Positions 1 to 64,000 of a DNA stretch of 64,000 nucleotides are shown here, piece after piece. This DNA is from Hoplostethus atlanticus (taxonomy: Eukaryota > Chordata > Actinopteri > Trachichthyiformes > Trachichthyidae), in contig JAXDDX010000292.1 in assembly GCA_034670405.1 (NCBI GenBank), forward strand, positions 62,001 through 126,000, in the 5' to 3' direction. A program made the translations under genes and the position numbers. How positions within the stretch are numbered: the stretch's first letter is position 1; each line of letters begins with the position of its first letter. The notes under the pieces are model-generated. The model was not told where the DNA came from. It saw nothing but the letters and a program-made list of their open reading frames with translations, and did no database searches.

Positions 1-517
1 AGGGGTAGATGGCAGGGATGGCAGGGATGGCAGAGGCCGTCCGTTGTGGGTTGTAGATAGAAAATGTCTTCTGCTGTCTTGGCTGCTCCTGTTGTTGTTG
101 TAACTGCTGCTGCTGCTGTAGGCCTGCAGCATGGTATGGTGGTGGATTTCTATCCAATGGTGGGTCATCAGACAGGGGTGGAGGTGCGTTCGGCGGAGGA
201 AGACGTCCGGGAGGACAGTCCAGGTCAGGATCTACCTTAAAGGATTAGACTTGGGCACACTGGTTAGATTGTTTCCCTCCCTGTCCTTTCTGGCCTTTGT
301 TTCTGTCTTCTTTTTTTTTTTTTTTTTTTTTTCTTTTCTTTTCAACTTTTTTCAATTCACTTTCCTTAAAACTACAATTCTCAGGGAATCCCAGTTCACA
401 CCATAATTTCAATTGTGCACAAACCCAGTCATCCGCATCATGTTTACCACACATTACCTTTACACATCCTGACCTCTCTGGTGTCTGGTCTTTAGGCTTG
501 CTTTTGTTTTGTCCCAT
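1..517 (-). pseudogene. gag: ERV Gag N-terminal part (MA and proline-rich region), runs off window
   Basis: Minus-strand Gag start of an endogenous retrovirus. The first residues are MGQNKSK, a typical N-myristoylation start (Gly2) for a matrix protein that targets Gag to the plasma membrane. The next ~60 residues are followed by a lysine-rich stretch encoded by a poly-T run. An in-frame stop (TAA) lies at 245-247; beyond it the same frame stays open to the window edge and is proline- and glutamine-rich, with a PPPY late-domain motif at 134-145, which in gamma- and epsilon-like retroviruses recruits Nedd4-type ligases for budding. The gene follows a leader, a tRNA-Pro primer binding site and an LTR on the same strand, as expected for a provirus 5' end. 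Capsid, pol and env would lie left of the window. Family call is from motif and context; similarity was not computed. Confidence 0.7.
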
Positions 518-1192
518 ATTTATTTATTAAAGGTATATAAAGTTTTTCTATAATTATTATTTTTTTTTTTAAAAAGGTACTTCTAAAGTTTTTCTATAAT
601 TAATTCTCAATCAATTTGAGAATCTCAAGTCAATTATTTATTATTCAACAATCCAGTCACTCCCCTTTTTAAATTTTTTTTTTTTTTTTTTGTTGAATTC
701 AAATCATCCAAAATAATAAAATTATCTTATGTTGAGTTTTTATATATATATATATTGAATTCAAATGTAGGCTTTTAATCTAATTACCAACACATTCAAA
801 GTGAGGACCCAGTCCTCCTGTGACCCTGTCACTTTGTAGTTCACGTAGAGACCCTCTCTCTCTAGGTTAAGAACTACATTATGTAGAGACCCTCTCTCTC
901 TACTAAAGTGCCATAAACCTCATCGTTTTGGCAGGAGTTAAGTAGACCCGTCGGCCGTCAAACCTTTAACTCTTCTAAGTGGGACTCAGCTCCCTTTTAT
1001 TACAAATATTGTGGTCTCACCTGATTCTTTTTCTTTGGGATACCATATTGAGAAGTCCAAGATCTGCCCGTTCAGGCGCTTTTCACCCCGGTGCGTCGGC
1101 TACGATCTCCACCTGGGGGTCAGCTCAGGAACCCAGTCCCTGCCGTGCACGGTTTACCTGTCAGCGACATCTCAAGGAAAACTCAAGTTAGA
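518..1192 (-). other. ERV leader between primer binding site and gag
   Basis: About 675 bases between the primer site and the Gag start codon, the usual position of splice donor and packaging signals. It holds a poly-T run near 570 and another near 670, and an imperfect direct repeat around 838-905 sharing 'tagagaccctctctctct'. No ORF of note is seen. Confidence 0.5.
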
Positions 1193-1193
1193 T

Positions 1194-1211
1194 ATCCCGG
1201 ACGAGCCCCCA
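1194..1211 (-). promoter_or_regulatory. tRNA-Pro primer binding site
   Basis: The reverse complement reads TGGGGGCTCGTCCGGGAT, the 18 bases complementary to the 3' end of tRNA-Pro used as primer by many gamma-type retroviruses. It lies 3 bases from the LTR end at 1215, as in an intact provirus. Confidence 0.9.
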
Positions 1212-1214
1212 AAC

Positions 1215-1817
1215 TGTCGTGGCAATTTAAAGTCAATTGCACTTTGTCTAGTGGTGAGAACAGCTCAATAAAGCTATAACACAATATATGTCTTAAGAAT
1301 ATTTAATAAAACATTCTAGAGAAATACTTATAAGTAGGCACAATACCTTTTGCAACCAAGAGGGTTGTTCCGGGTAGAGAGCAAAAGCAGGTTACATCAG
1401 TCAAGCTTTATATACCTTTTCTAATATGCTGAGTCATGCTAAACCACATGACTAAAACTATCTCTTTCACAGTCCAAGGCAGTTTAGTGAAGACAAAGGA
1501 ATCAAACAGTGCACAGACACCTGATAGAAAAAAGGTACTTTCTATCATAATTAGAACATCCTGCTCTAACTCCCTACGACTCGTCCTGCGCTCCTAGGAA
1601 CTGCTTGTGTCCTTGGCATTACCAACAAAACCGTCTTTCATAACAATGCAACAGTTGTAATAAACTTCCAGCTAATAATCATGGGAAAAGAGGAAACATA
1701 TACTTCCCTCAGCTCAGTAGTTTTCCACTGGCTGTGACTATACTTATGCATATATTTTATTGCAGTTTATACTTCAAGCATATTATAAGCACACTTATAT
1801 TATTATTTTCCATAACA
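1215..1817 (-). repeat. ERV long terminal repeat
   Basis: 603 bp bounded by TGTCGTGG and CCATAACA on the plus strand, which form an imperfect terminal inverted repeat starting TG and ending CA. Read on the minus strand it has a TATA box (GGTATATAAAG, about 1405-1415) and an ATTAAA-type polyadenylation signal about 100 bases further, so R/U5 point towards the primer site. The outer side (1818-1827) is a purine run on the minus strand (AGTGGGGGAG) that looks like a polypurine tract, so the LTR has internal-type sequence on both sides. It is either a 5' LTR that landed by chance beside a purine run, or an LTR shared by two proviruses. Confidence 0.8.
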
Positions 1818-1827
1818 CTCCCCCACT
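1818..1827 (-). promoter_or_regulatory. Candidate polypurine tract beside the LTR
   Basis: On the minus strand the ten bases AGTGGGGGAG abut the LTR start TGTTATGG. This is where plus-strand DNA synthesis of a retroelement is primed at a 3' LTR. The length and G-rich composition fit, but ten bases can occur by chance. Confidence 0.5.
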
Positions 1828-2227
1828 TCGTAGCAATGGTACCTCCTAGAACCATTGGGACGACAAAACAACAGGTGACATCACGATACCAGGTTAGCAA
1901 CACAACAATCCTGCTTCTGCACGGAATTGATGCATCCCTACCAAAGGTGAGAAGTGATAGAGAAAGGGAGGAAGAAAACATAAGCATTACACTATACTAG
2001 AGGAGAAATTCCTACTCCTAACATAATTGGTCATACTAATACTAATCATGAAGGTATTATCCAGGGTACTATTGCTGACTAACTTCATCTGCGGGCTGGT
2101 TTATGCCCTGTTCCTACTGGACTGCGGGGAATTCCCTTGACAGCTAGATTGGCAAGAGACAGCTAAAACAGTGGTCTTGGACGTTTGCCTAATTTCTACG
2201 TCTAAAGATTTGTGGGCAACTCTTAAT

Positions 2228-3300
2228 GTTGCATGCTTCGCTTGCATCTATAAAAGAAGGTAGCAATAACAAACGTCAATAGATAACCTAGGGTAACCCT
2301 GGCACCTAAAATACTGTCAGCTGAAGACCAAGCCTGAGTCAGAGAGTTGTCAGGTTCTCTACTTCGGGTTTCAATGATTTGGAGTACCGTCTTGATGGGA
2401 GTTAAGTCAATAATTTGTGTCCCCTCAAATTGAATTTGTGCCTTAACTTGGGGTCTTAGACCAAGGTGTGTTTGTCGATGAATGGGGACACTTCACTTAC
2501 ACTCTTATAGTGGGGCAATGCCACATGTTCAAAATACAAGATTGCATCGCTGGGGACATTGACCCAAAGTGTTTGGTTGTAGCCTGGTCCCATCCGTGTT
2601 ATCTCTGATGAACGGCTTACTGGGACAGGGGTAGTGAATATCTCTTTGGTCAATGCTTTTGCAGAGATATCACATAGGTTGGAATGTGGCCTATGGCTAG
2701 GCTGTCAACAGAAGAATGGACTACATGCAGCAGGTTAGTCATCAACATGGAGACAATCTTGGTGTGAGCATGATCGGTCTGAACTACAGACAGGAGTTTG
2801 TTTGACGGTCTGGAGAGTTTGGTTGAGGGCTATGCTGTGAGTGTCTGAAGCTTAGATTGTGTCTTGTACAGATTTGCCAATGGCCTGTAACTACACAGCT
2901 TGATCAAGCATCTGCCTTCTAACCTTGGGAATCTCCCTTGGCAATTCTCCTACCTGTTTCCTGACTGTCGTTAGGCTAATAGTATTGACAGTGGACTAAG
3001 TAGTGAGCTAACTGCGGCTGCTGCTGTGAATAAAACCACCTACAAATTGCTTTGGTCGCTTGTGGTAACCGTTCAACTCAACAAGTTCTTACTGTTCAGC
3101 TGTTCTTACTAGGTATTTCTGGTCAAAGGCAAACATGGATCTCAGATGTAGGTCTGACCAGGGGAAAGTGGTTCCCCTACATTGTAAGTGGGCCCTGTGA
3201 TTTGGGTTCAAGGGCTACATCATGCTGCATGTGCGGTCAACAGGCTACCTGGCTGAGTGTATCGCCTGTTGATTTGATGCACATGGTGTGTCCTGGGCAC
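2228..3300 (-). pseudogene. Decayed env-like gene of the 2-9 kb retroelement
   Basis: Broken minus-strand coding sequence between the coiled-coil Gag and the LTR at 1215-1817. The clearest part is its end: about 2228-2300 encodes a hydrophobic segment (VTLGYLLTFVIATFFY) followed by a short basic tail (RCKRSMQH) and a stop, as in a retroviral transmembrane subunit. Upstream, 2456-2653 encodes a 65-residue open stretch in a neighbouring frame; a frameshift near 2455 separates the two. Further upstream the frame is interrupted repeatedly. No CX6CC motif or furin site could be placed, so the env class is not assigned. Confidence 0.4.
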
Positions 3301-3674
3301 GCATGATCCTCACCCCCCTTTGGCTCTGATGACCTACAAACCGAGGTGAAGTGCGGTCGTCAGAGACATGAACAAGAAGACCCGGTTCCAGGCACACACC
3401 GTGCTTTGCCATGAACAGATGTTGTAAACTACCAGAAAGATTAAGGTCTGTGGCGACGTGTTGCTGGTGGATAGCATCCATCAAGCAAAGGACCATCGTA
3501 TAAATGAAGGATCCTGCGAAGCAAGGGAAACGGGGGTCAGAGTCAGTGTAGGCAGAGCTGACGGAGACAGCGCACGAGCCATCAGTGTGATGCGGTGCAC
3601 CTAATGAGGCTGGACGCTGGGTGAAAACACAGACCGAGTGGGCGGGAGTGGTGGGCATCCAGTCATTTTGCAAT

Positions 3675-5351
3675 TCAATTTGCAAAAGAGTCGACAAGAA
3701 TTTGTCTCCTGAACCGGTTAGGCTTAGATGGTCTCCCAGCATGGTTGTCACGGACAGAGACAGTTTTAGACCTATATCGGGGTTCTTCCCTATAGTCGTC
3801 AAAATAGCGTCTGTCTTCCCTCTGGTTTGGGTTGCGACTATAGCTCCTATTGTTGTAGGAGTTATTGGACTTAGGACGCATAGGGCCATTTGGCTTGCTT
3901 TCTGGTTGTAGAGTAGATGGCTGTAGTTCACCCGGCTCATGGTTGTGAGCATCTTCAAATTCCATTGTCAGCTTTTGGGTGTCAATGTGTGGAACTGAGT
4001 TAAGATCCGGATTCTTGCCCGAAGCTATTCTTTGTTTAATGAAGCCTCTGAGAGCCAACTCACGTAGTTGGTGGCTTGACAAAGATCGAGGGCAAGCTGA
4101 CACTCCATGATGGTGACTGGTGGTTCGGTGGAGGTTTTGTACGAACAAGGATTTGAAGTTCAAGTCCTCCTCCATGTTTGGTTCATTTCTGAAACCAAAG
4201 TAAGCTTTTCGCAAGCGATGATAGTACTGTTGTGGCAGCTCTTGCCTTCCCTGTTTGATGGCCAAAGCAGCTGTCAGGCCAGTCTCCATGCTGGTGATAG
4301 AGAACTCCTGCATCAGGGATTGACATACCCGCTCATAGTCGTCCAGGATGTGTGGAGGTTGTCTTTCAAGGAAGCTACTTACCTCACGGCTGGACGTTAC
4401 CTTGATCAGGTAGATTCTGTCATCTACTGTGGCCTGTGGGAATTTACGGAGGTAGAAGTCAATGTCTTTTAGGTAGGTATAGGTGTCCTGGGCACCCATT
4501 GGACCTGGCTCGAACCTGGCAATGTTACGAGCAATTTTATCCAATTCCCTGTCAGGCACGCCTTGGGTGAAGGCCGCGTCTGTAATTGCTGATGGTCGGG
4601 ACCTCTCAGTTTGGTCTGACCACTGAGTGGGCAGAAAATCTGGATGAAAGGTATCATCCCAGTGGGGTGTGCTAGAGGACCGTGTCCTCTGAGGAGGCAA
4701 TATCTCTCCATCTAGGTCACTTTGCTTAGGTAGTGAGAGGGAACTAACTTGTTGCTGACTGGGTTCATCCACCAGCCGAGATCTTAGTTCACCTTTGACC
4801 TTCACTATCTCACCGGTAGCCTCTTCACACTGGCTTTCCAACCTTTCTTGATACCTTTGGACATTGCTTGACTTTCTACCCAGTCCTTGCACTTTGGCAG
4901 CTTCAGCTGCAACCTCTGTCTTGAGAGCATCTATCTGAGTTCCTATCCCCATTATTACCGTGAGGACGCTACTCAGCTGCTGCTTACTTTCATCTCGCTC
5001 CCTTTTGAGCATTGAATTCTGTTCATTCATTTCTTTCTGTAGTGCTTTAGAGATTTCCTTCTCTTTGTCTAATTGTTCGCGTGCTTGTTTAAAGTCTTGG
5101 CATAGGCGTTGATTGTCCTGCTTCAACCTACTGTTCTCACTACGGATTGCTTCCATTTGGTCCTGTATTTGATCAGTCTCTTTGTCAATTAGCTTGAGTT
5201 GAGCTATCAAATTTAGAACCATGGTACCGAAGAGTTCACTGCGGGCGCTACCTTTGACTGTCTTACTCACTCCTGGGATTATGAGCTGTGACATCATCTG
5301 GTTAAGCTCTAAAGTGTCAAGGTTGTTGACAACTGCAGCAGGGCCTAACAT
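3675..5351 (-). CDS. gag: Retroelement Gag with long coiled coil and Arg-rich tail
   Basis: Uninterrupted 558-residue minus-strand ORF. Residues ~50-190 are heptad-rich and charged, predicting a long coiled coil. Residues ~280-440 look like a retroelement capsid: an aromatic-rich helical region and a major-homology-like motif QGRQELPQQYYHRLRKAYF. There is no CCHC zinc knuckle; instead the last ~80 residues are rich in Arg, Asn and Tyr (NNRSYSRNPNQREDRRYFDD), which may bind nucleic acid as Arg-rich Gag tails do. A decayed env follows on the same strand after about 0.4 kb, and no pol was found between them, so pol has been lost or was never in this copy. The family is not recognised beyond 'LTR-element Gag'. 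Confidence 0.7.
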   Translation of the reverse strand: MLGPAAVVNNLDTLELNQMMSQLIIPGVSKTVKGSARSELFGTMVLNLIAQLKLIDKETDQIQDQMEAIRSENSRLKQDNQRLCQDFKQAREQLDKEKEISKALQKEMNEQNSMLKRERDESKQQLSSVLTVIMGIGTQIDALKTEVAAEAAKVQGLGRKSSNVQRYQERLESQCEEATGEIVKVKGELRSRLVDEPSQQQVSSLSLPKQSDLDGEILPPQRTRSSSTPHWDDTFHPDFLPTQWSDQTERSRPSAITDAAFTQGVPDRELDKIARNIARFEPGPMGAQDTYTYLKDIDFYLRKFPQATVDDRIYLIKVTSSREVSSFLERQPPHILDDYERVCQSLMQEFSITSMETGLTAALAIKQGRQELPQQYYHRLRKAYFGFRNEPNMEEDLNFKSLFVQNLHRTTSHHHGVSACPRSLSSHQLRELALRGFIKQRIASGKNPDLNSVPHIDTQKLTMEFEDAHNHEPGELQPSTLQPESKPNGPMRPKSNNSYNNRSYSRNPNQREDRRYFDDYREEPRYRSKTVSVRDNHAGRPSKPNRFRRQILVDSFAN

Positions 5352-6005
5352 TTTGACTAGAAGTGTTACAAGGTGGGATGAGGGGCGTCTAATCAGATCA
5401 AATCAAATTTGAAATTAAAGATTGGAAGCACAGATATACTGTAACTAGCTACTTGCCTTTTCAGAGTCAACTAGTTGATCAGGGATCAGATAAATCTTAT
5501 GTGTGGTTCCACAAGTGGCGTAAATAGATGTGTTGACTATGACTTGACTATGCCTTCAGTGTGTTACCATGTAATGGTATTTACAGTTAATGCTGAAATT
5601 TCTCAGTGACCATGAATACTTTGAAAAGTTTACTAATAGGTTAGGAGGTTCCTAAACTAAAATTCAAAATGAAAATCAAAGAATTGAATTAGTCTTTAAA
5701 AATCCAACCATTGTAATATATATTCAAATTCCCAAAAGGCTCAAATGTTGCAGTTGCATTCAACTGTATTAATTAATTGCCAATGAGTTTGATACACTAA
5801 ATTGAAATTCAAAAAGCCAAATTAAATTGAGATTCAAACAGGCAAATTCATTTGAAATTCAAAAATCCAAATGAATGATTGGAAATGGATGTTTATCACA
5901 ATGAACTAAGTTAAAATCTGGAATAAAAGTAGAAATTATCCCAATTTGTTTAATTGGAATGCAAAATTTCTAAATTGTAATAAACAATTGAATAAGGATG
6001 ATTAA

Positions 6006-6091
6006 GCTAAACCCAAATTGAAAATAAGCATGAATTAAACATTAAAAAGCTAAACCCAAATTGAAAATAAGCATGAATTAAACATTAAAAA
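6006..6091. repeat. Exact 43-bp tandem duplication
   Basis: Two adjacent copies of a 43-bp AT-rich unit beginning gctaaacccaaattg (6006-6048 and 6049-6091) with no visible difference, which suggests a recent duplication. Confidence 0.9.
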
Positions 6092-6844
6092 GCCAATCAA
6101 TATTGTAGTCCAAATCTTTCCAAACCTATTTCAATTACAAGTCCAAAAGTCACTACAAATTCCTAAAAGCTTTTAAAATGGTCACTGAGTATGAAGGCAT
6201 GTCATTATATTAATATAGCGTTTGATTCTGAAATAGTTATTAGTCATCCACTAATAAACTGTGTCCAACGCATCAATAGGCTATGGTCAAGCACTGGTTG
6301 TGTTTGGATAAAGCTAGTTGTAGCAACTTTGTGTCACTAGGGGACTTCCTCACTTAATCCGACAGTGACTCACTGACATAAGGGAAACAATAGGGCCTAT
6401 ATGTCCGGCCTGTGTAACAAGTCAAATGTCAGTGTGAAAGCTGAGTTTTAAATGAAAATCACCACCAAGCACTTAAGCACATGCGAACTCTACAGAAAAC
6501 ACACCAAACTAATAGGCTAATATAGCGTGTGTCTGAACAGGAACAATTCAATCAATAATAGCCGTCAGGCTAATAACCAAAGCGACCGTCTAGGTCAATG
6601 GAGTTAACAGCTAAGCTAACTTTATGGCACTTAGCCTAGCACTGCTGGACTGCAGATACCAGCATCCACTACGGGTTTCAAATTACAGCGTCTCCGTACC
6701 TGGACTACGGCAGCTAGTAATAAACGTCACAGACCCATACGGTTAGACGTTACACCCAGCAAAATGGCGACTACTTGCAAACAAAGAGTTATTTTCGCGC
6801 TGGAAACAGATCCCCTCTGTTGCACAATGTCAGCACTTTTACAT

Positions 6845-7140
6845 TCACATATATATTCGCTGCATAGGGGGTTAGTTAGAGAACATCGTCTAGACTATAC
6901 CTTTCCCTAAAAGCAGTTTTACCTTTCTATAAGCAGAGATTTCTTCATCTGCATACACACAAGTCTATTCACTGCATAGAGGTGTGTTTAGAGAACATCG
7001 TCTAAACCATCCATTTTTCCTGAAAGCAGTTTTGCCTTTCTATAAGCAGAGATTTCTTCGTCTGCATACACACAAGTCTATTCACTGCTTATATACACTG
7101 CATAGAGGTGTATTTAGAGAACATCGTCTAAATCATCCCC
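6845..7140. repeat. Minisatellite, ~113-126-bp unit, about 2.4 copies
   Basis: The word gagaacatcgtcta recurs at about 6878, 6991 and 7117, each followed by related sequence with 'aagcagttttrcctttctataagcagagatttcttc'-like blocks. The last spacer holds a 13-bp extra block (cttatatacactg). Such repeats are common in LTR U3 or leader regions. Confidence 0.85.
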
Positions 7141-7675
7141 TTACACTCTCTCCTATCGTTGTCCACAACAATTTCTCCTAACTCAGGTAGCTAATCTGAG
7201 TATAGATGAGAGCGGAGAGTCGAACAATTCACAGAACACCCCAGAGCATCGTGGGCAGTGTCTCGAATTATTCTGAAAGCCTAATAACAAAAATGTGTCG
7301 GACTCCGCCGGCACTGGTGCACGCAAAATATTGACAAGGCTTAAAACGCCTAGTTCTATTGGTAAACTATTAAACTAGTTACCACAAGCGTCCAAAATGC
7401 ACTCGCAGCTTTCCTGTTAAAACTCGACGTCTTAACGTCGGGACGTAACACTTATCACTCACTAGTGTAAACTCTTTACTGGCAACTCTTTCTCTCAAGT
7501 AGGTATTAGATTATGTGTTACTCGCTCACAGACTGCTCCTTTTTCTGAGACTTGCGTGCTACTGCAAACCACTACTGTTAATAAGCCACTATTTCAAGTT
7601 TCATATGCATTGATATACATTGGACATGAAAATCAAGGTAGATAATTTGAATTCTCCTCACACGGAGGGCACCAA

Positions 7676-8000
7676 TGATGTAGTGTGTTGAACTTCGTTA
7701 TGAACGATGAGACTATTTGGTCAATTCTGAAAATTGACAATTATTGAAATTATTCTTAGTAATTAATATCTTATTAATTAACACTTGCGGGGCACCACCA
7801 GTTTACACTGGAATAGTCTCTTTATGATGATATCAGTCTAATAATCAGAAGAAGTGAGCTCTAGATTTCAGTGATTTTCTACCTTCATGTCCAGGATATA
7901 TCAATGACACACAAAAGCCAGTTCTTTATAAATGCAAAGATTTTATTAACTATGTAAATAAAACACTAATAAAATGAATACATGTATACTAAACTAAAAC
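7676..8000 (-). repeat. Probable LTR end with candidate primer site (2-9 kb element)
   Basis: On the minus strand a TATA-like box (TTTATAAAG, about 7926-7934) is followed ~250 bases later by a CA end (7676 or 7679) and, after one or a few bases, by TGGTGCCCTCCGTGTGAG (7657-7674), which has the TGG start and spacing of a primer binding site. I cannot assign it to a tRNA. The outer LTR boundary is unresolved; sequence up to about 9.0 kb could belong to it. Confidence 0.35.
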
Positions 8001-8044
8001 AGATAATGGCAATAAAACTGGCAAACAAGATAGCAAGATAAACA

Positions 8045-8107
8045 GTGGCAGAGGATATATCAAATAAGGTAGGAAGTTAAACAGTGGCAGAGGATATATC
8101 AAATAAG
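8045..8107. repeat. 39-bp direct repeat
   Basis: The block aacagtggcagaggatatatcaaataag occurs at about 8041 and 8080, a partial tandem duplication. Confidence 0.85.
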
Positions 8108-9600
8108 AGTGGCCAATGATATTGGGATCAAAGATGGCAAGGAAGTTTGCACCGACAAAACGACCTGAGCTGTAATACGCCTAACTGCGGCAATGTGGCA
8201 ACATGAAAGATGGCGTGGAGGACAGCTGACAGTTTCCGGGAGACTTGGGACAGAAGGACAGAGAATAGTGGAGAGAGAGAGAGAGCGAGAGTATTCTAAC
8301 CTCACTTTCACAGTTCAACACTGCCTTTGCATCACCCGTGCATCAACAAGAAAGTTGGTTACCGTCTGGTTTGCAGGGTGTCAGCGGCGTCCTCGTCTCC
8401 ATGGTAACCGTCGCGCAGTCGCAGTGGACAGGTAAACACACGCACGTGTTGGTCTGGACCAGTCGACGTCAGGAGGGCCGTTGTGGAGTGCGGTCCGGGG
8501 GCCGTTGTTCGTCGGCGTCGTCGTGCCAACAGTTCACCTCAGTGGAGATAGAGGGATAGGGCGATGTGTTGACTCACGTCGTTCAGGAAGCAGAGTAGAG
8601 TAGCGGCTGGCTTCTGACGTGGCTTTGTAGTCTTCTGGATCAGGTTGAGTGAACTCAATCGGCCGTCTCGGCAAGATTCACTCTGGAGCTGGTCTGGTAC
8701 TTGAGCTGAGAGAAGAGCTTTGAGCCAGGTTCAAACTTAGTTACAGGACGGGCTGCGGAACGGGCTACAGGACGGTTGAGTTGAGTTTCTTGATGTTCCT
8801 TGATGTTTCTTGATGTCTTTCCGCCTGAGTTTTTACCCGTCCGCCCGTTGCAGGAGTTGTCCTCCTTTGTTCGTTCGAGTTTGTAAGATTTCGTGTGAGT
8901 TCTCACCGTGTTCTGGGGTGTTCAGGGCTTTATGGTATGTCAGGAGTGGTAGGTGTTTCCCTCATTTGAATGCATCAGATTTACAACTTGATGACCGGTG
9001 ATCACCATCCCCTAAACTGCATTTCCAGCTCAGGTTTGGAAAACATCATTTTTCTTGATCCTTTGGGGATGCAAGTGACATATTTAATCACCTAACAACA
9101 AATGGGTTTGAATGACACCAAACATCACTGTCTTACCACAAAATACTGGCGAGTAAACCAAAAGTCCTGATAACACATTCTGTGTGCCTTGAATAACCAA
9201 GATACTACATTGGGGAGTAGGGCACATCATCTGCCACAGGATGTGAAGTTTAAATCTAATAAAACATATAAAGAAAGCACATTTTTGCAACACATTCCAG
9301 AGTTTCTTTGTTCTCTTATTCTGTGTCTCCCTTGGAAGGCAGATTAGGTACATTTCCCCGGCCCTTATCATCGGTCCCATCTCCTAATGGCACCAGAGCG
9401 GGCTAGTCGAACCTGCAAAGTGTTACTTTTGGCAGCTTTATGGGGGAAATCCACCTTTTACTGCAAAGGGGGTTCCTTGGGTTCCTGGGAGCACAGCAGG
9501 GGTCTTGACCTCATAGGAAGACCCTGGGAGAGGAATGTGTTAGTCTTTGGGTGTTGCTGTGGTCCGAAGAGGGGGGGGGAGGCTGATCTCTCCTGCATAC
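8108..9600. other. Unassigned region
   Basis: Several short ORFs on both strands, none with recognisable domains. A (GA)n run sits near 8270-8292. Nothing else could be supported. Confidence 0.3.
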
Positions 9601-9611
9601 ACTACACAACA

Positions 9612-9745
9612 ATGGATGGAAACAATCTGCACGAGGACGAGGAAGAGCAAGAACAGTAATTTCAGATGAAATTCGGGCAACTGTAATAGACCATGTTCTT
9701 GTTCATGGAATGACAACAAGGGAAGGAGGACGAAGACGTGATACC
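9612..9745 (+). pseudogene. Tc1/IS630-like transposase N-terminal fragment
   Basis: A frame here reads RGRARTVISDEIRATVIDH followed by VLVHGMTTREGGRR, which resembles the N-terminal helix-turn-helix of IS630/Tc1-type transposases found in fish genomes. The downstream catalytic DDE part is missing and the sequence turns AT-rich and non-coding. The assignment rests on memory of the family pattern and is tentative. Confidence 0.35.
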
Positions 9746-10852
9746 GAGGCAGAATGAATCTCTCATTGATTTGAGTGTACTATAATGTGCTTTTCATTTA
9801 GTTTTCTTTGTTCTTTGGGCTTACTGTATTTTTATGCAAGTGCTGAATATACAGATATATACACATTCAATACTTACAGTGTACAATATAAGTCGTGATT
9901 ATTTTTTATTGCAAAATGCGTTTATATACAATAAACATTTTTTTCTGTAAGTACATGCCCTGGACGCTGTGTTCTCAATTTTCTGATGTAGTGTCTAAGG
10001 AATGCTCTGTAGTGTTTATATATTGACTGGCTGTGTGTATGATCTGAAAGCATTGTTTGATTTTGAGCACAGATTAAATGGTTTTGAGGCGATTGTTTGA
10101 TTTTGCCAGAAGAGTCAGGGGTTTTGTGAATGTAGTTTGAAGATTTGGTTTTGTGTTTAAAGTTTTGAGAAAATGGGTGAAGGTTTCAAGAAATGTGTCT
10201 TAGCAATTGAGAAAAACTGTAATAAAGTCGCCAAGGGGTCCTGAAAAGTTTAAAAGTCGCCAAGTTGGCAACACTGTCTCTGCGACCTTGTCAGTGACAA
10301 CGTCAGGTTTCAGAATATGAAAAAAGGATTTTTTTCCATTTTTGTTTTCTCATGATTTTGTTTTGTTTTACAAAGGAACATTTTCGAAATTTTGCATCAG
10401 CCGTTTTTTACCATGAAAAAAGAAAAATGCGTTGTAATTCTGTTTTCAAAGAACCTTCCTTTTTTCATTTTTTTATTTCTGTTTCTGAAAGGAAAATAGA
10501 ATGACCAAAAAATACTATCTACCCTGTTTTACATATTAACTGCTACACTAGTGTCATATCTCGGAATGTTGCATATTTTTTTAATGAAAAATACTAAACA
10601 TTAAAAAAACAAACCAAAAACTCAAGAATGTGATCACAGAGTTTCGCTTGTAAGCCAATCTTGCCTGTTTGCCTGCAGCTGCCTGACTTTATTATCTCTG
10701 CTTCTCAAGTAAATTCACTTTAGGCCGTTTCCTTTTTAAAGGAGCACATGATCGTCCTGTGATTTTTATTAAATTTTTTTTGTCTCAAGTGAGTTGCTGT
10801 TTGCAGTATCACTGATCAGGCCGGACTGAACTCTGCTACAATTTGGAGCATA
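9746..10852. other. Intergenic region upstream of the host gene
   Basis: AT-rich, with no ORF. The first ~500 bases may be the remaining 3' part of the Tc1/IS630-like relic. The last few hundred bases presumably include the promoter of the gene starting at 10853, but no convincing TATA box was seen. Confidence 0.3.
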
Positions 10853-13232
10853 ATGCATCAAGTCGGTTGGTTCCTTGCAGTCACCCTGGCTTTTGGTACC
10901 TCTGATCCATGCAGTGCTGGACCTTTCCATGCCCAGTGCAAAGTAGAATGGTATGTTTTACCCTCCTTTCTGTATAGTGCATGGGTGTTGTTATTTTTGC
11001 GGTCTTGAAAACAGAAATTCTAAGTTATCATAAGCCTGTATGAAAGTCCTTTATATCTATATCTGCTATTAAATTTAAGTATTTTAAGTTTTTTAAGTAT
11101 GCTCAGCATGGAGGTATTCCAGTGTTAGTATGCATTCCATCTTCATTGCATTAATATCTGTAGTTCCAGTTACACTTTAGTAGTTTGAAATTTAAAAAAA
11201 AAGTAATCGTGTGTTTTATTTTCTAAAACCTTAACATCAAACTAACTATTAACATTGTATTTAAGATACATGATGGAGTGAAATTGATATGTGATGGAGT
11301 AAGAAATAGGATTTTTGAGAGTTTTAAAAGTTCCTTAAAATTGAGCTACTTATGTAAAATTCACATTCCATGAGACTACTTAAATGCATTATATGTCTTC
11401 CCCCCCCCCATATATGTGATTGCAGGAGCAGCAGCTGCTTTTTCTTCCAGGTTTTTCACAGTTTACATTTAGCGGTATGTCCCTAGGCCTCGTTTCAGAT
11501 AATCCCACCTAAACATAACCAGATGTTGCTGATATTTCCATGCAAAGTAATCCTGTTTACATTTGGGAGTATCTTTGGGAAACACGATGCAATCATATGA
11601 TCTTCTTGTTTGCTATTAATGTTAATTGGGGACTGAACCAGGTCACATGGATGCAGCGGGGCATGAAGTTGGACTGGACCAAATCAGTACACCTCAGAAT
11701 AAGCATGTGATTCAAAGGAACTGGCCACATTCTAATGGGAAGTAACTAGAAAATAACATGCTAGCAGGGTACACATTTGAAAAGTTCTATTCTAAAAACC
11801 TAGAAATCCCCCCCTGCTCATCATTCAATATCATTTAACATCTAAAATATAGAGGCTCCACTCAGTAACTTTTGTCTACTAAACAAGTAATTGGAAATAA
11901 TATAGGATTGTGTGAATATTCAAAGTCTGTCTACCGCAGGCTCTGCTAGGACTTGTGTGTGTGACAGTTTTATGCCAGGGTCTAAAAACAGCACCGACAA
12001 CCATCGTCCAGCAGATGGCGCCATTTCATTTAGGATCACCTGTACAACCCCCTTCGGCTTAATGTCAAGATACTCGAGACTTCACATAATAATGGAATGA
12101 AACACAAAATATCTAATAGGTAATGCTGGCTGCCTTTCCCAGGTACTTTGGGATACCTTGTCGAGTGGTTTATGAAGCCCTGGTTACACAGATCAAGAAG
12201 TGGAGAACCATAGATGGTTGCACCACGGAAGGACAGAGGTGCCTATACAAGGTGTGTGTGTGTGTGTGCGCGCGTGTGTGCGTGTGCCTGTGTGACTTAG
12301 AGGGCTGCAGTTTATCATAATTAGCAATGTCACCAGTTTTGCGGTTAACCATGGCTCTGTCTCTCAACAGTTGCAGTCTGCCTCCGCCCACTTTATATCG
12401 GCCAAACACACCACGCCCGTGAAGAGGCACGTGGATGTCCTCAACTTTCGGCTGGTCTCCTATCAGTTCTTCACCCACTGCCACATCTCGGTAGGGTTTT
12501 GCGGCCTCTGATGTCTTACAGCGCTTGAATATTGCCTCCCTCCTTCTCACTCTCCATATCTATCCTCTATCGTTTTTTTGCTTCCTCTCTCTCATTCTCC
12601 TCTCACAATTCCGTCTCACTCTCTTTTTTGCCTTTTGTGGTCTTTCTCCTCGCTCTCCCATCACTGCCTTGCTGTCTCTCTCCCTCTCTCTTACTCTGGG
12701 CAGCCTTGCTTTCATTACACCAACTGCTGTGACTCTGTCCGTAGGCCATGTCCGTCTCTGAGACCTGGTATGTAATTAAAGACCATGGCACAAACTACTG
12801 TAACCTCTACAACCTTATGGAAGGTAAGATCAAACAGCAGCATCTAGGGAAGATACCATTCTGCAATTTCAATAAATGTTTAAATGCATGTTTTGCTATT
12901 CATGGGTGTCCATTTAAGTGCATTTCAGGTGTTGAGATGAGCAATGTTTTTAAATCTCATTGTCTAAAGACTAATTTGGAATGTCTTGTGCGAACAAAAG
13001 AGAAACTATGCACGTTCACGCTCTAAATGACATCAAATAACCACCAAAGTTCAAAAGCGTACTTGCATGGTTCTCCACTTGCAGGCTTCGGTTCTGGATG
13101 GATGCTCATCACCTTTGTTTCTGTATTCTTTCGTTAACAGGAAGTGGTCTAACTGGGGCCCGAGGTTACAAAGAGGTCACCAGTGACTTCATGTGTACCC
13201 AGCGCTCTTCTGCCAACTGCACGGTTTACTAA
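10853..13232 (+). CDS. Spliced host gene: small secreted cysteine-containing protein (five exons)
   Basis: Exons read as 10853-10950, 12143-12251, 12371-12490, 12745-12823 and 13141-13232, all with GT donors and AG acceptors and with compatible phases, giving 165 residues and a TAA stop. The first ~20 residues ([18 protein letters not shown]) look like a signal peptide, so the product should be secreted. About ten cysteines are spread along the mature part (for example DGC, RC, HCHIS, YCNLYN, MCTQ, ANC), suggesting disulfides; no transmembrane segment follows. I do not recognise the family. The regular exon structure, open frame across all junctions and lack of repeat sequence argue for a genuine gene rather than a transposon. 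The second intron starts with a (GT)n microsatellite. Confidence 0.75.
12252..12291. repeat. (GT)n microsatellite
   Basis: A tg-rich run of about 40 bases that begins at the splice donor of exon 2, so the donor GT is the first GT of the repeat. Confidence 0.9.
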
Positions 13233-13364
13233 CCTGGTGACTCTTCTCATTACCTTTCTACTGTATTAGAAAATATATATAGTGGGTGAGTGACAGGAAA
13301 GAGTAATTAATTGCAAACAGTTAACTTTTATACACATGTGGTATATGCTTAAAAGTTTGATGGA

Positions 13365-13500
13365 TGATGTGATGGACCAGCGACGTGTCCAGGCTGTATC
13401 CCTGCCTTCCACCCAATGCATGTTGGGAGAGGTTCCAGCAACCCCCGTTTCCCTTACCAGGAATAAGCGGGTATAGAAAATGGATGGATGGATGGACTGA
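13365..13500 (+). repeat. Retrotransposon 3' tail ending in (GGAT)n
   Basis: Contains 'gacgtgtccaggctgtatccctgcc' and ends 'ataagcgggtatagaaaatggatggatggatgg'. This resembles the widespread fish non-LTR retrotransposon tail (RTE/Rex3- or L2-like) with a GGAT repeat. Only the tail is present. Confidence 0.55.
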
Positions 13501-13739
13501 TGGAGCCCAAATCTTTTGGATATGACTTTTTAAACCTTCCCCAGACCTGATTAAATGAGGAATGCATGGTAAAAACTTAAAGTTCTATAATTCCACAAGG
13601 GATAACTTTGAAGCATGACTATGTAACTTGCTCCTCTGGGCTGGCCTTTTTTTTTTATATCCTTGCTACTGTATGCAATCGTTTTTTGCTGTTTCATTGG
13701 CTATAAAATGCTAGGATTATCCCTCATTCTCCCTCTCTC

Positions 13740-14222
13740 TGTGTTTAAACAAACAGAATTGTTGTATGTTCTGACTCTTCCTTGCTTTCGACCAGTAGCT
13801 TCTGTTATGTGTTGCTGTACGCAGGCTGAAAACCCACCTCTTCAGGAAACACTACCCTGACTCTTCCTCTTAGCCTTGCCTATTTGTCGTCAATTATGTG
13901 TCTGAGCTCTTGTTTATTGGCTCTTGTTCATTTGATACACTTATTTGTCTTAGCTCTTGCTTATTTGGTTCACTTATTTGTCTTAGCTCTTGTTTATTTG
14001 ATTCTCTTATTTGTCTCATTTGTTTAAGATATAGTAGGTTGCTAACTTATTGCACTCTTACCTTAACACTAGTTATGCTCTTAGTTGCTTGTTTAGGAAG
14101 GAAATGCACTTACGATTTCTGGTGACTAGTAGTTTTCTTGCCTACCTATGTTGAATGCACTTATTGTAAGTCGCTTTGGATAAAAGCGTCTGCTAAATGA
14201 CTGTAATGTAATGTAATGTAAT
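13740..14222 (+). repeat. L2-like LINE 3' end
   Basis: Around 13824-13860 one frame encodes RLKTHLFRKHYP, the usual C-terminal end of fish L2/CR1-type ORF2, followed by a stop. The 3' UTR contains a degenerate 'ttagctcttgtttattt' repeat (13900-14025) and ends with 'taagtcgctttggataaaagcg' and a (TGTAA)n tail at 14200-14222. The rest of the element is missing (5' truncation, typical of LINE insertion). Confidence 0.65.
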
Positions 14223-17200
14223 GTGTGGCTGTGTCCAGAAACAGACAAATAAAAAAAGACGCATAACTTTTGAGCTGGAAGTCTCCAGGTGAACGTTTGA
14301 TGATGTTTTATGTCCGTCTTGTTGTTCTGGGGCCCCTCTGTATAAAATAGAAGGAAAAGAAAAAAAAATGCACAACAACAAAAAGCCACTTGGTGTGAAT
14401 ATAGCCATGGGTGCAGCTTGGAAGGTGAGTCACAGTCTGACGAGGGGCATCGTTCTTTCTGACACCTAAACCAGTTTTCTCACCTAAAAGTGATGGCAGG
14501 GTGGAGGGGAGAGGGGGGGCAAAGAGAGAGAGAGAAAAAAAAAATACCCTTAGCTGTGTGTGGATTGCAAGGCAGCTTTTATTAAGGGAGCAATATGCTC
14601 AGCTGGACTTTGCCATCCATCACCAGGAACTGCTTCCCATCACATGGCAGCGGCTGCGGCATGGCGGATTTTAGTGTCTTGTCTCTCAGGGCTGAGCGAG
14701 TGACTGGCAGGCAGGTGCAACGCCCTGGACGATCTCCACTGTATCGTAACATTTCATAGCAGGAAAAGCCCAAAATATTGCATTTTATTTCAAACGAATA
14801 GAAGCCCGTTTGGGCAGTTTGCGTGGATTACCGCATTAATTTCATTTGGAATATGTGCCCATGACAATGTGATGCTCTGAGTTCTGAGCCTTCCTGTCAC
14901 TGTGCTGATTCCATATCCTGTTAAGGCCCAAGTTTGACCATCTGTTGAGTCTTTAAGGTTTCATTAACACAGCGTACTGGATACCTGTTAAAGAATGTCA
15001 TGTAACTGAGCATTAAAAGTGCATTAAAAAAAACACTCATTTTGCTAGATTGTACTAATACTGTATATTACTTTTTACAGGCCCCAGTGATAGGGCTGCG
15101 GTTTCTCTCCTTTAACTACTAACTCTTATCACACTTAGAATGGGCAAGGGCAGTGGTGGGACTGACTTCAAAATTGCCTCGGCTTTCAGAGATCATTTTT
15201 AATTGACAGTTTTCTGTCTGGCTGAGACGTTTTATCTGCCCCTCCTGTGTCCGCATGTGAATGCGTTTCACTCCGCTCCGATCTGTCCAATTTGAGGGTC
15301 GCTTTACATGCACAGTGCATTACTGCGCATGTCAATATTGCTCATTCAAGTGTAAAATGCATACAGTTTTAATATGTTGGTGTTATCGCTCCATGTGGGG
15401 TTCTTTTTGTTTAAATGTAGCACATGGGGATGGGGGACAGAGACGAATGTATGCACCAATCCATACACAAACACAGTCTCTCTCTCTGTCTTTCTCCGTC
15501 CTTCCATGCCTATCTCGCGCTCTCTCTCTCTTTGCTTCACTCTCCATTTTACTCTCTCTCTCTTTAGTTGAAAGGCCGCCAAATCCTTCCCAAACCAATT
15601 AGAGTGTATGTAGGGCCCTCGGGGTCCCCCACGGTGACAGTACAGAGTGGCAAGGGGTTAGAAGAGGCAATCACAGTCTGCAGTATTGAACAATATCAGA
15701 GAGCAACAACAATACCAGGCTATAAATCAAGCCTGGAGCTGCGACCAGACATTGACTGGCTGGATATGGGGAGTCAAGGACAAAGATGCTGGCTGAAGGA
15801 AGCAGGGAAACACACACAATCACAAACACAGATGAAGCATGCGTGCGTGCCTGCATGCGCAAATGTATGCAAGCATGCATAAGCAAAAAAAAGCACACAC
15901 ACACACAGAAACAAGATTCAAGCTGCAGGTAAGTGAGCGCTACGGTGTGTACACAGTGTACGCCAGCAGAAATAAGACCGTCTCAGGAATTTTAATTTTC
16001 TGCTCATTATGCAGGACTCCCTTAGCGGCTGTTAAGCAGCGGAGATGGATACACCAGGCTCCCTGTAGTTCCGGAGAGGCAGTGCCAGCTCCGATCCATC
16101 ACTCAACCCCTGTCGAGCTCATTAACCCTGACAGAACATGAGCTCGGCCGAGGAGGGCAGGAATAAAGGGATCGGAGCGAGGGACGATCAGATGGATGAA
16201 GTCCTACTATGACCCAGTCACCGCCCCTGCGTAGACTGCAGTACCCTGGGCGCCATCTGTGTTTGCGTGTACGTGTTCCTATATGACAACACAATGTACT
16301 GTATAATGAGATGGGTGAAGAGGAACTGTCTGCGTAGCTAATGGTGTGTGTGCGCGCATGTGTGTGTGCATGTCCGCACGTGCATACGCACAGGTGTATG
16401 CGTGATTTATACCCTCATCTCCCTCCCCATGCCATTTCCTGTTCAGGGATCTTTATTTCAGCTAGCTGCCATCAAAGGGAGTGTTTACAGAGGGGAAACC
16501 ATACCTGACCTGTCTATCCCAAGTCAACAGGCTGGACTCACAGCAGTGGTGGGTGAATAGCGATTTATTGCTATTCAACTGGGGCACAACATACGGCAGA
16601 ATGGTCTTAAGATCTCGTCAGGATAAATACAGCATCTTAACCACAGCATTCTTTCTGAACTCTGCTGTTACACATAACTTGGTTAGCTATATTTCTAATA
16701 CTATAATGAATGGATTGTATAGTTTGTTCACATATTTATTAAACTAAATGAAACATATTTCTTAATATAAAAATAAACAATTCTTCTGTGTTAAAAAAAA
16801 TAAATCAATGAAACTGCAGTCATCCATTTTTTATGTATATCAATACAAAATTTAAAAACAAAAACAAATGCAGCACCGCACACTCAACACTAGCCAGTGC
16901 ATAAAAAGTGTACCAAAATGTTATTATAATGGTACTATTTGCAATTAAAGTAATCTTCAATCTGCAATCAGAGAATGGTCCTAAGATCTCTTAAGCATCT
17001 CAACTGAAATAAATACGAGAGGTTAGCTCACCCACTATAAAACAAGATTATAATGTTTGATTAACAAATTGCATCAACGGCATCATACTTGCTACATAGG
17101 TGACAAAAAATATGCTACATTTACAAAGTACAATTTAAGTACATTTTATACATTTACTAACTATTTATCCAGGACCATTCATCATTCACAACTTACCCAC

Positions 17201-17540
17201 AGCATTCTTTGTCAACTCTGCTGTGGATTCCCAGGATTCCTTGTCATGTTGCCTACAATGCATGGCCCCATTTATGCAGGAATCTGACCTTATTACTAAC
17301 ATACACTGTTGCATGCGCACACACACTAGTCTTTTCATCAGTTCATAAAACCCTGTTTACATATAAAATACATTAGAAAATACATACAGAATGAGATACA
17401 AAAGAGAGTAAAAGAGGATATAAAAGATAACATAAAAGTTGGCATATATTGTTTTTAAAAATAGGGAATAGAAATAATATAAAATGATCAAAGTGCTTAT
17501 AAAAAGAGATCAAGAAGTGAAATTTCGGCATATCTTTGTT
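14223..17540. other. Intergenic region with simple repeats
   Basis: No supported gene. It holds (CT)n around 15475-15570, alternating CA/TG-rich sequence at 15835-15910 and 16340-16400, and AT-rich sequence from 16700 on. Words shared between about 16590-16665 and 16970-17230 ('cacagcattcttt..aactctgctgt', 'gaatggtc.taagatctc') suggest an old internal duplication. Confidence 0.4.
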
Positions 17541-17869
17541 AATGTCTTTGTCTCCAACGTGCATGCAGTGATCTCTTCCCATTTATCCACCTGGAAAAGG
17601 GCCCGGAAGTCTCTAACGTAGGCATTGTGATTTGGTCTATTAAGAGCATGAAACGCCAGCTGGAGATGTTGAGGTCAGATGGCGTATCGCAGAATATTAA
17701 ACTATGCGAAGGCATTTGCCATAGAAGCGGGCCTACCATGCGACACACCTACTCCCCCATGACCTGCACGAGTACGGAGAGTCAGGTTTTATAGTTGGGT
17801 CAAGCAGTGGCCAGGGACAAACAGAAGTCCATCAGGAGAAAAGACTGTAGTTTGAAGCACTTGACCGCT

Positions 17870-18144
17870 TCATCTTTGAGTTTAATTGATGCTTCACAGA
17901 GTATGAGGAGCTAATTGATGCAGTCCAGGCATTTAATTGTCCATCCCCCCATTACATTGATGTGGCTAAGATGGAAAAGTTCGAAAAGCAAATGGATATC
18001 ACCTTGCTTCAGGTCCAGTGCCAAACCGCCAAAGCCTCTCTAAAGCTTGAGCAGAAAAATGAAAATGAGGATGACACAAGCATCTTGCCAGCTCTCACAA
18101 AGTTGAACACATTACCTATCGCATTTCCCGAGGTGATAAAATGA
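17870..18144 (+). pseudogene. Unrecognised coding-like fragment
   Basis: An open stretch of about 80 codons with protein-like composition: acidic start (EYEELIDAVQAF), then FEKQMDITLLQVQCQ and a Lys/Glu-rich helix. The region to its left (17540-17870) also gives coding-like fragments in shifting frames. It could be a decayed DNA-transposon gene or an exon; I cannot name it. Confidence 0.25.
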
Positions 18145-18149
18145 ATTGC

Positions 18150-19690
18150 TGCGACATCGTCAATCTCATGTGCGTCATTTTTCAAGGCTAGTGCTGGTTG
18201 TGGTTGTTGTCAAGGCATTAAGGCTCCCAGGCTCCCTGGCTCCCGATGTTTTTACTGTAATTTTGGTTATTTGTCTGTGATTTGTGTCTGTGATATTGTG
18301 TTTGCACTTCAACTGGGCATCTGGGCTTGGTGATATTGGCATCCAATATGGAATCAGTCAAATCGTTTCATTTGCTTGTCAATATGGAATGTTTCTTGCA
18401 GGTTCTCGTTTATTTATTATTTAAGATTATAGTTTGACGACTGCAGTAGTTTTATCATGGTCAGAATGAGAATTTGGTTTGATGTTGCCACTTGATGTTG
18501 TTAGAGTTGATGTTGTCATCTGACCTTGCCACACCTTGGCTTTTGGTGAATTGACACCAGTTTTTAATGACAAAACTGAGAGGAATGCTGTTAATACAGC
18601 AGGCATCCTGGCCAGCTATCTCCTCCTTTGTAAAAGGAATGGAATAGCTGAAATGTGATGATTTGTCACCTTGGGGTCGCAGAATGCTTATACATAACCA
18701 CACTCTGAATTCCTTTTCCAATAACTATTACAACACTACATCTACATATATAGGACACTGCATCTACATATATAGGATGTGATGTCAAATCCTCCATGGA
18801 TTTAAAGTGTTCCTGTACCTGATACACACACATTTTCAGCTGCTTATCAGTTTGGTTTGCGGAGCTTTGGAAAGTGATTAAAGTGATTGTACAAAATCCA
18901 ATTCACTCTCAACACACACAACAATCTCCTACTTTGTCATTGATTTATGCCTCATTTGATGCTGGCCAAATGATACTAGAATGGCCAAATGATCTGCAGA
19001 CATAGGACCTGCTAAAGGTAATGATATCTGTCCCCATTAGGATGGGAGGTGCTTTCCTCAGCTACTCCCACTCAATGTGTTCAATCACTCCTTCATTTGG
19101 CCCTGTGTGTGATATCACCTCCTCCAATTCCATACGAACTTTAATGAAATACTTATCTCTCTCGCTCATTGTCTCTCTCTCTCTCTCCCTCTTTTACACA
19201 CATGATTTCATTTAGTGCGGTCAGTAATGGCAGGGGAAGTAATAATTGCACTCAAATATTAATATCTGCTGTTGAGACAGAGTGATGAATCAAAAAAAAA
19301 AATCCTGTCAAAATCCTGTCCTGTTCCCTCTCTAACATTCCCTCCTCCTCCTGCTATTCGTACTCCTTCTCCTCCCCCTCTGTTCGACCCAGCAGATTAT
19401 GACAAATAATTGTAATTCTCTTTTAAATCATAGAGGGCTGTGTGTGAGGTGGGGATTGGAACGACAGTGTTTAGAGGGCTGTGGAAATGGGAGGAGGGAG
19501 GTGATGGCTGACATTTGTTATCCTCTTACCAAGTAGTGTGTGTGTGTTTGTGTGCTTGAGATGAGGTGATGGAAGAGTGTGCTGAATATGGGTGGACAAC
19601 TTCACAACAATTGTATTGTACTATTATCGCATCACTGCATAATGGTGTCATGCGCTGTCTTTTTCATTCATAGATGGCCTCAAAGAGGTT
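18150..19690. other. Intergenic region
   Basis: No gene supported. A 22-bp duplication (catctacatatataggac.ctg) lies at about 18738-18775, a (CT)n run at 19165-19195, and a short (GT)n run near 19538. Confidence 0.4.
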
Positions 19691-19697
19691 ATTAGCA

Positions 19698-20578
19698 GTA
19701 GTAGCACGTGTCAAACTCAAGACCCACAGACTGGATCCAGCCCAGCCACAAATTTTGAGCCGGCCTGCATATCAGATTTTAGATTAATTCTGGCGGACCA
19801 GAGCATGCTCTGTGCCAAACAAACACAGCATTTTCCCTTTCCAAAACATTTTCGCACACAGCTTAACTGCCCCTTCCCCTTCAGCAAGCAAGCTTGCTGT
19901 TGATGCTGAATACAGACAATTTCAAGAGAGGAAGGAAACCAAGTATTTCTTTACTGAGTATAAAGAAAAGCCCATGTGTCTTTTTTGCCAGGTGATGATG
20001 TCCGTTTTTAAAGAATATAATTTGTGTCATTTTGAAACCACACACCAGCAGCGGCGATATGGAGCAATGGACAGTGACAAAAGGCTGCAGAAAGTCGCTG
20101 AGTTGAAAAGAAATATGCAACAGCAACAAAATATGGATGTTAGATAAATGCATGGAACAACCACAGGGGAGGACATTTTCAAACCGTGCATAAATTAAAT
20201 ACAATTAACATGGGTTGAACTTGTTGGACTGCCAACTGGTGGTGCACCCGCTATCTGTGGAGGAAGCAAAAGTGTTGCAAAAGTGTGAGCAAGGATGGCG
20301 TGCACCAAGGGAGAACTGACTGCTTATCACTGCATTATACATCAGAAGACCCTCTGTGGAAGAGTCCCGGGCATGGGGCATGCAATGATGGTTGTCATAA
20401 AAACAGTTTATTTTCGTGCATGGGGTTTGAGCCACCACCAGTTTAGGGCACTTTTAGATGAGGAACACTCTGAATATGATGTGCTATTCCAGTCAATGTA
20501 CTCAACCCCACTTTCCAGGTCGAGGGATATGCCAACAAACTGAACACACTCAAAGCAAAACTTAGCGAGGCAAGCAAG
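19698..20578 (+). pseudogene. hAT transposon relic (Charlie8/GTF2IRD2-like)
   Basis: The left part (19710-19790, 'gtcaaactcaagacccacag') resembles the termini of Charlie-type hAT elements. An ORF at 19812-20147 then encodes a BED-like zinc-finger region (FCQVMMSVFKEYNLCHFETTH: C-x-x-x..H pattern) and KLAVDAEYRQFQERK, as in hAT-derived GTF2IRD2-type proteins. After a frame break near 20150-20290, 20295-20543 encodes TAYHCIIHQKTLCGRV and GLSHHQFRALLDEE, the family's catalytic-core section. The frame ends at 20579 where a solo LTR is inserted, and no C-terminal dimerisation domain follows. Clearly non-functional. Confidence 0.6.
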
Positions 20579-20579
20579 G

Positions 20580-20912
20580 TGTGACTTGGGATTGTAACAA
20601 GGCAGGACTGGATGAAAACCAAGCAATGGACATTTATTGTCTTGTGATCAAAAATAATGAAAATCCACCAGGAAACTCAGGACTGGTACCGTACAGACAA
20701 TTGGGACAAAAAACAAAAAAACAAAGCTAGAATAAGACTGCTGAACCACAGCATGATCAAATGACCGGCTTCTAATCTCAGCAAGGGTTTGCTCAAGATT
20801 CAGCGACTGTGGAAGAGTAACAGTTATATAGTCTAAGACACAGGTGAGAGCGATCAACAATAATTAGGAAGGAGACTGCTATTGGCGCCGCCGATGCTGT
20901 GTGGCTGTGACA
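20580..20912 (-). repeat. Solo LTR
   Basis: 333 bp, TGTGACTTGG to GGCTGTGACA on the plus strand. On the minus strand it begins TGTCACAGCC, has a TATA box (GACTATATAACTG), an AATAAA polyadenylation signal and ends TCACA, a complete LTR layout. It interrupts the hAT relic. No clear target duplication is visible, so the exact ends may be off by a few bases. Confidence 0.7.
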
Positions 20913-21050
20913 GGGACTTGTAGAGACAGAACTTTAAAATTACTTTGCTTTTAAACAAAACAAAAATGCATTGCACATAATATACGCAGCAAACCACTGA
21001 CATTGACTTTGCAGCCCTTTATGCCCACATATACACACATGCATACATAT
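20913..21050. other. Short unassigned spacer
   Basis: Between the solo LTR and the gypsy LTR; no ORF and no recognised repeat. Confidence 0.3.
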
Positions 21051-21296
21051 TGTCACGACCTGGCTCAGAGGAAGGACAAAAGGTGGAGACCACACATGGC
21101 TCTTTAGTCCAACCAAACCGAGTAACCTAGAGAGTGGGGGAGAGCCGAGACTGACGTATACATATCGGTGAGCTCAAGCACGTATACATATCGGTGAGCA
21201 GTCACACCAACCCAGGTGTCACCCATCACTCCCAACAAGCCACTCCCAGCAAACAAATAACCAGGAGATTGGTCTTGGGTCCAAGGGGCCATCACA
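21051..21296 (-). repeat. 3' LTR of the Gmr1-like gypsy element
   Basis: 246 bp from TGTCACGACC to GGCCATCACA (plus strand), an imperfect inverted repeat with TG/CA ends. Directly outside on the internal side (21297-21308) lies a polypurine tract on the minus strand (CTTAAGGAGGGGGG). The LTR holds a near-perfect duplication of 'cgtatacatatcggtgagc' (about 21156 and 21181). Confidence 0.7.
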
Positions 21297-21429
21297 CCCC
21301 CCTCCTTAAGAGCGAGGTCCCACCTCAAACCCTGGAAAAAAAAACATTTTAAATACAAGAGAATTAAGTTTATATCAGACAATTTTCTAATCCATAATGA
21401 TCTACAAACATTGAGATCAGCTCATATTT

Positions 21430-21540
21430 ATATCAACAACCCTTAACACACAAATCTACCAAAGGACATCTTATGACCAAGGCGCATGTCACAATGCATC
21501 TGCAACTACATTTTCTCCAAATGATAGGTTGCAAAAACAA
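21430..21540 (-). pseudogene. Gmr1-like gypsy, C-terminal end of pol
   Basis: Minus-strand frames read WALFLQP and, after a shift, NVVADAL before a stop, the usual end of the RNase H/connection region in Ty3/gypsy pol. It continues the fragment at 22745-22811 once the LINE between them is ignored. Confidence 0.55.
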
Positions 21541-22744
21541 GGCCCATAATAATAATAATACATTGGACTTATATAGCGCTTTTATAAGTACCCAAAGACG
21601 CTTTACATGGAGGGGAGAACAAACAAAACAAAAAAGAGCAAACAAAACAAAACAAACAGAACATTTTAGTAAAAAAGAAAACTAGAGAAGCTGTATGGAA
21701 CAAGTCATGGAATGGAGGGAAGGGAGAGAAAGGGAACAGGGGTTAGCAGGTGAAAGCGAGTTTGAAGAGGTGGGTTTTGAGGGCTCGTTTGAACGATGGT
21801 AGGGTGGGAGCCTGGCGGATGTGGATGGGGAGGGCGTTCCAGAGGGAGGGTGCAGCAACTGAAAAGGCCCTGTCACCCCAGGTCCGGAGCTTGGTCCTGA
21901 TGGTCTTGAGAGTGTTTGCATCGGCGGACCTGAGGCAACGGGTTGGGGCGTGGCGGGGGAGGAGGTCTGAGAGGTAGGGAGGGGCCAGGTTATTTAGGGC
22001 TTTGTAGGTGGTGAGTAATATTTTGAAGTCAATCCTGTATTTGACCGGGAGCCAGTGGAGGTTGTGGAGGACTGGGGTGATGTGGTCACAGCGACAGGTG
22101 GAGGTGAGCAGTCGAGCGGCAGAGTTCTGGACGTATTGGAGTTTATTGAGGATTTTGTTGGGTGAGCCGTAGAAGATGCTGTTGCAGTAATCCAGTCTGG
22201 AGGTTATGAGGGCATGGATAAGAATTTCGGTGGCGGCAAAGGACAGGGAGGGCCGGAGGCGTGCAATGTTCCTGAGGTGAAAGAAGGCAGTTTTGGTGAT
22301 GTGGTTGGCGTGGGATAGGAAAGAGAGGGTGGGGTCGAGGATGATTCCGAGGTTACAGACCTGGGTGGAGGGGGTGACGTTGGAGCCATCGATGGTGAGA
22401 GAGAAGGTCTGAGCTGAGCGGGTGAGGGAGTTTGGGCCGATGATGAGTATTTCTGATTTATTGCAGTTGAGTTTGAGAAAGTTCTGTTGCATCCATGATT
22501 TTATATCAGTGAGACAGGTGGTGAGAGTGGAGTGGGTGGCTGAGGTGATGGTCTTGGAGGAGAGGTAGAGTTGGGTGTCATCAGCGTAACAGTGAAAATG
22601 GAGGCCATGTCGACGAATGATTTGTCCAAGGGGAAGGATGTAAATGATGAAGAGGAGGGGACCAAGCACGGAACCTTGGGGGACACCATGAGTGACTGAG
22701 GAGGTGGAGGATTTACAGTTGTTTATGGTGATGAATTGATCACA
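21541..22744 (-). pseudogene. L2-like LINE, 3' half of ORF2 and tail
   Basis: The 308-residue minus-strand ORF (21743-22669) carries the [13 protein letters not shown] turn and the [13 protein letters not shown] catalytic motif of LINE reverse transcriptases, then the thumb and the C-terminal [12 protein letters not shown] and [11 protein letters not shown] segments. Coding sequence extends upstream to about 22740, where it ends abruptly (5' truncation). After the stop the 3' end has 'tatatagcgcttttataagtacccaaagacgctttaca'-type sequence and finishes in (TAA)n at about 21548-21560. The ORF is intact over its length but lacks the endonuclease and most of the fingers. It is inserted in the gypsy pol between codons of a conserved motif. 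Confidence 0.8.
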
Positions 22745-22811
22745 TCACATCAACCTTTGATTCGGAGTTTGAAAAGAATGCACAAAGTTTAATGGGTTAT
22801 GATCAGTATAT
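22745..22811 (-). pseudogene. Gmr1-like gypsy, RNase H fragment between LINE and DNA transposon
   Basis: Minus strand reads TDHNPLNFVHSFQTPNQRLM, the RNase H C-terminal motif of gypsy elements. The sequence joins 30068 in frame across the GTATAT target site of the DNA transposon and 21540 across the LINE. Confidence 0.75.
22806..22811. repeat. Target-site duplication GTATAT (left)
   Basis: Identical 6 bases follow the right terminus at 30068-30073. The gypsy pol motif on either side is continuous if one copy is ignored, which confirms the element ends. Confidence 0.85.
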
Positions 22812-22854
22812 TACGGAGCCCCTTAACGGTCATGGTGGGGATTTTTTTTTTGTA

Positions 22855-23045
22855 GCTACTTTTGCATTCCCTCGCAATACTTTTGCATTCCCTCGCAATA
22901 CCTTTGCGTTCCCTCGCAATACTTTTGCGTTACCTCGCAATAAGTTTTGCGTTCCCTCGCAATACATCTTGCGTTACCTCGCAATACATTTGCATTCCCT
23001 CGCAATACTTTTGCATTCCCTCGCAATACTTTTGCGATCCCACTA
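22855..23045 (+). repeat. Left subterminal hairpin array
   Basis: Eight full units plus a partial unit of about 21 bp with core TTGCRTTCCCTCGCAA; the arms TTGCG and CGCAA are complementary, giving a 5-bp stem and a 6-base loop per unit. Variants carry TTGCA or TTACC. These are candidate transposase-binding sites and also lie just upstream of the transposase coding region. Confidence 0.9.
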
Positions 23046-24726
23046 CTCTTGCTCTATTTGCCACTCTTGACCAGCTCATCGAATTCTACTTTGAACATTA
23101 AATATGCGGATATAGTTTTACTGCTTAATGATAAGCATGGCTATGTAATCAGCGACAGTAAACTTCGACAAATACTTAGAATGAGAGGACTCTCTAAAAG
23201 AAAGCAGTACAGTATTCTGCAGGATGCTATCGATTTTATTCGTGGTCAGTTACTGCACTCCGGACAACTACACGGATACACGTGTACATGGCCTACGAGT
23301 GAGAAAAGAGGATGTCCGCTTAATTCTCAAAGAACTGGATCCGAGGGGGGTTACACTGAGGAAAAGGAGACGTCTATATAGACGCAATTATTTCTCAAAG
23401 GGACCAAATTTCATTTGGCATGTTGACTCTTACGATAAACTCAAGCCCTTTGGCATTTCTGTTAATGGCTGCATTGATGGCTTCTCCACGAAAATGATCT
23501 GGCTGAACGCCTATACCACCAGCAGCGATCCCAAGGTAATAGGGGGGAATTATGTTGAAGCCGTGCAGCGCCTGAAAGGATGTCCACAAGTTGTGAGAGG
23601 GGACCTTGGTACAGAAAACGGACATGTGCGGGACTTTCAACGTCTTCTTCGGCCCAACCAACCTCAAAGTATAGACAGTTATTTGGAGGGGGCAAGTACA
23701 GCCAACTAAAGGATAGAATCCTGGTGGGGATGTCTGCGCAAGGAGTGCATAGCTTTGACTGACCTCAAGGATAACGGCCTATTTGATGGAGGTTTTTTGG
23801 ACAAAAGCCTTGTGCAGTTCTGTTGTATGGGACTAATCCAGGTGAGATGAAGTGATAGCCTAACGTCATGTTTGGTCTGTGTAGGTCGTTGTTTACAAAC
23901 AAGGCCTCCCTGCGTTTTAGGCAAAATTCAGTGGTGGAAGAAGTACGTAGATCCTATATGGAAAAGGTTACTTTAGAGCCCAAAAATTAAACCTTCACAG
24001 TGCCTGCTTTGTCCAACTAATTGTCTAAATCTTAAAATTATTACAAGGAAAAGCAGCACATCCTCACATTGGAGATGCTGGAACCATGATATGTTGATAT
24101 CTTTAACATGAAAAATGACTTGAATGATTACCAAAATAGTTTTTTACCAAAAAGTATTAAGTATATGAAGGTATAGGTATTCAGATCCTTTACTCAAGTA
24201 GAAGTAGCAATGCAACAACGAACAAAAACACTACAGATAATATACCTGGATTAAAAATTCTTCATTCATTAAAAGTACACACGTATAATCAGAAAGATCT
24301 AATTAAAGTACATAAAATAAATAAAAATCCCCATTATACAGAATGATTCCTTTCGGTGAGGTATTACTATATATTATATTATTATTATGGTCATAAATGT
24401 GTTAGAAGCATTTTATTGTTGTAGTTGGTGAAGGTGGAAAAGGTGATGGTGATAAAAGTGGTGATACAAATTTTGCATTTTACTCTTCTAGGATGACTTG
24501 GACGAGACTGCACAGGTGTGGTCTTCACACATCATCAGGCCATCGAAAAAAACGAATGTGCCAAGTGGCAGGCCCAGCATTATGTATGTGTAACCTATTA
24601 GTACTGATGAACGAAAACAAGAGAATTCACCATTTATAGATACCTAAGGTTTATTTCCTCACAGGGTCTGAGACCACTGAATGTCTTGAGTTCAAAAGAA
24701 AATATATTCTTTGAGCTGTAGCGTAT

Positions 24727-24755
24727 GAAAAAAAAAAAAAAAAAAAAAAAAAAAG
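24727..24755. repeat. Poly-A run
   Basis: About 29 consecutive A bases inside the transposase-gene intron. Confidence 0.95.
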
Positions 24756-24984
24756 GACATCAGTATATATCAGTTTCTATATTGACATGAAAAGAAATAC
24801 AAAAAATATGTATTCACATACAATTGACAATACCCACAATTTTACACTGTGTACACCTTGAAGCTGCAGCTGCTATGGTTGTGCGCAACCCTAAATTAAA
24901 CTATATAAATTGAGGTACCCCTTTTTGCTAATTAAATATATATATTTATATCAAAACGAAAAGAAACTCCAAAGTTTCAAGTTC

Positions 24985-25112
24985 AAGTGTCCTCCTTGAA
25001 TAAATGAACAGACGATAGTCCCAAAATACACTGTCTTACTTGAAGGAATGAACAGATAGTCCCAAAATGCGCCGTCTTACTTGAAGGAATGAGCCGACGA
25101 TAGTCCCAAAAG
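24985..25112. repeat. ~48-bp tandem repeat, three copies
   Basis: Units sharing 'gaatgarcmgacgatagtcccaaaa' and 'cgtcttacttgaag' recur at about 25004, 25047 and 25087, inside the intron of the transposase gene. Confidence 0.8.
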
Positions 25113-25662
25113 GTAACGGAAAAGTGCTCCCTCCAGCGTCCGTGACGTCGTTGGCAGGAAGGCTCTTGATGACAATGCTCAAAACATGACTATCATGAAA
25201 AATGATATTTCACATGCACTAACTTTATCTATGCTAAAAGAGTTAGCGGCAGCGCTGGTCTGCATAGAGTAAGCACAACGTGGTTACAATTAACGTAAAA
25301 TCACACCGCTGCTGAAAAGTTACCCAACGTAAAACAAAGTGCTACTTGCCTGACGTTCTCTTAAAGTGGTACCCACCCTTTTAATGTAGACTAATGTTAG
25401 TAAAAGGGAAATATGCATGGGGGTTACATATGCATTACCTGAGCTCTATGGAACCAGGGACTATCTCTCACCTGTTGATGACAATGATCTTCAAATGTGC
25501 AGAGCTGCATGCACCTTTCGCCAAAGCGTTCCATGCGACCAAGACGTGTATGACATATGCAACATGATCATGGCCGAATCACGCCTGGTTATTCCAAGAG
25601 ACCCATATGAAGCAATAGACTTATACATACATTTGAGAGATGTTATTCTTGCTTTTTTGTAA

Positions 25663-26973
25663 TTGGCCTACTCTTAACTAAGAGCTGCACCTATGAGCAG
25701 ATGGCACATCAGGAACATTTTACTTCTGTCATGTCTTTGTTGTTTGATATTTTCCAGATACCCATGCAGTGCTCAGTTTTGTTGTTGTCTAACTAGACAA
25801 AATTCAATGTTTTCTCAATTACCTCCTGTCCATCTTTTTATCGTATTGTAGTTTCTTATTCAGTGATACAGTAATCTATACTGGCCCCACTTTTGTGTCC
25901 TCCTTTCATTTGCCTCACTTTTTTTTGGACTGTCTTGCTTTAGTGCTTGAGATGGGGTATTTACTGTGAGGCTTATCTTTTTCACAAAATGACAAGACAA
26001 TGTTGTAACACCTGGTGCCTACATACACAGTGCTCAAGAAAAATGCTATGTCCTTTGTGTAATGATATGACGAAATACATAATTCTGACCTATCTCTCAC
26101 TTGTACATACTAGATTGTCTGGAAATAAAGAATCATATCTTAGGTATCTTAGGTCCTTGGCTTTCGTACAACCTCTAACATTAGAGTGTGACTCATAGAT
26201 TTCAGATATACTGTCAGTTCTGGTAGATGTGAATTAATACTTGCTTTTCAAGCCATCCTAACACAACAGCCATATCACCACTGAGGGCTCTACTGACAAT
26301 ACCCCTCTACTCTCTGACCAAACCACTACAGTGATGATGAGAACCATCAGTGCAATGCTACTGTAATATCAATATCAATTAATTACATGAATAATGAATG
26401 AAAGCAGCAAACATTTAACAAGTGAAACATATTATTTTCTTGAATTCAAACATCAAATATGAAAATACACTGGCCACACAGTGTAAACAGTGTTGTTAAA
26501 AAAAAAACAGCACTTGACTCTAATTCATAAACTGCCTTCCTGAACAGTGGCAAATAGCTGAATGATTTTATAACATGTCTATCAAATCATGTCTAATGTA
26601 GCTTCATGAACTGGCATGAACAACTACCCAGATCATTGGGTAAAATGTATTTAAGTCACTACAGTAGCTAAAGCCTGAGTGCTACAACATGTGTGAACTC
26701 AATGAACACAGATGAGTATGAATATTGCAGTTGAGATACTACTGCACATATCAAAACATCAAAACAAGCTAGAGATGCTCATGTTAATACATTTAGCATT
26801 GTTTATGAACAATGACCTTATATTATGTCCATGGCAAAGAAGTTAGCAGATAGAACATTATCAAACTCTGTTCGGAATTCTGGGTAGGAGCTACAGTATA
26901 TGTATAAGGAATCTCAATTATGGCTCCGCACGTATGTGCAACAGGCCTTCGACCAAAACCAGACTCAGCTGAG
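25663..26973. other. Spacer between the two convergent transposon genes
   Basis: AT-rich, with no supported ORF beyond short shadows. It would hold the 3' ends and polyadenylation signals of both genes. Confidence 0.4.
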
Positions 26974-28767
26974 TCATTCATTTTGGTTGATGTTGGTCTG
27001 AATTACTGGGAGTTCACTTATCACGTTGAGGTATGAAATGTCGGCATTGTGTAGGGAATGAATGAATACTGTGCTTAGGTGCTCTGCAGTATCTGGTGTG
27101 GAATGTTGAATTGGACCTAAGAACTGCACATCATCTGCCATGTGGTGGTGCACTGGACTTAGGAGCTCTGCTGCATCTGGTGTGGGGTGCTGAACTGGAC
27201 TTAGGGATGCCACTTCATCTGCTACTGAGTGCTGCCGTGGACCTGGATGTTCTGTTGCATCTGGTGTGGAGCTTTGCACTGGATTTGTCATAGTCAAAGT
27301 CACATTGGTGGAGATTCTATGTTGGCTGTGTTGATCAGACTGCCTGGGCTTTTTCGGGTGCTGTTAAAAACGAATTAAAAAAAATTAAACAAAATTATAG
27401 GAGGTTGAGTTTTACAGGAAAAACATTTTTACAATCTAACCATTACTGTTTATTTTATTTACAAAGGGGTTGAAGTAGCCTGATATTGAAATGCATGCAT
27501 CACATTAATCTCTGACACCTACTAGAACTACAACATAGTCACAGCCTGTATTACACTGGCAATCCATACAGTTAGGGCTGCAGCTGATGATTATGTTCAT
27601 TGTCTATAAATCCACCAATTACTTTCTCAAATAATTGATTGTTTTGTTTACATATTGTCACAAAAGTGTGAGAATTACAACTTCCAAGAGCTCAAGCTGA
27701 CATATTAAAATATTCAAAGATATTAAGTTTACTATCATGTAATGACAGAGGAAAACAGCAAATCTTGAAATTCAAGAAACTGGAAACACTGATTGTTTGG
27801 CATTCAATTACCAAAATAGCTGCTGATTCATTTTCAACAATTAATCAACTAATTGTTTTAACTCTACATAAAATACCTGCTCATAGCTTTCAGTGTCATC
27901 TGAATAATCTGAAACCAAATGCACGCTGTCTCTTGTGCAAAGGTAAAGTCTTAACATTTTTAATTTTGATTGTTCATAAAGTTCCACAAGTGTAGCAGTC
28001 ATTGATACTGCCTGTTTCTTGAAGTCACATATCAAATGTAAAGTCCTCGACAGATCCTTTAGGTGACTGGCCTTTTGGGAAAAAGAGATCCTTAGCAGTT
28101 TCCATGATCTGTGTGACTGTAGTGTTCTTGTCCAGTGTCAGATGCCTAGTTCCACCTCCATTCGTTGACCTCACTTGATGAAAGGCATCTTTCTGATAGT
28201 GCAGCCAGCCCACTTCAATTCTCTGTGTGGTTCTTAGGGCATTGCTGTTCTTGTGTCTTGCCATCAGAGCGACACTTTGCGCAGAGGAAGATTCTCCAAG
28301 AGATCTTGTCCTCCTCCCCATCCTTCGTGCTGCAATCTTTTGGCGTATTCTATCTACAACTGCTTCTTGGTCTGTATTTGTTTCCATCTGTCGACAAAAT
28401 GAGAGAACTGCCAAGCGGTTGCCATATGAAGGGATATATTTAGCCATTTCTTCGTCTGTCATAACAGAAATGACAGCTCTGTCAATCTGCAATTAGAAAT
28501 AAACAAATTATTTCCCTCAAATAAATGTAATAGATTTTAATTAAGTACAATATAATTTTGCCATGGATAATTTAAAAAGACAGTGTACAGACATTTATCT
28601 GAAAAAATATACAGCATATTGAAAATGTGTTCATTGGTCAATATAGACTGCACAAGTTATAAGTAATAATCCAATAGTTAAATAGGTACCTTGTCCATTT
28701 TCATTCTGTGTATACTGTCTTCAGCAACATTCCTAGACCTCAGAAATTCCTCAAGCTCCTCCTCCAT
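26974..28767 (-). pseudogene. Accessory gene of the 7.26-kb transposon, E3-ligase-like N-terminal domain
   Basis: Three minus-strand exons are read: 28690-28767 (26 codons, starting MEEELEEFLRS), 27877-28486 and 26974-27360, with GT/AG junctions in phase. Exon 2 starts IDRAVISVMTDEEMAKYIPSYG, a SAM-like helical stretch, then GGGTRHLTLDKNTTV. This combination resembles the N-terminal domain of fish proteins annotated as G2/M-phase-specific E3 ubiquitin ligase-like; no HECT catalytic domain is present here. A one-base deletion near 28027 shifts the frame before CDFKKQAVSM. Exon 3 encodes about 2.5 copies of a degenerate His/Pro/Asp-rich repeat (PVQHPTPDAAELLSP). It converges with the transposase gene, and the right array lies upstream of it. 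Role unknown; protein-protein contact or regulation of the transposase is possible. Confidence 0.6.
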
Positions 28768-29913
28768 GTCTACAAAAAGCAGAATGAAGCATAAAAAGAT
28801 CTTTACATGAGCAATTATACTTTAATTGCCAGACAGTTCACAACACATTGCATATACAGTAGCCTACACAAGATAAATGGAAAGTGAGTCACACAAAACA
28901 ATGTTACAAACACAGATCCACAATTAACAGATCCACATCCACACAGGGTCAAATATCCTCAGACGAATGTGTCAACTCATAAGTAGTAAAGTGCATATAC
29001 CAGAAACCAGTCTTCCCCAGTTCATAGTCAGTAGGCCTACTTGAAACTTTTAAAACTAACCAAACCTGTCACAGGGTGTGGAAAAATTCATAATTCTGGA
29101 TCTTGTCTCACACTGTCAGACAGGCCAAATTGATATACCGTATAATGCTGCGATGTCCACAAGGATAGTGCAGGGATGGTGATCTCAGGAAGACAAACTA
29201 TATGCATGGTAATGCCTGCATGATTGTAATGACATTTACGTGGCAAAAACTGCTGCTATAGTGTTATTACTGAACACAAAAAACTTCTAATGGGCTAATC
29301 AAAGCCCGCTGATTGACAGTGCTTGCTTGTAAGTTACTGTAATTAAACGTTTAGATGCAGCAATAACGAAAAGACAGATGTCTTCACACAAGTGTGAAGA
29401 TAGATTACAAAACTCGAGAGTAGGCCGAGATAACTGGTTAGGGTTGTGGTACGGTTAGGATCAGATTAAGCATCATAAAAGACGGCTGGTTGGGGATAGG
29501 AATGAGAATGATTTCAGGTTCAGGTTCAGGGGAAACACATAGGCTGCCGACGGGGAACAGACTCGACCACCTACTCCAGGGCCGTTTAACCCATTGGCTG
29601 TCACCGCTCATCGTTTTATGCTATATCTCACTGTGAACATCCATGCATTAGTTCATTTGCTTCCACAAGCTTAGCGCTTTTAGCTAGGTTAGTTTGTCTA
29701 CCAATAACACCCTTAACAAAACAACGTTAACAAATCACTGCAAGCAATGACATTCCGTTTTTATCAACATTAGACATTACAACTATGTTTACCTGAAAAT
29801 GGTGCATGCCACTACACCATCCAAAATATAGAGCCAGGGCCAGATAAATTGCCAGAGTTGCACGGAAAGCCTGCGTGTAACTGAATGATCGTGCATGTGG
29901 TGAATGTCGAACT
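28768..29913. other. Upstream region of the transposon's accessory gene
   Basis: No ORF supported; it lies between the first exon and the right subterminal array and probably holds the promoter and 5' UTR. Confidence 0.4.
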
Positions 29914-30024
29914 TTGCGAGGTAACACAAAATGCATTGCGAGGGAACGCAAAACGTATTGCGAGGGAACGCAAAATGTATTGCGAGGTAATGCAAAAGTA
30001 TTGCGAGGGAACGCAAAAGTAGCT
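29914..30024 (-). repeat. Right subterminal hairpin array
   Basis: Five units of the same ~21-bp hairpin motif as the left array, inverted, with core TTGCGTTCCCTCGCAA and variants. There are fewer copies than on the left, so the two ends are asymmetric. Confidence 0.9.
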
Positions 30025-30067
30025 AAAAAAAAAAAAATCCCCACCATGACCGTTAAGGGGCTCCGTA

Positions 30068-30643
30068 GTATATACCACCAAAGTGACCAAACATAGACAT
30101 CAAAATGGTGAAGGGCCCAAATGAGAGCTGAAAACAAGCTCTTCACTTGGTCAAATGCCTGCTGACAAATTGGAGACCAAACATCAGCCTTCAACAACTC
30201 AGTTAGTGGGGCCACTACAGAAGCAAAATTGGCACAGAATCCACGGTAATAACTGACCATCCCCAGGAAACGTAACAACTCCCGCTTAGTGGATGGAACA
30301 AGAAATGCCTGTGTTGCCAAAACTTTTGCATGAATGGGACGAACCTCCCCTTGTCCCACAACTTTACCCAAATAGATTACTGTGGCTTTCGCAAACTCAC
30401 ATTTGGACAGGTTGATAGTCAAGTGGGCCCAAACCAGCCTGTCAAATAGAGCCTGTACTCTCTTAACGGTGTTCTTCCCACGTGTCACTATAAATTACCA
30501 CATCATCCAGATAAACTGCACAGCCTTCCAACCCACTCACAACTTTGCTCATTAACCTCTGAAATGTGGCTGGGGCATTTCGCAGCCCAAATGGCATGAC
30601 TTTGTAAGAGTATAGACCTGTTGGTGTCACAAAAGCACAAATC
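30068..30643 (-). pseudogene. Gmr1-like gypsy RT palm/thumb and start of RNase H
   Basis: Minus-strand frames give [20 protein letters not shown], then [19 protein letters not shown] with the YLDD catalytic box, then after a frameshift near 30480 the region SKCEFAKATVIYLGKVVGQG and FLGMVSYYRGFCANFASV. The RNase H start (first catalytic Asp region) is missing: the frame passes from QVKSLFS directly to ALIWALHHFDVYV, an internal deletion. Non-functional. Confidence 0.8.
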
Positions 30644-31119
30644 TGTGATGGGGGGCGGGGTTGCAAAGCCAACCGCGGACAACCAGGGTTTCAAAAAGCT
30701 ATTCTGTAGGCGAATAGCCACTAAATCTGCCTAAACAGACTAAGGGAAGGGAACACAAAGGCGAAAAGGGAGAATTGAAATAATTCTGAGGTGCCCCTAC
30801 AAGGAATCTAAAGGTGAACAGAAAACAACCCACAACGGGCGATAGTCTCTTGAGAAACTAACGGAAAACTACCCTAAACAGGCGTCAAATTTCCCCGAAA
30901 GAAAAGAGACAAAGAGTAGAGCGATAGACCCAAGCGTACCAATACCGGCCAAGTGTAAGTCAAACTGACACTGAAGCGCAGAGCGCAGCGAGAGGCTGGT
31001 TTATAAAGGGCGTGGTCTCATTACCGGGATGAACGGCACCTGATGTTAAACATTTTGAAGGAGGGAGATCCAAAGGGACCACCGCCCCCAGTGGCTGTGT
31101 CCGTCACTGCACCATGACA
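30644..31119. repeat. Solo LTR with 5-bp duplication AAATC
   Basis: 476 bp from TGTGATGGGG to CACCATGACA, flanked by AAATC at 30639-30643 and 31120-31124. It interrupts the RT gene, whose frame resumes across it. A TTTATAAAG box near 31010 can be read on both strands; the ends TGTCATGG..CACA and TATA position suit minus-strand orientation, but this is not certain. Confidence 0.85.
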
Positions 31120-31555
31120 AAATCTCTCTGTCTCTTAGAAAGGGGAACCTGCCAGTAACCCTTAAGAAGATCAAACTTGCTGACATATTTGGCCGCCCCC
31201 CACCTGATCAACACAATCTTCCATCCTCGGGAGAGGAAAGGAATTGAGCTTTGTCACTGCATTAACCTTTTGAAAATCAGTGCAAGGCCTATGTGTGGTA
31301 TCAGGTTTACTAACCAAGAGACAGGGAGAAGCCCAACTCGATGAAGAGGGTTCAGCAATACCATTTTCCAACATGTATGACACTTCGGAGTCCACTATTT
31401 TCCGCTTTTCTGGAGAAACCCGATAGAACTGCTGAGTGATGTGCTTAGCATCCCCCACATCAACATCATGTTCTATGAGTGCAAGCAGGCGTATCTGAAA
31501 ACAGACATAGGTAACTTTGAATAACCTTGACCAGCTGTTTACCTTTATTTTCATC
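31120..31555 (-). pseudogene. Gmr1-like gypsy RT fingers
   Basis: Encodes QQFYRVSPEKRKIVDSEVSY, LENGIAEPSSSSWASPCLLV and DFQKVNAVTKLNSFPLPRME, the RT N-terminal motifs of Ty3/gypsy. It lies downstream of the integrase C-terminus on the same strand, the reverse of the usual gypsy order. A frameshift near the end separates it from the palm section. Confidence 0.8.
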
Positions 31556-32321
31556 CAAATGTCCTAGTAATGTATTTAACTGTCAGCGTTTCTGAATTTT
31601 TAAGTCGTGGTTGCAACACCCCTTCAGACATTTCCTCCTCCTCAAGTACTGAAATGAAACTACTTGCTATTAGTGCTGGATAACCTCGGGCAGCCTCACC
31701 CGAGGGAGCATGTGCATGATAAGGTTTGAGCAAATTGACATGACAGATTTTAGTTGATTTTCTTTTATTTGGCATTTCGATCAGGTAATTTTGTTCCGAA
31801 ACCTTACAGATTACATTGCACGGACCAAAGAATTTTGCCTGAAAAGGGGAGTTAACAATCGGCAGCAGAACCAAAACCTGATCGCCAGCACTAGATTCAC
31901 GTCACTCTACTCTGCGGTCGAACAATCTTTTAATTTTTTTCTGACAGACTTGTAATGTTTGTTTTGCCATTTCCCCAGCCTCATAGAGTCTTTGCCTGAA
32001 ACCATTAACATACATAATCAAGTTCTGTGGGGGGTCATTTGACATCCATTGATCATGCACCACAGACAAGGGACCATGGACAGTGTGCACAAAAACAAGT
32101 TCATTGGGACTAAATCCTGTACTTTCTTGGACAACTTCTATAGCCGCCAACAAAAGCCACAGTAAACCCTCCTCCCAATCTGCCTTCAACTCTGTGTAGT
32201 AAGTGCGCAGCAACGATTTTAAATGCTGATGAAAGCGTTCAAGTGCACCTTGGCTCTGTGGATGGTATGCTGAGGCCTTATTATGTTTTATGTGAAGTTG
32301 TTGGAGGACTTGTGCAAACAA
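31551..32321 (-). pseudogene. Gmr1-like gypsy integrase, core end and C-terminal domain
   Basis: 31902-32321 carries KASAYHPQSQGALERFHQHLK with the third catalytic residue (Glu) of the DDE triad, then the core's last helices. 31551-31874 carries a GPY/F-type C-terminal module (FFGPCNVICKVSEQNYLIEM and KICHVNLLKPYH). A stop or shift lies between the two frames near 31890. Confidence 0.8.
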
Positions 32322-32878
32322 CCGAGATGTAAAATTTGATCACCCTTGATCACTGTATTATTTTGGGAATCCCAAACACAGATATGAACTGACTGATGGC
32401 CTTGACTACAGATTTTGCAGAGATTTTACGCAGTGGATATCTAGTTGACTGACACATTACAGTTCACAAATAAGAACAACCTAACTTGGACCGGGGAATC
32501 ATTGGACCGGGGATCATTTGTCATTAATCAGATGTTCGAACAGCTGACTCACTGCAGGTATTGGATACAAAGGAGCCGGTTTTATAGTTTGATTAGGTTT
32601 GCTTGTAACCTGACAAGTGTGACATGTCTTTATATATACAGAAACATCATGTTTTAAACGTGGCCAGAAGAAATGCTGGAGCACACGTTTTTTTTTACCC
32701 CCATATGTCCTGCCACATTATCATGGGCTGTCTGAATTACTGATGTCCTAAATTTTGAAGGCAGTACAATTTGCACAATGGGATCACCACTGAATGCCTC
32801 TCGATGAGGAGCCCACACCCTAAGCAAGAGGTCATCCTGGAGGAAATACCCCTGCCTAACTTTTCCCACCTGAGATGT
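32322..32878 (-). pseudogene. Gmr1-like gypsy integrase, zinc-binding domain and broken core
   Basis: 32654-32869 gives KVRQGYFLQDDLLLRVW, then HDNVAGHMGVKK (the two His); after a shift caused by an extended T-run near 32685 the frame gives TCHTCQV (the two Cys), completing an HHCC zinc finger. The region 32440-32560 that should hold the first core Asp is scrambled; 32330-32430 gives pieces of the middle of the core in two frames. Confidence 0.7.
32875..32878. repeat. Target-site duplication ATGT (left), repeated at 33592
   Basis: Four bases on each side of the solo LTR; the gypsy frame is continuous across one copy. Confidence 0.8.
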
Positions 32879-33591
32879 TGTTGTGAATAATTATAGTTAA
32901 GATATAATATGCCTTGTGTTAAGCAATATTATCAATATCAAAATATTAAGTCTGCATAAATATAAAGAGTGTGTTTGATTAAGCATGTAACCTGAAGATC
33001 ATAAAGTAATCATAAAGTTTCAAAAATACAGTCTGAGGCCTTCTCACAATAAGGCTGTCCAAGGACGAGCTGCACAGGCCTCACTTTGATAAGAAGTACC
33101 TAAAAATAGACAGGCGGGGCATGCGCAGACAGGAGAGGCCCAGGTGGCCATAACATAATGGTGAAATGGGAAAGTCCCTAAAACTCCAAGTTTAACGGTT
33201 ACGTAATGGTGTAAAACGGGAAAACGGGACCGCCTACATGCCCACAAAGACCCCCCATAGGACCAAATTTGGCATTTAGACACCATTATTTTCTTGCTGA
33301 CAAAGCTAAAATTAATGAAAAATGGGCGTAGAATCAGTATTCTCCATTCAGTTTTTAGGATATATAAGATCATGCACAAACAGTTGTACTTCGGTCTGGT
33401 TCCGGAGCCAACCCGGGTTTTGTTTCTGTTGAAGAATAAAACTCTATGCGTCGAACTCTGATCATTTCCAGTGAATTCTTTGAACCTGTTGTGAGACTCC
33501 AGTAACAACTGAATTATGAAGATTAAGTGTTGGCGAGGAGGTCCAGTCCTTATCACTGGCCCTGACCGGGACTCTTCCTCCCCCCACATCA
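32879..33591 (+). repeat. Solo LTR of the 36-45 kb ERV family
   Basis: 713 bp, TGTTGTGAATAAT to CCCACATCA, flanked by ATGT. Similar along its length to the 3' LTR at 44873-45569 (same start, same 'gattaagcatgtaacct' and 'agatcatgcaca.acagttgtac' blocks). TATA box near 33358 (gatatataaga) and AATAAA near 33437. The 4-bp duplication fits a gamma/epsilon-type integrase. Confidence 0.9.
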
Positions 33592-33770
33592 ATGTAAGCA
33601 AAACCAGGTCATACATGTCCTTCAGAGACTGGTCCTCTCTTTGTTCTTTCACCAGCTCTGAACGAGAAACAGAAAGATCATTTGTCACTGACAATGCAAA
33701 CTTTTTTACATTACAAGACTTTTCTGAAACCGCGTCACGATGAGGTAGATGGCAGGTTGCTGGGTGCACT
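33592..33770 (-). pseudogene. Gmr1-like gypsy, pol segment upstream of integrase
   Basis: Encodes LSVSRSELVKEQREDQSLKDM, the linker that precedes the zinc-binding domain in gypsy integrases. The element's gag, protease and 5' LTR are not found to the right, so it is truncated here. Confidence 0.6.
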
Positions 33771-33834
33771 ATAACCAGGGTGTATAGATGTTGATGGGGT
33801 CTTTTCAGGGAGTTTATATTTCAAATATTTAAGT

Positions 33835-34335
33835 TGTTACATGCTCCCCCCTTGTTCTGCTTTTCCCTTTCTCTCTCTCTCTCCCTCTCTGTTTGCACAG
33901 GTGCCCATGGTTTGGGCTTGATGAGGGTGTCCCTGTATAAAGGTCCCTTCTGGAGAGTGGAGGAGAGACTCCTTCCACCAGCATGTTATTTTGGTTAATT
34001 TTGTGTATAGCCTTCTCCTTTCTTTTGGGGAGGGAGGTCTGGTAGTCCAGTTTTTGGTTTTGTTTGATAGATTAGTTTCTTTCCCCCTGTTTTGGTTAGC
34101 TTAGGGAGAGGTCCTGGCTCCGACGGCCCATTGCCGGGTTGGCCCAGTGACTTCTCCTTGTTTTGTTCCTTTCGGCCAGACCTCCCTGCTCTTATCGTTT
34201 AGAAACGTTGTGAGTACTTCCTGTGTTTCTTTTTTGTTGTTAAATAAATTACTTTTCTTGTTTAACCTCGGTTTGGTGTCCTTCATATGTTGCTGCCTCA
34301 ATATGTGAGCCATTTTGCTTTTTGAGGCCGTAACA
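33835..34335 (+). repeat. Solo LTR
   Basis: 501 bp with perfect inverted ends TGTTAC and GTAACA, a TATA box (GTATAAAGG, about 33936) and an AATAAA signal near 34243. Flanks AAGT and AATT could be a diverged 4-bp duplication. A (CT)n run lies at 33870-33892. Confidence 0.7.
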
Positions 34336-35149
34336 AATTTAATATTTCAAAAGTACATCTAAAAAATGGAGCACATGTCAATATTATGAGTCACACAGTA
34401 ACAGAGGCATTTACAGTTAAAATAATTTTCTTAACTCAACAAATAATCTATAGCTGGTTGTTTATCACTATTTCTTCTGTTTCTCTCATAAATGGCTTTT
34501 TAGTGTATTTGACCTAGAACTGCTTGCTTGCTTGGCTATTATTGTTTTAAATAGCTATGGTTAAGCCTTTAAGCTAGATAGAATGTACAATAGGCATTCA
34601 GTCAATGGAAATAAGATAATGATAATGTGGTCACGGGTCAGTGCTGATCAAATATCAATCATGGCAATCTATCCATCATGGTGATCTATCAGCAATCAAT
34701 CATGAAAGTACAAAATTATTTCCATTTTACCAACATATCAAGACTCATCACTACAGCCTAGTTGAGCAGGGCTGAAAAAAGAGAGGTAAGTAGCTAGCAA
34801 ATAGTAGCAGAAGTAGCTGTGGTCCACCTGGACTAAAGAGAGGGTCTGATTACTCAAAAACATGACTTTCTGTCACTATTTTTAATGCTCTCTCTCTCTC
34901 CTTCGCTTTTCATCAGTTGACTAATGGGCTCGGTGCTCCACCGTGGCTTGAGTGGCTGTCTTTCTTTCTTTAAGACAAAATTAGTTTGTCAAAACTTGTC
35001 ATACATCTTTATTTGCCTCTCTTTTCCTCCTCTTCTCTTTTTCTCCTTCTCCCCTGAGCACCAAAAAGTTTTGTCCTTTTTGCCATGACTTATTTTTCTC
35101 ACTTTCTCTCACTTGCTGTGTCCAGTTGTTTTGATGTGTTTGTTATTTG
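34336..35149. other. Unassigned spacer
   Basis: AT-rich and without ORFs, with a (CT)n run near 34890. No recognised repeat family. Confidence 0.4.
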
Positions 35150-35365
35150 TGTTAAAGAACCCAGACGCAGAACACAGAGATGGGAGACGTACTAAAATGA
35201 ACAGGGTTTAATGAAGGAGTTGGGAATGAGGATGGCAGGGCAGGATGGCAAGCTGGGTAGACAGGGCAGGTAGGCAGGGCAGGCAAGATGACTGGCAAGA
35301 CAAACCGGCAGGCAGACAGGCAAGCAGGACAGGCAGGCGGTCAGGTAGGCAGCCAGGAAAACAGG
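35150..35365 (-). repeat. Remnant of the second gypsy element's 3' LTR
   Basis: Read on the minus strand it has an ATTAAA signal and ends GTTCTTTAACA, an LTR R/U5 end. 35220-35345 is a degenerate GGCAGG/GACAGG minisatellite. U3 and the end of integrase are deleted: the integrase frame runs straight into it at about 35365. Confidence 0.5.
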
Positions 35366-36150
35366 AACAGGGCAGTGCGGGCTCGCCTCCAGATCCTCCG
35401 GCAGCAGCGCATGTGGGCCTGGACAGACGGCACCGCAATCTCCTCCGCCTGAGTAGGAAATAAAGGGGGCTGATACCCAAGAGAACAGAGGAAGGGGTCA
35501 AACCTGAGGAGGCGTTGATGAGTGTGTTGTGTGCGTACTCCACCCAGGACAGCTGGGAGCTCCAGGAAGATGGGTTGGTGGATGTGACACATCGGAGCGC
35601 AGCCTCCATTTCTTGGTTGGCCCGCTCTGATTGACCATTCGTTTGCGGGTAGTATCCGGAGGATAAACTGGTAGTGGCACCCAGGGCCTTGCAGAATGCT
35701 CTCCAGACCTGAGAAATGAACTGGGGGGCCTCTATCAGAAACTATGTCGGCGGGGATACCGTGAAGGCGGAACACATGGTCCACCATGAGGTCGGCAGTC
35801 TCCCTAGCAGAGGGCAGTTTGGTAGGGCGAGAAAGTGGGCAGCTTTAGAGAAACGATCAATGACCGTGAGGATGGTGGTCTTACCATTAGACGGAGGAAG
35901 GCCGGTGATGAAATCCAGAGCACTGTGTGACCAGGGACGACTGGGGATGAAGAAGGCCGGAACGGGGTTTGGAGGATGTCTTGTTCTGGGCACAGACGGA
36001 ACAGGCAAAGATGAAACACTGGGTGTCAGCATCCATGGTGGGCGACCGAAAGCACTGGCGGAGGAAGGCGAGTGTCCGGATGATACCAGGATGGCAGTGG
36101 AGGAGGGACAGTGCCCACTCCTGGAGGAAGAACTGGAGGAGGGGCAGCGC
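35366..36150 (-). pseudogene. Second gypsy element: integrase
   Basis: Minus-strand pieces in several frames: [15 protein letters not shown] and CSVCAQNKT (HHCC zinc domain), [19 protein letters not shown] and [15 protein letters not shown] (core, first Asp), [18 protein letters not shown] (second Asp), and the end of the core with VQAHMR and RRARTAL. Frameshifts near 35500-35790 break it. It is separated from its own RT/RNase H by the ERV at about 36.2-45.57 kb. Confidence 0.8.
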
Positions 36151-36165
36151 CCATATTTGGAGGAA
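36090..36165. repeat. Imperfect ~40-bp tandem pair at the gypsy/ERV junction
   Basis: Two related blocks (gaggagggacagtgcccactc and gaggaggggcagcgcccatat, each followed by tggaggaa) sit directly at the junction of gypsy integrase and truncated ERV pol. Confidence 0.7.
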
Positions 36166-36199
36166 AGAACACAGGAAACAAGGACCCAGCCCCACAGAA

Positions 36200-36975
36200 T
36201 GAAAGTACAGATGAGTGGTTACATGACATCAGAGGATCCAACAATTGAAGACAGACGGCGCCTACTAGTGGATGAAATCGACGAAATCGAAGCAGAAATG
36301 TCGACACCTGTCAACCTGCTCGGAAGAGACATTTTGTGTCCACTAAAAGCCAACATTATGTGCACTAAGGAAGGTCTCTATGTAGATTTTCCAGAAGACT
36401 CCTCAGCAAGAATGATGTCAGTTTGGAGAGAACTCAGCATAACTCAGCCTTTGGTATATTGGCTCCGGCTAATGCCAAAATCCAGTCTGCTCCAAGAGTG
36501 GAACACGTGGAAACCATGCGTGAAAACCCAAATGAGACAAACCATTGAACCACAACTACCACTCCATTGTACTCTTATGTATGATGAACAGAGACAACAG
36601 ACAGACTATGAGGAATGCTGGGATGATTTGATTAACGGAAAACCATACTATGTGGTCAGCCAAAACGTGTATATAGGACCACAGGGGGTAGCAGCAGCCA
36701 TAGAGCTCCCTTCAAAATTGAAAGACTGGTTTCAAGTGACAAACTCCACCCCCCATGTCACATTGATGGTGACAAAAGGACACAAATCCCATGAACTTGG
36801 CCCAATGGTGAAGGCGGCATTGCAAGTACATGAATGGAAAGCCACCCAAAATAAAAGCATTCACGTGTCATCTGATGGACTGTACATTCGAATATCCCTA
36901 CGCTCAGTTGATGAAGGACAGGCAGAGAAAGTTTTAGTAAAAGAACTCAAAGAACTCTCACACAGATGCCTTTAA
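36200..36975 (+). pseudogene. pol: ERV pol: protease end and a 2H-phosphoesterase-like domain
   Basis: The frame begins abruptly next to gypsy sequence; the protease catalytic part is missing and only its end (STPVNLLGRDIL) remains at about 36300. Before RT lies a domain of ~200 residues with two H-x-T-L motifs, LPLHCTLMYD (His codon at 36565) and TPHVTLMV (His codon at 36754), 63 codons apart, separated by a strand-like stretch (NVYIGPQGVAAAIEL). Two H-x-[ST]-hydrophobic motifs are the signature of the 2H phosphoesterase superfamily, whose members include cellular and viral 2',5'-oligoadenylate phosphodiesterases. The spacing is shorter than in the well-known members, so this is a structural hypothesis. 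The frame ends at 36975 and RT continues in another frame. Confidence 0.6.
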
Positions 36976-39900
36976 TAGCCAAACAGGAAAATCTATTGAA
37001 ACAAGTACCACAGGAATTATGGTCAAAACATAAGACAGATGTAGGGAAAGTTAAGTCAGCACAACCCATATGCATAAAACTTAAACCACAGGTAAGGCTC
37101 CCCTATAGAAAACAGTATCCGCTGAAGCAGCATGCTATAGAAGGAATTAGACCCACAATTGAGGGCCTGTTGGCAGCAGGTGTATTGGTAAAAACAAAAA
37201 GCCCTTGCAATACTCCGATTTTTCCAATTAAAAAGCCACATTCTGCCGATTATCGATTAGTGCATGATTTGAGAGCCATCAACTCCATTGTGAATGCCGA
37301 GACACCCATTGTCCCAGACCCACATACACTACTGACCAACATTCCACCTAACACACACTGGTACACTGTAATTGATTTATGTTAAGCCTTTTTTAGTGTG
37401 CCACTACATCCAGATTCACAATATCTGTTTGCCTTTACATACATGCAGCAACAATACACATACACACGCGTTGCTCAGGGTTATGTTGATAGTCCCAGCA
37501 TATTTAATAGAGTGTTAGCCGAAGATCTGCAACATTTAGACGTCCCCAGTACAGTGCTCCAGTATGTGGATGATTTATTGATCTGTAGTCCTACAAAACA
37601 ACAGTGTGAGACAGACTCTGTTGCAGTGTTGACAGCGCTAGCACACGGCGGACACAAAGTCAGCCGAGACAAATTGCAGTTTTGCCAAGAGGAAGTTGAT
37701 TACCTAGGAAGGAGATTGAGCGGGGATAAAAGGCTAATTGCCCCCTCCCAAGTAGAAGCCATAACTAGTTACGCTCCCAAACCGCAAACGGTGGGACAGA
37801 TGCTTTCTTTTCTGGGGATGGCGGGATACAGCCGTCAGTGGATTTGTGACTATGCTGTCAAGACAGCACCTATGAGAGCCCTCATACGAGCGGCGGGACA
37901 AAATAACAGCTCAGCCCACTTACAGTGGACTGAGGATGCTGAGGGGGCCTTCTGCGCACTTAAAGGGGACCTGCAGTCGGCTCCAGCACTCGGAAATCCG
38001 GACTATTCAAAGCCTTTCCATTTGTATGTTGCAGAACGAGCAGGATATGCAAATGCAGTATTAATGCAGGATACGCCAACGCGCAAACAGCCTTTAGCTT
38101 ACTATAGCACCAAATTGGATAACATTGAGTCCGGTCTGCCACCCTGTTATCAGGGATTGGCTGCAGCTGCTTTCGCTTTTCAAAAAGCCTCCACACTAAC
38201 TATGGGCCACTCAGTGACCCTTTATACGTCTCATCAGTTGCACGCCTTGCTCACAAGCCCACGGTTCGTTCTAACTCAGGCTAGAAAAACTGGGTACGAG
38301 GTTATACTCTCAGCGCCCGAACTTAACATCCAACGATGCAATACAGTAAATCCTGCAACTCGGATGGTATTGCCTGTGGACGGATCTTCACATGACTGTG
38401 TCCAAGCAACTCATGATTTTATGCAGGCTCGAGATGACCTGCATGCTCAACCTATTACAGCAGATCTCACATTGTTTGTAGACGGCTCCTGTTTTAGAGA
38501 TGCTACAGGAAATCATGCCGGCTATGGCATAGTACAATTGAATAAAGATAACACCTTTACAAACATTCAAGCAACTAAAATTGCCCAACCATGTTCTGCA
38601 CAACTAGCAGAAATCAAGGCTTTAACAGCCGCATGTAAATTGGCGCGAGGGCAGCGCCTTAATGTATATACAGATTCGCAATACGCATACGGTGTGTGTC
38701 ATATAGACGGTAGCATCTGGAAACAGAGAGGATTTTGTAGAGCAGATGGCACCCCAGTAAGACATGGAGAAGCTGTCTCTGCTCTGCTAGATGCTATACA
38801 CCTCCCGACAGCGGTTGCAATCATCAAGTGTCCAGCTCACCAAAAGACAGACTCTCTGATAGCCACAGGTAATAACTTAGCTGATGAAGCAGCTAAACAA
38901 GCGGCAATCAGCAACAGTATGGCGCCACTACTGTTTGCAGAAGATTGTGCGCCACTTACTACTCTCTCCTCTCTTATACTGGCACAGGAGAGGGCTGATA
39001 TTTATGAACAATCAGTATGGCTAAAAAGAGGTGCTGTCAAGGTTACGCAGGACGGACCCCAAAAAGGGTTATGGAGAAGCCCCCATGGTCATTTTGTGAT
39101 GCCCATTTCTCTGTTGCGTTATGCTATTAGAAATGCGCATGGTCAGGACCATTGCGCAAGGGGGGAAGTGATCAAACGCCTTCAGGCAGTCTGGTGGACG
39201 CCATTTTTAGCAGCCACAGTAGATAGAACATTGCATGAATGTGACGTGTGTGCTCAATACAATGTAAGGAAAGCATTTTCGGCCCCAATAGCACACATTC
39301 CTCCACCAGATGGTCCCTTTAGACATCTAATGATAGACTGTGGATATGACCCAACGAATAGGAAGAATGAGGTATATTTTGCTTGTGATTGACAGGTTCA
39401 GCAGATGGGTTGAGGCGGTGCCAACAGCGAACCCCAATGCTAGAACGGTAGCAAAATTTTTGTGCAAAGAAGTCTTCCCACGATTTGGCATACCAGATGC
39501 TATTAGCTCTGACAACGGACCGCATTTTATAGCAGAAATTACCAAAACAACCTTTAAGATGCTAGGGATAAAACAGAAGTTTGGGTGTGTATACCACCCC
39601 CAGTCACAGGGAACAGTTGAGCGAGCTAAAGGCATTCTAAAAGCAAAATTGGCTAAAATATTGGCAGACTACGAGGGGAAACTCAATTGGGTGGAAGCTT
39701 TGCCTCTGGCGCTAATGTGCATGAGATGAGATCACAAACTAACAGACTAACACATCTAACTCCGCATGAAATGTTTACAGGACGACCAATGCCTGTACCA
39801 TATCTTAGAGGCCCATATGAAGGTCCTCCACTGGAGCAGTTGGAACAAGAATTAATAAGTTATGTGCAGCATTTAACCCAAATCCATAAGTTGATATTTC

Positions 39901-40481
39901 AACAGGTAAAAGGCGCCACAGAGGACAGAGACGCAGACATCCCAGACCAACTGCAGAGGGTGCGTCCAGGAGAGTGGGTATACGTCAAGGTGTTCAAAAG
40001 AAAGTGGGACCAACCCAGACGTGAAGGCCCTTTTAAAGTCATTCTAGCAACCCCAACAGCACTAAAGGTCGAAGGTAAGAAGTTTTGGTACCATCTAAAT
40101 CATTGCTGCAGAGCAGATGACCCAGAAGGGACGGCTGAAGCGTACAGAAGGAGAGCACGCCCTGGGTCAGAAGGGGAAGGCGTCGCCACCCCACAGTCAG
40201 AAGGGGCAGGTGATACCGCCCCACAAGAAGAAGGGGAAGGTGACACCGCCCCACAGGAAACTAGTCGGTCCCAGAGTCCACAAGGAGAAAGACGGTCCCA
40301 GAGATTGGCTGCCAGACGGGCCAGAGACAGTCCAGCAAGTAGTGGATCTGTGGCATCAAGACAAGAAAGTGAATCAGATTCAGATAATGAATCACCCACA
40401 AGCCCAACAGAAAGACCAGAAGGGGCAGGTGATACCGCCCCACAAGAAGCAGACCCAGGGGAAGGGCCATCTAGAGTATAA
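36966..40481 (+). pseudogene. pol: ERV pol: reverse transcriptase, RNase H, integrase
   Basis: RT starts near 36966 and carries the usual fingers motif around 37250-37290 and the YVDD catalytic box at 37563-37574. RNase H follows (LFVDGSCFRDATGNHAGYG, YTDSQYAYGV). Integrase has an HHCC zinc domain (about 39136-39260, CDVCAQ), SSDNGPHF (second Asp) and HPQSQGTVERAKG (Glu). Lesions: a frame change at the start of RT (about 36966), an in-frame TAA at 37383-37385 just after the first catalytic Asp motif, a 1-2-base frameshift near 39339, and a 5-base tandem duplication (atgag) near 39721 that shifts the frame again. The C-terminus is an acidic, repeat-containing tail that overlaps env. Confidence 0.85.
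40167..40450 (+). repeat. ~30-bp tandem/dispersed repeat in the pol/env overlap
   Basis: Units like 'gaaggggcaggtgataccgccccacaagaa' occur around 40167, 40197, 40227 and again at 40418. Pol reads them as EGAGDTAPQ and the env frame as KGQVIPPHKK, so they are open in both frames. Confidence 0.85.
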
Positions 40482-42399
40482 GGGAAAGAGAGTAAAAAGA
40501 AAAGGGTTATGGGGAATATTTACAATTATGGTTTTATTTCTACTAACATGTGAGGTTTCAGATCCTGAAGAAACAATTACAGAACAGAGGCAGCTGATTA
40601 ACTGTGCTTTGACAGCTGGAGTTATGGCAGTAAAACAGGGAAAATTGCCACTACATGAACTAATTGAACTCATCTATGCTAAATCTGAGAACGAACAAAT
40701 GTATGCTATCTCGGCCACCCATGAGATCATTAAATTAGACAACCTTCCTGCAAATAAGCAGTGCAAGACCAAAGGGGTGGTGAGAGTAAGGGCCACATGC
40801 TCTAGGAGCCAATGTATAGATATCAATATAGAAGAACCTACACCCAAGAGGGCAGCTGTCGGCTCGGTAGAACCATATGGCAAGGAGCGTACACGTAGAA
40901 ATGTGCAAGATGGATTTCATGGGATAAGCAGAGAATTAAGAACGCCAACATGGGAACAAAACATGTTCTATCAATGGATGCAATTTTCAGCCAGGCAAGC
41001 AAGCGCACATTCTTGCGTAACGTGCTATAATGCCAAAAGAATTCCCCAGATAATGCCCGTAACGGGTTATGGTAAAAGCGGGTGTTATAACATCAACACC
41101 TGTTTTGCATATTGTGTAATACAAATGGCTGGAGGACGAAGAAGATGGTCCAACGATGGGCAGGTCTGTCCACGATGGCAATCAAATGAACTCGAGTCCT
41201 GGTTACCACCAGTAGTCAACATGGCAAAGGAGACAACGTTCCCATATTGTATAACACGTGGTATTGATATGATGGGTTCCATACGCCTAAACAAATCAGA
41301 TCCTCGAGTACGATGTAGACACATTGGGGTGAATATCCCACAAAAAAACAAAACCCAAAGAGTAAAAGTCTGTAACACAACTGACAAAGCAGAATTTCAG
41401 TGCCATCAGATAGCATTAGATGGTAGTTATCTTGTCATCAAACAAGGTGGCGCACTTCCCCAGGCATATCGTATCCCCTACCTTGCGAACGGCTCAGAGC
41501 CGTTGGCAGATGTGTTCTGGATGTGCAATAACGATAAAGAAGTAAAGATGGTATTACCGTCAAATTGGACAGGGATTTGCGCGCCAGTTATGCTAACAGG
41601 GAAAATGACGGTACTAGGCACCCCGCCCTTAGAGAATAGAGTCAAAAGAAGCACCGATAGTGAATGGGCGGCAGATGCACAAGTCTATATCACTTGGAAC
41701 CAGGAACCGCATGGCGTGCCATCAGACCACAAGGCCATAGGAGAGGATTGGATCATCTCTGGACAGGCAGTGGGAGTGGTCCCGCTTATAGGACAGATGT
41801 CAACTGCACAATACATAGCACGCAACAGCAGATAGGTGAATTACTTATGGTACAATCAGCAGAGGTTTATTAATTGGACTTTATCAGCACTAGGGACTGT
41901 ACATGAACAGCTACACCACACCTCCATGATGACACTGCTAGCAGAAGATCAGGGAGTGTGCAGCCATATCGGTGATGAGTGTTGTACTGTCATACCAATG
42001 CACACAGGAGAAGAGGGTAATCTCACAAAGATATTGAGCAAGCTAAAAACACTAAGAGATGAACATGTAAAAAATTCCAATTGGAATACCAGGGCACAGG
42101 CACTGTGGGACTTCTTCAATAAACTATCCTGGAGAAGGATCCTGCAGGTGGTAGGAATGGTAGTGGGCTCGCTGTTGTTGATTGCCATGGTCGTTTTGTG
42201 TTGTGTGTTTCCAATAATCCGAACGATGATCAGCAAGATGATCTCACTGATAACCGGACAGTTTCCTCTAGTGGTTCACCAGGACATAGACATTGGAATA
42301 GAGATGACACAAATGAATCGCGAAATACTGTTTGAACCTGAACCTGTAGATGACATCTACATCCCAATGGATGCACGGAAATGGCAGCTTGATGTATAA
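40387..42399 (+). pseudogene. env: ERV Env glycoprotein (SU and TM), one internal stop
   Basis: The frame is open from 40117, but ATG at 40387 is the nearest start that precedes a hydrophobic signal segment (IFTIMVLFLLTC, about 40516-40551). Two basic tetrapeptides fit furin: RTRR (40888-40899) and RVKR (41638-41649); the second is the likely SU/TM cut. An in-frame TAG at 41833-41835 breaks the product about 60 codons after RVKR. The TM part has C-x6-CC (41959-41985), the disulfide motif of gamma-type Env, a membrane anchor at about 42145-42216 (VVGMVVGSLLLIAMVV) and a ~55-residue cytoplasmic tail. Apart from the stop, the frame is intact. Confidence 0.85.
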
Positions 42400-42414
42400 A
42401 GAAATCATCCGATA

Positions 42415-42957
42415 ATGACAGAACAATCAGCAGAACAAAGAACAAAAAAGAAAGAACGACGAAAACATAAAGAAACAGCTGATAAACGGTTTAACAAAGA
42501 ACCTATTCAGCTGCATGCTTCTAAAACTTTCCTACAATATTCATTACATTCAGTGCAGTCCGAGGGGTATCCACTGCCAACACCACCCATCATTCGCATG
42601 AAAAGAATGCACATTAGCCGCTGGAAAACAGAGACATATACATTGGGACAGGGCTTACGATTGGAGCATAGTGTTGTCTCAATACTCTATACTTATGATT
42701 TGGTACAATTGGCGCCGAGACAACTTTGCATGCCCCTGTTCACAAAAACTAGAATAGAAGTAGTCACCCTAAAACTAGGACATGACATGTTATTTAGCAC
42801 CCATGTCTCATTAGTGAGACATGGGAAGAAAGGTGTAGGACAAATTTCAGACAGATGCAAACATAGTTACAGTCTATATACAGAAAGACTTCAGTTACTC
42901 TGCTGGGGTGACACCGCCCCAATTTATATGAATTATGCCAAAGGTTGCCTAGAGTGA
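42415..42957 (+). CDS. ERV accessory ORF A (function unknown)
   Basis: Intact 180-residue ORF that begins 15 bases after the env stop. The N-terminus is very basic (RTKKKERRKHKETADKR), compatible with nuclear or RNA binding; the rest is mixed alpha/beta in composition without clear motifs. It has no signal peptide or membrane segment. The position between env and the 3' LTR is where complex retroviruses keep regulatory genes. I do not recognise the family. It would have to be expressed from a spliced or internally started transcript. Confidence 0.6.
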   Translation: MTEQSAEQRTKKKERRKHKETADKRFNKEPIQLHASKTFLQYSLHSVQSEGYPLPTPPIIRMKRMHISRWKTETYTLGQGLRLEHSVVSILYTYDLVQLAPRQLCMPLFTKTRIEVVTLKLGHDMLFSTHVSLVRHGKKGVGQISDRCKHSYSLYTERLQLLCWGDTAPIYMNYAKGCLE

Positions 42958-42994
42958 ATGAACTAACACCTTTTATTATTTTGATAGATAAATC

Positions 42995-44143
42995 ATGGCA
43001 GAAGGCCCAGGATATGAGTGGCCAGAATTCCCACAGAATCAGGGTTATGTTCAACAACCTCAAGTATGGCCACAAAATTTGGTTCCAATGACCCCTCTGG
43101 GACCAGCCCAGATGCAACCAGCCGTAGGGTTTTTTCCTGAAGGGCCTTACAGGGCATTCCCAGCCATGAATCAACCACACCAATCCGGGAGCCAGTGGTA
43201 CCAACAGGGAAATGTGTTGGTAAACGCACCAGGACAAAGGGAGCCAGAATGGGAGACGCAACAGCCGACGACATCAGGCCAAGGAAAACCACACCAGAGT
43301 ACCCCCATAGATGTGCAGGATACAACCGACGAAGAAACAACTACGGGACACAGCCCATCACCACCTCCCCAGGCGTCCCCGATATTACGCAAGTTACTGC
43401 AAGGAGAAATGTCAAACCCTAACCAGAAACCATCGACTCCAACAGGGCAGCCGCAGTCGTCAGGCTCAACACCAACGACTCCCGACGGTGGAATGCCTAG
43501 GCCTGAATACCTGAAGTTGCTAGCGTACATGGCTACGGGCGAGCGACAGGAGGGTTGGGCAACGCCCTCAGTCAGCTCTTCTAATAGCTTGCTTACCGGT
43601 GAGCGTTGGGGACCCGCCAAATTGGCTGATCTCACGTGGTGGGAGTTCAAAACACAGACAAGAGTACTACCACCTCACCACACCTCGGTTCTGAAAAAAG
43701 CCAGAATGGAAGAGCTCAAACGACGCGCCACCACACGCAATAGGCTTAGGTCAAGAGAACGTAAAAATCGGCTACGTGAGTTAGAGGCCCAGGAGGGTGA
43801 CATGGAAGAATATCGATATCGACTGCAGGTGTTGGAAGCCCGGGAGGATGTTACGGAAAACCAGAAAGATCTGATACAAGCAATGACAACCCTGCTACGA
43901 GAGTTGAGAAGCCAAGTGAATAAGTTGGCCGAAGAAAAGGATCTCCTGGCCAAAGAAAAGGATCTCCTGGTCAAAGAAAAGGATCTCCTGGCCTGTCGCG
44001 TGGGCCAAGTGGATGAGTTGATCAAAGAAAGGGATCTCCTGGCCGGTCACGTGGCTGCGAATGATGATGTTATCGGCGGATACCGACGGCTGCGTTGCAC
44101 TGGAACATACGTTACCCCTAAGGGAAACGTACATTACCCCTAA
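42995..44143 (+). CDS. ERV accessory ORF B: Pro-rich region plus basic coiled coil
   Basis: Intact 382-residue ORF after ORF A. Residues 1-190 are Pro/Gln/Ser-rich and low-complexity, like a transactivation region; the middle has a Trp-containing stretch (LADLTWWEFKTQ). From about residue 235, KRRATTRNRLRSRERKNRLR leads into a leucine-rich coiled coil of ~100 residues, a layout like a bZIP, although the canonical Asn spacing is not met. A heptad (KEKDLLA/V) is repeated almost exactly three times at about 43936-43993 plus a diverged copy at about 44026. No counterpart is recognised. It could be a transcriptional regulator or a structural protein. Confidence 0.6.
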   Translation: MAEGPGYEWPEFPQNQGYVQQPQVWPQNLVPMTPLGPAQMQPAVGFFPEGPYRAFPAMNQPHQSGSQWYQQGNVLVNAPGQREPEWETQQPTTSGQGKPHQSTPIDVQDTTDEETTTGHSPSPPPQASPILRKLLQGEMSNPNQKPSTPTGQPQSSGSTPTTPDGGMPRPEYLKLLAYMATGERQEGWATPSVSSSNSLLTGERWGPAKLADLTWWEFKTQTRVLPPHHTSVLKKARMEELKRRATTRNRLRSRERKNRLRELEAQEGDMEEYRYRLQVLEAREDVTENQKDLIQAMTTLLRELRSQVNKLAEEKDLLAKEKDLLVKEKDLLACRVGQVDELIKERDLLAGHVAANDDVIGGYRRLRCTGTYVTPKGNVHYP

Positions 44144-44860
44144 GTCACACTACCCCTAAGCAAAAATCCTGCCCCTAGGTTGTCCCGCCCCAAGCCACTT
44201 TGCCCTTACACCACATTGGTGTCGTGGTTTGGTCAGAGTCTGATGTACTGACCCTGGACGTCGGTGCGTCGGATTCTGATCGAACCTAGATGCCAACTCA
44301 CATATGGACTGAAACTGACTTGGAAGATACCCATACTAACATGAACGACGAGGTTCTAGTATCCTCTCATGTTAGTGACTCTCTACGACACGCAAAGTGT
44401 CTGGGTTGAAGACGACTGATGAAGATGACGGACGACGACTACATGACAACTTATTTTTAGAAGTATAGGTTTCTTAACACCTATAGTTAACATAGATGTG
44501 CCATAGATTGATGATAAATTGTTTGACATTATACTGTTTGAACAAAGTTGCTGATTATAATATCCGCACAAATCAAGTAGTCTACACTGGAGTGGCTTAC
44601 ACTGAAAAATTGTTTAATATAATCTCACAGTGATAATATAATCTATACACTATTTTTGATTGGTTAAGACAATTTATATTGTAATGAGTATGAGCTTAAG
44701 CTCTTGATTCAGTAATTTGTTTTCCTGAATTTGCTAATTTTATGTTTGTCTTTTTGTGTTGGATTCCCAGGAGCCATGTTCGGTATGTGTATTCTGTGCA
44801 CTTTAAAGAAACATGTTTGAACCTGATAAGCAGCATTGTAGTGGGACCTTAGTAAGTCCC
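44144..44860 (+). other. ERV untranslated region before the polypurine tract
   Basis: Begins with short repeats of 'ttacccctaag' (44112-44165). There is no ORF. It ends at a purine-rich tract. Confidence 0.6.
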
Positions 44861-44872
44861 AAAGGGGGGAAA
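44859..44872 (+). promoter_or_regulatory. ERV polypurine tract
   Basis: cccaaaggggggaaa-type run immediately before the 3' LTR start TGTTGTGA. Confidence 0.8.
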
Positions 44873-45569
44873 TGTTGTGAATAATATACTTTGTACTAAG
44901 CAATGATATGCTTTATAATAAGCAATATAATCCAGAGTGTGTGTGTGTTATGATAAATCTACATAAATATAGAATATGTTTGATTAAGCATGTAACCTAA
45001 AAGATCATAAAGTTTCAATAAAGCTTCAAAAAACATAGTCTAACAGTTTCCCTACAGTAAACATAAAGTTTAAAAAAATACAGTCTGAGGCCCTTTTGCA
45101 ATAAGGGTGTCCAAGGTCAGGCTGCAGAGGCCTTAAAAAACCAGGCGGAGCAGGCGCAGACAAGAGAGGCCCAGGTGGCCATGTATAATGGTGAATGCCA
45201 GCGCCATGGTCTGCATGGATGTTTCGGCCGCGATGGGACACCATTACCTTTTTGATACACTTGCTGACCAAGCTGAAATTAATGAGGAGAGGGCGTAAAA
45301 TCAGTATTCTCCACCCATTCTCCTCCCAGTTTTTAGGGTTTATAAGATCATGCACAGACAGTTGTACGTCAGTCTGGTTCCGGGACCAACTCGGGTTTTG
45401 TCTCTGTTATGGAATAAAGCTCTATTGCATCGAACTCTGATCATCTCCAGTGACTTCTTTTAACCTGTTTGAGACTCCAGTAACTACAGAATCTAGAAGA
45501 AGTATTAAGTGTTGGCGTGGGGGTCCGGTCATCATCACTGGCCTGAGACTTGGACTTCTTCCTCCGACA
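44873..45569 (+). repeat. ERV 3' LTR
   Basis: About 697 bp, TGTTGTGAATAAT to CCTCCGACA. TATA-like box (GGTTTATAAGATC) near 45346 and AATAAA near 45413. It matches the solo LTR at 32879-33591 but has an extra duplicated block around 45000-45070 ('ataaagttt'). Gypsy sequence resumes directly after it. No 5' LTR is left because the ERV's first part is deleted. Confidence 0.85.
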
Positions 45570-45695
45570 CTTGCTGTCGGACGGGGATCGCTGAGACAGC
45601 ACCGCTCCTACCCCCGTGTCCGAGGCATCCACCTCAACGATGAACTGCAGGGCTGGGTTGGATGAGGACAGAGGCCGAAACGAACTGGTGCTGAA
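45570..45695 (-). pseudogene. Second gypsy element: RNase H start
   Basis: Minus strand reads [19 protein letters not shown] then [19 protein letters not shown], the RT-RNase H boundary of gypsy elements. It stops at the ERV LTR on the left and at the Harbinger-like element on the right. Confidence 0.8.
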
Positions 45696-46477
45696 TGTCG
45701 GGATCAGACTACACGATATCAGCCCGATTTGGCAGACGTAGGGCGCCGGGTCGTGTCGGGAACGACAGGGTGTGACAATCGATCATTTTATCTTGTGTAG
45801 TGTGACATAGTGGACGACAACCGACGCCGCATCTGGGACCCCTCACGACGTCCCGAGAGAAAGACTAGCATGTTAGAATTTTTTTTTGCCGTCCACGACG
45901 TGTTCCGTCTCGTCCGTGACGTTGACCAATAGGAGCACAGAGCGCTATAAACAAACATGGCAAAGCAAAAGAGGAATGAAGTTGTTGGTGCCGCTAGGTG
46001 GAACTATGAAATAGGGCTGCAGCTATCGATTATTTTAGTAATCGAGTATTCTACCGATTATTCCATCGATTAATCGGATAAGAAATACTTTTGCTTTATT
46101 AAGGAGCAATAGTAAATATACAAAAGAGAAAATAAGACGGGTCTCTTAATATGAACAACTAATTGGTTTCCTGTTTTAGAAATTGCTTAAATTGCATACA
46201 ATAATATTATGTCAAAACTAAACCCATTTAGTGCATTTAAGTGCCATATTACATTCTGAGTTTTAAAGAAAACATTTTCTGAAATGCAAAAACAAATACA
46301 TTTTTTTATTTCAAATTAGTTTGAATTACTTTATTTGTAGGAGGCAAAAACGAGTAGACAGGAAGGTTTTTCTGTCACAATTTCATCACACGTTTTTCTT
46401 CTGAGTGCTTTTACAAAGCCAACATGTAATGAAAGTTATTCATGAGAATACACCTCCTTAAATGTCTCTACATACTG

Positions 46478-46516
46478 GTGTGTGTGCGTGTGTGCGTGTG
46501 TGCGTGCGTGCGTGCG
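46478..46516. repeat. (GTGC)/(GT)n microsatellite
   Basis: tg/tgcg-rich run inside the hAT 3' region, read through by the transposase frame as a His/Thr repeat. Confidence 0.8.
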
Positions 46517-48932
46517 TCTTTAAAGGAGCGTGTGGTTGCAATGAAGAAAAGTGAGCATATCAACATGCTCAGAACTGAGGCTTGCCCTGCGCTTTGATGC
46601 AATGTTTCCTGCTGCAGAATGGATGTTGCCGGAATACATAGAAAAGACTTTGCCAGCGTTGGATAGCGCGCTGCATTTGTTTTCCACCATGACAGCGGAT
46701 TCTCCTTCTTGGACAGGGGATGTTCTCCGAAATACATGAAGACCTCCTTCTGCACAATTTGGTTTAACTGCTGCTCCTCATCATCACTGGTGCTGGAGTC
46801 TGACGATCCCAGTATGTTGTTGAGGAACGATGTTGCACCCTTGGCATGCGTTACTGGGTTGTCTTGTGCTATGCTGGAGGCTCCATTTTCACTTACGTTG
46901 GGCTGCCTCGCTTCCTTTTTGGCAGCAAGTGCCATGGTTTGTACTGTGCTTTGGACCTTGAATGCTTTGTCAGCAGGCAAGAACTTAAGTTTTCTAAACC
47001 TGGGATCCAGAGCAGCAGCAATTAGGACTGTGTTTGGAGATTCAGGTTGAAACACAGATAGTCCTTGCCATCTTGCTGTGATCTGTTCTGCCACATGAGC
47101 CTGGTGTGACTTGACTGGAGCAGTCTCAAAAGCTGAACTCTGTACGGACTTCTTAAGGCTTTGCACTAGCTGTGGAAGAGAGGGTAACATATTGTTGCCC
47201 ACTCAGAAACACCGTAGCTCCTTCAAATGGCTCAAGGGCCTGACTCAGCTCCTCAATCAGGTTCCACTGTTCAGGCTTGAGATCAAGGTAGTGTTTTCCT
47301 CTCGGGGTCACTGCTGGGTCCGAGAGTGCAGCAGTCACTGGCCATCTTTGTTCCAGCAGCCTGGATAGCATGTGATAAGTGCTGTTCCAGTGAGTACTTA
47401 CGTCTTGGACCAGCATGTGGACCAGACAACTTCTAAGCAGTTTTGACATGGTTTGCTTTTTTTTTTTTTTAAGAAAAAAGCACATCTTGGCAAATGCATA
47501 TCAGTGAGGAATGTACAGCAGGAGCTTACAACTATTCTGACCATTCTGAGTTGTGTAAAGTGTCCAGTGATACATTCATTACTGTTCAACTCAGCAGGTT
47601 GAGAAATGAAAGAATATCATCGCATACTCAAGAATGTATCGGAAAATGTGTGCCCATTTGCTGCTGCTTATCCTTTAGCTTGGTGCATGCCAGCTCACTC
47701 CTTTTAAAATGTTCGACAAGGCATCTTGCAGCAGCCACACACTTGGAGATAGCTTGGTTCTTCAGAACGCTTTGCACAACCAAGTTCAGGGTGTGACCTG
47801 CACATCGCACTGATGCCCATCCATGCTTTTCTGCCTAAATCTTCACCGCTGCTACGACATTTGCACCGTTGTCGTGGACAACAGCTTTGATTTTCTCTGG
47901 TGGAATGTCGAATTTGGCAATAACATCCTCAAGCCACTCTGCAATATTTGCAGCCGTGTGTCTCTCTTCAAGGGGCATCGTTGTCAGGCTGTGGGACTCC
48001 ATTTCCCAATCCTCCCCAAGAAAGTGACACGTCACCCCCAGATACGCCTCTGTAGCAACGCTCGTCCAAATGTCGGTTGTGAGTGCAATGCTGTCAGTCT
48101 CCTTAAGGGTTTTCTTCAACTTGCCTTTGATTTCTTCATACTTTTTCTCCATCATTTTCATGAAGTAGGTTCTTGAAGGAAGCGTGTACCTGGGATTGAA
48201 AGTGGAAATCATCTTCTGAAAGCCTTCATCCTCCACCATGGACAGCGGGCGCATGTCTGACAATCATGTTCAAAATGCTGTCTGAACTCAGCTGCTCGCT
48301 CAATTGAACATGGTGCAGCTGTCCGCACGAAGCTGTGATTTACTGAAAAAGGTGAAATAATTATTGATATTTATTACTAGGTCTAAATATCATACTGTAA
48401 GTTCATAAGACTGGCTAATGTACATTTATTTACTATGTTGAAGGGTTGCCCTACACCTGCTGACCCTACTCACTGCAATCAAACTAACCTGCTGTATTGA
48501 ATTGGTGCATTTTAGGCTCCAATTGCTACTTACACCACCTGATATTTTGCTTTCTGGGGTATTTTATGCATCACTGTGAGGGGAGTAGCTGTGTGTGTGT
48601 GTCTATCATAATAATAACATGAATGAACCTCAGGCTTTCACAAATTGACTGCAGCATTTTATTTTCTGTGGTTATTTTCTTGAGCAGAACTAACTTAGGG
48701 ACATCATAACTAGCCACCATATTGATTTACGTTCTTAACTAGCCATTAGATATAGCCATAATTAACATACATTCTTTACTAGCCTTCATCTCAACTAACA
48801 ATCACTGATTTACGTTAAATGCTAACGTTACCTTGTGTGGCATTCCAAGGACACTCCTTGTCAATTAATCTTACACAATCATTACTATGTTACAGCTATG
48901 TAATAAATGTCTGACAACGCCACCCTCACTTG

Positions 48933-49597
48933 TAGGAGTGAGGGAACCTCAAGGTTATTTATCACCCAACAAAACAATCCCGCTCAGGTAAGGGTCCAGA
49001 ATGAACTGAACAGAGGCTGCTGTATCAAAAATAATCATTTTATTACATTTCACAGGGTTAAAAGTTACATTAAAAATGTAGGACAACCAATGGGTGGAGC
49101 GACTGTGGTGGCATTAAAAAGACAGGGGCGATAGTACTGGGAGTTGAACTACTTGGCCTGGAGTAAATCCAACCAAGGGCAGGAGGAAAGGCAGGAGGGC
49201 CCAGACCAGTGGGCCTATTAAGGGGCATGCTACCCACACCACACAACAAAACCCAATAAGACACATTAAATAAAAAAAGAAACCAAATTACCAAGACACA
49301 CCAAAACGTAGGGCACCAATGAATTGGTGTCAAAATAAGCACACCAAACACAGCAGACAGGGGCCCAGTAGCTATACGGCACTCAACCTGCGACCTCATA
49401 TTAGTGGACCTAACAGTAAACAATTGATTAAAATGAGAACACTAAACGTTAGGGAATAAAACCTACCAGGGGATGCACAGACACATGGGCTTCCCAAACA
49501 CTCCAACTCAGGCTTAGGCAGGAAAGGAAGGCCCACACCCTCTACTTCCCTTTTTATCCACCTTCTAACCCCCAGGGTCCTAAAGGCATACCTGTTA
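48933..49597 (-). repeat. 665-bp LTR-like insertion inside the hAT
   Basis: Flanked by CACTTG on both sides (48927-48932, 49598-49603). On the minus strand it has an ATAAAAA box, later AATAAAATG, and finishes CTCACTCCTACA, an LTR-like order. One end is TAGGAG/CTCCTA and the other TAACAG/CTGTTA, so TG/CA ends hold only if the duplication is read as shorter. The class is therefore uncertain. Confidence 0.6.
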
Positions 49598-50437
49598 CAC
49601 TTGTGTCGGGTCCGCTCCGTGGACTGGATGTGTAGACTGGATGCTTTCTGCTGAGATGCTGAAGCATTGACGTCGTGCTATTGTGGTAGGCTAGTTCGAT
49701 TTTACAATAGACACACTGTACAGAGTTTTCGTTTTGTTTCAGCTTGAAATGATTCCAAACTTTGGACACTTTCTGTCGTTTTCTCTGGCCGGTCTCTTCT
49801 CTTCGCCCCTCGCTATTTTCTCTCGCTTCCTCCATTTTGCAATCCGCGCGATCAAATCACGTCTTCTTCACGTGTCCACAGCGTAAGTGCGTTGTGCGAC
49901 AGTAATAATCATCCGTTCGAAACACAGTGCGCTCTATATAGTTATATGGATTAAACGAAGCTTTTTAGTGATTTTTAGTAATCGAGTTACTCGAGTTTCT
50001 CGAGGAATCGTTTCAGCCCTACTATGAAACAGAGGAAAGGTTTGTCGAGCTCTGGCAACAACACCCCTATGGAGGCTAGCTAACTAGCTACCTTTAGGTT
50101 TCACTACAGGCTAAAACATTCGTTATTTTTACCTCAAGTTCTCTTTGAAGGATTGACAACCCATACTGTTCTCTTCATGCGACCCAAGAAGACGTTTTTT
50201 CTTTTTTTTAGGCTTTTCGGAACACAAGACAGCCAGTATCATACATACCGCTTCAGATGCCATTGTTTGTTTACATTCTTGTTGCCTAGCACCTGCTTTC
50301 CGATGCCATCACATGTCGGCAAGCGATTATTGGTCGGTGACCAACGTGTAGTCTGTCATGTCTCTCGGCCAAGTCACGGCACAAATTTATCACTCTATAA
50401 TCACCTAATCTGACACAGTGACCATTGTAGCCCGGCA

Positions 50438-51100
50438 TAAGTTTACTGAGAGTGGTCTCTGCCTCTGGGGTCCAATGGAAGGGAATGGAGGTGGAGGTGA
50501 GGGCTGTGAGTGGGGCTGCGATGCGGCTGTAGTTGCAAATGAACCTGTGGTAAAAGTTTGCAAAACCCAGGAAGCGCTGCAGCTGTTTACGGTTGGTGGG
50601 AGCTGGCCACTCTGCCACAGCGGAAACCTTGGCAGGATCCATACGAACCTGGTCTTGGGCGATTATGTACCCGAGGAAGGATACGCTGGGCACATGGAAC
50701 TCACACTTCTCAGCCTTTACAAAGAGCCTGTTCTCCAAAAGGCATTGGAGTACCTGGCGAACATGCAGTTAAGCATGTCCCGGAGCACGTTATTAACCAA
50801 AGCTTGGAAAACGGCAGGGGCGTTTGTCAGACCGAAAGGCATTACCAGGTATTCGAAATGACCCAGTCGTGTTGAGTATTGAATGCAGTCTTCCATTCTT
50901 CCATTCCATTCGCTCGTGGATACGAATGAGGTGGTAAGCGTTGCGCAGGTCCAGTTTGGAAAAGACCGTGGCACCTTGGAGGTGGGCGAAGGCAGAACTG
51001 ATTAAAGGCAGAGGGTATTTATTCTTTACCGTGATGTTGTTCATGCCGCGGAAGTCAATGCATGGCTGCAAGGTACCATCTTTCTTTTAATTGCACAGTC
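50438..51100 (-). pseudogene. Second gypsy element: RT with catalytic box deleted
   Basis: Minus strand encodes [39 protein letters not shown] (first Asp), and in another frame [19 protein letters not shown]. After VLRDMLN the frame jumps to [21 protein letters not shown], so about 20 codons including the Y-x-DD box are absent. It then runs through [20 protein letters not shown] and stops at the Harbinger-like insertion. Confidence 0.8.
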
Positions 51101-51551
51101 ATAAGGGCGATGAGATGGTAAGGACACGGTGTGATACTTGCTAAAAACAGGGGCGAGGTAAATCTCCGGGATGGAGGATAAGTCAATAGACTCCGGCAGG
51201 GGCAGTGGTTCAGAGCTAGCAGGGGCAGGGGCAGAGAACAGGCAATGGGAATGACAGTGAGTACTCCAAGAAGTAATCTGACCTGAGGTCCAGTCCATCT
51301 GCGGGTTGTGGGTCTGTAACCAGGGAAAGCCAAGCACCAACGGAGAATGGGGACAGTCGAGGATATGAAAGCTGAATACCTCCTGGTGATTACTAGAGAG
51401 TAACAGAGTCACCGGCACAGTGTTGTATTCAATCCGAGCAAGCAGTGTCCCGTTGAGGGCTTTGGCCTGCAGGAGAGAATCCAGGGGCTCGGTATCAATG
51501 CCCATTTGCTCTGCCACCACCCGGTCAATGAAGCTTTCATCTGCTCCAGAG
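51101..51551 (-). pseudogene. Second gypsy element: protease and linker to RT
   Basis: Coding runs from an aspartic protease active site IDSGADESFID (about 51530-51560, D-S-G) through VVAEQMGIDTEPLDSLLQAK and SPLVLGFPWLQTHNPQMDW to the RT linker SIDLSSIPEIYLAPVFSKYH. Gypsy protease typically has this order. The LINE insertion at about 51552-52258 cuts just upstream of the active site. Confidence 0.8.
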
Positions 51552-52258
51552 TCAATGATTCAAGATTCAAGAAGTTTATTTGTCACATACACACACGAGG
51601 TGTGCAGTGAAATGTAAAGTGGCAATGCTCAGCAGAAATGTGCAAAATAACAGGTTCACACTATTTACAATAAACCAACACAATTATTTACATGTCACAG
51701 TTTTAAGAGCTCTATATAAAAACAACACAATATTTACAATAATAAATATTTACTATAAAAATATAGTAAAGAAGGGAAAAAGGGAAATTGTATGTATAAT
51801 ATAATATAAATTATGTGTAGTCTTTACCTAAGTGTGTGTGTGCATAAGAGGGGCAGTGTGTGTGTCTTGGTGGGGGCCCTGGTGAGGTCAGAGTTCACAG
51901 TCCTGATGGCCTGAGGAAAGAAACTCCATCTCAGTCTCTCTGTTTTGGCAGCATGACTACGGAGGCGCTTGCCTGACCGCAGCAGCTGAAACAGTCCGTT
52001 GTTGGGGTGGTGAGGATCCTTCATGATCCTGCAGGCTCTGGTTCTGCACCTCCTGGTGTACAAGTCCTGCAGGGTGGGGAGTGTAGTTCCAATAGTGCGT
52101 TCAGCCGAACGCACTACTCTCTGCACAGCCTTCCTGTCCTGAGCGGAGCTGTTGCCAAACCAGGCAGTGATGCTTCCTGTCAGGATGCTCTCTACAGCTC
52201 CAGAGTAGAAGGACTGAAGGATCCTCCGGGAGACGGGGACTGGGTGCGCCACAAGAGG
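51552..52258 (-). pseudogene. LINE 3' fragment (ORF2 C-terminus and tail)
   Basis: The ORF 51824-52252 encodes LQSFYSGAVESILTGSIT, AVQRVVRSAERTIGTTLP and FQLLRSGKRLRS, the C-terminal end of fish LINE ORF2. The 3' UTR ends 'gtgacaaataaacttcttgaatcttgaatc' on the minus strand, with an AATAAA-like element and a CTTGAAT repeat. 5' truncated at about 52258. Confidence 0.75.
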
Positions 52259-52840
52259 GTGCTCAGCTCATCAGTATTTCTCCCACTACAGTCAAGCCGG
52301 CGCTTTTACTGGACAGACAGGGCAGGAGTCTATAAAGTGTCCATTTTGCCCACAATATAGGCAAGACCTGGCACTGATGAGCTCATTCCTCTGGGGTTAG
52401 GTGAGCTCTACCTAACTGCATGGGCTCAGGTTCGGGGGAGCTCATGGAAACCCGCCAGGGCTCGGGAAAACTCGGCGGTGGAGCACCGGAAGTCACCGAC
52501 GGGACAGGAACTAATGGCTGAGGTCTGGTGGATCTCTCCCTGCGGCGCTCGCGGAGACGGTTGTCTATGCGGATGGCAAGGGAGACTAGGTGATTGAAGT
52601 CTGGAGACTCCTCACGGCAACGCCAACTCATCTTTGACAGACTCGTTCAGAGAATTCAGGAAAGCACCCTGGAGAGCCTCGTTCTACCCACTCTCCGCAG
52701 CGAGAGTCCGGAACTCGATGGCGAGGGTGGCGACACTACAAGACCCCTGGCGGAGGGAGAGGAGACGCTGGGCTGCTTCCCTGCCGCGGACGGGGTGGTC
52801 AAAAAGTCTGCATAGGAGGAGCAAATAGCCGACTGAGTCT
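52259..52840 (-). pseudogene. Second gypsy element: Gag (capsid end and zinc knuckle)
   Basis: Minus strand: [20 protein letters not shown] and [15 protein letters not shown] (capsid), DNRLRERRRER (basic), EPMQLGRAHL, and a CCHC knuckle (CLYCGQNGHFIDSC: C-x2-C-x4-H-x4-C). Frame changes near 52380 and 52600. The Gag start and 5' LTR are missing; coding ends at about 52840 next to a (CA)n run. Confidence 0.75.
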
Positions 52841-53867
52841 ACCACACACACACACACAGGCCCAGGCGCATGAACACATTATTATGAACTATATACATGA
52901 ACACATTATTATGAACTTGTGGGGGTTACCCCTTAGGGACTCTGGATTATAATTCACTTTGTCACATTGGTTTTATACTGGAGCGAGGCTCCTTTAAGTG
53001 TTGTCTGGTAGATGCTGCTTTCCAATAGTAAACCCCATCTTGGTAAAAACAATATCTCATTCGTGCCGGAAAACTTGCAACAGTGGAAGCAGAAGCATGC
53101 GTCTAGTCTTGTCGAGTATTCCAGACATGGCCGTGACCAATACCAGCTTGGCTTAAACGATCCGTTTGGCTAAACATTCGATATTAAATGAATTTCATAT
53201 CGGTTGGGATGGTGCGCTATTATTTACCTCACTAGGGTCAGTAGCAGCACCGCTAACTGCCCGGTGTTACTGCGAGGTGGGCGGGGAAGGTGAGCTGCTT
53301 GAACTGGGGGCTTGATGCGAGGGAGCTGGCGGTCCCGGAGCCGAGCTAGCAGCAGCCGCAACAGCATTACTTTGTTTTGGTTCAGGAACCAAAAATCGGT
53401 GCATGATATCTATTCAGTTTAATAACGCTGTAACGTTACCTAATCCGGTAATGATAATGATAGCTACAAGAACAATGTTGAAATTAACCAACTGTCTGAC
53501 TTCAGTTGTGCTTCGGTGTGCCTGGTTAACGTTCGCCAAGTAACGTTAACGTTAACCTAAAACCACCAACAGCAAAGCTCCTAATGCAGTGCAACACTAC
53601 AGCAAACAATAACAAACCGATAACAAATACACATGCAATTAATCATGAATATTAAATCAAATTATTTACTACCAAAAGTGTACTCAAGTTTTTCTCTACA
53701 GGCTAATCTCTCAAGTGTGACAGGCTGTGACAAACACACTGTAACAGTGACAGCGAAGTTTCTTTGTCTCCGAGTTTTATACTGTCACACTAACCAATCG
53801 GAAATCAGGACTACGGCACAAAGTTACTGCCAATACACTACAGGGGTGATTTTGTTTTGGTTTAAAA
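52841..53867. other. Unassigned 1-kb segment between two gypsy copies
   Basis: (CA)n at 52842-52858, then a 27-bp duplication (atgaacacattattatgaact at about 52870 and 52898). No ORF or recognised family, and AT-rich towards the right. It separates truncated gypsy Gag from another truncated gypsy protease. Confidence 0.4.
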
Positions 53868-54651
53868 ATGCGCAGAACAGGCTCGGTGGGGATCCCGGCC
53901 TGTGAAACCAACAAGGAGTCGATGAAGCTGGCGTCGGCGCCGGAGTCCACTAGAGCGAGCACCGGAAGAGTCTCTTTGGACCAAAGGAGGGAGGCGTCGA
54001 AGCGAATGCAGGACTGCAGGGCTGGAGAACGGGCAGTGGCATGGCCCGTCTGGCCGCAGTAGAGGCAGGCTCCTGAGTCCATCCTCCGGCGGCGCTCCGC
54101 CGGGGAAAGACTGGTCCGGGCTAGTTGCATGGGCTCCACATCAGAGGTGGTGACAGGCCTGGTATCGCCACCTCCTCCCGGAAGGTGAGTGATACCCCTG
54201 GGGAGGCTGGGCTCAACTCACCACTGTGCAGCCAGGTCGGAAACTTTAATAGCGAGCTGTATAGCCTCATCTAACGTCTCTGTGTCCCCGCGGAGCGCCA
54301 CCTCCCTACTCAACTCCCGGCTAAGTCCGCTCTGGAACACGATAATCAGGGCGCTGTCATTCCAGCCGGACTCTATAGCTAAACTGCAGAACTTGCCTAC
54401 ATATTCTCGAACGCTGAGCTTGCCCTGTCGAAGTCTCAGTAGGTGCTGCCATGCTTGCTGTCCCCTTATGGGGTGGCCCCTTATGGATCCCAAGCGGGGA
54501 GGAGCCAGAGCTGAGGAAATGTCCTTGGATTGTTCCAGGATGGCTTGCAGCGCCTGCTCGTGTTGGCCCAAGCGTTGTCCTTGGTTGGAGATGGGAGATG
54601 GCCTGCTTCAAGGTGTCGTAGTCTGCTGGGTCCATGCTGGCCAGATTGTTC
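53868..54651 (-). pseudogene. Third gypsy copy: Gag and protease start
   Basis: Gag starts near 54635 (MDPADYDTLKQAIS) and is frame-shifted about 54570. 54218-54571 encodes QHEQALQAILEQSKDI, RQGKLSVREYVGKFCSLAIE and LIIVFQSGLSRELSRE (capsid). 53777-54139 encodes EPMQLARTSLSPAERRRR, CLYCGQTGHAT (partial zinc knuckle) and VDSGADASFID (protease active site). Coding stops at about 53870. Same family type as the second gypsy element but a separate copy. Confidence 0.75.
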
Positions 54652-55219
54652 TGTCAGGGATAGCAGTTTGTGTAGGACCCAGAAATGCAGACCGATTACG
54701 ACGGAGTAGAAAATAAGCGTTTTTTAATAGTGAAGCTGGTGAAGGGAAGGTGGGGGGTGCAGAGGCTGGGCTGGATGGAGCTGGGGCAAGCAGGTGAGGC
54801 AGGAGCGAGGGAAGCAGGCAGGAGCGAGGGAAGCAGGCAGGCTGGTGGGTTTCGGCGAGGAGACACGAGGAATGAGGCGTACAGGGGATCTTGGGAGACA
54901 AGAAAAGATCGTTAGAACAGCCCGGAGGCACACAAGGGAAAATAACTCTGATCGCAGCTCTAGAGCGGCCAAGAGAGTGACTACCACGGTAGTTGGTGGA
55001 ATAATCTGGGGACGAGTGGTTGGAGAGCCGGGGTATATATGCTGCTGGGCTGATGGCTTGATAGGCGGCAGGTGTGGTGGGAAGGTAGAGCCGGGAGAGG
55101 GAGCCACACCCACGCCATACACACACACACAGACAGACAGAGAGCCAGACAGGGGAGGTGGAGACACAAGGGAGGTAAAAACACAGGGAAAACCTGGGGT
55201 CGGGGCTGGAGCCGTGACA
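54652..55219 (-). repeat. 5' LTR of the third gypsy copy
   Basis: 568 bp from TGTCAGGGAT to AGCCGTGACA (plus strand). On the minus strand it starts TGTCACGGCTCC, has a TATA box (GCATATATACC, about 55033), an ATTAAA signal near 54725, and ends CCCTGACA, directly followed by 'gaacaatctggccagcatgga' and the Gag start. A 17-bp duplication (gcaggagcgagggaagca) lies at about 54799-54835. Confidence 0.75.
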
Positions 55220-55880
55220 CCTTCTGCACCAATGATGACAGGTTCTCTCAAAATCTGCCAAAATGACGCCTTTAAAATCAACTCATACTAATCCATAAAA
55301 TGAATCAGAAATGATACAGTGAGGCTGTGTAGATCACTTGAGCTAGAGAAGGTATGTGAGGACTATGGTTGTTTAGGTGAATTCATTCATTGTATAATTG
55401 GTCATGTAAACATCATAGATATGGAAATACCTGTCTTTGTATCCTCCACTTCCTCTGACAGCTGAGCTTAGCTGAGCTTTAAGAATGTCAACTCATTTTA
55501 CCCAGCTTCTACTTTGTTTATTATTGATTGATTTTCAAGTTGTTTGTGTCAGGACTAACTGAAATGTAACTCTTGTCTAGCTTTACTATTTTATTTAGAC
55601 GGCTTCATGTTAAACACATAAATAATGAACCATTTAATCAATCTATATTTATATATCTATGTACTTGAAAAGTCAGTCAAGTCAGTCAGGTGAAGTCCAG
55701 CGGCAAGTAGAACACCATCCACAGGATATCAATACCTCTGTCACTGAGGAGGCATGCAGCAGCACTGAGATGCAGGATTTGGAGAGCAGGAAGGTTAGTC
55801 AGCCAGGGAAAGGAAAGATTAGTGGGCAGGGACCTAGAGTGAAATGGCTAAAGGCTACTGAAATAGAGGGAATGGGAGTC
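55220..55880. other. Unassigned region
   Basis: No convincing ORF; AT-rich. 55659-55886 has an open frame of 75 codons in front of the RLE-type LINE relic that may be part of it. Confidence 0.3.
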
Positions 55881-56293
55881 AGCTAACACAGATTTGAGAA
55901 TGTCGCTAGATAGGTTAAGAGGACAGTTGAGAATAAGTTGGACAAAATTCATATTATCTATGAATATGGTGTAAATAGGTTTGGAGTTCGTGAAAAAAGA
56001 GAGGAGGCAGTTTTAGAACCAAAGAAGTCTAAATGACAGCAAGAGATAGAACGACGAGTTAAGGAGAGGAGACAGCTTAGAAAGCAGTGGAGGAATGCTT
56101 TAGGCTTCAGAAAGTGAGAAAGAGGGCATCAATGTGTCACAAGAAAACTTGAAAAACCGCTTGGTAGCAGTGAGGAGAGCAGAGAATCTTAGGAAAAAAA
56201 GGGAAAAGAAAGAACGAGCTAGGACATCTTCATCAAGGATCACTTTAAACTTGTTGGCATTCTTTAACAAGGCAAAGAGTAGTAGTCTGCGAG
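55881..56293 (+). pseudogene. RLE-type LINE relic, N-terminal part
   Basis: Pieces of a reading frame: QQEIERRVKERRQLRKQWRN and VRRAENLRKKRKKKERART, the basic region found before RT in R2/NeSL/Hero-type LINEs of fish. Stops and frame changes occur throughout. The same element resumes at 58425. Confidence 0.5.
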
Positions 56294-57520
56294 TGTAGTA
56301 GGAACACCTGCTTTCATGTTAATGCATTACTCCCTCTTAGATTTTGAACACCCCCCCATAGCATTAGGCTGACTCCTCCCTGGTCCAGCCCCCTAATTAG
56401 CTTGAGGGTATTTAAGGCACCTGTGGCATCATGGCTGCCTTTCTCTCTGCCTGTTGGTTGCCATATTGGCCCCCCTGTGAGACGCTGAGTTTCCTGGGGC
56501 ACTGGTGTCTGAGGTTTGTGACTTTGAGCTATGTTTTCCCACTGTTTGTACATCAAGCACATGTGAAGTGGTACTGCAACTGATCAATTGTATCTGTTGT
56601 AGTTCCTGTCTGCCCATGGGTGCTGGGGATTCTTACCACCCCGAGTCTGCTTAGCCAACACACATTTTGTCAAGGTAATGGTCACTGTAGTTAGGGGTAA
56701 GTAGGGTACAATAAATACCTGAGGTAATTGTTTATAGTGTCAGAACTGTTACTAATGTCTCTTGTATTGTAGGTCTCTATAAGCTGCTGTTTTGCCTGTA
56801 AATCACATTTTTGTCTTCAGTCAGTGCTTTGCCTGTCCTGCCTGCTGTAATTGTTTGTTTGTGGACTAGGTGTTTGTATTTTAGATTGAACCAACTGGTT
56901 TTGTGCTTATTCTTATGTTTTGTTTTCATTGATTAATGTTTTTGGTTATTCCCCCTTTAGTGGCGCTCTGGCTGGCTTGTGGTGGAGGCTAGGCACTCTA
57001 GTGTGGTTCCCTTCACCGGTTGTAGTGATAAGAGCACTAGGACACAGTATTGTACACCTGCTTGCAGTGGTTGCCTGTTTGCCGTGAGTACACAAGTGGT
57101 GGGTAAGTTGTGGCACTCCTGGAACACACCCTTAAAGTAAGCTGCCTCCCCATTGCTTGCCTCTGCCCACTTTCCCCATTCCTTTGGTAATTTCATAGTA
57201 GGTTTAAGTACTGGAAGTGTATTTTATTAAAAGAATTGCACTGTTAACATAACTAAATTATTGTAATACGTTTTTGCTACTTCATTAAGATTTGATTAAT
57301 TTCCTTTGCATTTCTAACCAATTCTCTCCATAGACACTTCCAGTAATCAGTTATTCAATAAACTGGCATTTCTTTTTGGAACCACGTCTGTCTTGCTTCA
57401 GCTACTGAACTTGTGTAGCCTGTGTATGACCAAGGTTTGAGCCTAGGTTTCTCTAATACTTCCTGGGGTGAAATTCCCCAGGTGGCCTAGTCGGATCATT
57501 TATATTCTGTTTGCTTACAC
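56294..57520 (+). repeat. Possible long solo LTR interrupting the LINE relic
   Basis: Starts TGTAGTAGGAACACC, with GGTATTTAAGGC near 56405 (TATA-like) and CAATAAACTGG near 57355, and a possible end TTGCTTACA near 57519. No target duplication was found, so the borders and even the class are tentative. Confidence 0.3.
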
Positions 57521-58420
57521 CTCCTCCCCGCCACACGAGCATCAAAGCAATAGTTAGAAAATCACCTAGAAAAGATTCAGAGGGAAAGGCATATGGAGAT
57601 AGGGCTTCCCCCCCCCCAGACATTCCACCAATTGGTCCAGAACACCAAATGAATGTTAGCGCAACGAGTTGCAAAGTGTAATTAGTTGTGAGCCCCAGGG
57701 CTGATGCCCTAGATTATGATTTAGCGCAAGAGGACTTTTCCTTTTATTCCTAAAAAGGATATCAGATAGTCAGTTAAGGCCTATCTGCCTCCTAGGGGAA
57801 GATATTCTTTAACCCTCTGAACCCCAAACACTTTCTGCTCCTTTCACCTTTTTACTCACTGTGGGCTCATTTTTCACTGCAGTGTATAAAAGTCCTGCAT
57901 CCCTATGGAATAAGCATGGCTAAAAGATATGACACTCAAAAATTAACTGAAGAAAAAAAACATCTAAACAAAAGAACAGAATCTTCATTAAAAACATGTA
58001 TTATAAATGTTGACATTTACATATTCACAACTGCTACAGGCATTTTCAAGTACCTTCAGGCATACAAAGTTACCAAGGCATTTAGTTCAAGGAATTGTTG
58101 CGACTGAAAATGGCAGCGGAAGTGTTATGGTTCCCCTCTTGCGCTTAAGAGTGCAGAATTGGTAGTAGAAACGATTTATTTTTGGTGAATTTTGAAATGA
58201 TACATGGGGATTCGAGTGATTTTTGATGAAATCTCAACGTTTTTATCTTGGATGCAGTTAATTTTCCCGACATGACCGATACTCTAACAGGAAGCATTCA
58301 GTGATCTCTGGTTGCATGAAAGTGTACAGAATAATTTGCTTTTTACAGGATCTAGCTATGAGAAATGGTTCAATTCTGTTTTTTGTCTTTTTTTTCATTT
58401 TTCGTTTTTTTTTTTTTTTC
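57521..58420. other. Unassigned segment, possibly a TTAA-type MITE start
   Basis: At 57809-57830 'ttaaccctctgaaccccaaa' resembles a TTAA-flanked (piggyBac-type) terminus; no matching second end was found. A (T)n run lies at 58390-58420. Confidence 0.25.
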
Positions 58421-58424
58421 TGGG

Positions 58425-59630
58425 TGGTTGGAACACAAGCATGATTTGGCACCAAAGAAAAAAGACCATGTTGAATTTTTGGATTTGACTAATGCTATTG
58501 GCTCTGTTCCACACAACCTTTTGTGGACAGCATTTGATTTCTTTAAAGTTCCAAACATCGTCAAAAACCTGCTTAGAGCTTATTTCCACGATATCCAGCT
58601 ATGTTCCACAACATTGGAATTCACCACAGCATGGGAGTGTTTGGAAGGTATTATGGCAGGGTGTACAATCTCCCCTTTAGCGTTCACTGTCAATGGAAGT
58701 AATCATTAGGGCTTCAAAATGGGTTGTAGGTGGGAAAAGAGTACAGGGAGGGCTCTGCCTCCCACCTATTAGGGTTTACATGGACAATGTGACTACAACG
58801 GCACCTTGAGTTACCTCTGTCTAGCTTAACAGGAGTTTAAATGTGCAGACGGAGTGAGATTGGAGATGATGCTAGTCTAAAGATGGAGCAGTTAGAAGTG
58901 TGGCATGGACTTTAGTAATGGGGTGAAAATGGAATCTCAAAGAAGCAGTGCAGCAAGCACAGGCAGCTCTAAGACATGGGGATATTAGGATATTAGAGCT
59001 AGATTTAGTAGGACAGGTGCAGCGGGGTTGAGGGGGCTTAGTACAGGCAAATCCGTGTGGAGAAAGGCAACACAATCAGGGAAAAAAGGAAAATGATAGT
59101 CAGGAGCAAGCAGCAAGATGTGCTAGGGTAGTTGCTCAGGCAAAGCAATATTTTTTTGGGGATTTGTGGAGCATGGAGGGAAGACGTGTTAGGTTCATTA
59201 TAGGAATGACCTATGATGTGCAGCCCTCTCCCCAAAACCTCTTCCAATGGATAGGTGAAGAGCCCATGTGTCCCTTATGTTCAGGCACAGCTACACTCAG
59301 GCATACTGTCAGGCTGTAAAACAAGTCTCTCCCAAGGACGATACACTTTGAGAGACAATCAGGTGTTGAAGGGTTTAACGGCCGCAATTGAGGGTAAACA
59401 AATAGAAACTACTAGGAAGGAAGATTCTAAATTGGTTTTGTCCGTAAGTAAGAGCAGATCGGGAAAGAAGACCCTTCTCCCTGCATCTGACACCAGATTC
59501 AGAACCATTGTAAAGATTATCATTAACCAGCCCACCAGCTTGATATTGGCCAGAAATCCTAAACTAGTATGCTATACTAGATATAAATTTCTACTGCAAG
59601 CCGCTGCAAACTAGTCTAGGTTTGGGGCTG
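58425..59630 (+). pseudogene. RLE-type LINE relic, RT and zinc-finger regions
   Basis: 58450-58690 encodes FLDLTNAIGSVPHNLLWTAF, YFHDIQLCSTTLEFTTAWE and GIMAGCTISPLAFT (RT palm), and 58770-58800 PPIRVYMDNVTT at the Y-x-DD position, here with N instead of the second D. 59140-59290 gives LWSMEGRR, PSPQNLFQWIGEEPMCPLCS and ATLRH, a C-x2-C-x7-H motif characteristic of R2/NeSL/Hero-type LINEs. Many stops. The endonuclease is not recognisable. Confidence 0.6.
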
Positions 59631-62600
59631 CTCGTCCGCTGTGTTTGAAATGCACCCTGGGCGCCTGCCTCTGTCTGGTCCAGAGGCCATCTCTCTGTTT
59701 CCTGTGTCTCACCCACCGGCCAATCAGTCACTTGCCACCCATGACCCTGAATACCCCAGCGCAATGAGAGGCTTTGCAGACCGCAATAAACACTGATACA
59801 GAAACTCACACACAAACCCGAGCATGCGCATACATCTCGTCATCCCACCTTCTAGCATCAACCTCACACCACACACAAATGTGCATGTACACACACCAGC
59901 TCAAATTTAGTTGCACATGGATGCGTATATGCAAAGTACACACAAATACACACACCTTTGCATGCACATGAGCCTCAGTTAAAATCGGGAGGGAGTTAAG
60001 TCTCTGTTTGTTGCATTCATGTGTATTTGTGTGTGTGAACAGAAGTTGGGCAAATAGATGACTGTTGGTGGGTGAAGCCTCGTTTCCACTGCAGCGAGGA
60101 AGAGAGACAGCAGAGAAGAATCAGAGGGCGATGACAATGTAGGAGGGAGGGACGGATGCACAGTATAGAAAAGGAGAATGTTAGTACTGAAAGGAGAATC
60201 TGAGTCTGGAAGAATGTGGGCTGAGAGGGTGAGATGGACAGATGTATTGCTGTTGCCGCTGAAAAGTAGAAACAGTTCATCACTGATGATAGAGGGCCTT
60301 GTCAGTATGAGCCCAGTTTGGCTCAGCCATGTGAGGGGCCTACTGTGGCGCTTTCATCTCTGGCTCCAGGGCTGAATAGTCATGGTTGCACTGAAGGAGG
60401 GCGATTGTTCTGTCCACCAATTGGCTCCTGGGACACACATCCTATCCACACCCCCTGATATCCCCCTAACCATATTGATTGATTGACTGATATTCTGCAT
60501 TGCCAATGAATCCAATATGAGCCAGATCTGCTATTATTGTAGACTAACAATGGAAATGACATGAATGATCAGATATGGGTCACATTGGGTTACAAATAGA
60601 CGATAGATGTGGGCTCCTCACCTTCATATTCCATACATGGAAGTAATCATCAAAATTAGAATACAAAAATAAAATACAAACAAATAAAAAATAAAATACA
60701 AAATACCTAATGTCTGTGTATGAAGGATAAGCAAGTAAATCAGTATCTTAAAAGAGATGACACATTTGTACATTAGAACACAAACGTGTTCATACGTGAA
60801 TGCCTACCCTGACTGGATGGGCAAACGGGAAGCTTGATACCCATCAGGAAACGTATATGGAGGCGTCATCAGTCAGGGACTAATTGCTGTGATTTACATG
60901 GGTTCAATGTCCCTATGACCTCTCGTCGCCCACACCAGGGTATGGCTTGCCCATTAATCACACATGAACGCCTGTCACAGCCAGAGCCTACGCTCATCCA
61001 ACATGGCCAGCCTCTGTCAAGGGGTTGACAGATGGAAAAAACGAGGAGCAGGGAGAGACAGAGCAGAGGGTGAGGTGACTGGGTAAACCCAAGGGTGGGG
61101 GTGGGGGGGTGCTCGGCCTCAGACTTTTTTCTCAGACACTTGATCAAGTCAGAGAACTATCGCACGCAAAAAGCTTTAGATTTATTTCTCAGACACTATC
61201 ACAAATTACTACTGGATCCTACTAAATCCTACTGGACAGTATCACAAGAATTCAGCCATGTCACCGATAGCCATTGTAGAGGTCCTGTGTCTTAGCAGCA
61301 CATTTATCGTCTCATCCCTCAGCTGCCAAACATTTGTAATCTTACTTCTTGCCGGACCCTAGTGGGCCGGCCTGTAACAGCGAATGTCCTTAACTCACCG
61401 AGCCCATAGAAAAGAATGGCAGCGGCTGCCACTCACACAGACATGGTCACATACATCATAGTACATCAGAGACTGACAGACATTTTGAACATTTAAATCA
61501 GCAAGCATGTGACACTAAAGGTACAAAATATTTTTTCCCCTTGCACATGGTGGTAGTGGCACCTGTGGCACCTTTACCTTTGGTGTGGGAGACCTGGGTT
61601 CAGTTTTTTTTTTTTTTACCTTTTCAAGTCCATTGCAATACGTTGAGAAGACAGGGCCTCTCACTAAGTATGCATGGGAAAGGTTCACTTTTCAAGTCCT
61701 GATTTTGAAAACACATTTCATCACACACATACCAATGGATTTCATTGATTTTTTTTGTCTTTCAGCTGTAAATCTGCTTGCAGTGCATAATTAGCAAGGA
61801 CGGCATATGACACACTGAACCAAGTGAGATTATTCTGCTGACATCAGGAAACTAATCTCTCAGGAATTTACGGCATACAACGCAAATGCATGTTTTAATA
61901 TGCACATTAATGCAAACTGCAAGCATATGCACTGAAAAAAATGAGGAAAACACAAAAAGAGAAATTGGATAAAGCCATGGCTGGAGAGACTTGAGAGTTT
62001 TGTCTGTAGCTGTCACAGCGGTTTGGACCTCAGGCTGGGAACAGGTTGGCCCCAAGACAGAAGGAATGGCACAATCTTTATCATAAAGTAAAGGTGTTTA
62101 TGTTTCTGAACATGCAAGCTACATGTGTAAGATTGTTAATCATTAGAGCATAACAGTTTGGTGTGTCAGTAAATATGAGTCTATTCATAATTTCTTACAG
62201 ATTGAGAAGTGTCCAGTTCAGCTCAGGGGGTGTCTGTTTGGGGCACCGCAGAACTGTTTGTGGGTTCCACTCTGCAAAGGTAATGTTAACATAGAGGGTA
62301 AAATATGAGTGGAGGTAGAGTGTAATGTAATGAATTGCTTTTTTCCCCATGTATTTCCCTTAGCCCACCAGCAGAACCAGCAGTAGCATCAATCACTGTT
62401 GCCCTCTCTGTCCCAAACTGCTGCCACCTCTCATGCTGCCTTGTCACTTTTAATGCAGCCTGCGTTGAACTTTGGTGAATATATTCCATGTCGTGCATGC
62501 TCCAGCTATTGCTAACGTAACATTTTTACCACGATAGCACTACATTTCTGAATGTGATTTTTAATATATTGTTTGAATTGCTGCTTTTCTGGGTTTTTTT

Positions 62601-62857
62601 TCTCATTTTGACATTCTCTTCCACTTGAAACCACAGTTTGGTGGGCCACATAGTGCAACCTTAATTTGGCATGGAAGTCTGCTCTGGTTTGATGCAGCAT
62701 TTTGTCACTATCCCTATAACAGAAGTGTTTGACAAATACTGAAATTTTAGCTTAGCCATTCCGACATACTATTACATCCCATAAACTGCTGCCATTTGAG
62801 ATTCTAAAAACATGGGGGGATACAGGACAACAGAAAAAAAAGAGACATTCGACATAT
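59631..62857. other. Intergenic region with simple repeats
   Basis: CA/TG-rich sequence at 59800-60050, and homopolymer T runs near 61605. Short ORFs only, none recognisable. Confidence 0.4.
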
Positions 62858-63499
62858 TGTGACAAGCTGAGTGGAAATGAGGAGACAAGATCTGTTGTCA
62901 CTTAGTTGAAGCGTGCTCTTTTATTTGGGAGTGAGGGAGGGGAGAGTGAATGGCGGTGACAGTCCGGCCTCGGGGCGGCTGGCGTGCCGGTTCGGGGAGG
63001 ATGGGGTCCGGGGAACCTGGGAGGGCAGAGAGAGGAGAGGGGGTGAGAGTCAGAGGGATGGTCCGGGTTAGGAGGTTGCTACTTTTGTCCGTTTGTCCGC
63101 TTATCCAATCTCGTGGTTGTTTCCATTTGCTCAGGGTCGGTTTGCCGAGGTTCGGGAGCCGCCTTGGTCCAATCTCTCTGGGGGTCACACACAGAATGCT
63201 CAGTTAGTTATTTTTGTTTGTTGCTCAAAACTCCTCTTCTCCACTCCTTACTGTGTCCAGAGATTCGGTTTGCCCTACCACTTTTTTTTTTTGGTTTGCA
63301 ACCACCTTCCTATCTGCCTCCTGGGAGCCGTGCTGTGTGCTTTCGAAGGGCTGCTCTCTGTTTTCTGGTTGATTGCTAATGGAGAGCAGCCGTGTGTTCC
63401 CCAGATTCCCAGGACCTCCCTGTGGTAGTACACATGGTCCACCACTACTCCCAGGTGGCGCTGCTGGAGCCATGGGTGTTGTGGGACCGGTCCACCACA
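62858..63499 (-). repeat. Solo LTR with 4-bp duplication ATAT
   Basis: 642 bp, TGTGACAAGC to GTCCACCACA, flanked by ATAT at 62854-62857 and 63500-63503. On the minus strand AATAAAAGAGC (about 62920-62932) is followed ~65 bases later by the CA end, as for a polyadenylation signal in an LTR. Plus-strand ORFs here are incidental. Confidence 0.75.
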
Positions 63500-63503
63500 A
63501 TAT

Positions 63504-64000
63504 GGAAAAACTAACAAAAATATAGCCGCAAGCGGCGATTCGCGGGTTCAAACCATTTTGTTTCTGCAAACTGCATGCAGAGTGACAAAAAAATATATGC
63601 AGTTAACTGTATGTTAAGTAAGCAAGGCCACCAGGACAGAGGCTTCCATTCTCAAACAACAAAGCCCAGTTTAAACATAAAAGCCCCAGAAAAATACTAT
63701 ACTGTAAGCCCATGTAGCACTTGTGTCACTGTATCCACAGCGTAAGTATACGACTGGACTAGTTCTAGGTTTGTGGGAGTGGTGATGATAATATAATAAA
63801 TCAGACCAGAGACACAGAGCTTTAAATATAACAGCCGGCAATTTAGTGATTGGAAAGGTAACAAACAAACAAAAATAACACTTATCATACAATAAGTCAA
63901 TCTTCTTATAGGCCTAAATCACAGGAAAGTATAACCAAACCTTTTTTGTTTCTCCTTTAAATTTCCTATAGATTAGTTAGTCTAGTCAGTTTAAGTCAGT
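63504..64000. other. Unassigned right edge
   Basis: AT-rich; no gene or repeat recognised. Confidence 0.3.

Follow-up and report, generated by a model that had tools for sequence, protein, structure and literature searches.

Nucleotides 22812–30067 of the window, the 64,000-nt stretch of Hoplostethus atlanticus DNA analysed here, very probably represent a broken cut-and-paste DNA transposon of the IS3EU/GingerRoot type, judging from its sequence features, that carries a gene for a HECT ubiquitin ligase convergent to its transposase gene. The HECT partner appears to be new in an IS3EU-type element; the kind of element itself is already known.

Element boundaries and insertion site

The element spanned 7256 bp and was full length, end to end, with perfect 40-bp inverted ends and an exact 6-bp target site duplication.

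22806..22811, no strand: target site duplication GTATAT, left copy
22812..22851, + strand: left terminal inverted repeat (TIR), TACGGAGCCCC..., matching the right end at 40 of 40 bases
22862..23026, + strand: subterminal array, eight units like TTGCGTTCCCTCGCAA at 21–22 bp spacing, imperfect palindromes
29914..30016, - strand: subterminal array, five units running opposite to those on the left
30028..30067, - strand: right terminal inverted repeat
30068..30073, no strand: target site duplication GTATAT, right copy

These ends and the duplication fell exactly at the coordinates given in the first-pass annotation, which had called the element complete; this holds for its length from end to end but not for its genes, neither of which was open. 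Within the window, the 18-base end matched only the two element ends, even when up to 4 mismatches were allowed, and in the 632.8-Mb genome it had 16 matches versus 0 for the reversed control. When the flanks were joined without one GTATAT, a single frame gave TLVVYTDHNPLNFVHSFQTPNQRLM, which we take to be the Ty3/gypsy RNase H motif, followed by a stop; the joined flanks thus read through, as had been noted earlier for a gypsy pol motif in frame once the element and one copy of the duplication were removed. The subterminal arrays are probably binding sites for the transposase; for the left one, 200 mononucleotide shuffles gave a background of 0.02 matches per shuffle on average.

Transposase gene

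The transposase gene was assembled from the following parts, the first two located by reading frames and tblastn to the related protein P0001.

23091..23841, + strand: exon 1, which includes the DDE integrase core (PF24764)
24492..24588, + strand: exon 2, first part, preceded by an inferred GT-AG intron (23842–24491)
24589..25428, no strand: nested 840-bp insertion with TGTAACC..GGTTACA ends and TATG on either side, missing in the related copy L041
25429..25662, + strand: exon 2, second part, up to the stop codon

The integrase core, already recognized at first pass, matched PF24764 at E 1.4e-14 (54.7 bits versus a cut-off of 26). In exon 1 the frame was broken and an in-frame stop stood immediately before the catalytic E; the nested insertion further disrupted the gene. 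A second gap resembled an intron because of this insertion; a second intron was ruled out, since the same 840 bp were missing in L041.

Convergent gene encoding a HECT ligase

Gene 2, described earlier as convergent and spliced, indeed ran convergent to the transposase gene, and its three inferred exons had GT/AG borders.

28690..28767, - strand: exon 1 (MEEELEEFL...)
27877..28486, - strand: exon 2, covering the ubiquitin-like domain and what remains of the predicted helical head, with the frame broken near 28027
26974..27360, - strand: exon 3, linker, with a stop at the deletion junction
26818..26963, - strand: what is left of the HECT C-terminal lobe, in two frames, including the RRPVAHTC cysteine motif and closed by a stop

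Relatives encode a helical head (predicted), followed by a ubiquitin-like domain, a linker and a HECT ubiquitin-ligase domain. In the window copy the middle was gone, but head and linker were still present, as was the final lobe of HECT with its cysteine; no more than this lobe was left of the HECT domain, in two frames, so that the gene was broken both by the frame break near 28027 and by the loss of most of the domain. The E3-ligase-like N-terminal domain reported by the first-pass annotation was therefore one part of a HECT E3 gene whose catalytic domain is largely deleted here. Exon 3 shared 58% identity over 81 positions with P0152, whose sequence continues into the first part of the HECT region, and the lobe remnant aligned by tblastn with residues 528–573 of P0147 (58% and 79% identity).

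With a Pfam cut-off of 23.9 bits, HECT was recognized in P0147 (31.9 bits) and L039 (29.4), scored below it in P0145 (22.3) and L046 (13.3), and gave no match in P0139, P0140, P0150 and P0152; P0140 had no Pfam match at all. The catalytic cysteine was kept at five of the six loci holding that position (window, L039, L046, L047 and L050), with Arg in its place in L049; L041 lacked the region. A model of gene 2 shared the HECT fold with solved NEDD4-type ligases (Foldseek best E 7.1e-6), at 12–17% identity in most rows listed and with low TM-scores from a low-confidence model (mean pLDDT 55 for P0147), while a search by sequence against solved structures gave no match. A SAM domain was suspected in the helical head, the fold listing covering residues 89–213 only. 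Fish proteins such as P0140, P0142 and P0147 could be aligned to gene 2 across its ubiquitin-like domain and its HECT region, and for P0140 and P0142 the alignment took in the head as well; such proteins were annotated as uncharacterized, hypothetical or HECT domain-containing, not as transposon genes.

Related copies in the genome

Eight of the 12 transposase loci read in the genome had the HECT gene, convergent in every case, and these loci formed six families with transposases 42–77% identical. Two further two-ended elements, L039 and L046, carried the same gene pair between different inverted repeats, bearing out the cut-and-paste element with an accessory gene proposed at first pass; the ends were TACGG..CCGTA in the window and L039, and TATGG..CCATA in L046. 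Among nine two-ended copies, the 6-bp duplication was exact in seven, had one mismatch in one and was unmatched in one. Copies without the genes but with a known superfamily's duplication length, which the first-pass annotation had named as evidence against its reading, were found in part: six short TIR copies of 583–775 bp, too short for either gene, had 6-bp duplications, the length published for IS3EU, that were exact in four, one base off in one and unmatched in one.

HECT was not found at L040, L048, L051 and L053, the scope being 5–7 kb read downstream for L040, L051 and L053. Minus-strand open stretches of L048 looked HECT-like by eye; the locus was counted as HECT not found because Pfam gave E 0.17 on a read-through piece and searches of solved structures and with our own profiles returned nothing. 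Inverted ends were not found for L047–L053, where some stretches may not extend to both ends. The D, D, E triad was present in six of seven loci, the second D being replaced in L039. The L049 transposase was closest to the group of the window copy, but its HECT was closer to those of L047 and L046. The window and L041 copies lacked different parts of the HECT gene, and no copy among the frames read (window, L039, L041 and L046) had both genes open. No relative of P0001 or P0122 was found in viral contigs.

Selection and possible role of the ligase

Between families, dN/dS of HECT was 0.09–0.27, computable in 5 of 20 pairs with dS of 1.4–2.2, near saturation; a longer gene 2 alignment gave higher values (0.14–0.34), and for the transposase dN/dS was finite in 2 of 26 between-family pairs, with dS again 1.4–2.2. 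Limited as this codon evidence is to few pairs, it says that gene 2 was apparently under purifying selection while the families spread. That selection appears to have kept the ligase working points to its use by the element rather than to mere cargo. It is unlikely that the HECT gene is instead a passenger, picked up from the host by chance and of no use to the element; the four loci at which it went undetected, the differing losses in the window and L041 copies and the Arg of L049 would fit a passenger, but the convergent gene order shared by six families whose transposases are so divergent, and the low ratios in the computable pairs, speak against it.

In the proposed mechanism, the DDE transposase would bind the subterminal repeats spaced 21 bp apart, cut at the TA..TA ends and insert them into the target at positions staggered by 6 bp, resulting in the 6-bp duplications. 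The window copy probably inserted into a Ty3/gypsy pol region; most of its HECT domain is gone, and its transposase gene holds the 840-bp insertion. As the most likely role, put forward tentatively, the ligase may ubiquitinate host factors responsible for silencing or restricting the element. The main rival, little less likely and equally tentative, is that the target of the HECT protein lies not in host defence but in the transposase of the element itself, whose turnover or assembly it would affect; the pairing kept across families and the similar constraint on transposase and HECT in L046-L050 and L046-L052 are consistent with it, but no sequence feature pointing to the substrate was found. 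If the gene is part of the machinery, this DNA transposon supplies its own ubiquitin ligase, whose substrate would indicate a host restriction step assayable in cultured fish cells; among the HECT proteins that fish gene sets list as "uncharacterized", some would then be products of transposon, not host, genes.

Comparison with known elements

Membership in IS3EU/GingerRoot was assigned from the available parts of published descriptions (PMC10045372, PMC12730594), not from named IS3EU sequences. According to the former, these elements end in TA..TA, usually duplicate 6 bp of target and encode an integrase-like DDE transposase with no HHCC motif, all of which holds for the window element; the pattern H-x(3-7)-H-x(20-36)-C-x2-C occurred in 0 of the 120 relatives listed, some of them partial. 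Resemblance to bacterial IS3/IS481 transposases is a further trait of IS3EU/GingerRoot; in NCBIfam, P0001 matched only IS3 (E 0.0084; 15.4 bits, cut-off 160) and IS481 (E 0.069), both far below their cut-offs. The "unidentified superfamily" of the first-pass annotation was replaced by IS3EU/GingerRoot on account of the TIR motif, the length of the duplication and the type of transposase. An undescribed superfamily, rejected on these same features and on the lack of HHCC, is very improbable, although the HECT partner was absent from the IS3EU literature searched and IS3EU was compared by description only. Kinship with Ginger1 or Ginger2, for which the integrase-like core would speak, is more improbable still, as their duplications are 4 bp and 4–5 bp, respectively (PMC10045372), rather than 6 bp, and the HHCC count argues against Ginger1. 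IS481EU, whose ends are given there as TNT..AYA and whose duplications measure roughly 4, 15 or 25 bp, was ruled out by the TA..TA ends and 6-bp duplications.

HECT is not mentioned in PMC10045372, nor "ubiquitin" in the rust-fungal IS3EU paper (PMC12730594). Literature searches found no report of IS3EU with HECT and no match for a transposon-encoded HECT ubiquitin ligase in a DNA transposon, both weak tests of absence from print, and nothing related, judged by title, for G2E3 with HECT and transposable element.

The rust-fungal TET+ IS3EU elements, as described in PMC12730594, resemble the window element in their TAYGG..CCRTA ends, TIRs of >30 bp, 6-bp duplications and an accessory gene opposite in orientation to the transposase. 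Unlike the HECT gene of the window, their accessory genes encode an alpha-kinase and a TET/JBP dioxygenase. It is conceivable that the elements of a fish IS3EU lineage have for a long time possessed a HECT ligase of their own, serving in counter-defence or in transposition, and, if so, exploit the ubiquitin system of the host to move or evade silencing; by analogy, and with similar reserve, the HECT gene might be the animal counterpart of the fungal alpha-kinase and TET genes.

Element ends and target site

The element limits proposed in the first-pass annotation, 22812–30067, proved exact, with GTATAT flanks at 22806–22811 and 30068–30073, and the two ends agree at 40 of 40 bases. Just inside the left end lie eight short imperfect palindromes like TTGCGTTCCCTCGCAA, and inside the right end five such units in the opposite orientation, both arrays with a spacing of 21–22 bp; matches averaged 0.02 in 200 mononucleotide shuffles.

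Features within the window element
22862–23026: left subterminal array
24589–25428: nested insertion of 840 bp in transposase exon 2, ends TGTAACC..GGTTACA, TATG at both sides
29914–30016: right subterminal array

When the 200-base flanks were joined by script without one duplication copy, they read TLVVYTDHNPLNFVHSFQTPNQRLM, followed by a stop, which we take to be a Ty3/gypsy RNase H motif. Adjoining the interrupted Ty3/gypsy stretch, at 21746–22744 on the minus strand, is a reverse transcriptase fragment (PF00078, E 2.8e-17), LINE-like by our reading.

Transposase gene

The integrase core of gene 1 matched PF24764 (E 1.4e-14), and the read-through transposase retrieved 542 proteins at E ≤ 0.001. 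Fish proteins and unnamed metagenome entries were both numerous in the best 120 of these 542, to which our remarks on taxonomy and naming apply; echinoderms, molluscs and a few further animals were also represented. Among the matches listed, the closest was P0001 of Channa striata (68% identity), which aligns to gene 1 in four pieces and carries an N-terminal Clr5 domain besides. Three relatives bear unrelated public names, probably annotation errors: P0011 (SLAM family member 8), P0035 (Tetrathionate reductase subunit B) and P0102 (ADP-sugar pyrophosphatase). The window copy is broken: exon 1 shows a break in the reading frame, a stop codon lies in frame immediately ahead of the catalytic E, and exon 2 contains the 840-bp insertion, which the related copy L041 lacks. 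This insertion holds three internal 41-bp repeats, and its ends and duplication presumably resemble those of a non-autonomous Ginger1-like element.

HECT gene

Gene 2 starts at 28767, is divided into three inferred exons bordered by GT/AG, and is transcribed opposite to the transposase, so that the two genes are convergent. The joined inferred exons, with X placed at the frame break, retrieved 32 relatives, one of which, P0147, possesses a HECT domain (PF00632, E 1.4e-7). The gene 2 protein P0152 has the linker in common with the window gene and continues with sequence aligning to the start of the P0147 HECT region. In the window, the linker ends at a stop; directly after it comes what is left of the last HECT lobe, containing RRPVAHTC and corresponding to P0147 residues 528–573. 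As estimated from the relatives, about 365 codons would have been lost in between. The predicted structure of another gene 2 protein, P0122, consists of five helices followed by a ubiquitin-like fold (mean pLDDT 77); that of P0147 best matched HECT domains, at low confidence (mean pLDDT 55).

Copies in the genome

The genome (632.8 Mb, 1161 contigs) contains 16 exact 18-base TIR sites and, with 106 of 266 candidates scored, at least 109 transposase matches, each an exon piece. Twelve transposase loci (11 plus the window) were read, picked by transposase or TIR and never by gene 2. A convergent HECT gene lay beside the transposase in eight (L039, L041, L046, L047, L049, L050, L052 and, as a remnant, the window), representing six families since L050 and L052 belong to one family and the window and L041 to another; none was found in L040, L048, L051 and L053. 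In L048, the transposase (C100) is more distant, and minus-strand open stretches at 4505–5263 and 6829–7146, convergent to C100, resemble by eye the beginning of a HECT domain and a ubiquitin-like domain, with no confirmation from profiles. Part of gene 2 was also seen at locus L045, close to the end of a contig; the stretch read there gave no transposase match.

Other two-ended elements
L039: 6277 bp, perfect 23-bp ends TACGGAGCCCGGGAAGTGACATG, TSD GCGCTG
L046: 7077 bp, ends TATGGAAGCCCATTTCCGCC agreeing at 20 of 20 bases, TSD CCATGT
L046, 1336–1481 and 7985–8235: subterminal arrays

For L046, the ends come from a ranking on TIR and duplication jointly. The L046 arrays comprise 7 and 11 units, spaced mostly at 21 bp and of a sequence other than the window's; arrays with a period of about 21 bp, about two helical turns, are seen in these two families with different repeats.

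Short copies with the window element's ends were L002, L003, L004, L005, L007, L042, L043 and L044. Six are two-ended (L002, L004, L007, L042, L043 and L044): four of them have exact 6-bp duplications, that of L007 has one mismatched base, and L042 shows no matching 6-mers. No partner end was found for L003, L005 and L006/L040, and L001/L041 sits at a contig end. L002–L005 and L007, the copies compared internally, also hold the element's internal 6471–6810 stretch; common ends and a common internal stretch thus indicate that MITE-like deletion derivatives exist.

Selection on the two genes

dN/dS was obtained from codons by a simple counting method for the HECT part, a longer gene 2 alignment and the transposase. 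Between families, dS was finite (1.4–2.2) in 5 of 20 HECT and 2 of 26 transposase pairs, all given here: HECT ratios were 0.11 (L039–L041), 0.10 (L046–L050), 0.09 (L046–L052), 0.27 (L047–L050) and 0.26 (L047–L052), and transposase ratios 0.08 (L046–L050) and 0.09 (L046–L052). The longer gene 2 alignment gave 0.14–0.34 between families. For close copies, transposase ratios were 0.71 (window–L041) and 0.56 (L050–L052), and L050–L052 gave 1.56 for HECT, at a dS of 0.01, and 0.80 over the longer alignment. This evidence, though thin, fits a course in which both genes would have been under selection while the elements were active and then decayed near-neutrally. Pairwise identities of transposase and HECT agree broadly across loci, except in L049, the transposase of which is nearest the window's group and the HECT nearer L047 and L046. 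In this genome, we accordingly regard the HECT gene as an accessory gene that recurs across these families and has probably been under selection, with a presumed task for the element.

Relationship to known superfamilies

Passages of PMC10045372 ascribe TA..TA termini and usually 6-bp duplications to IS3EU families, and describe the HHCC motif as absent from IS3EU, GingerRoot and related groups. A killifish genome study counts IS3EU as a superfamily (PMC12763893). Since the window element fits the published IS3EU features open to testing, it was placed in IS3EU/GingerRoot, the comparison with named IS3EU families being by published features only, and its earlier assignment to an unidentified superfamily was not borne out. 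In rust fungi, a passage of PMC12730594 gives IS3EU elements TAYGG..CCRTA ends and an alpha-kinase gene opposite in orientation to the transposase.
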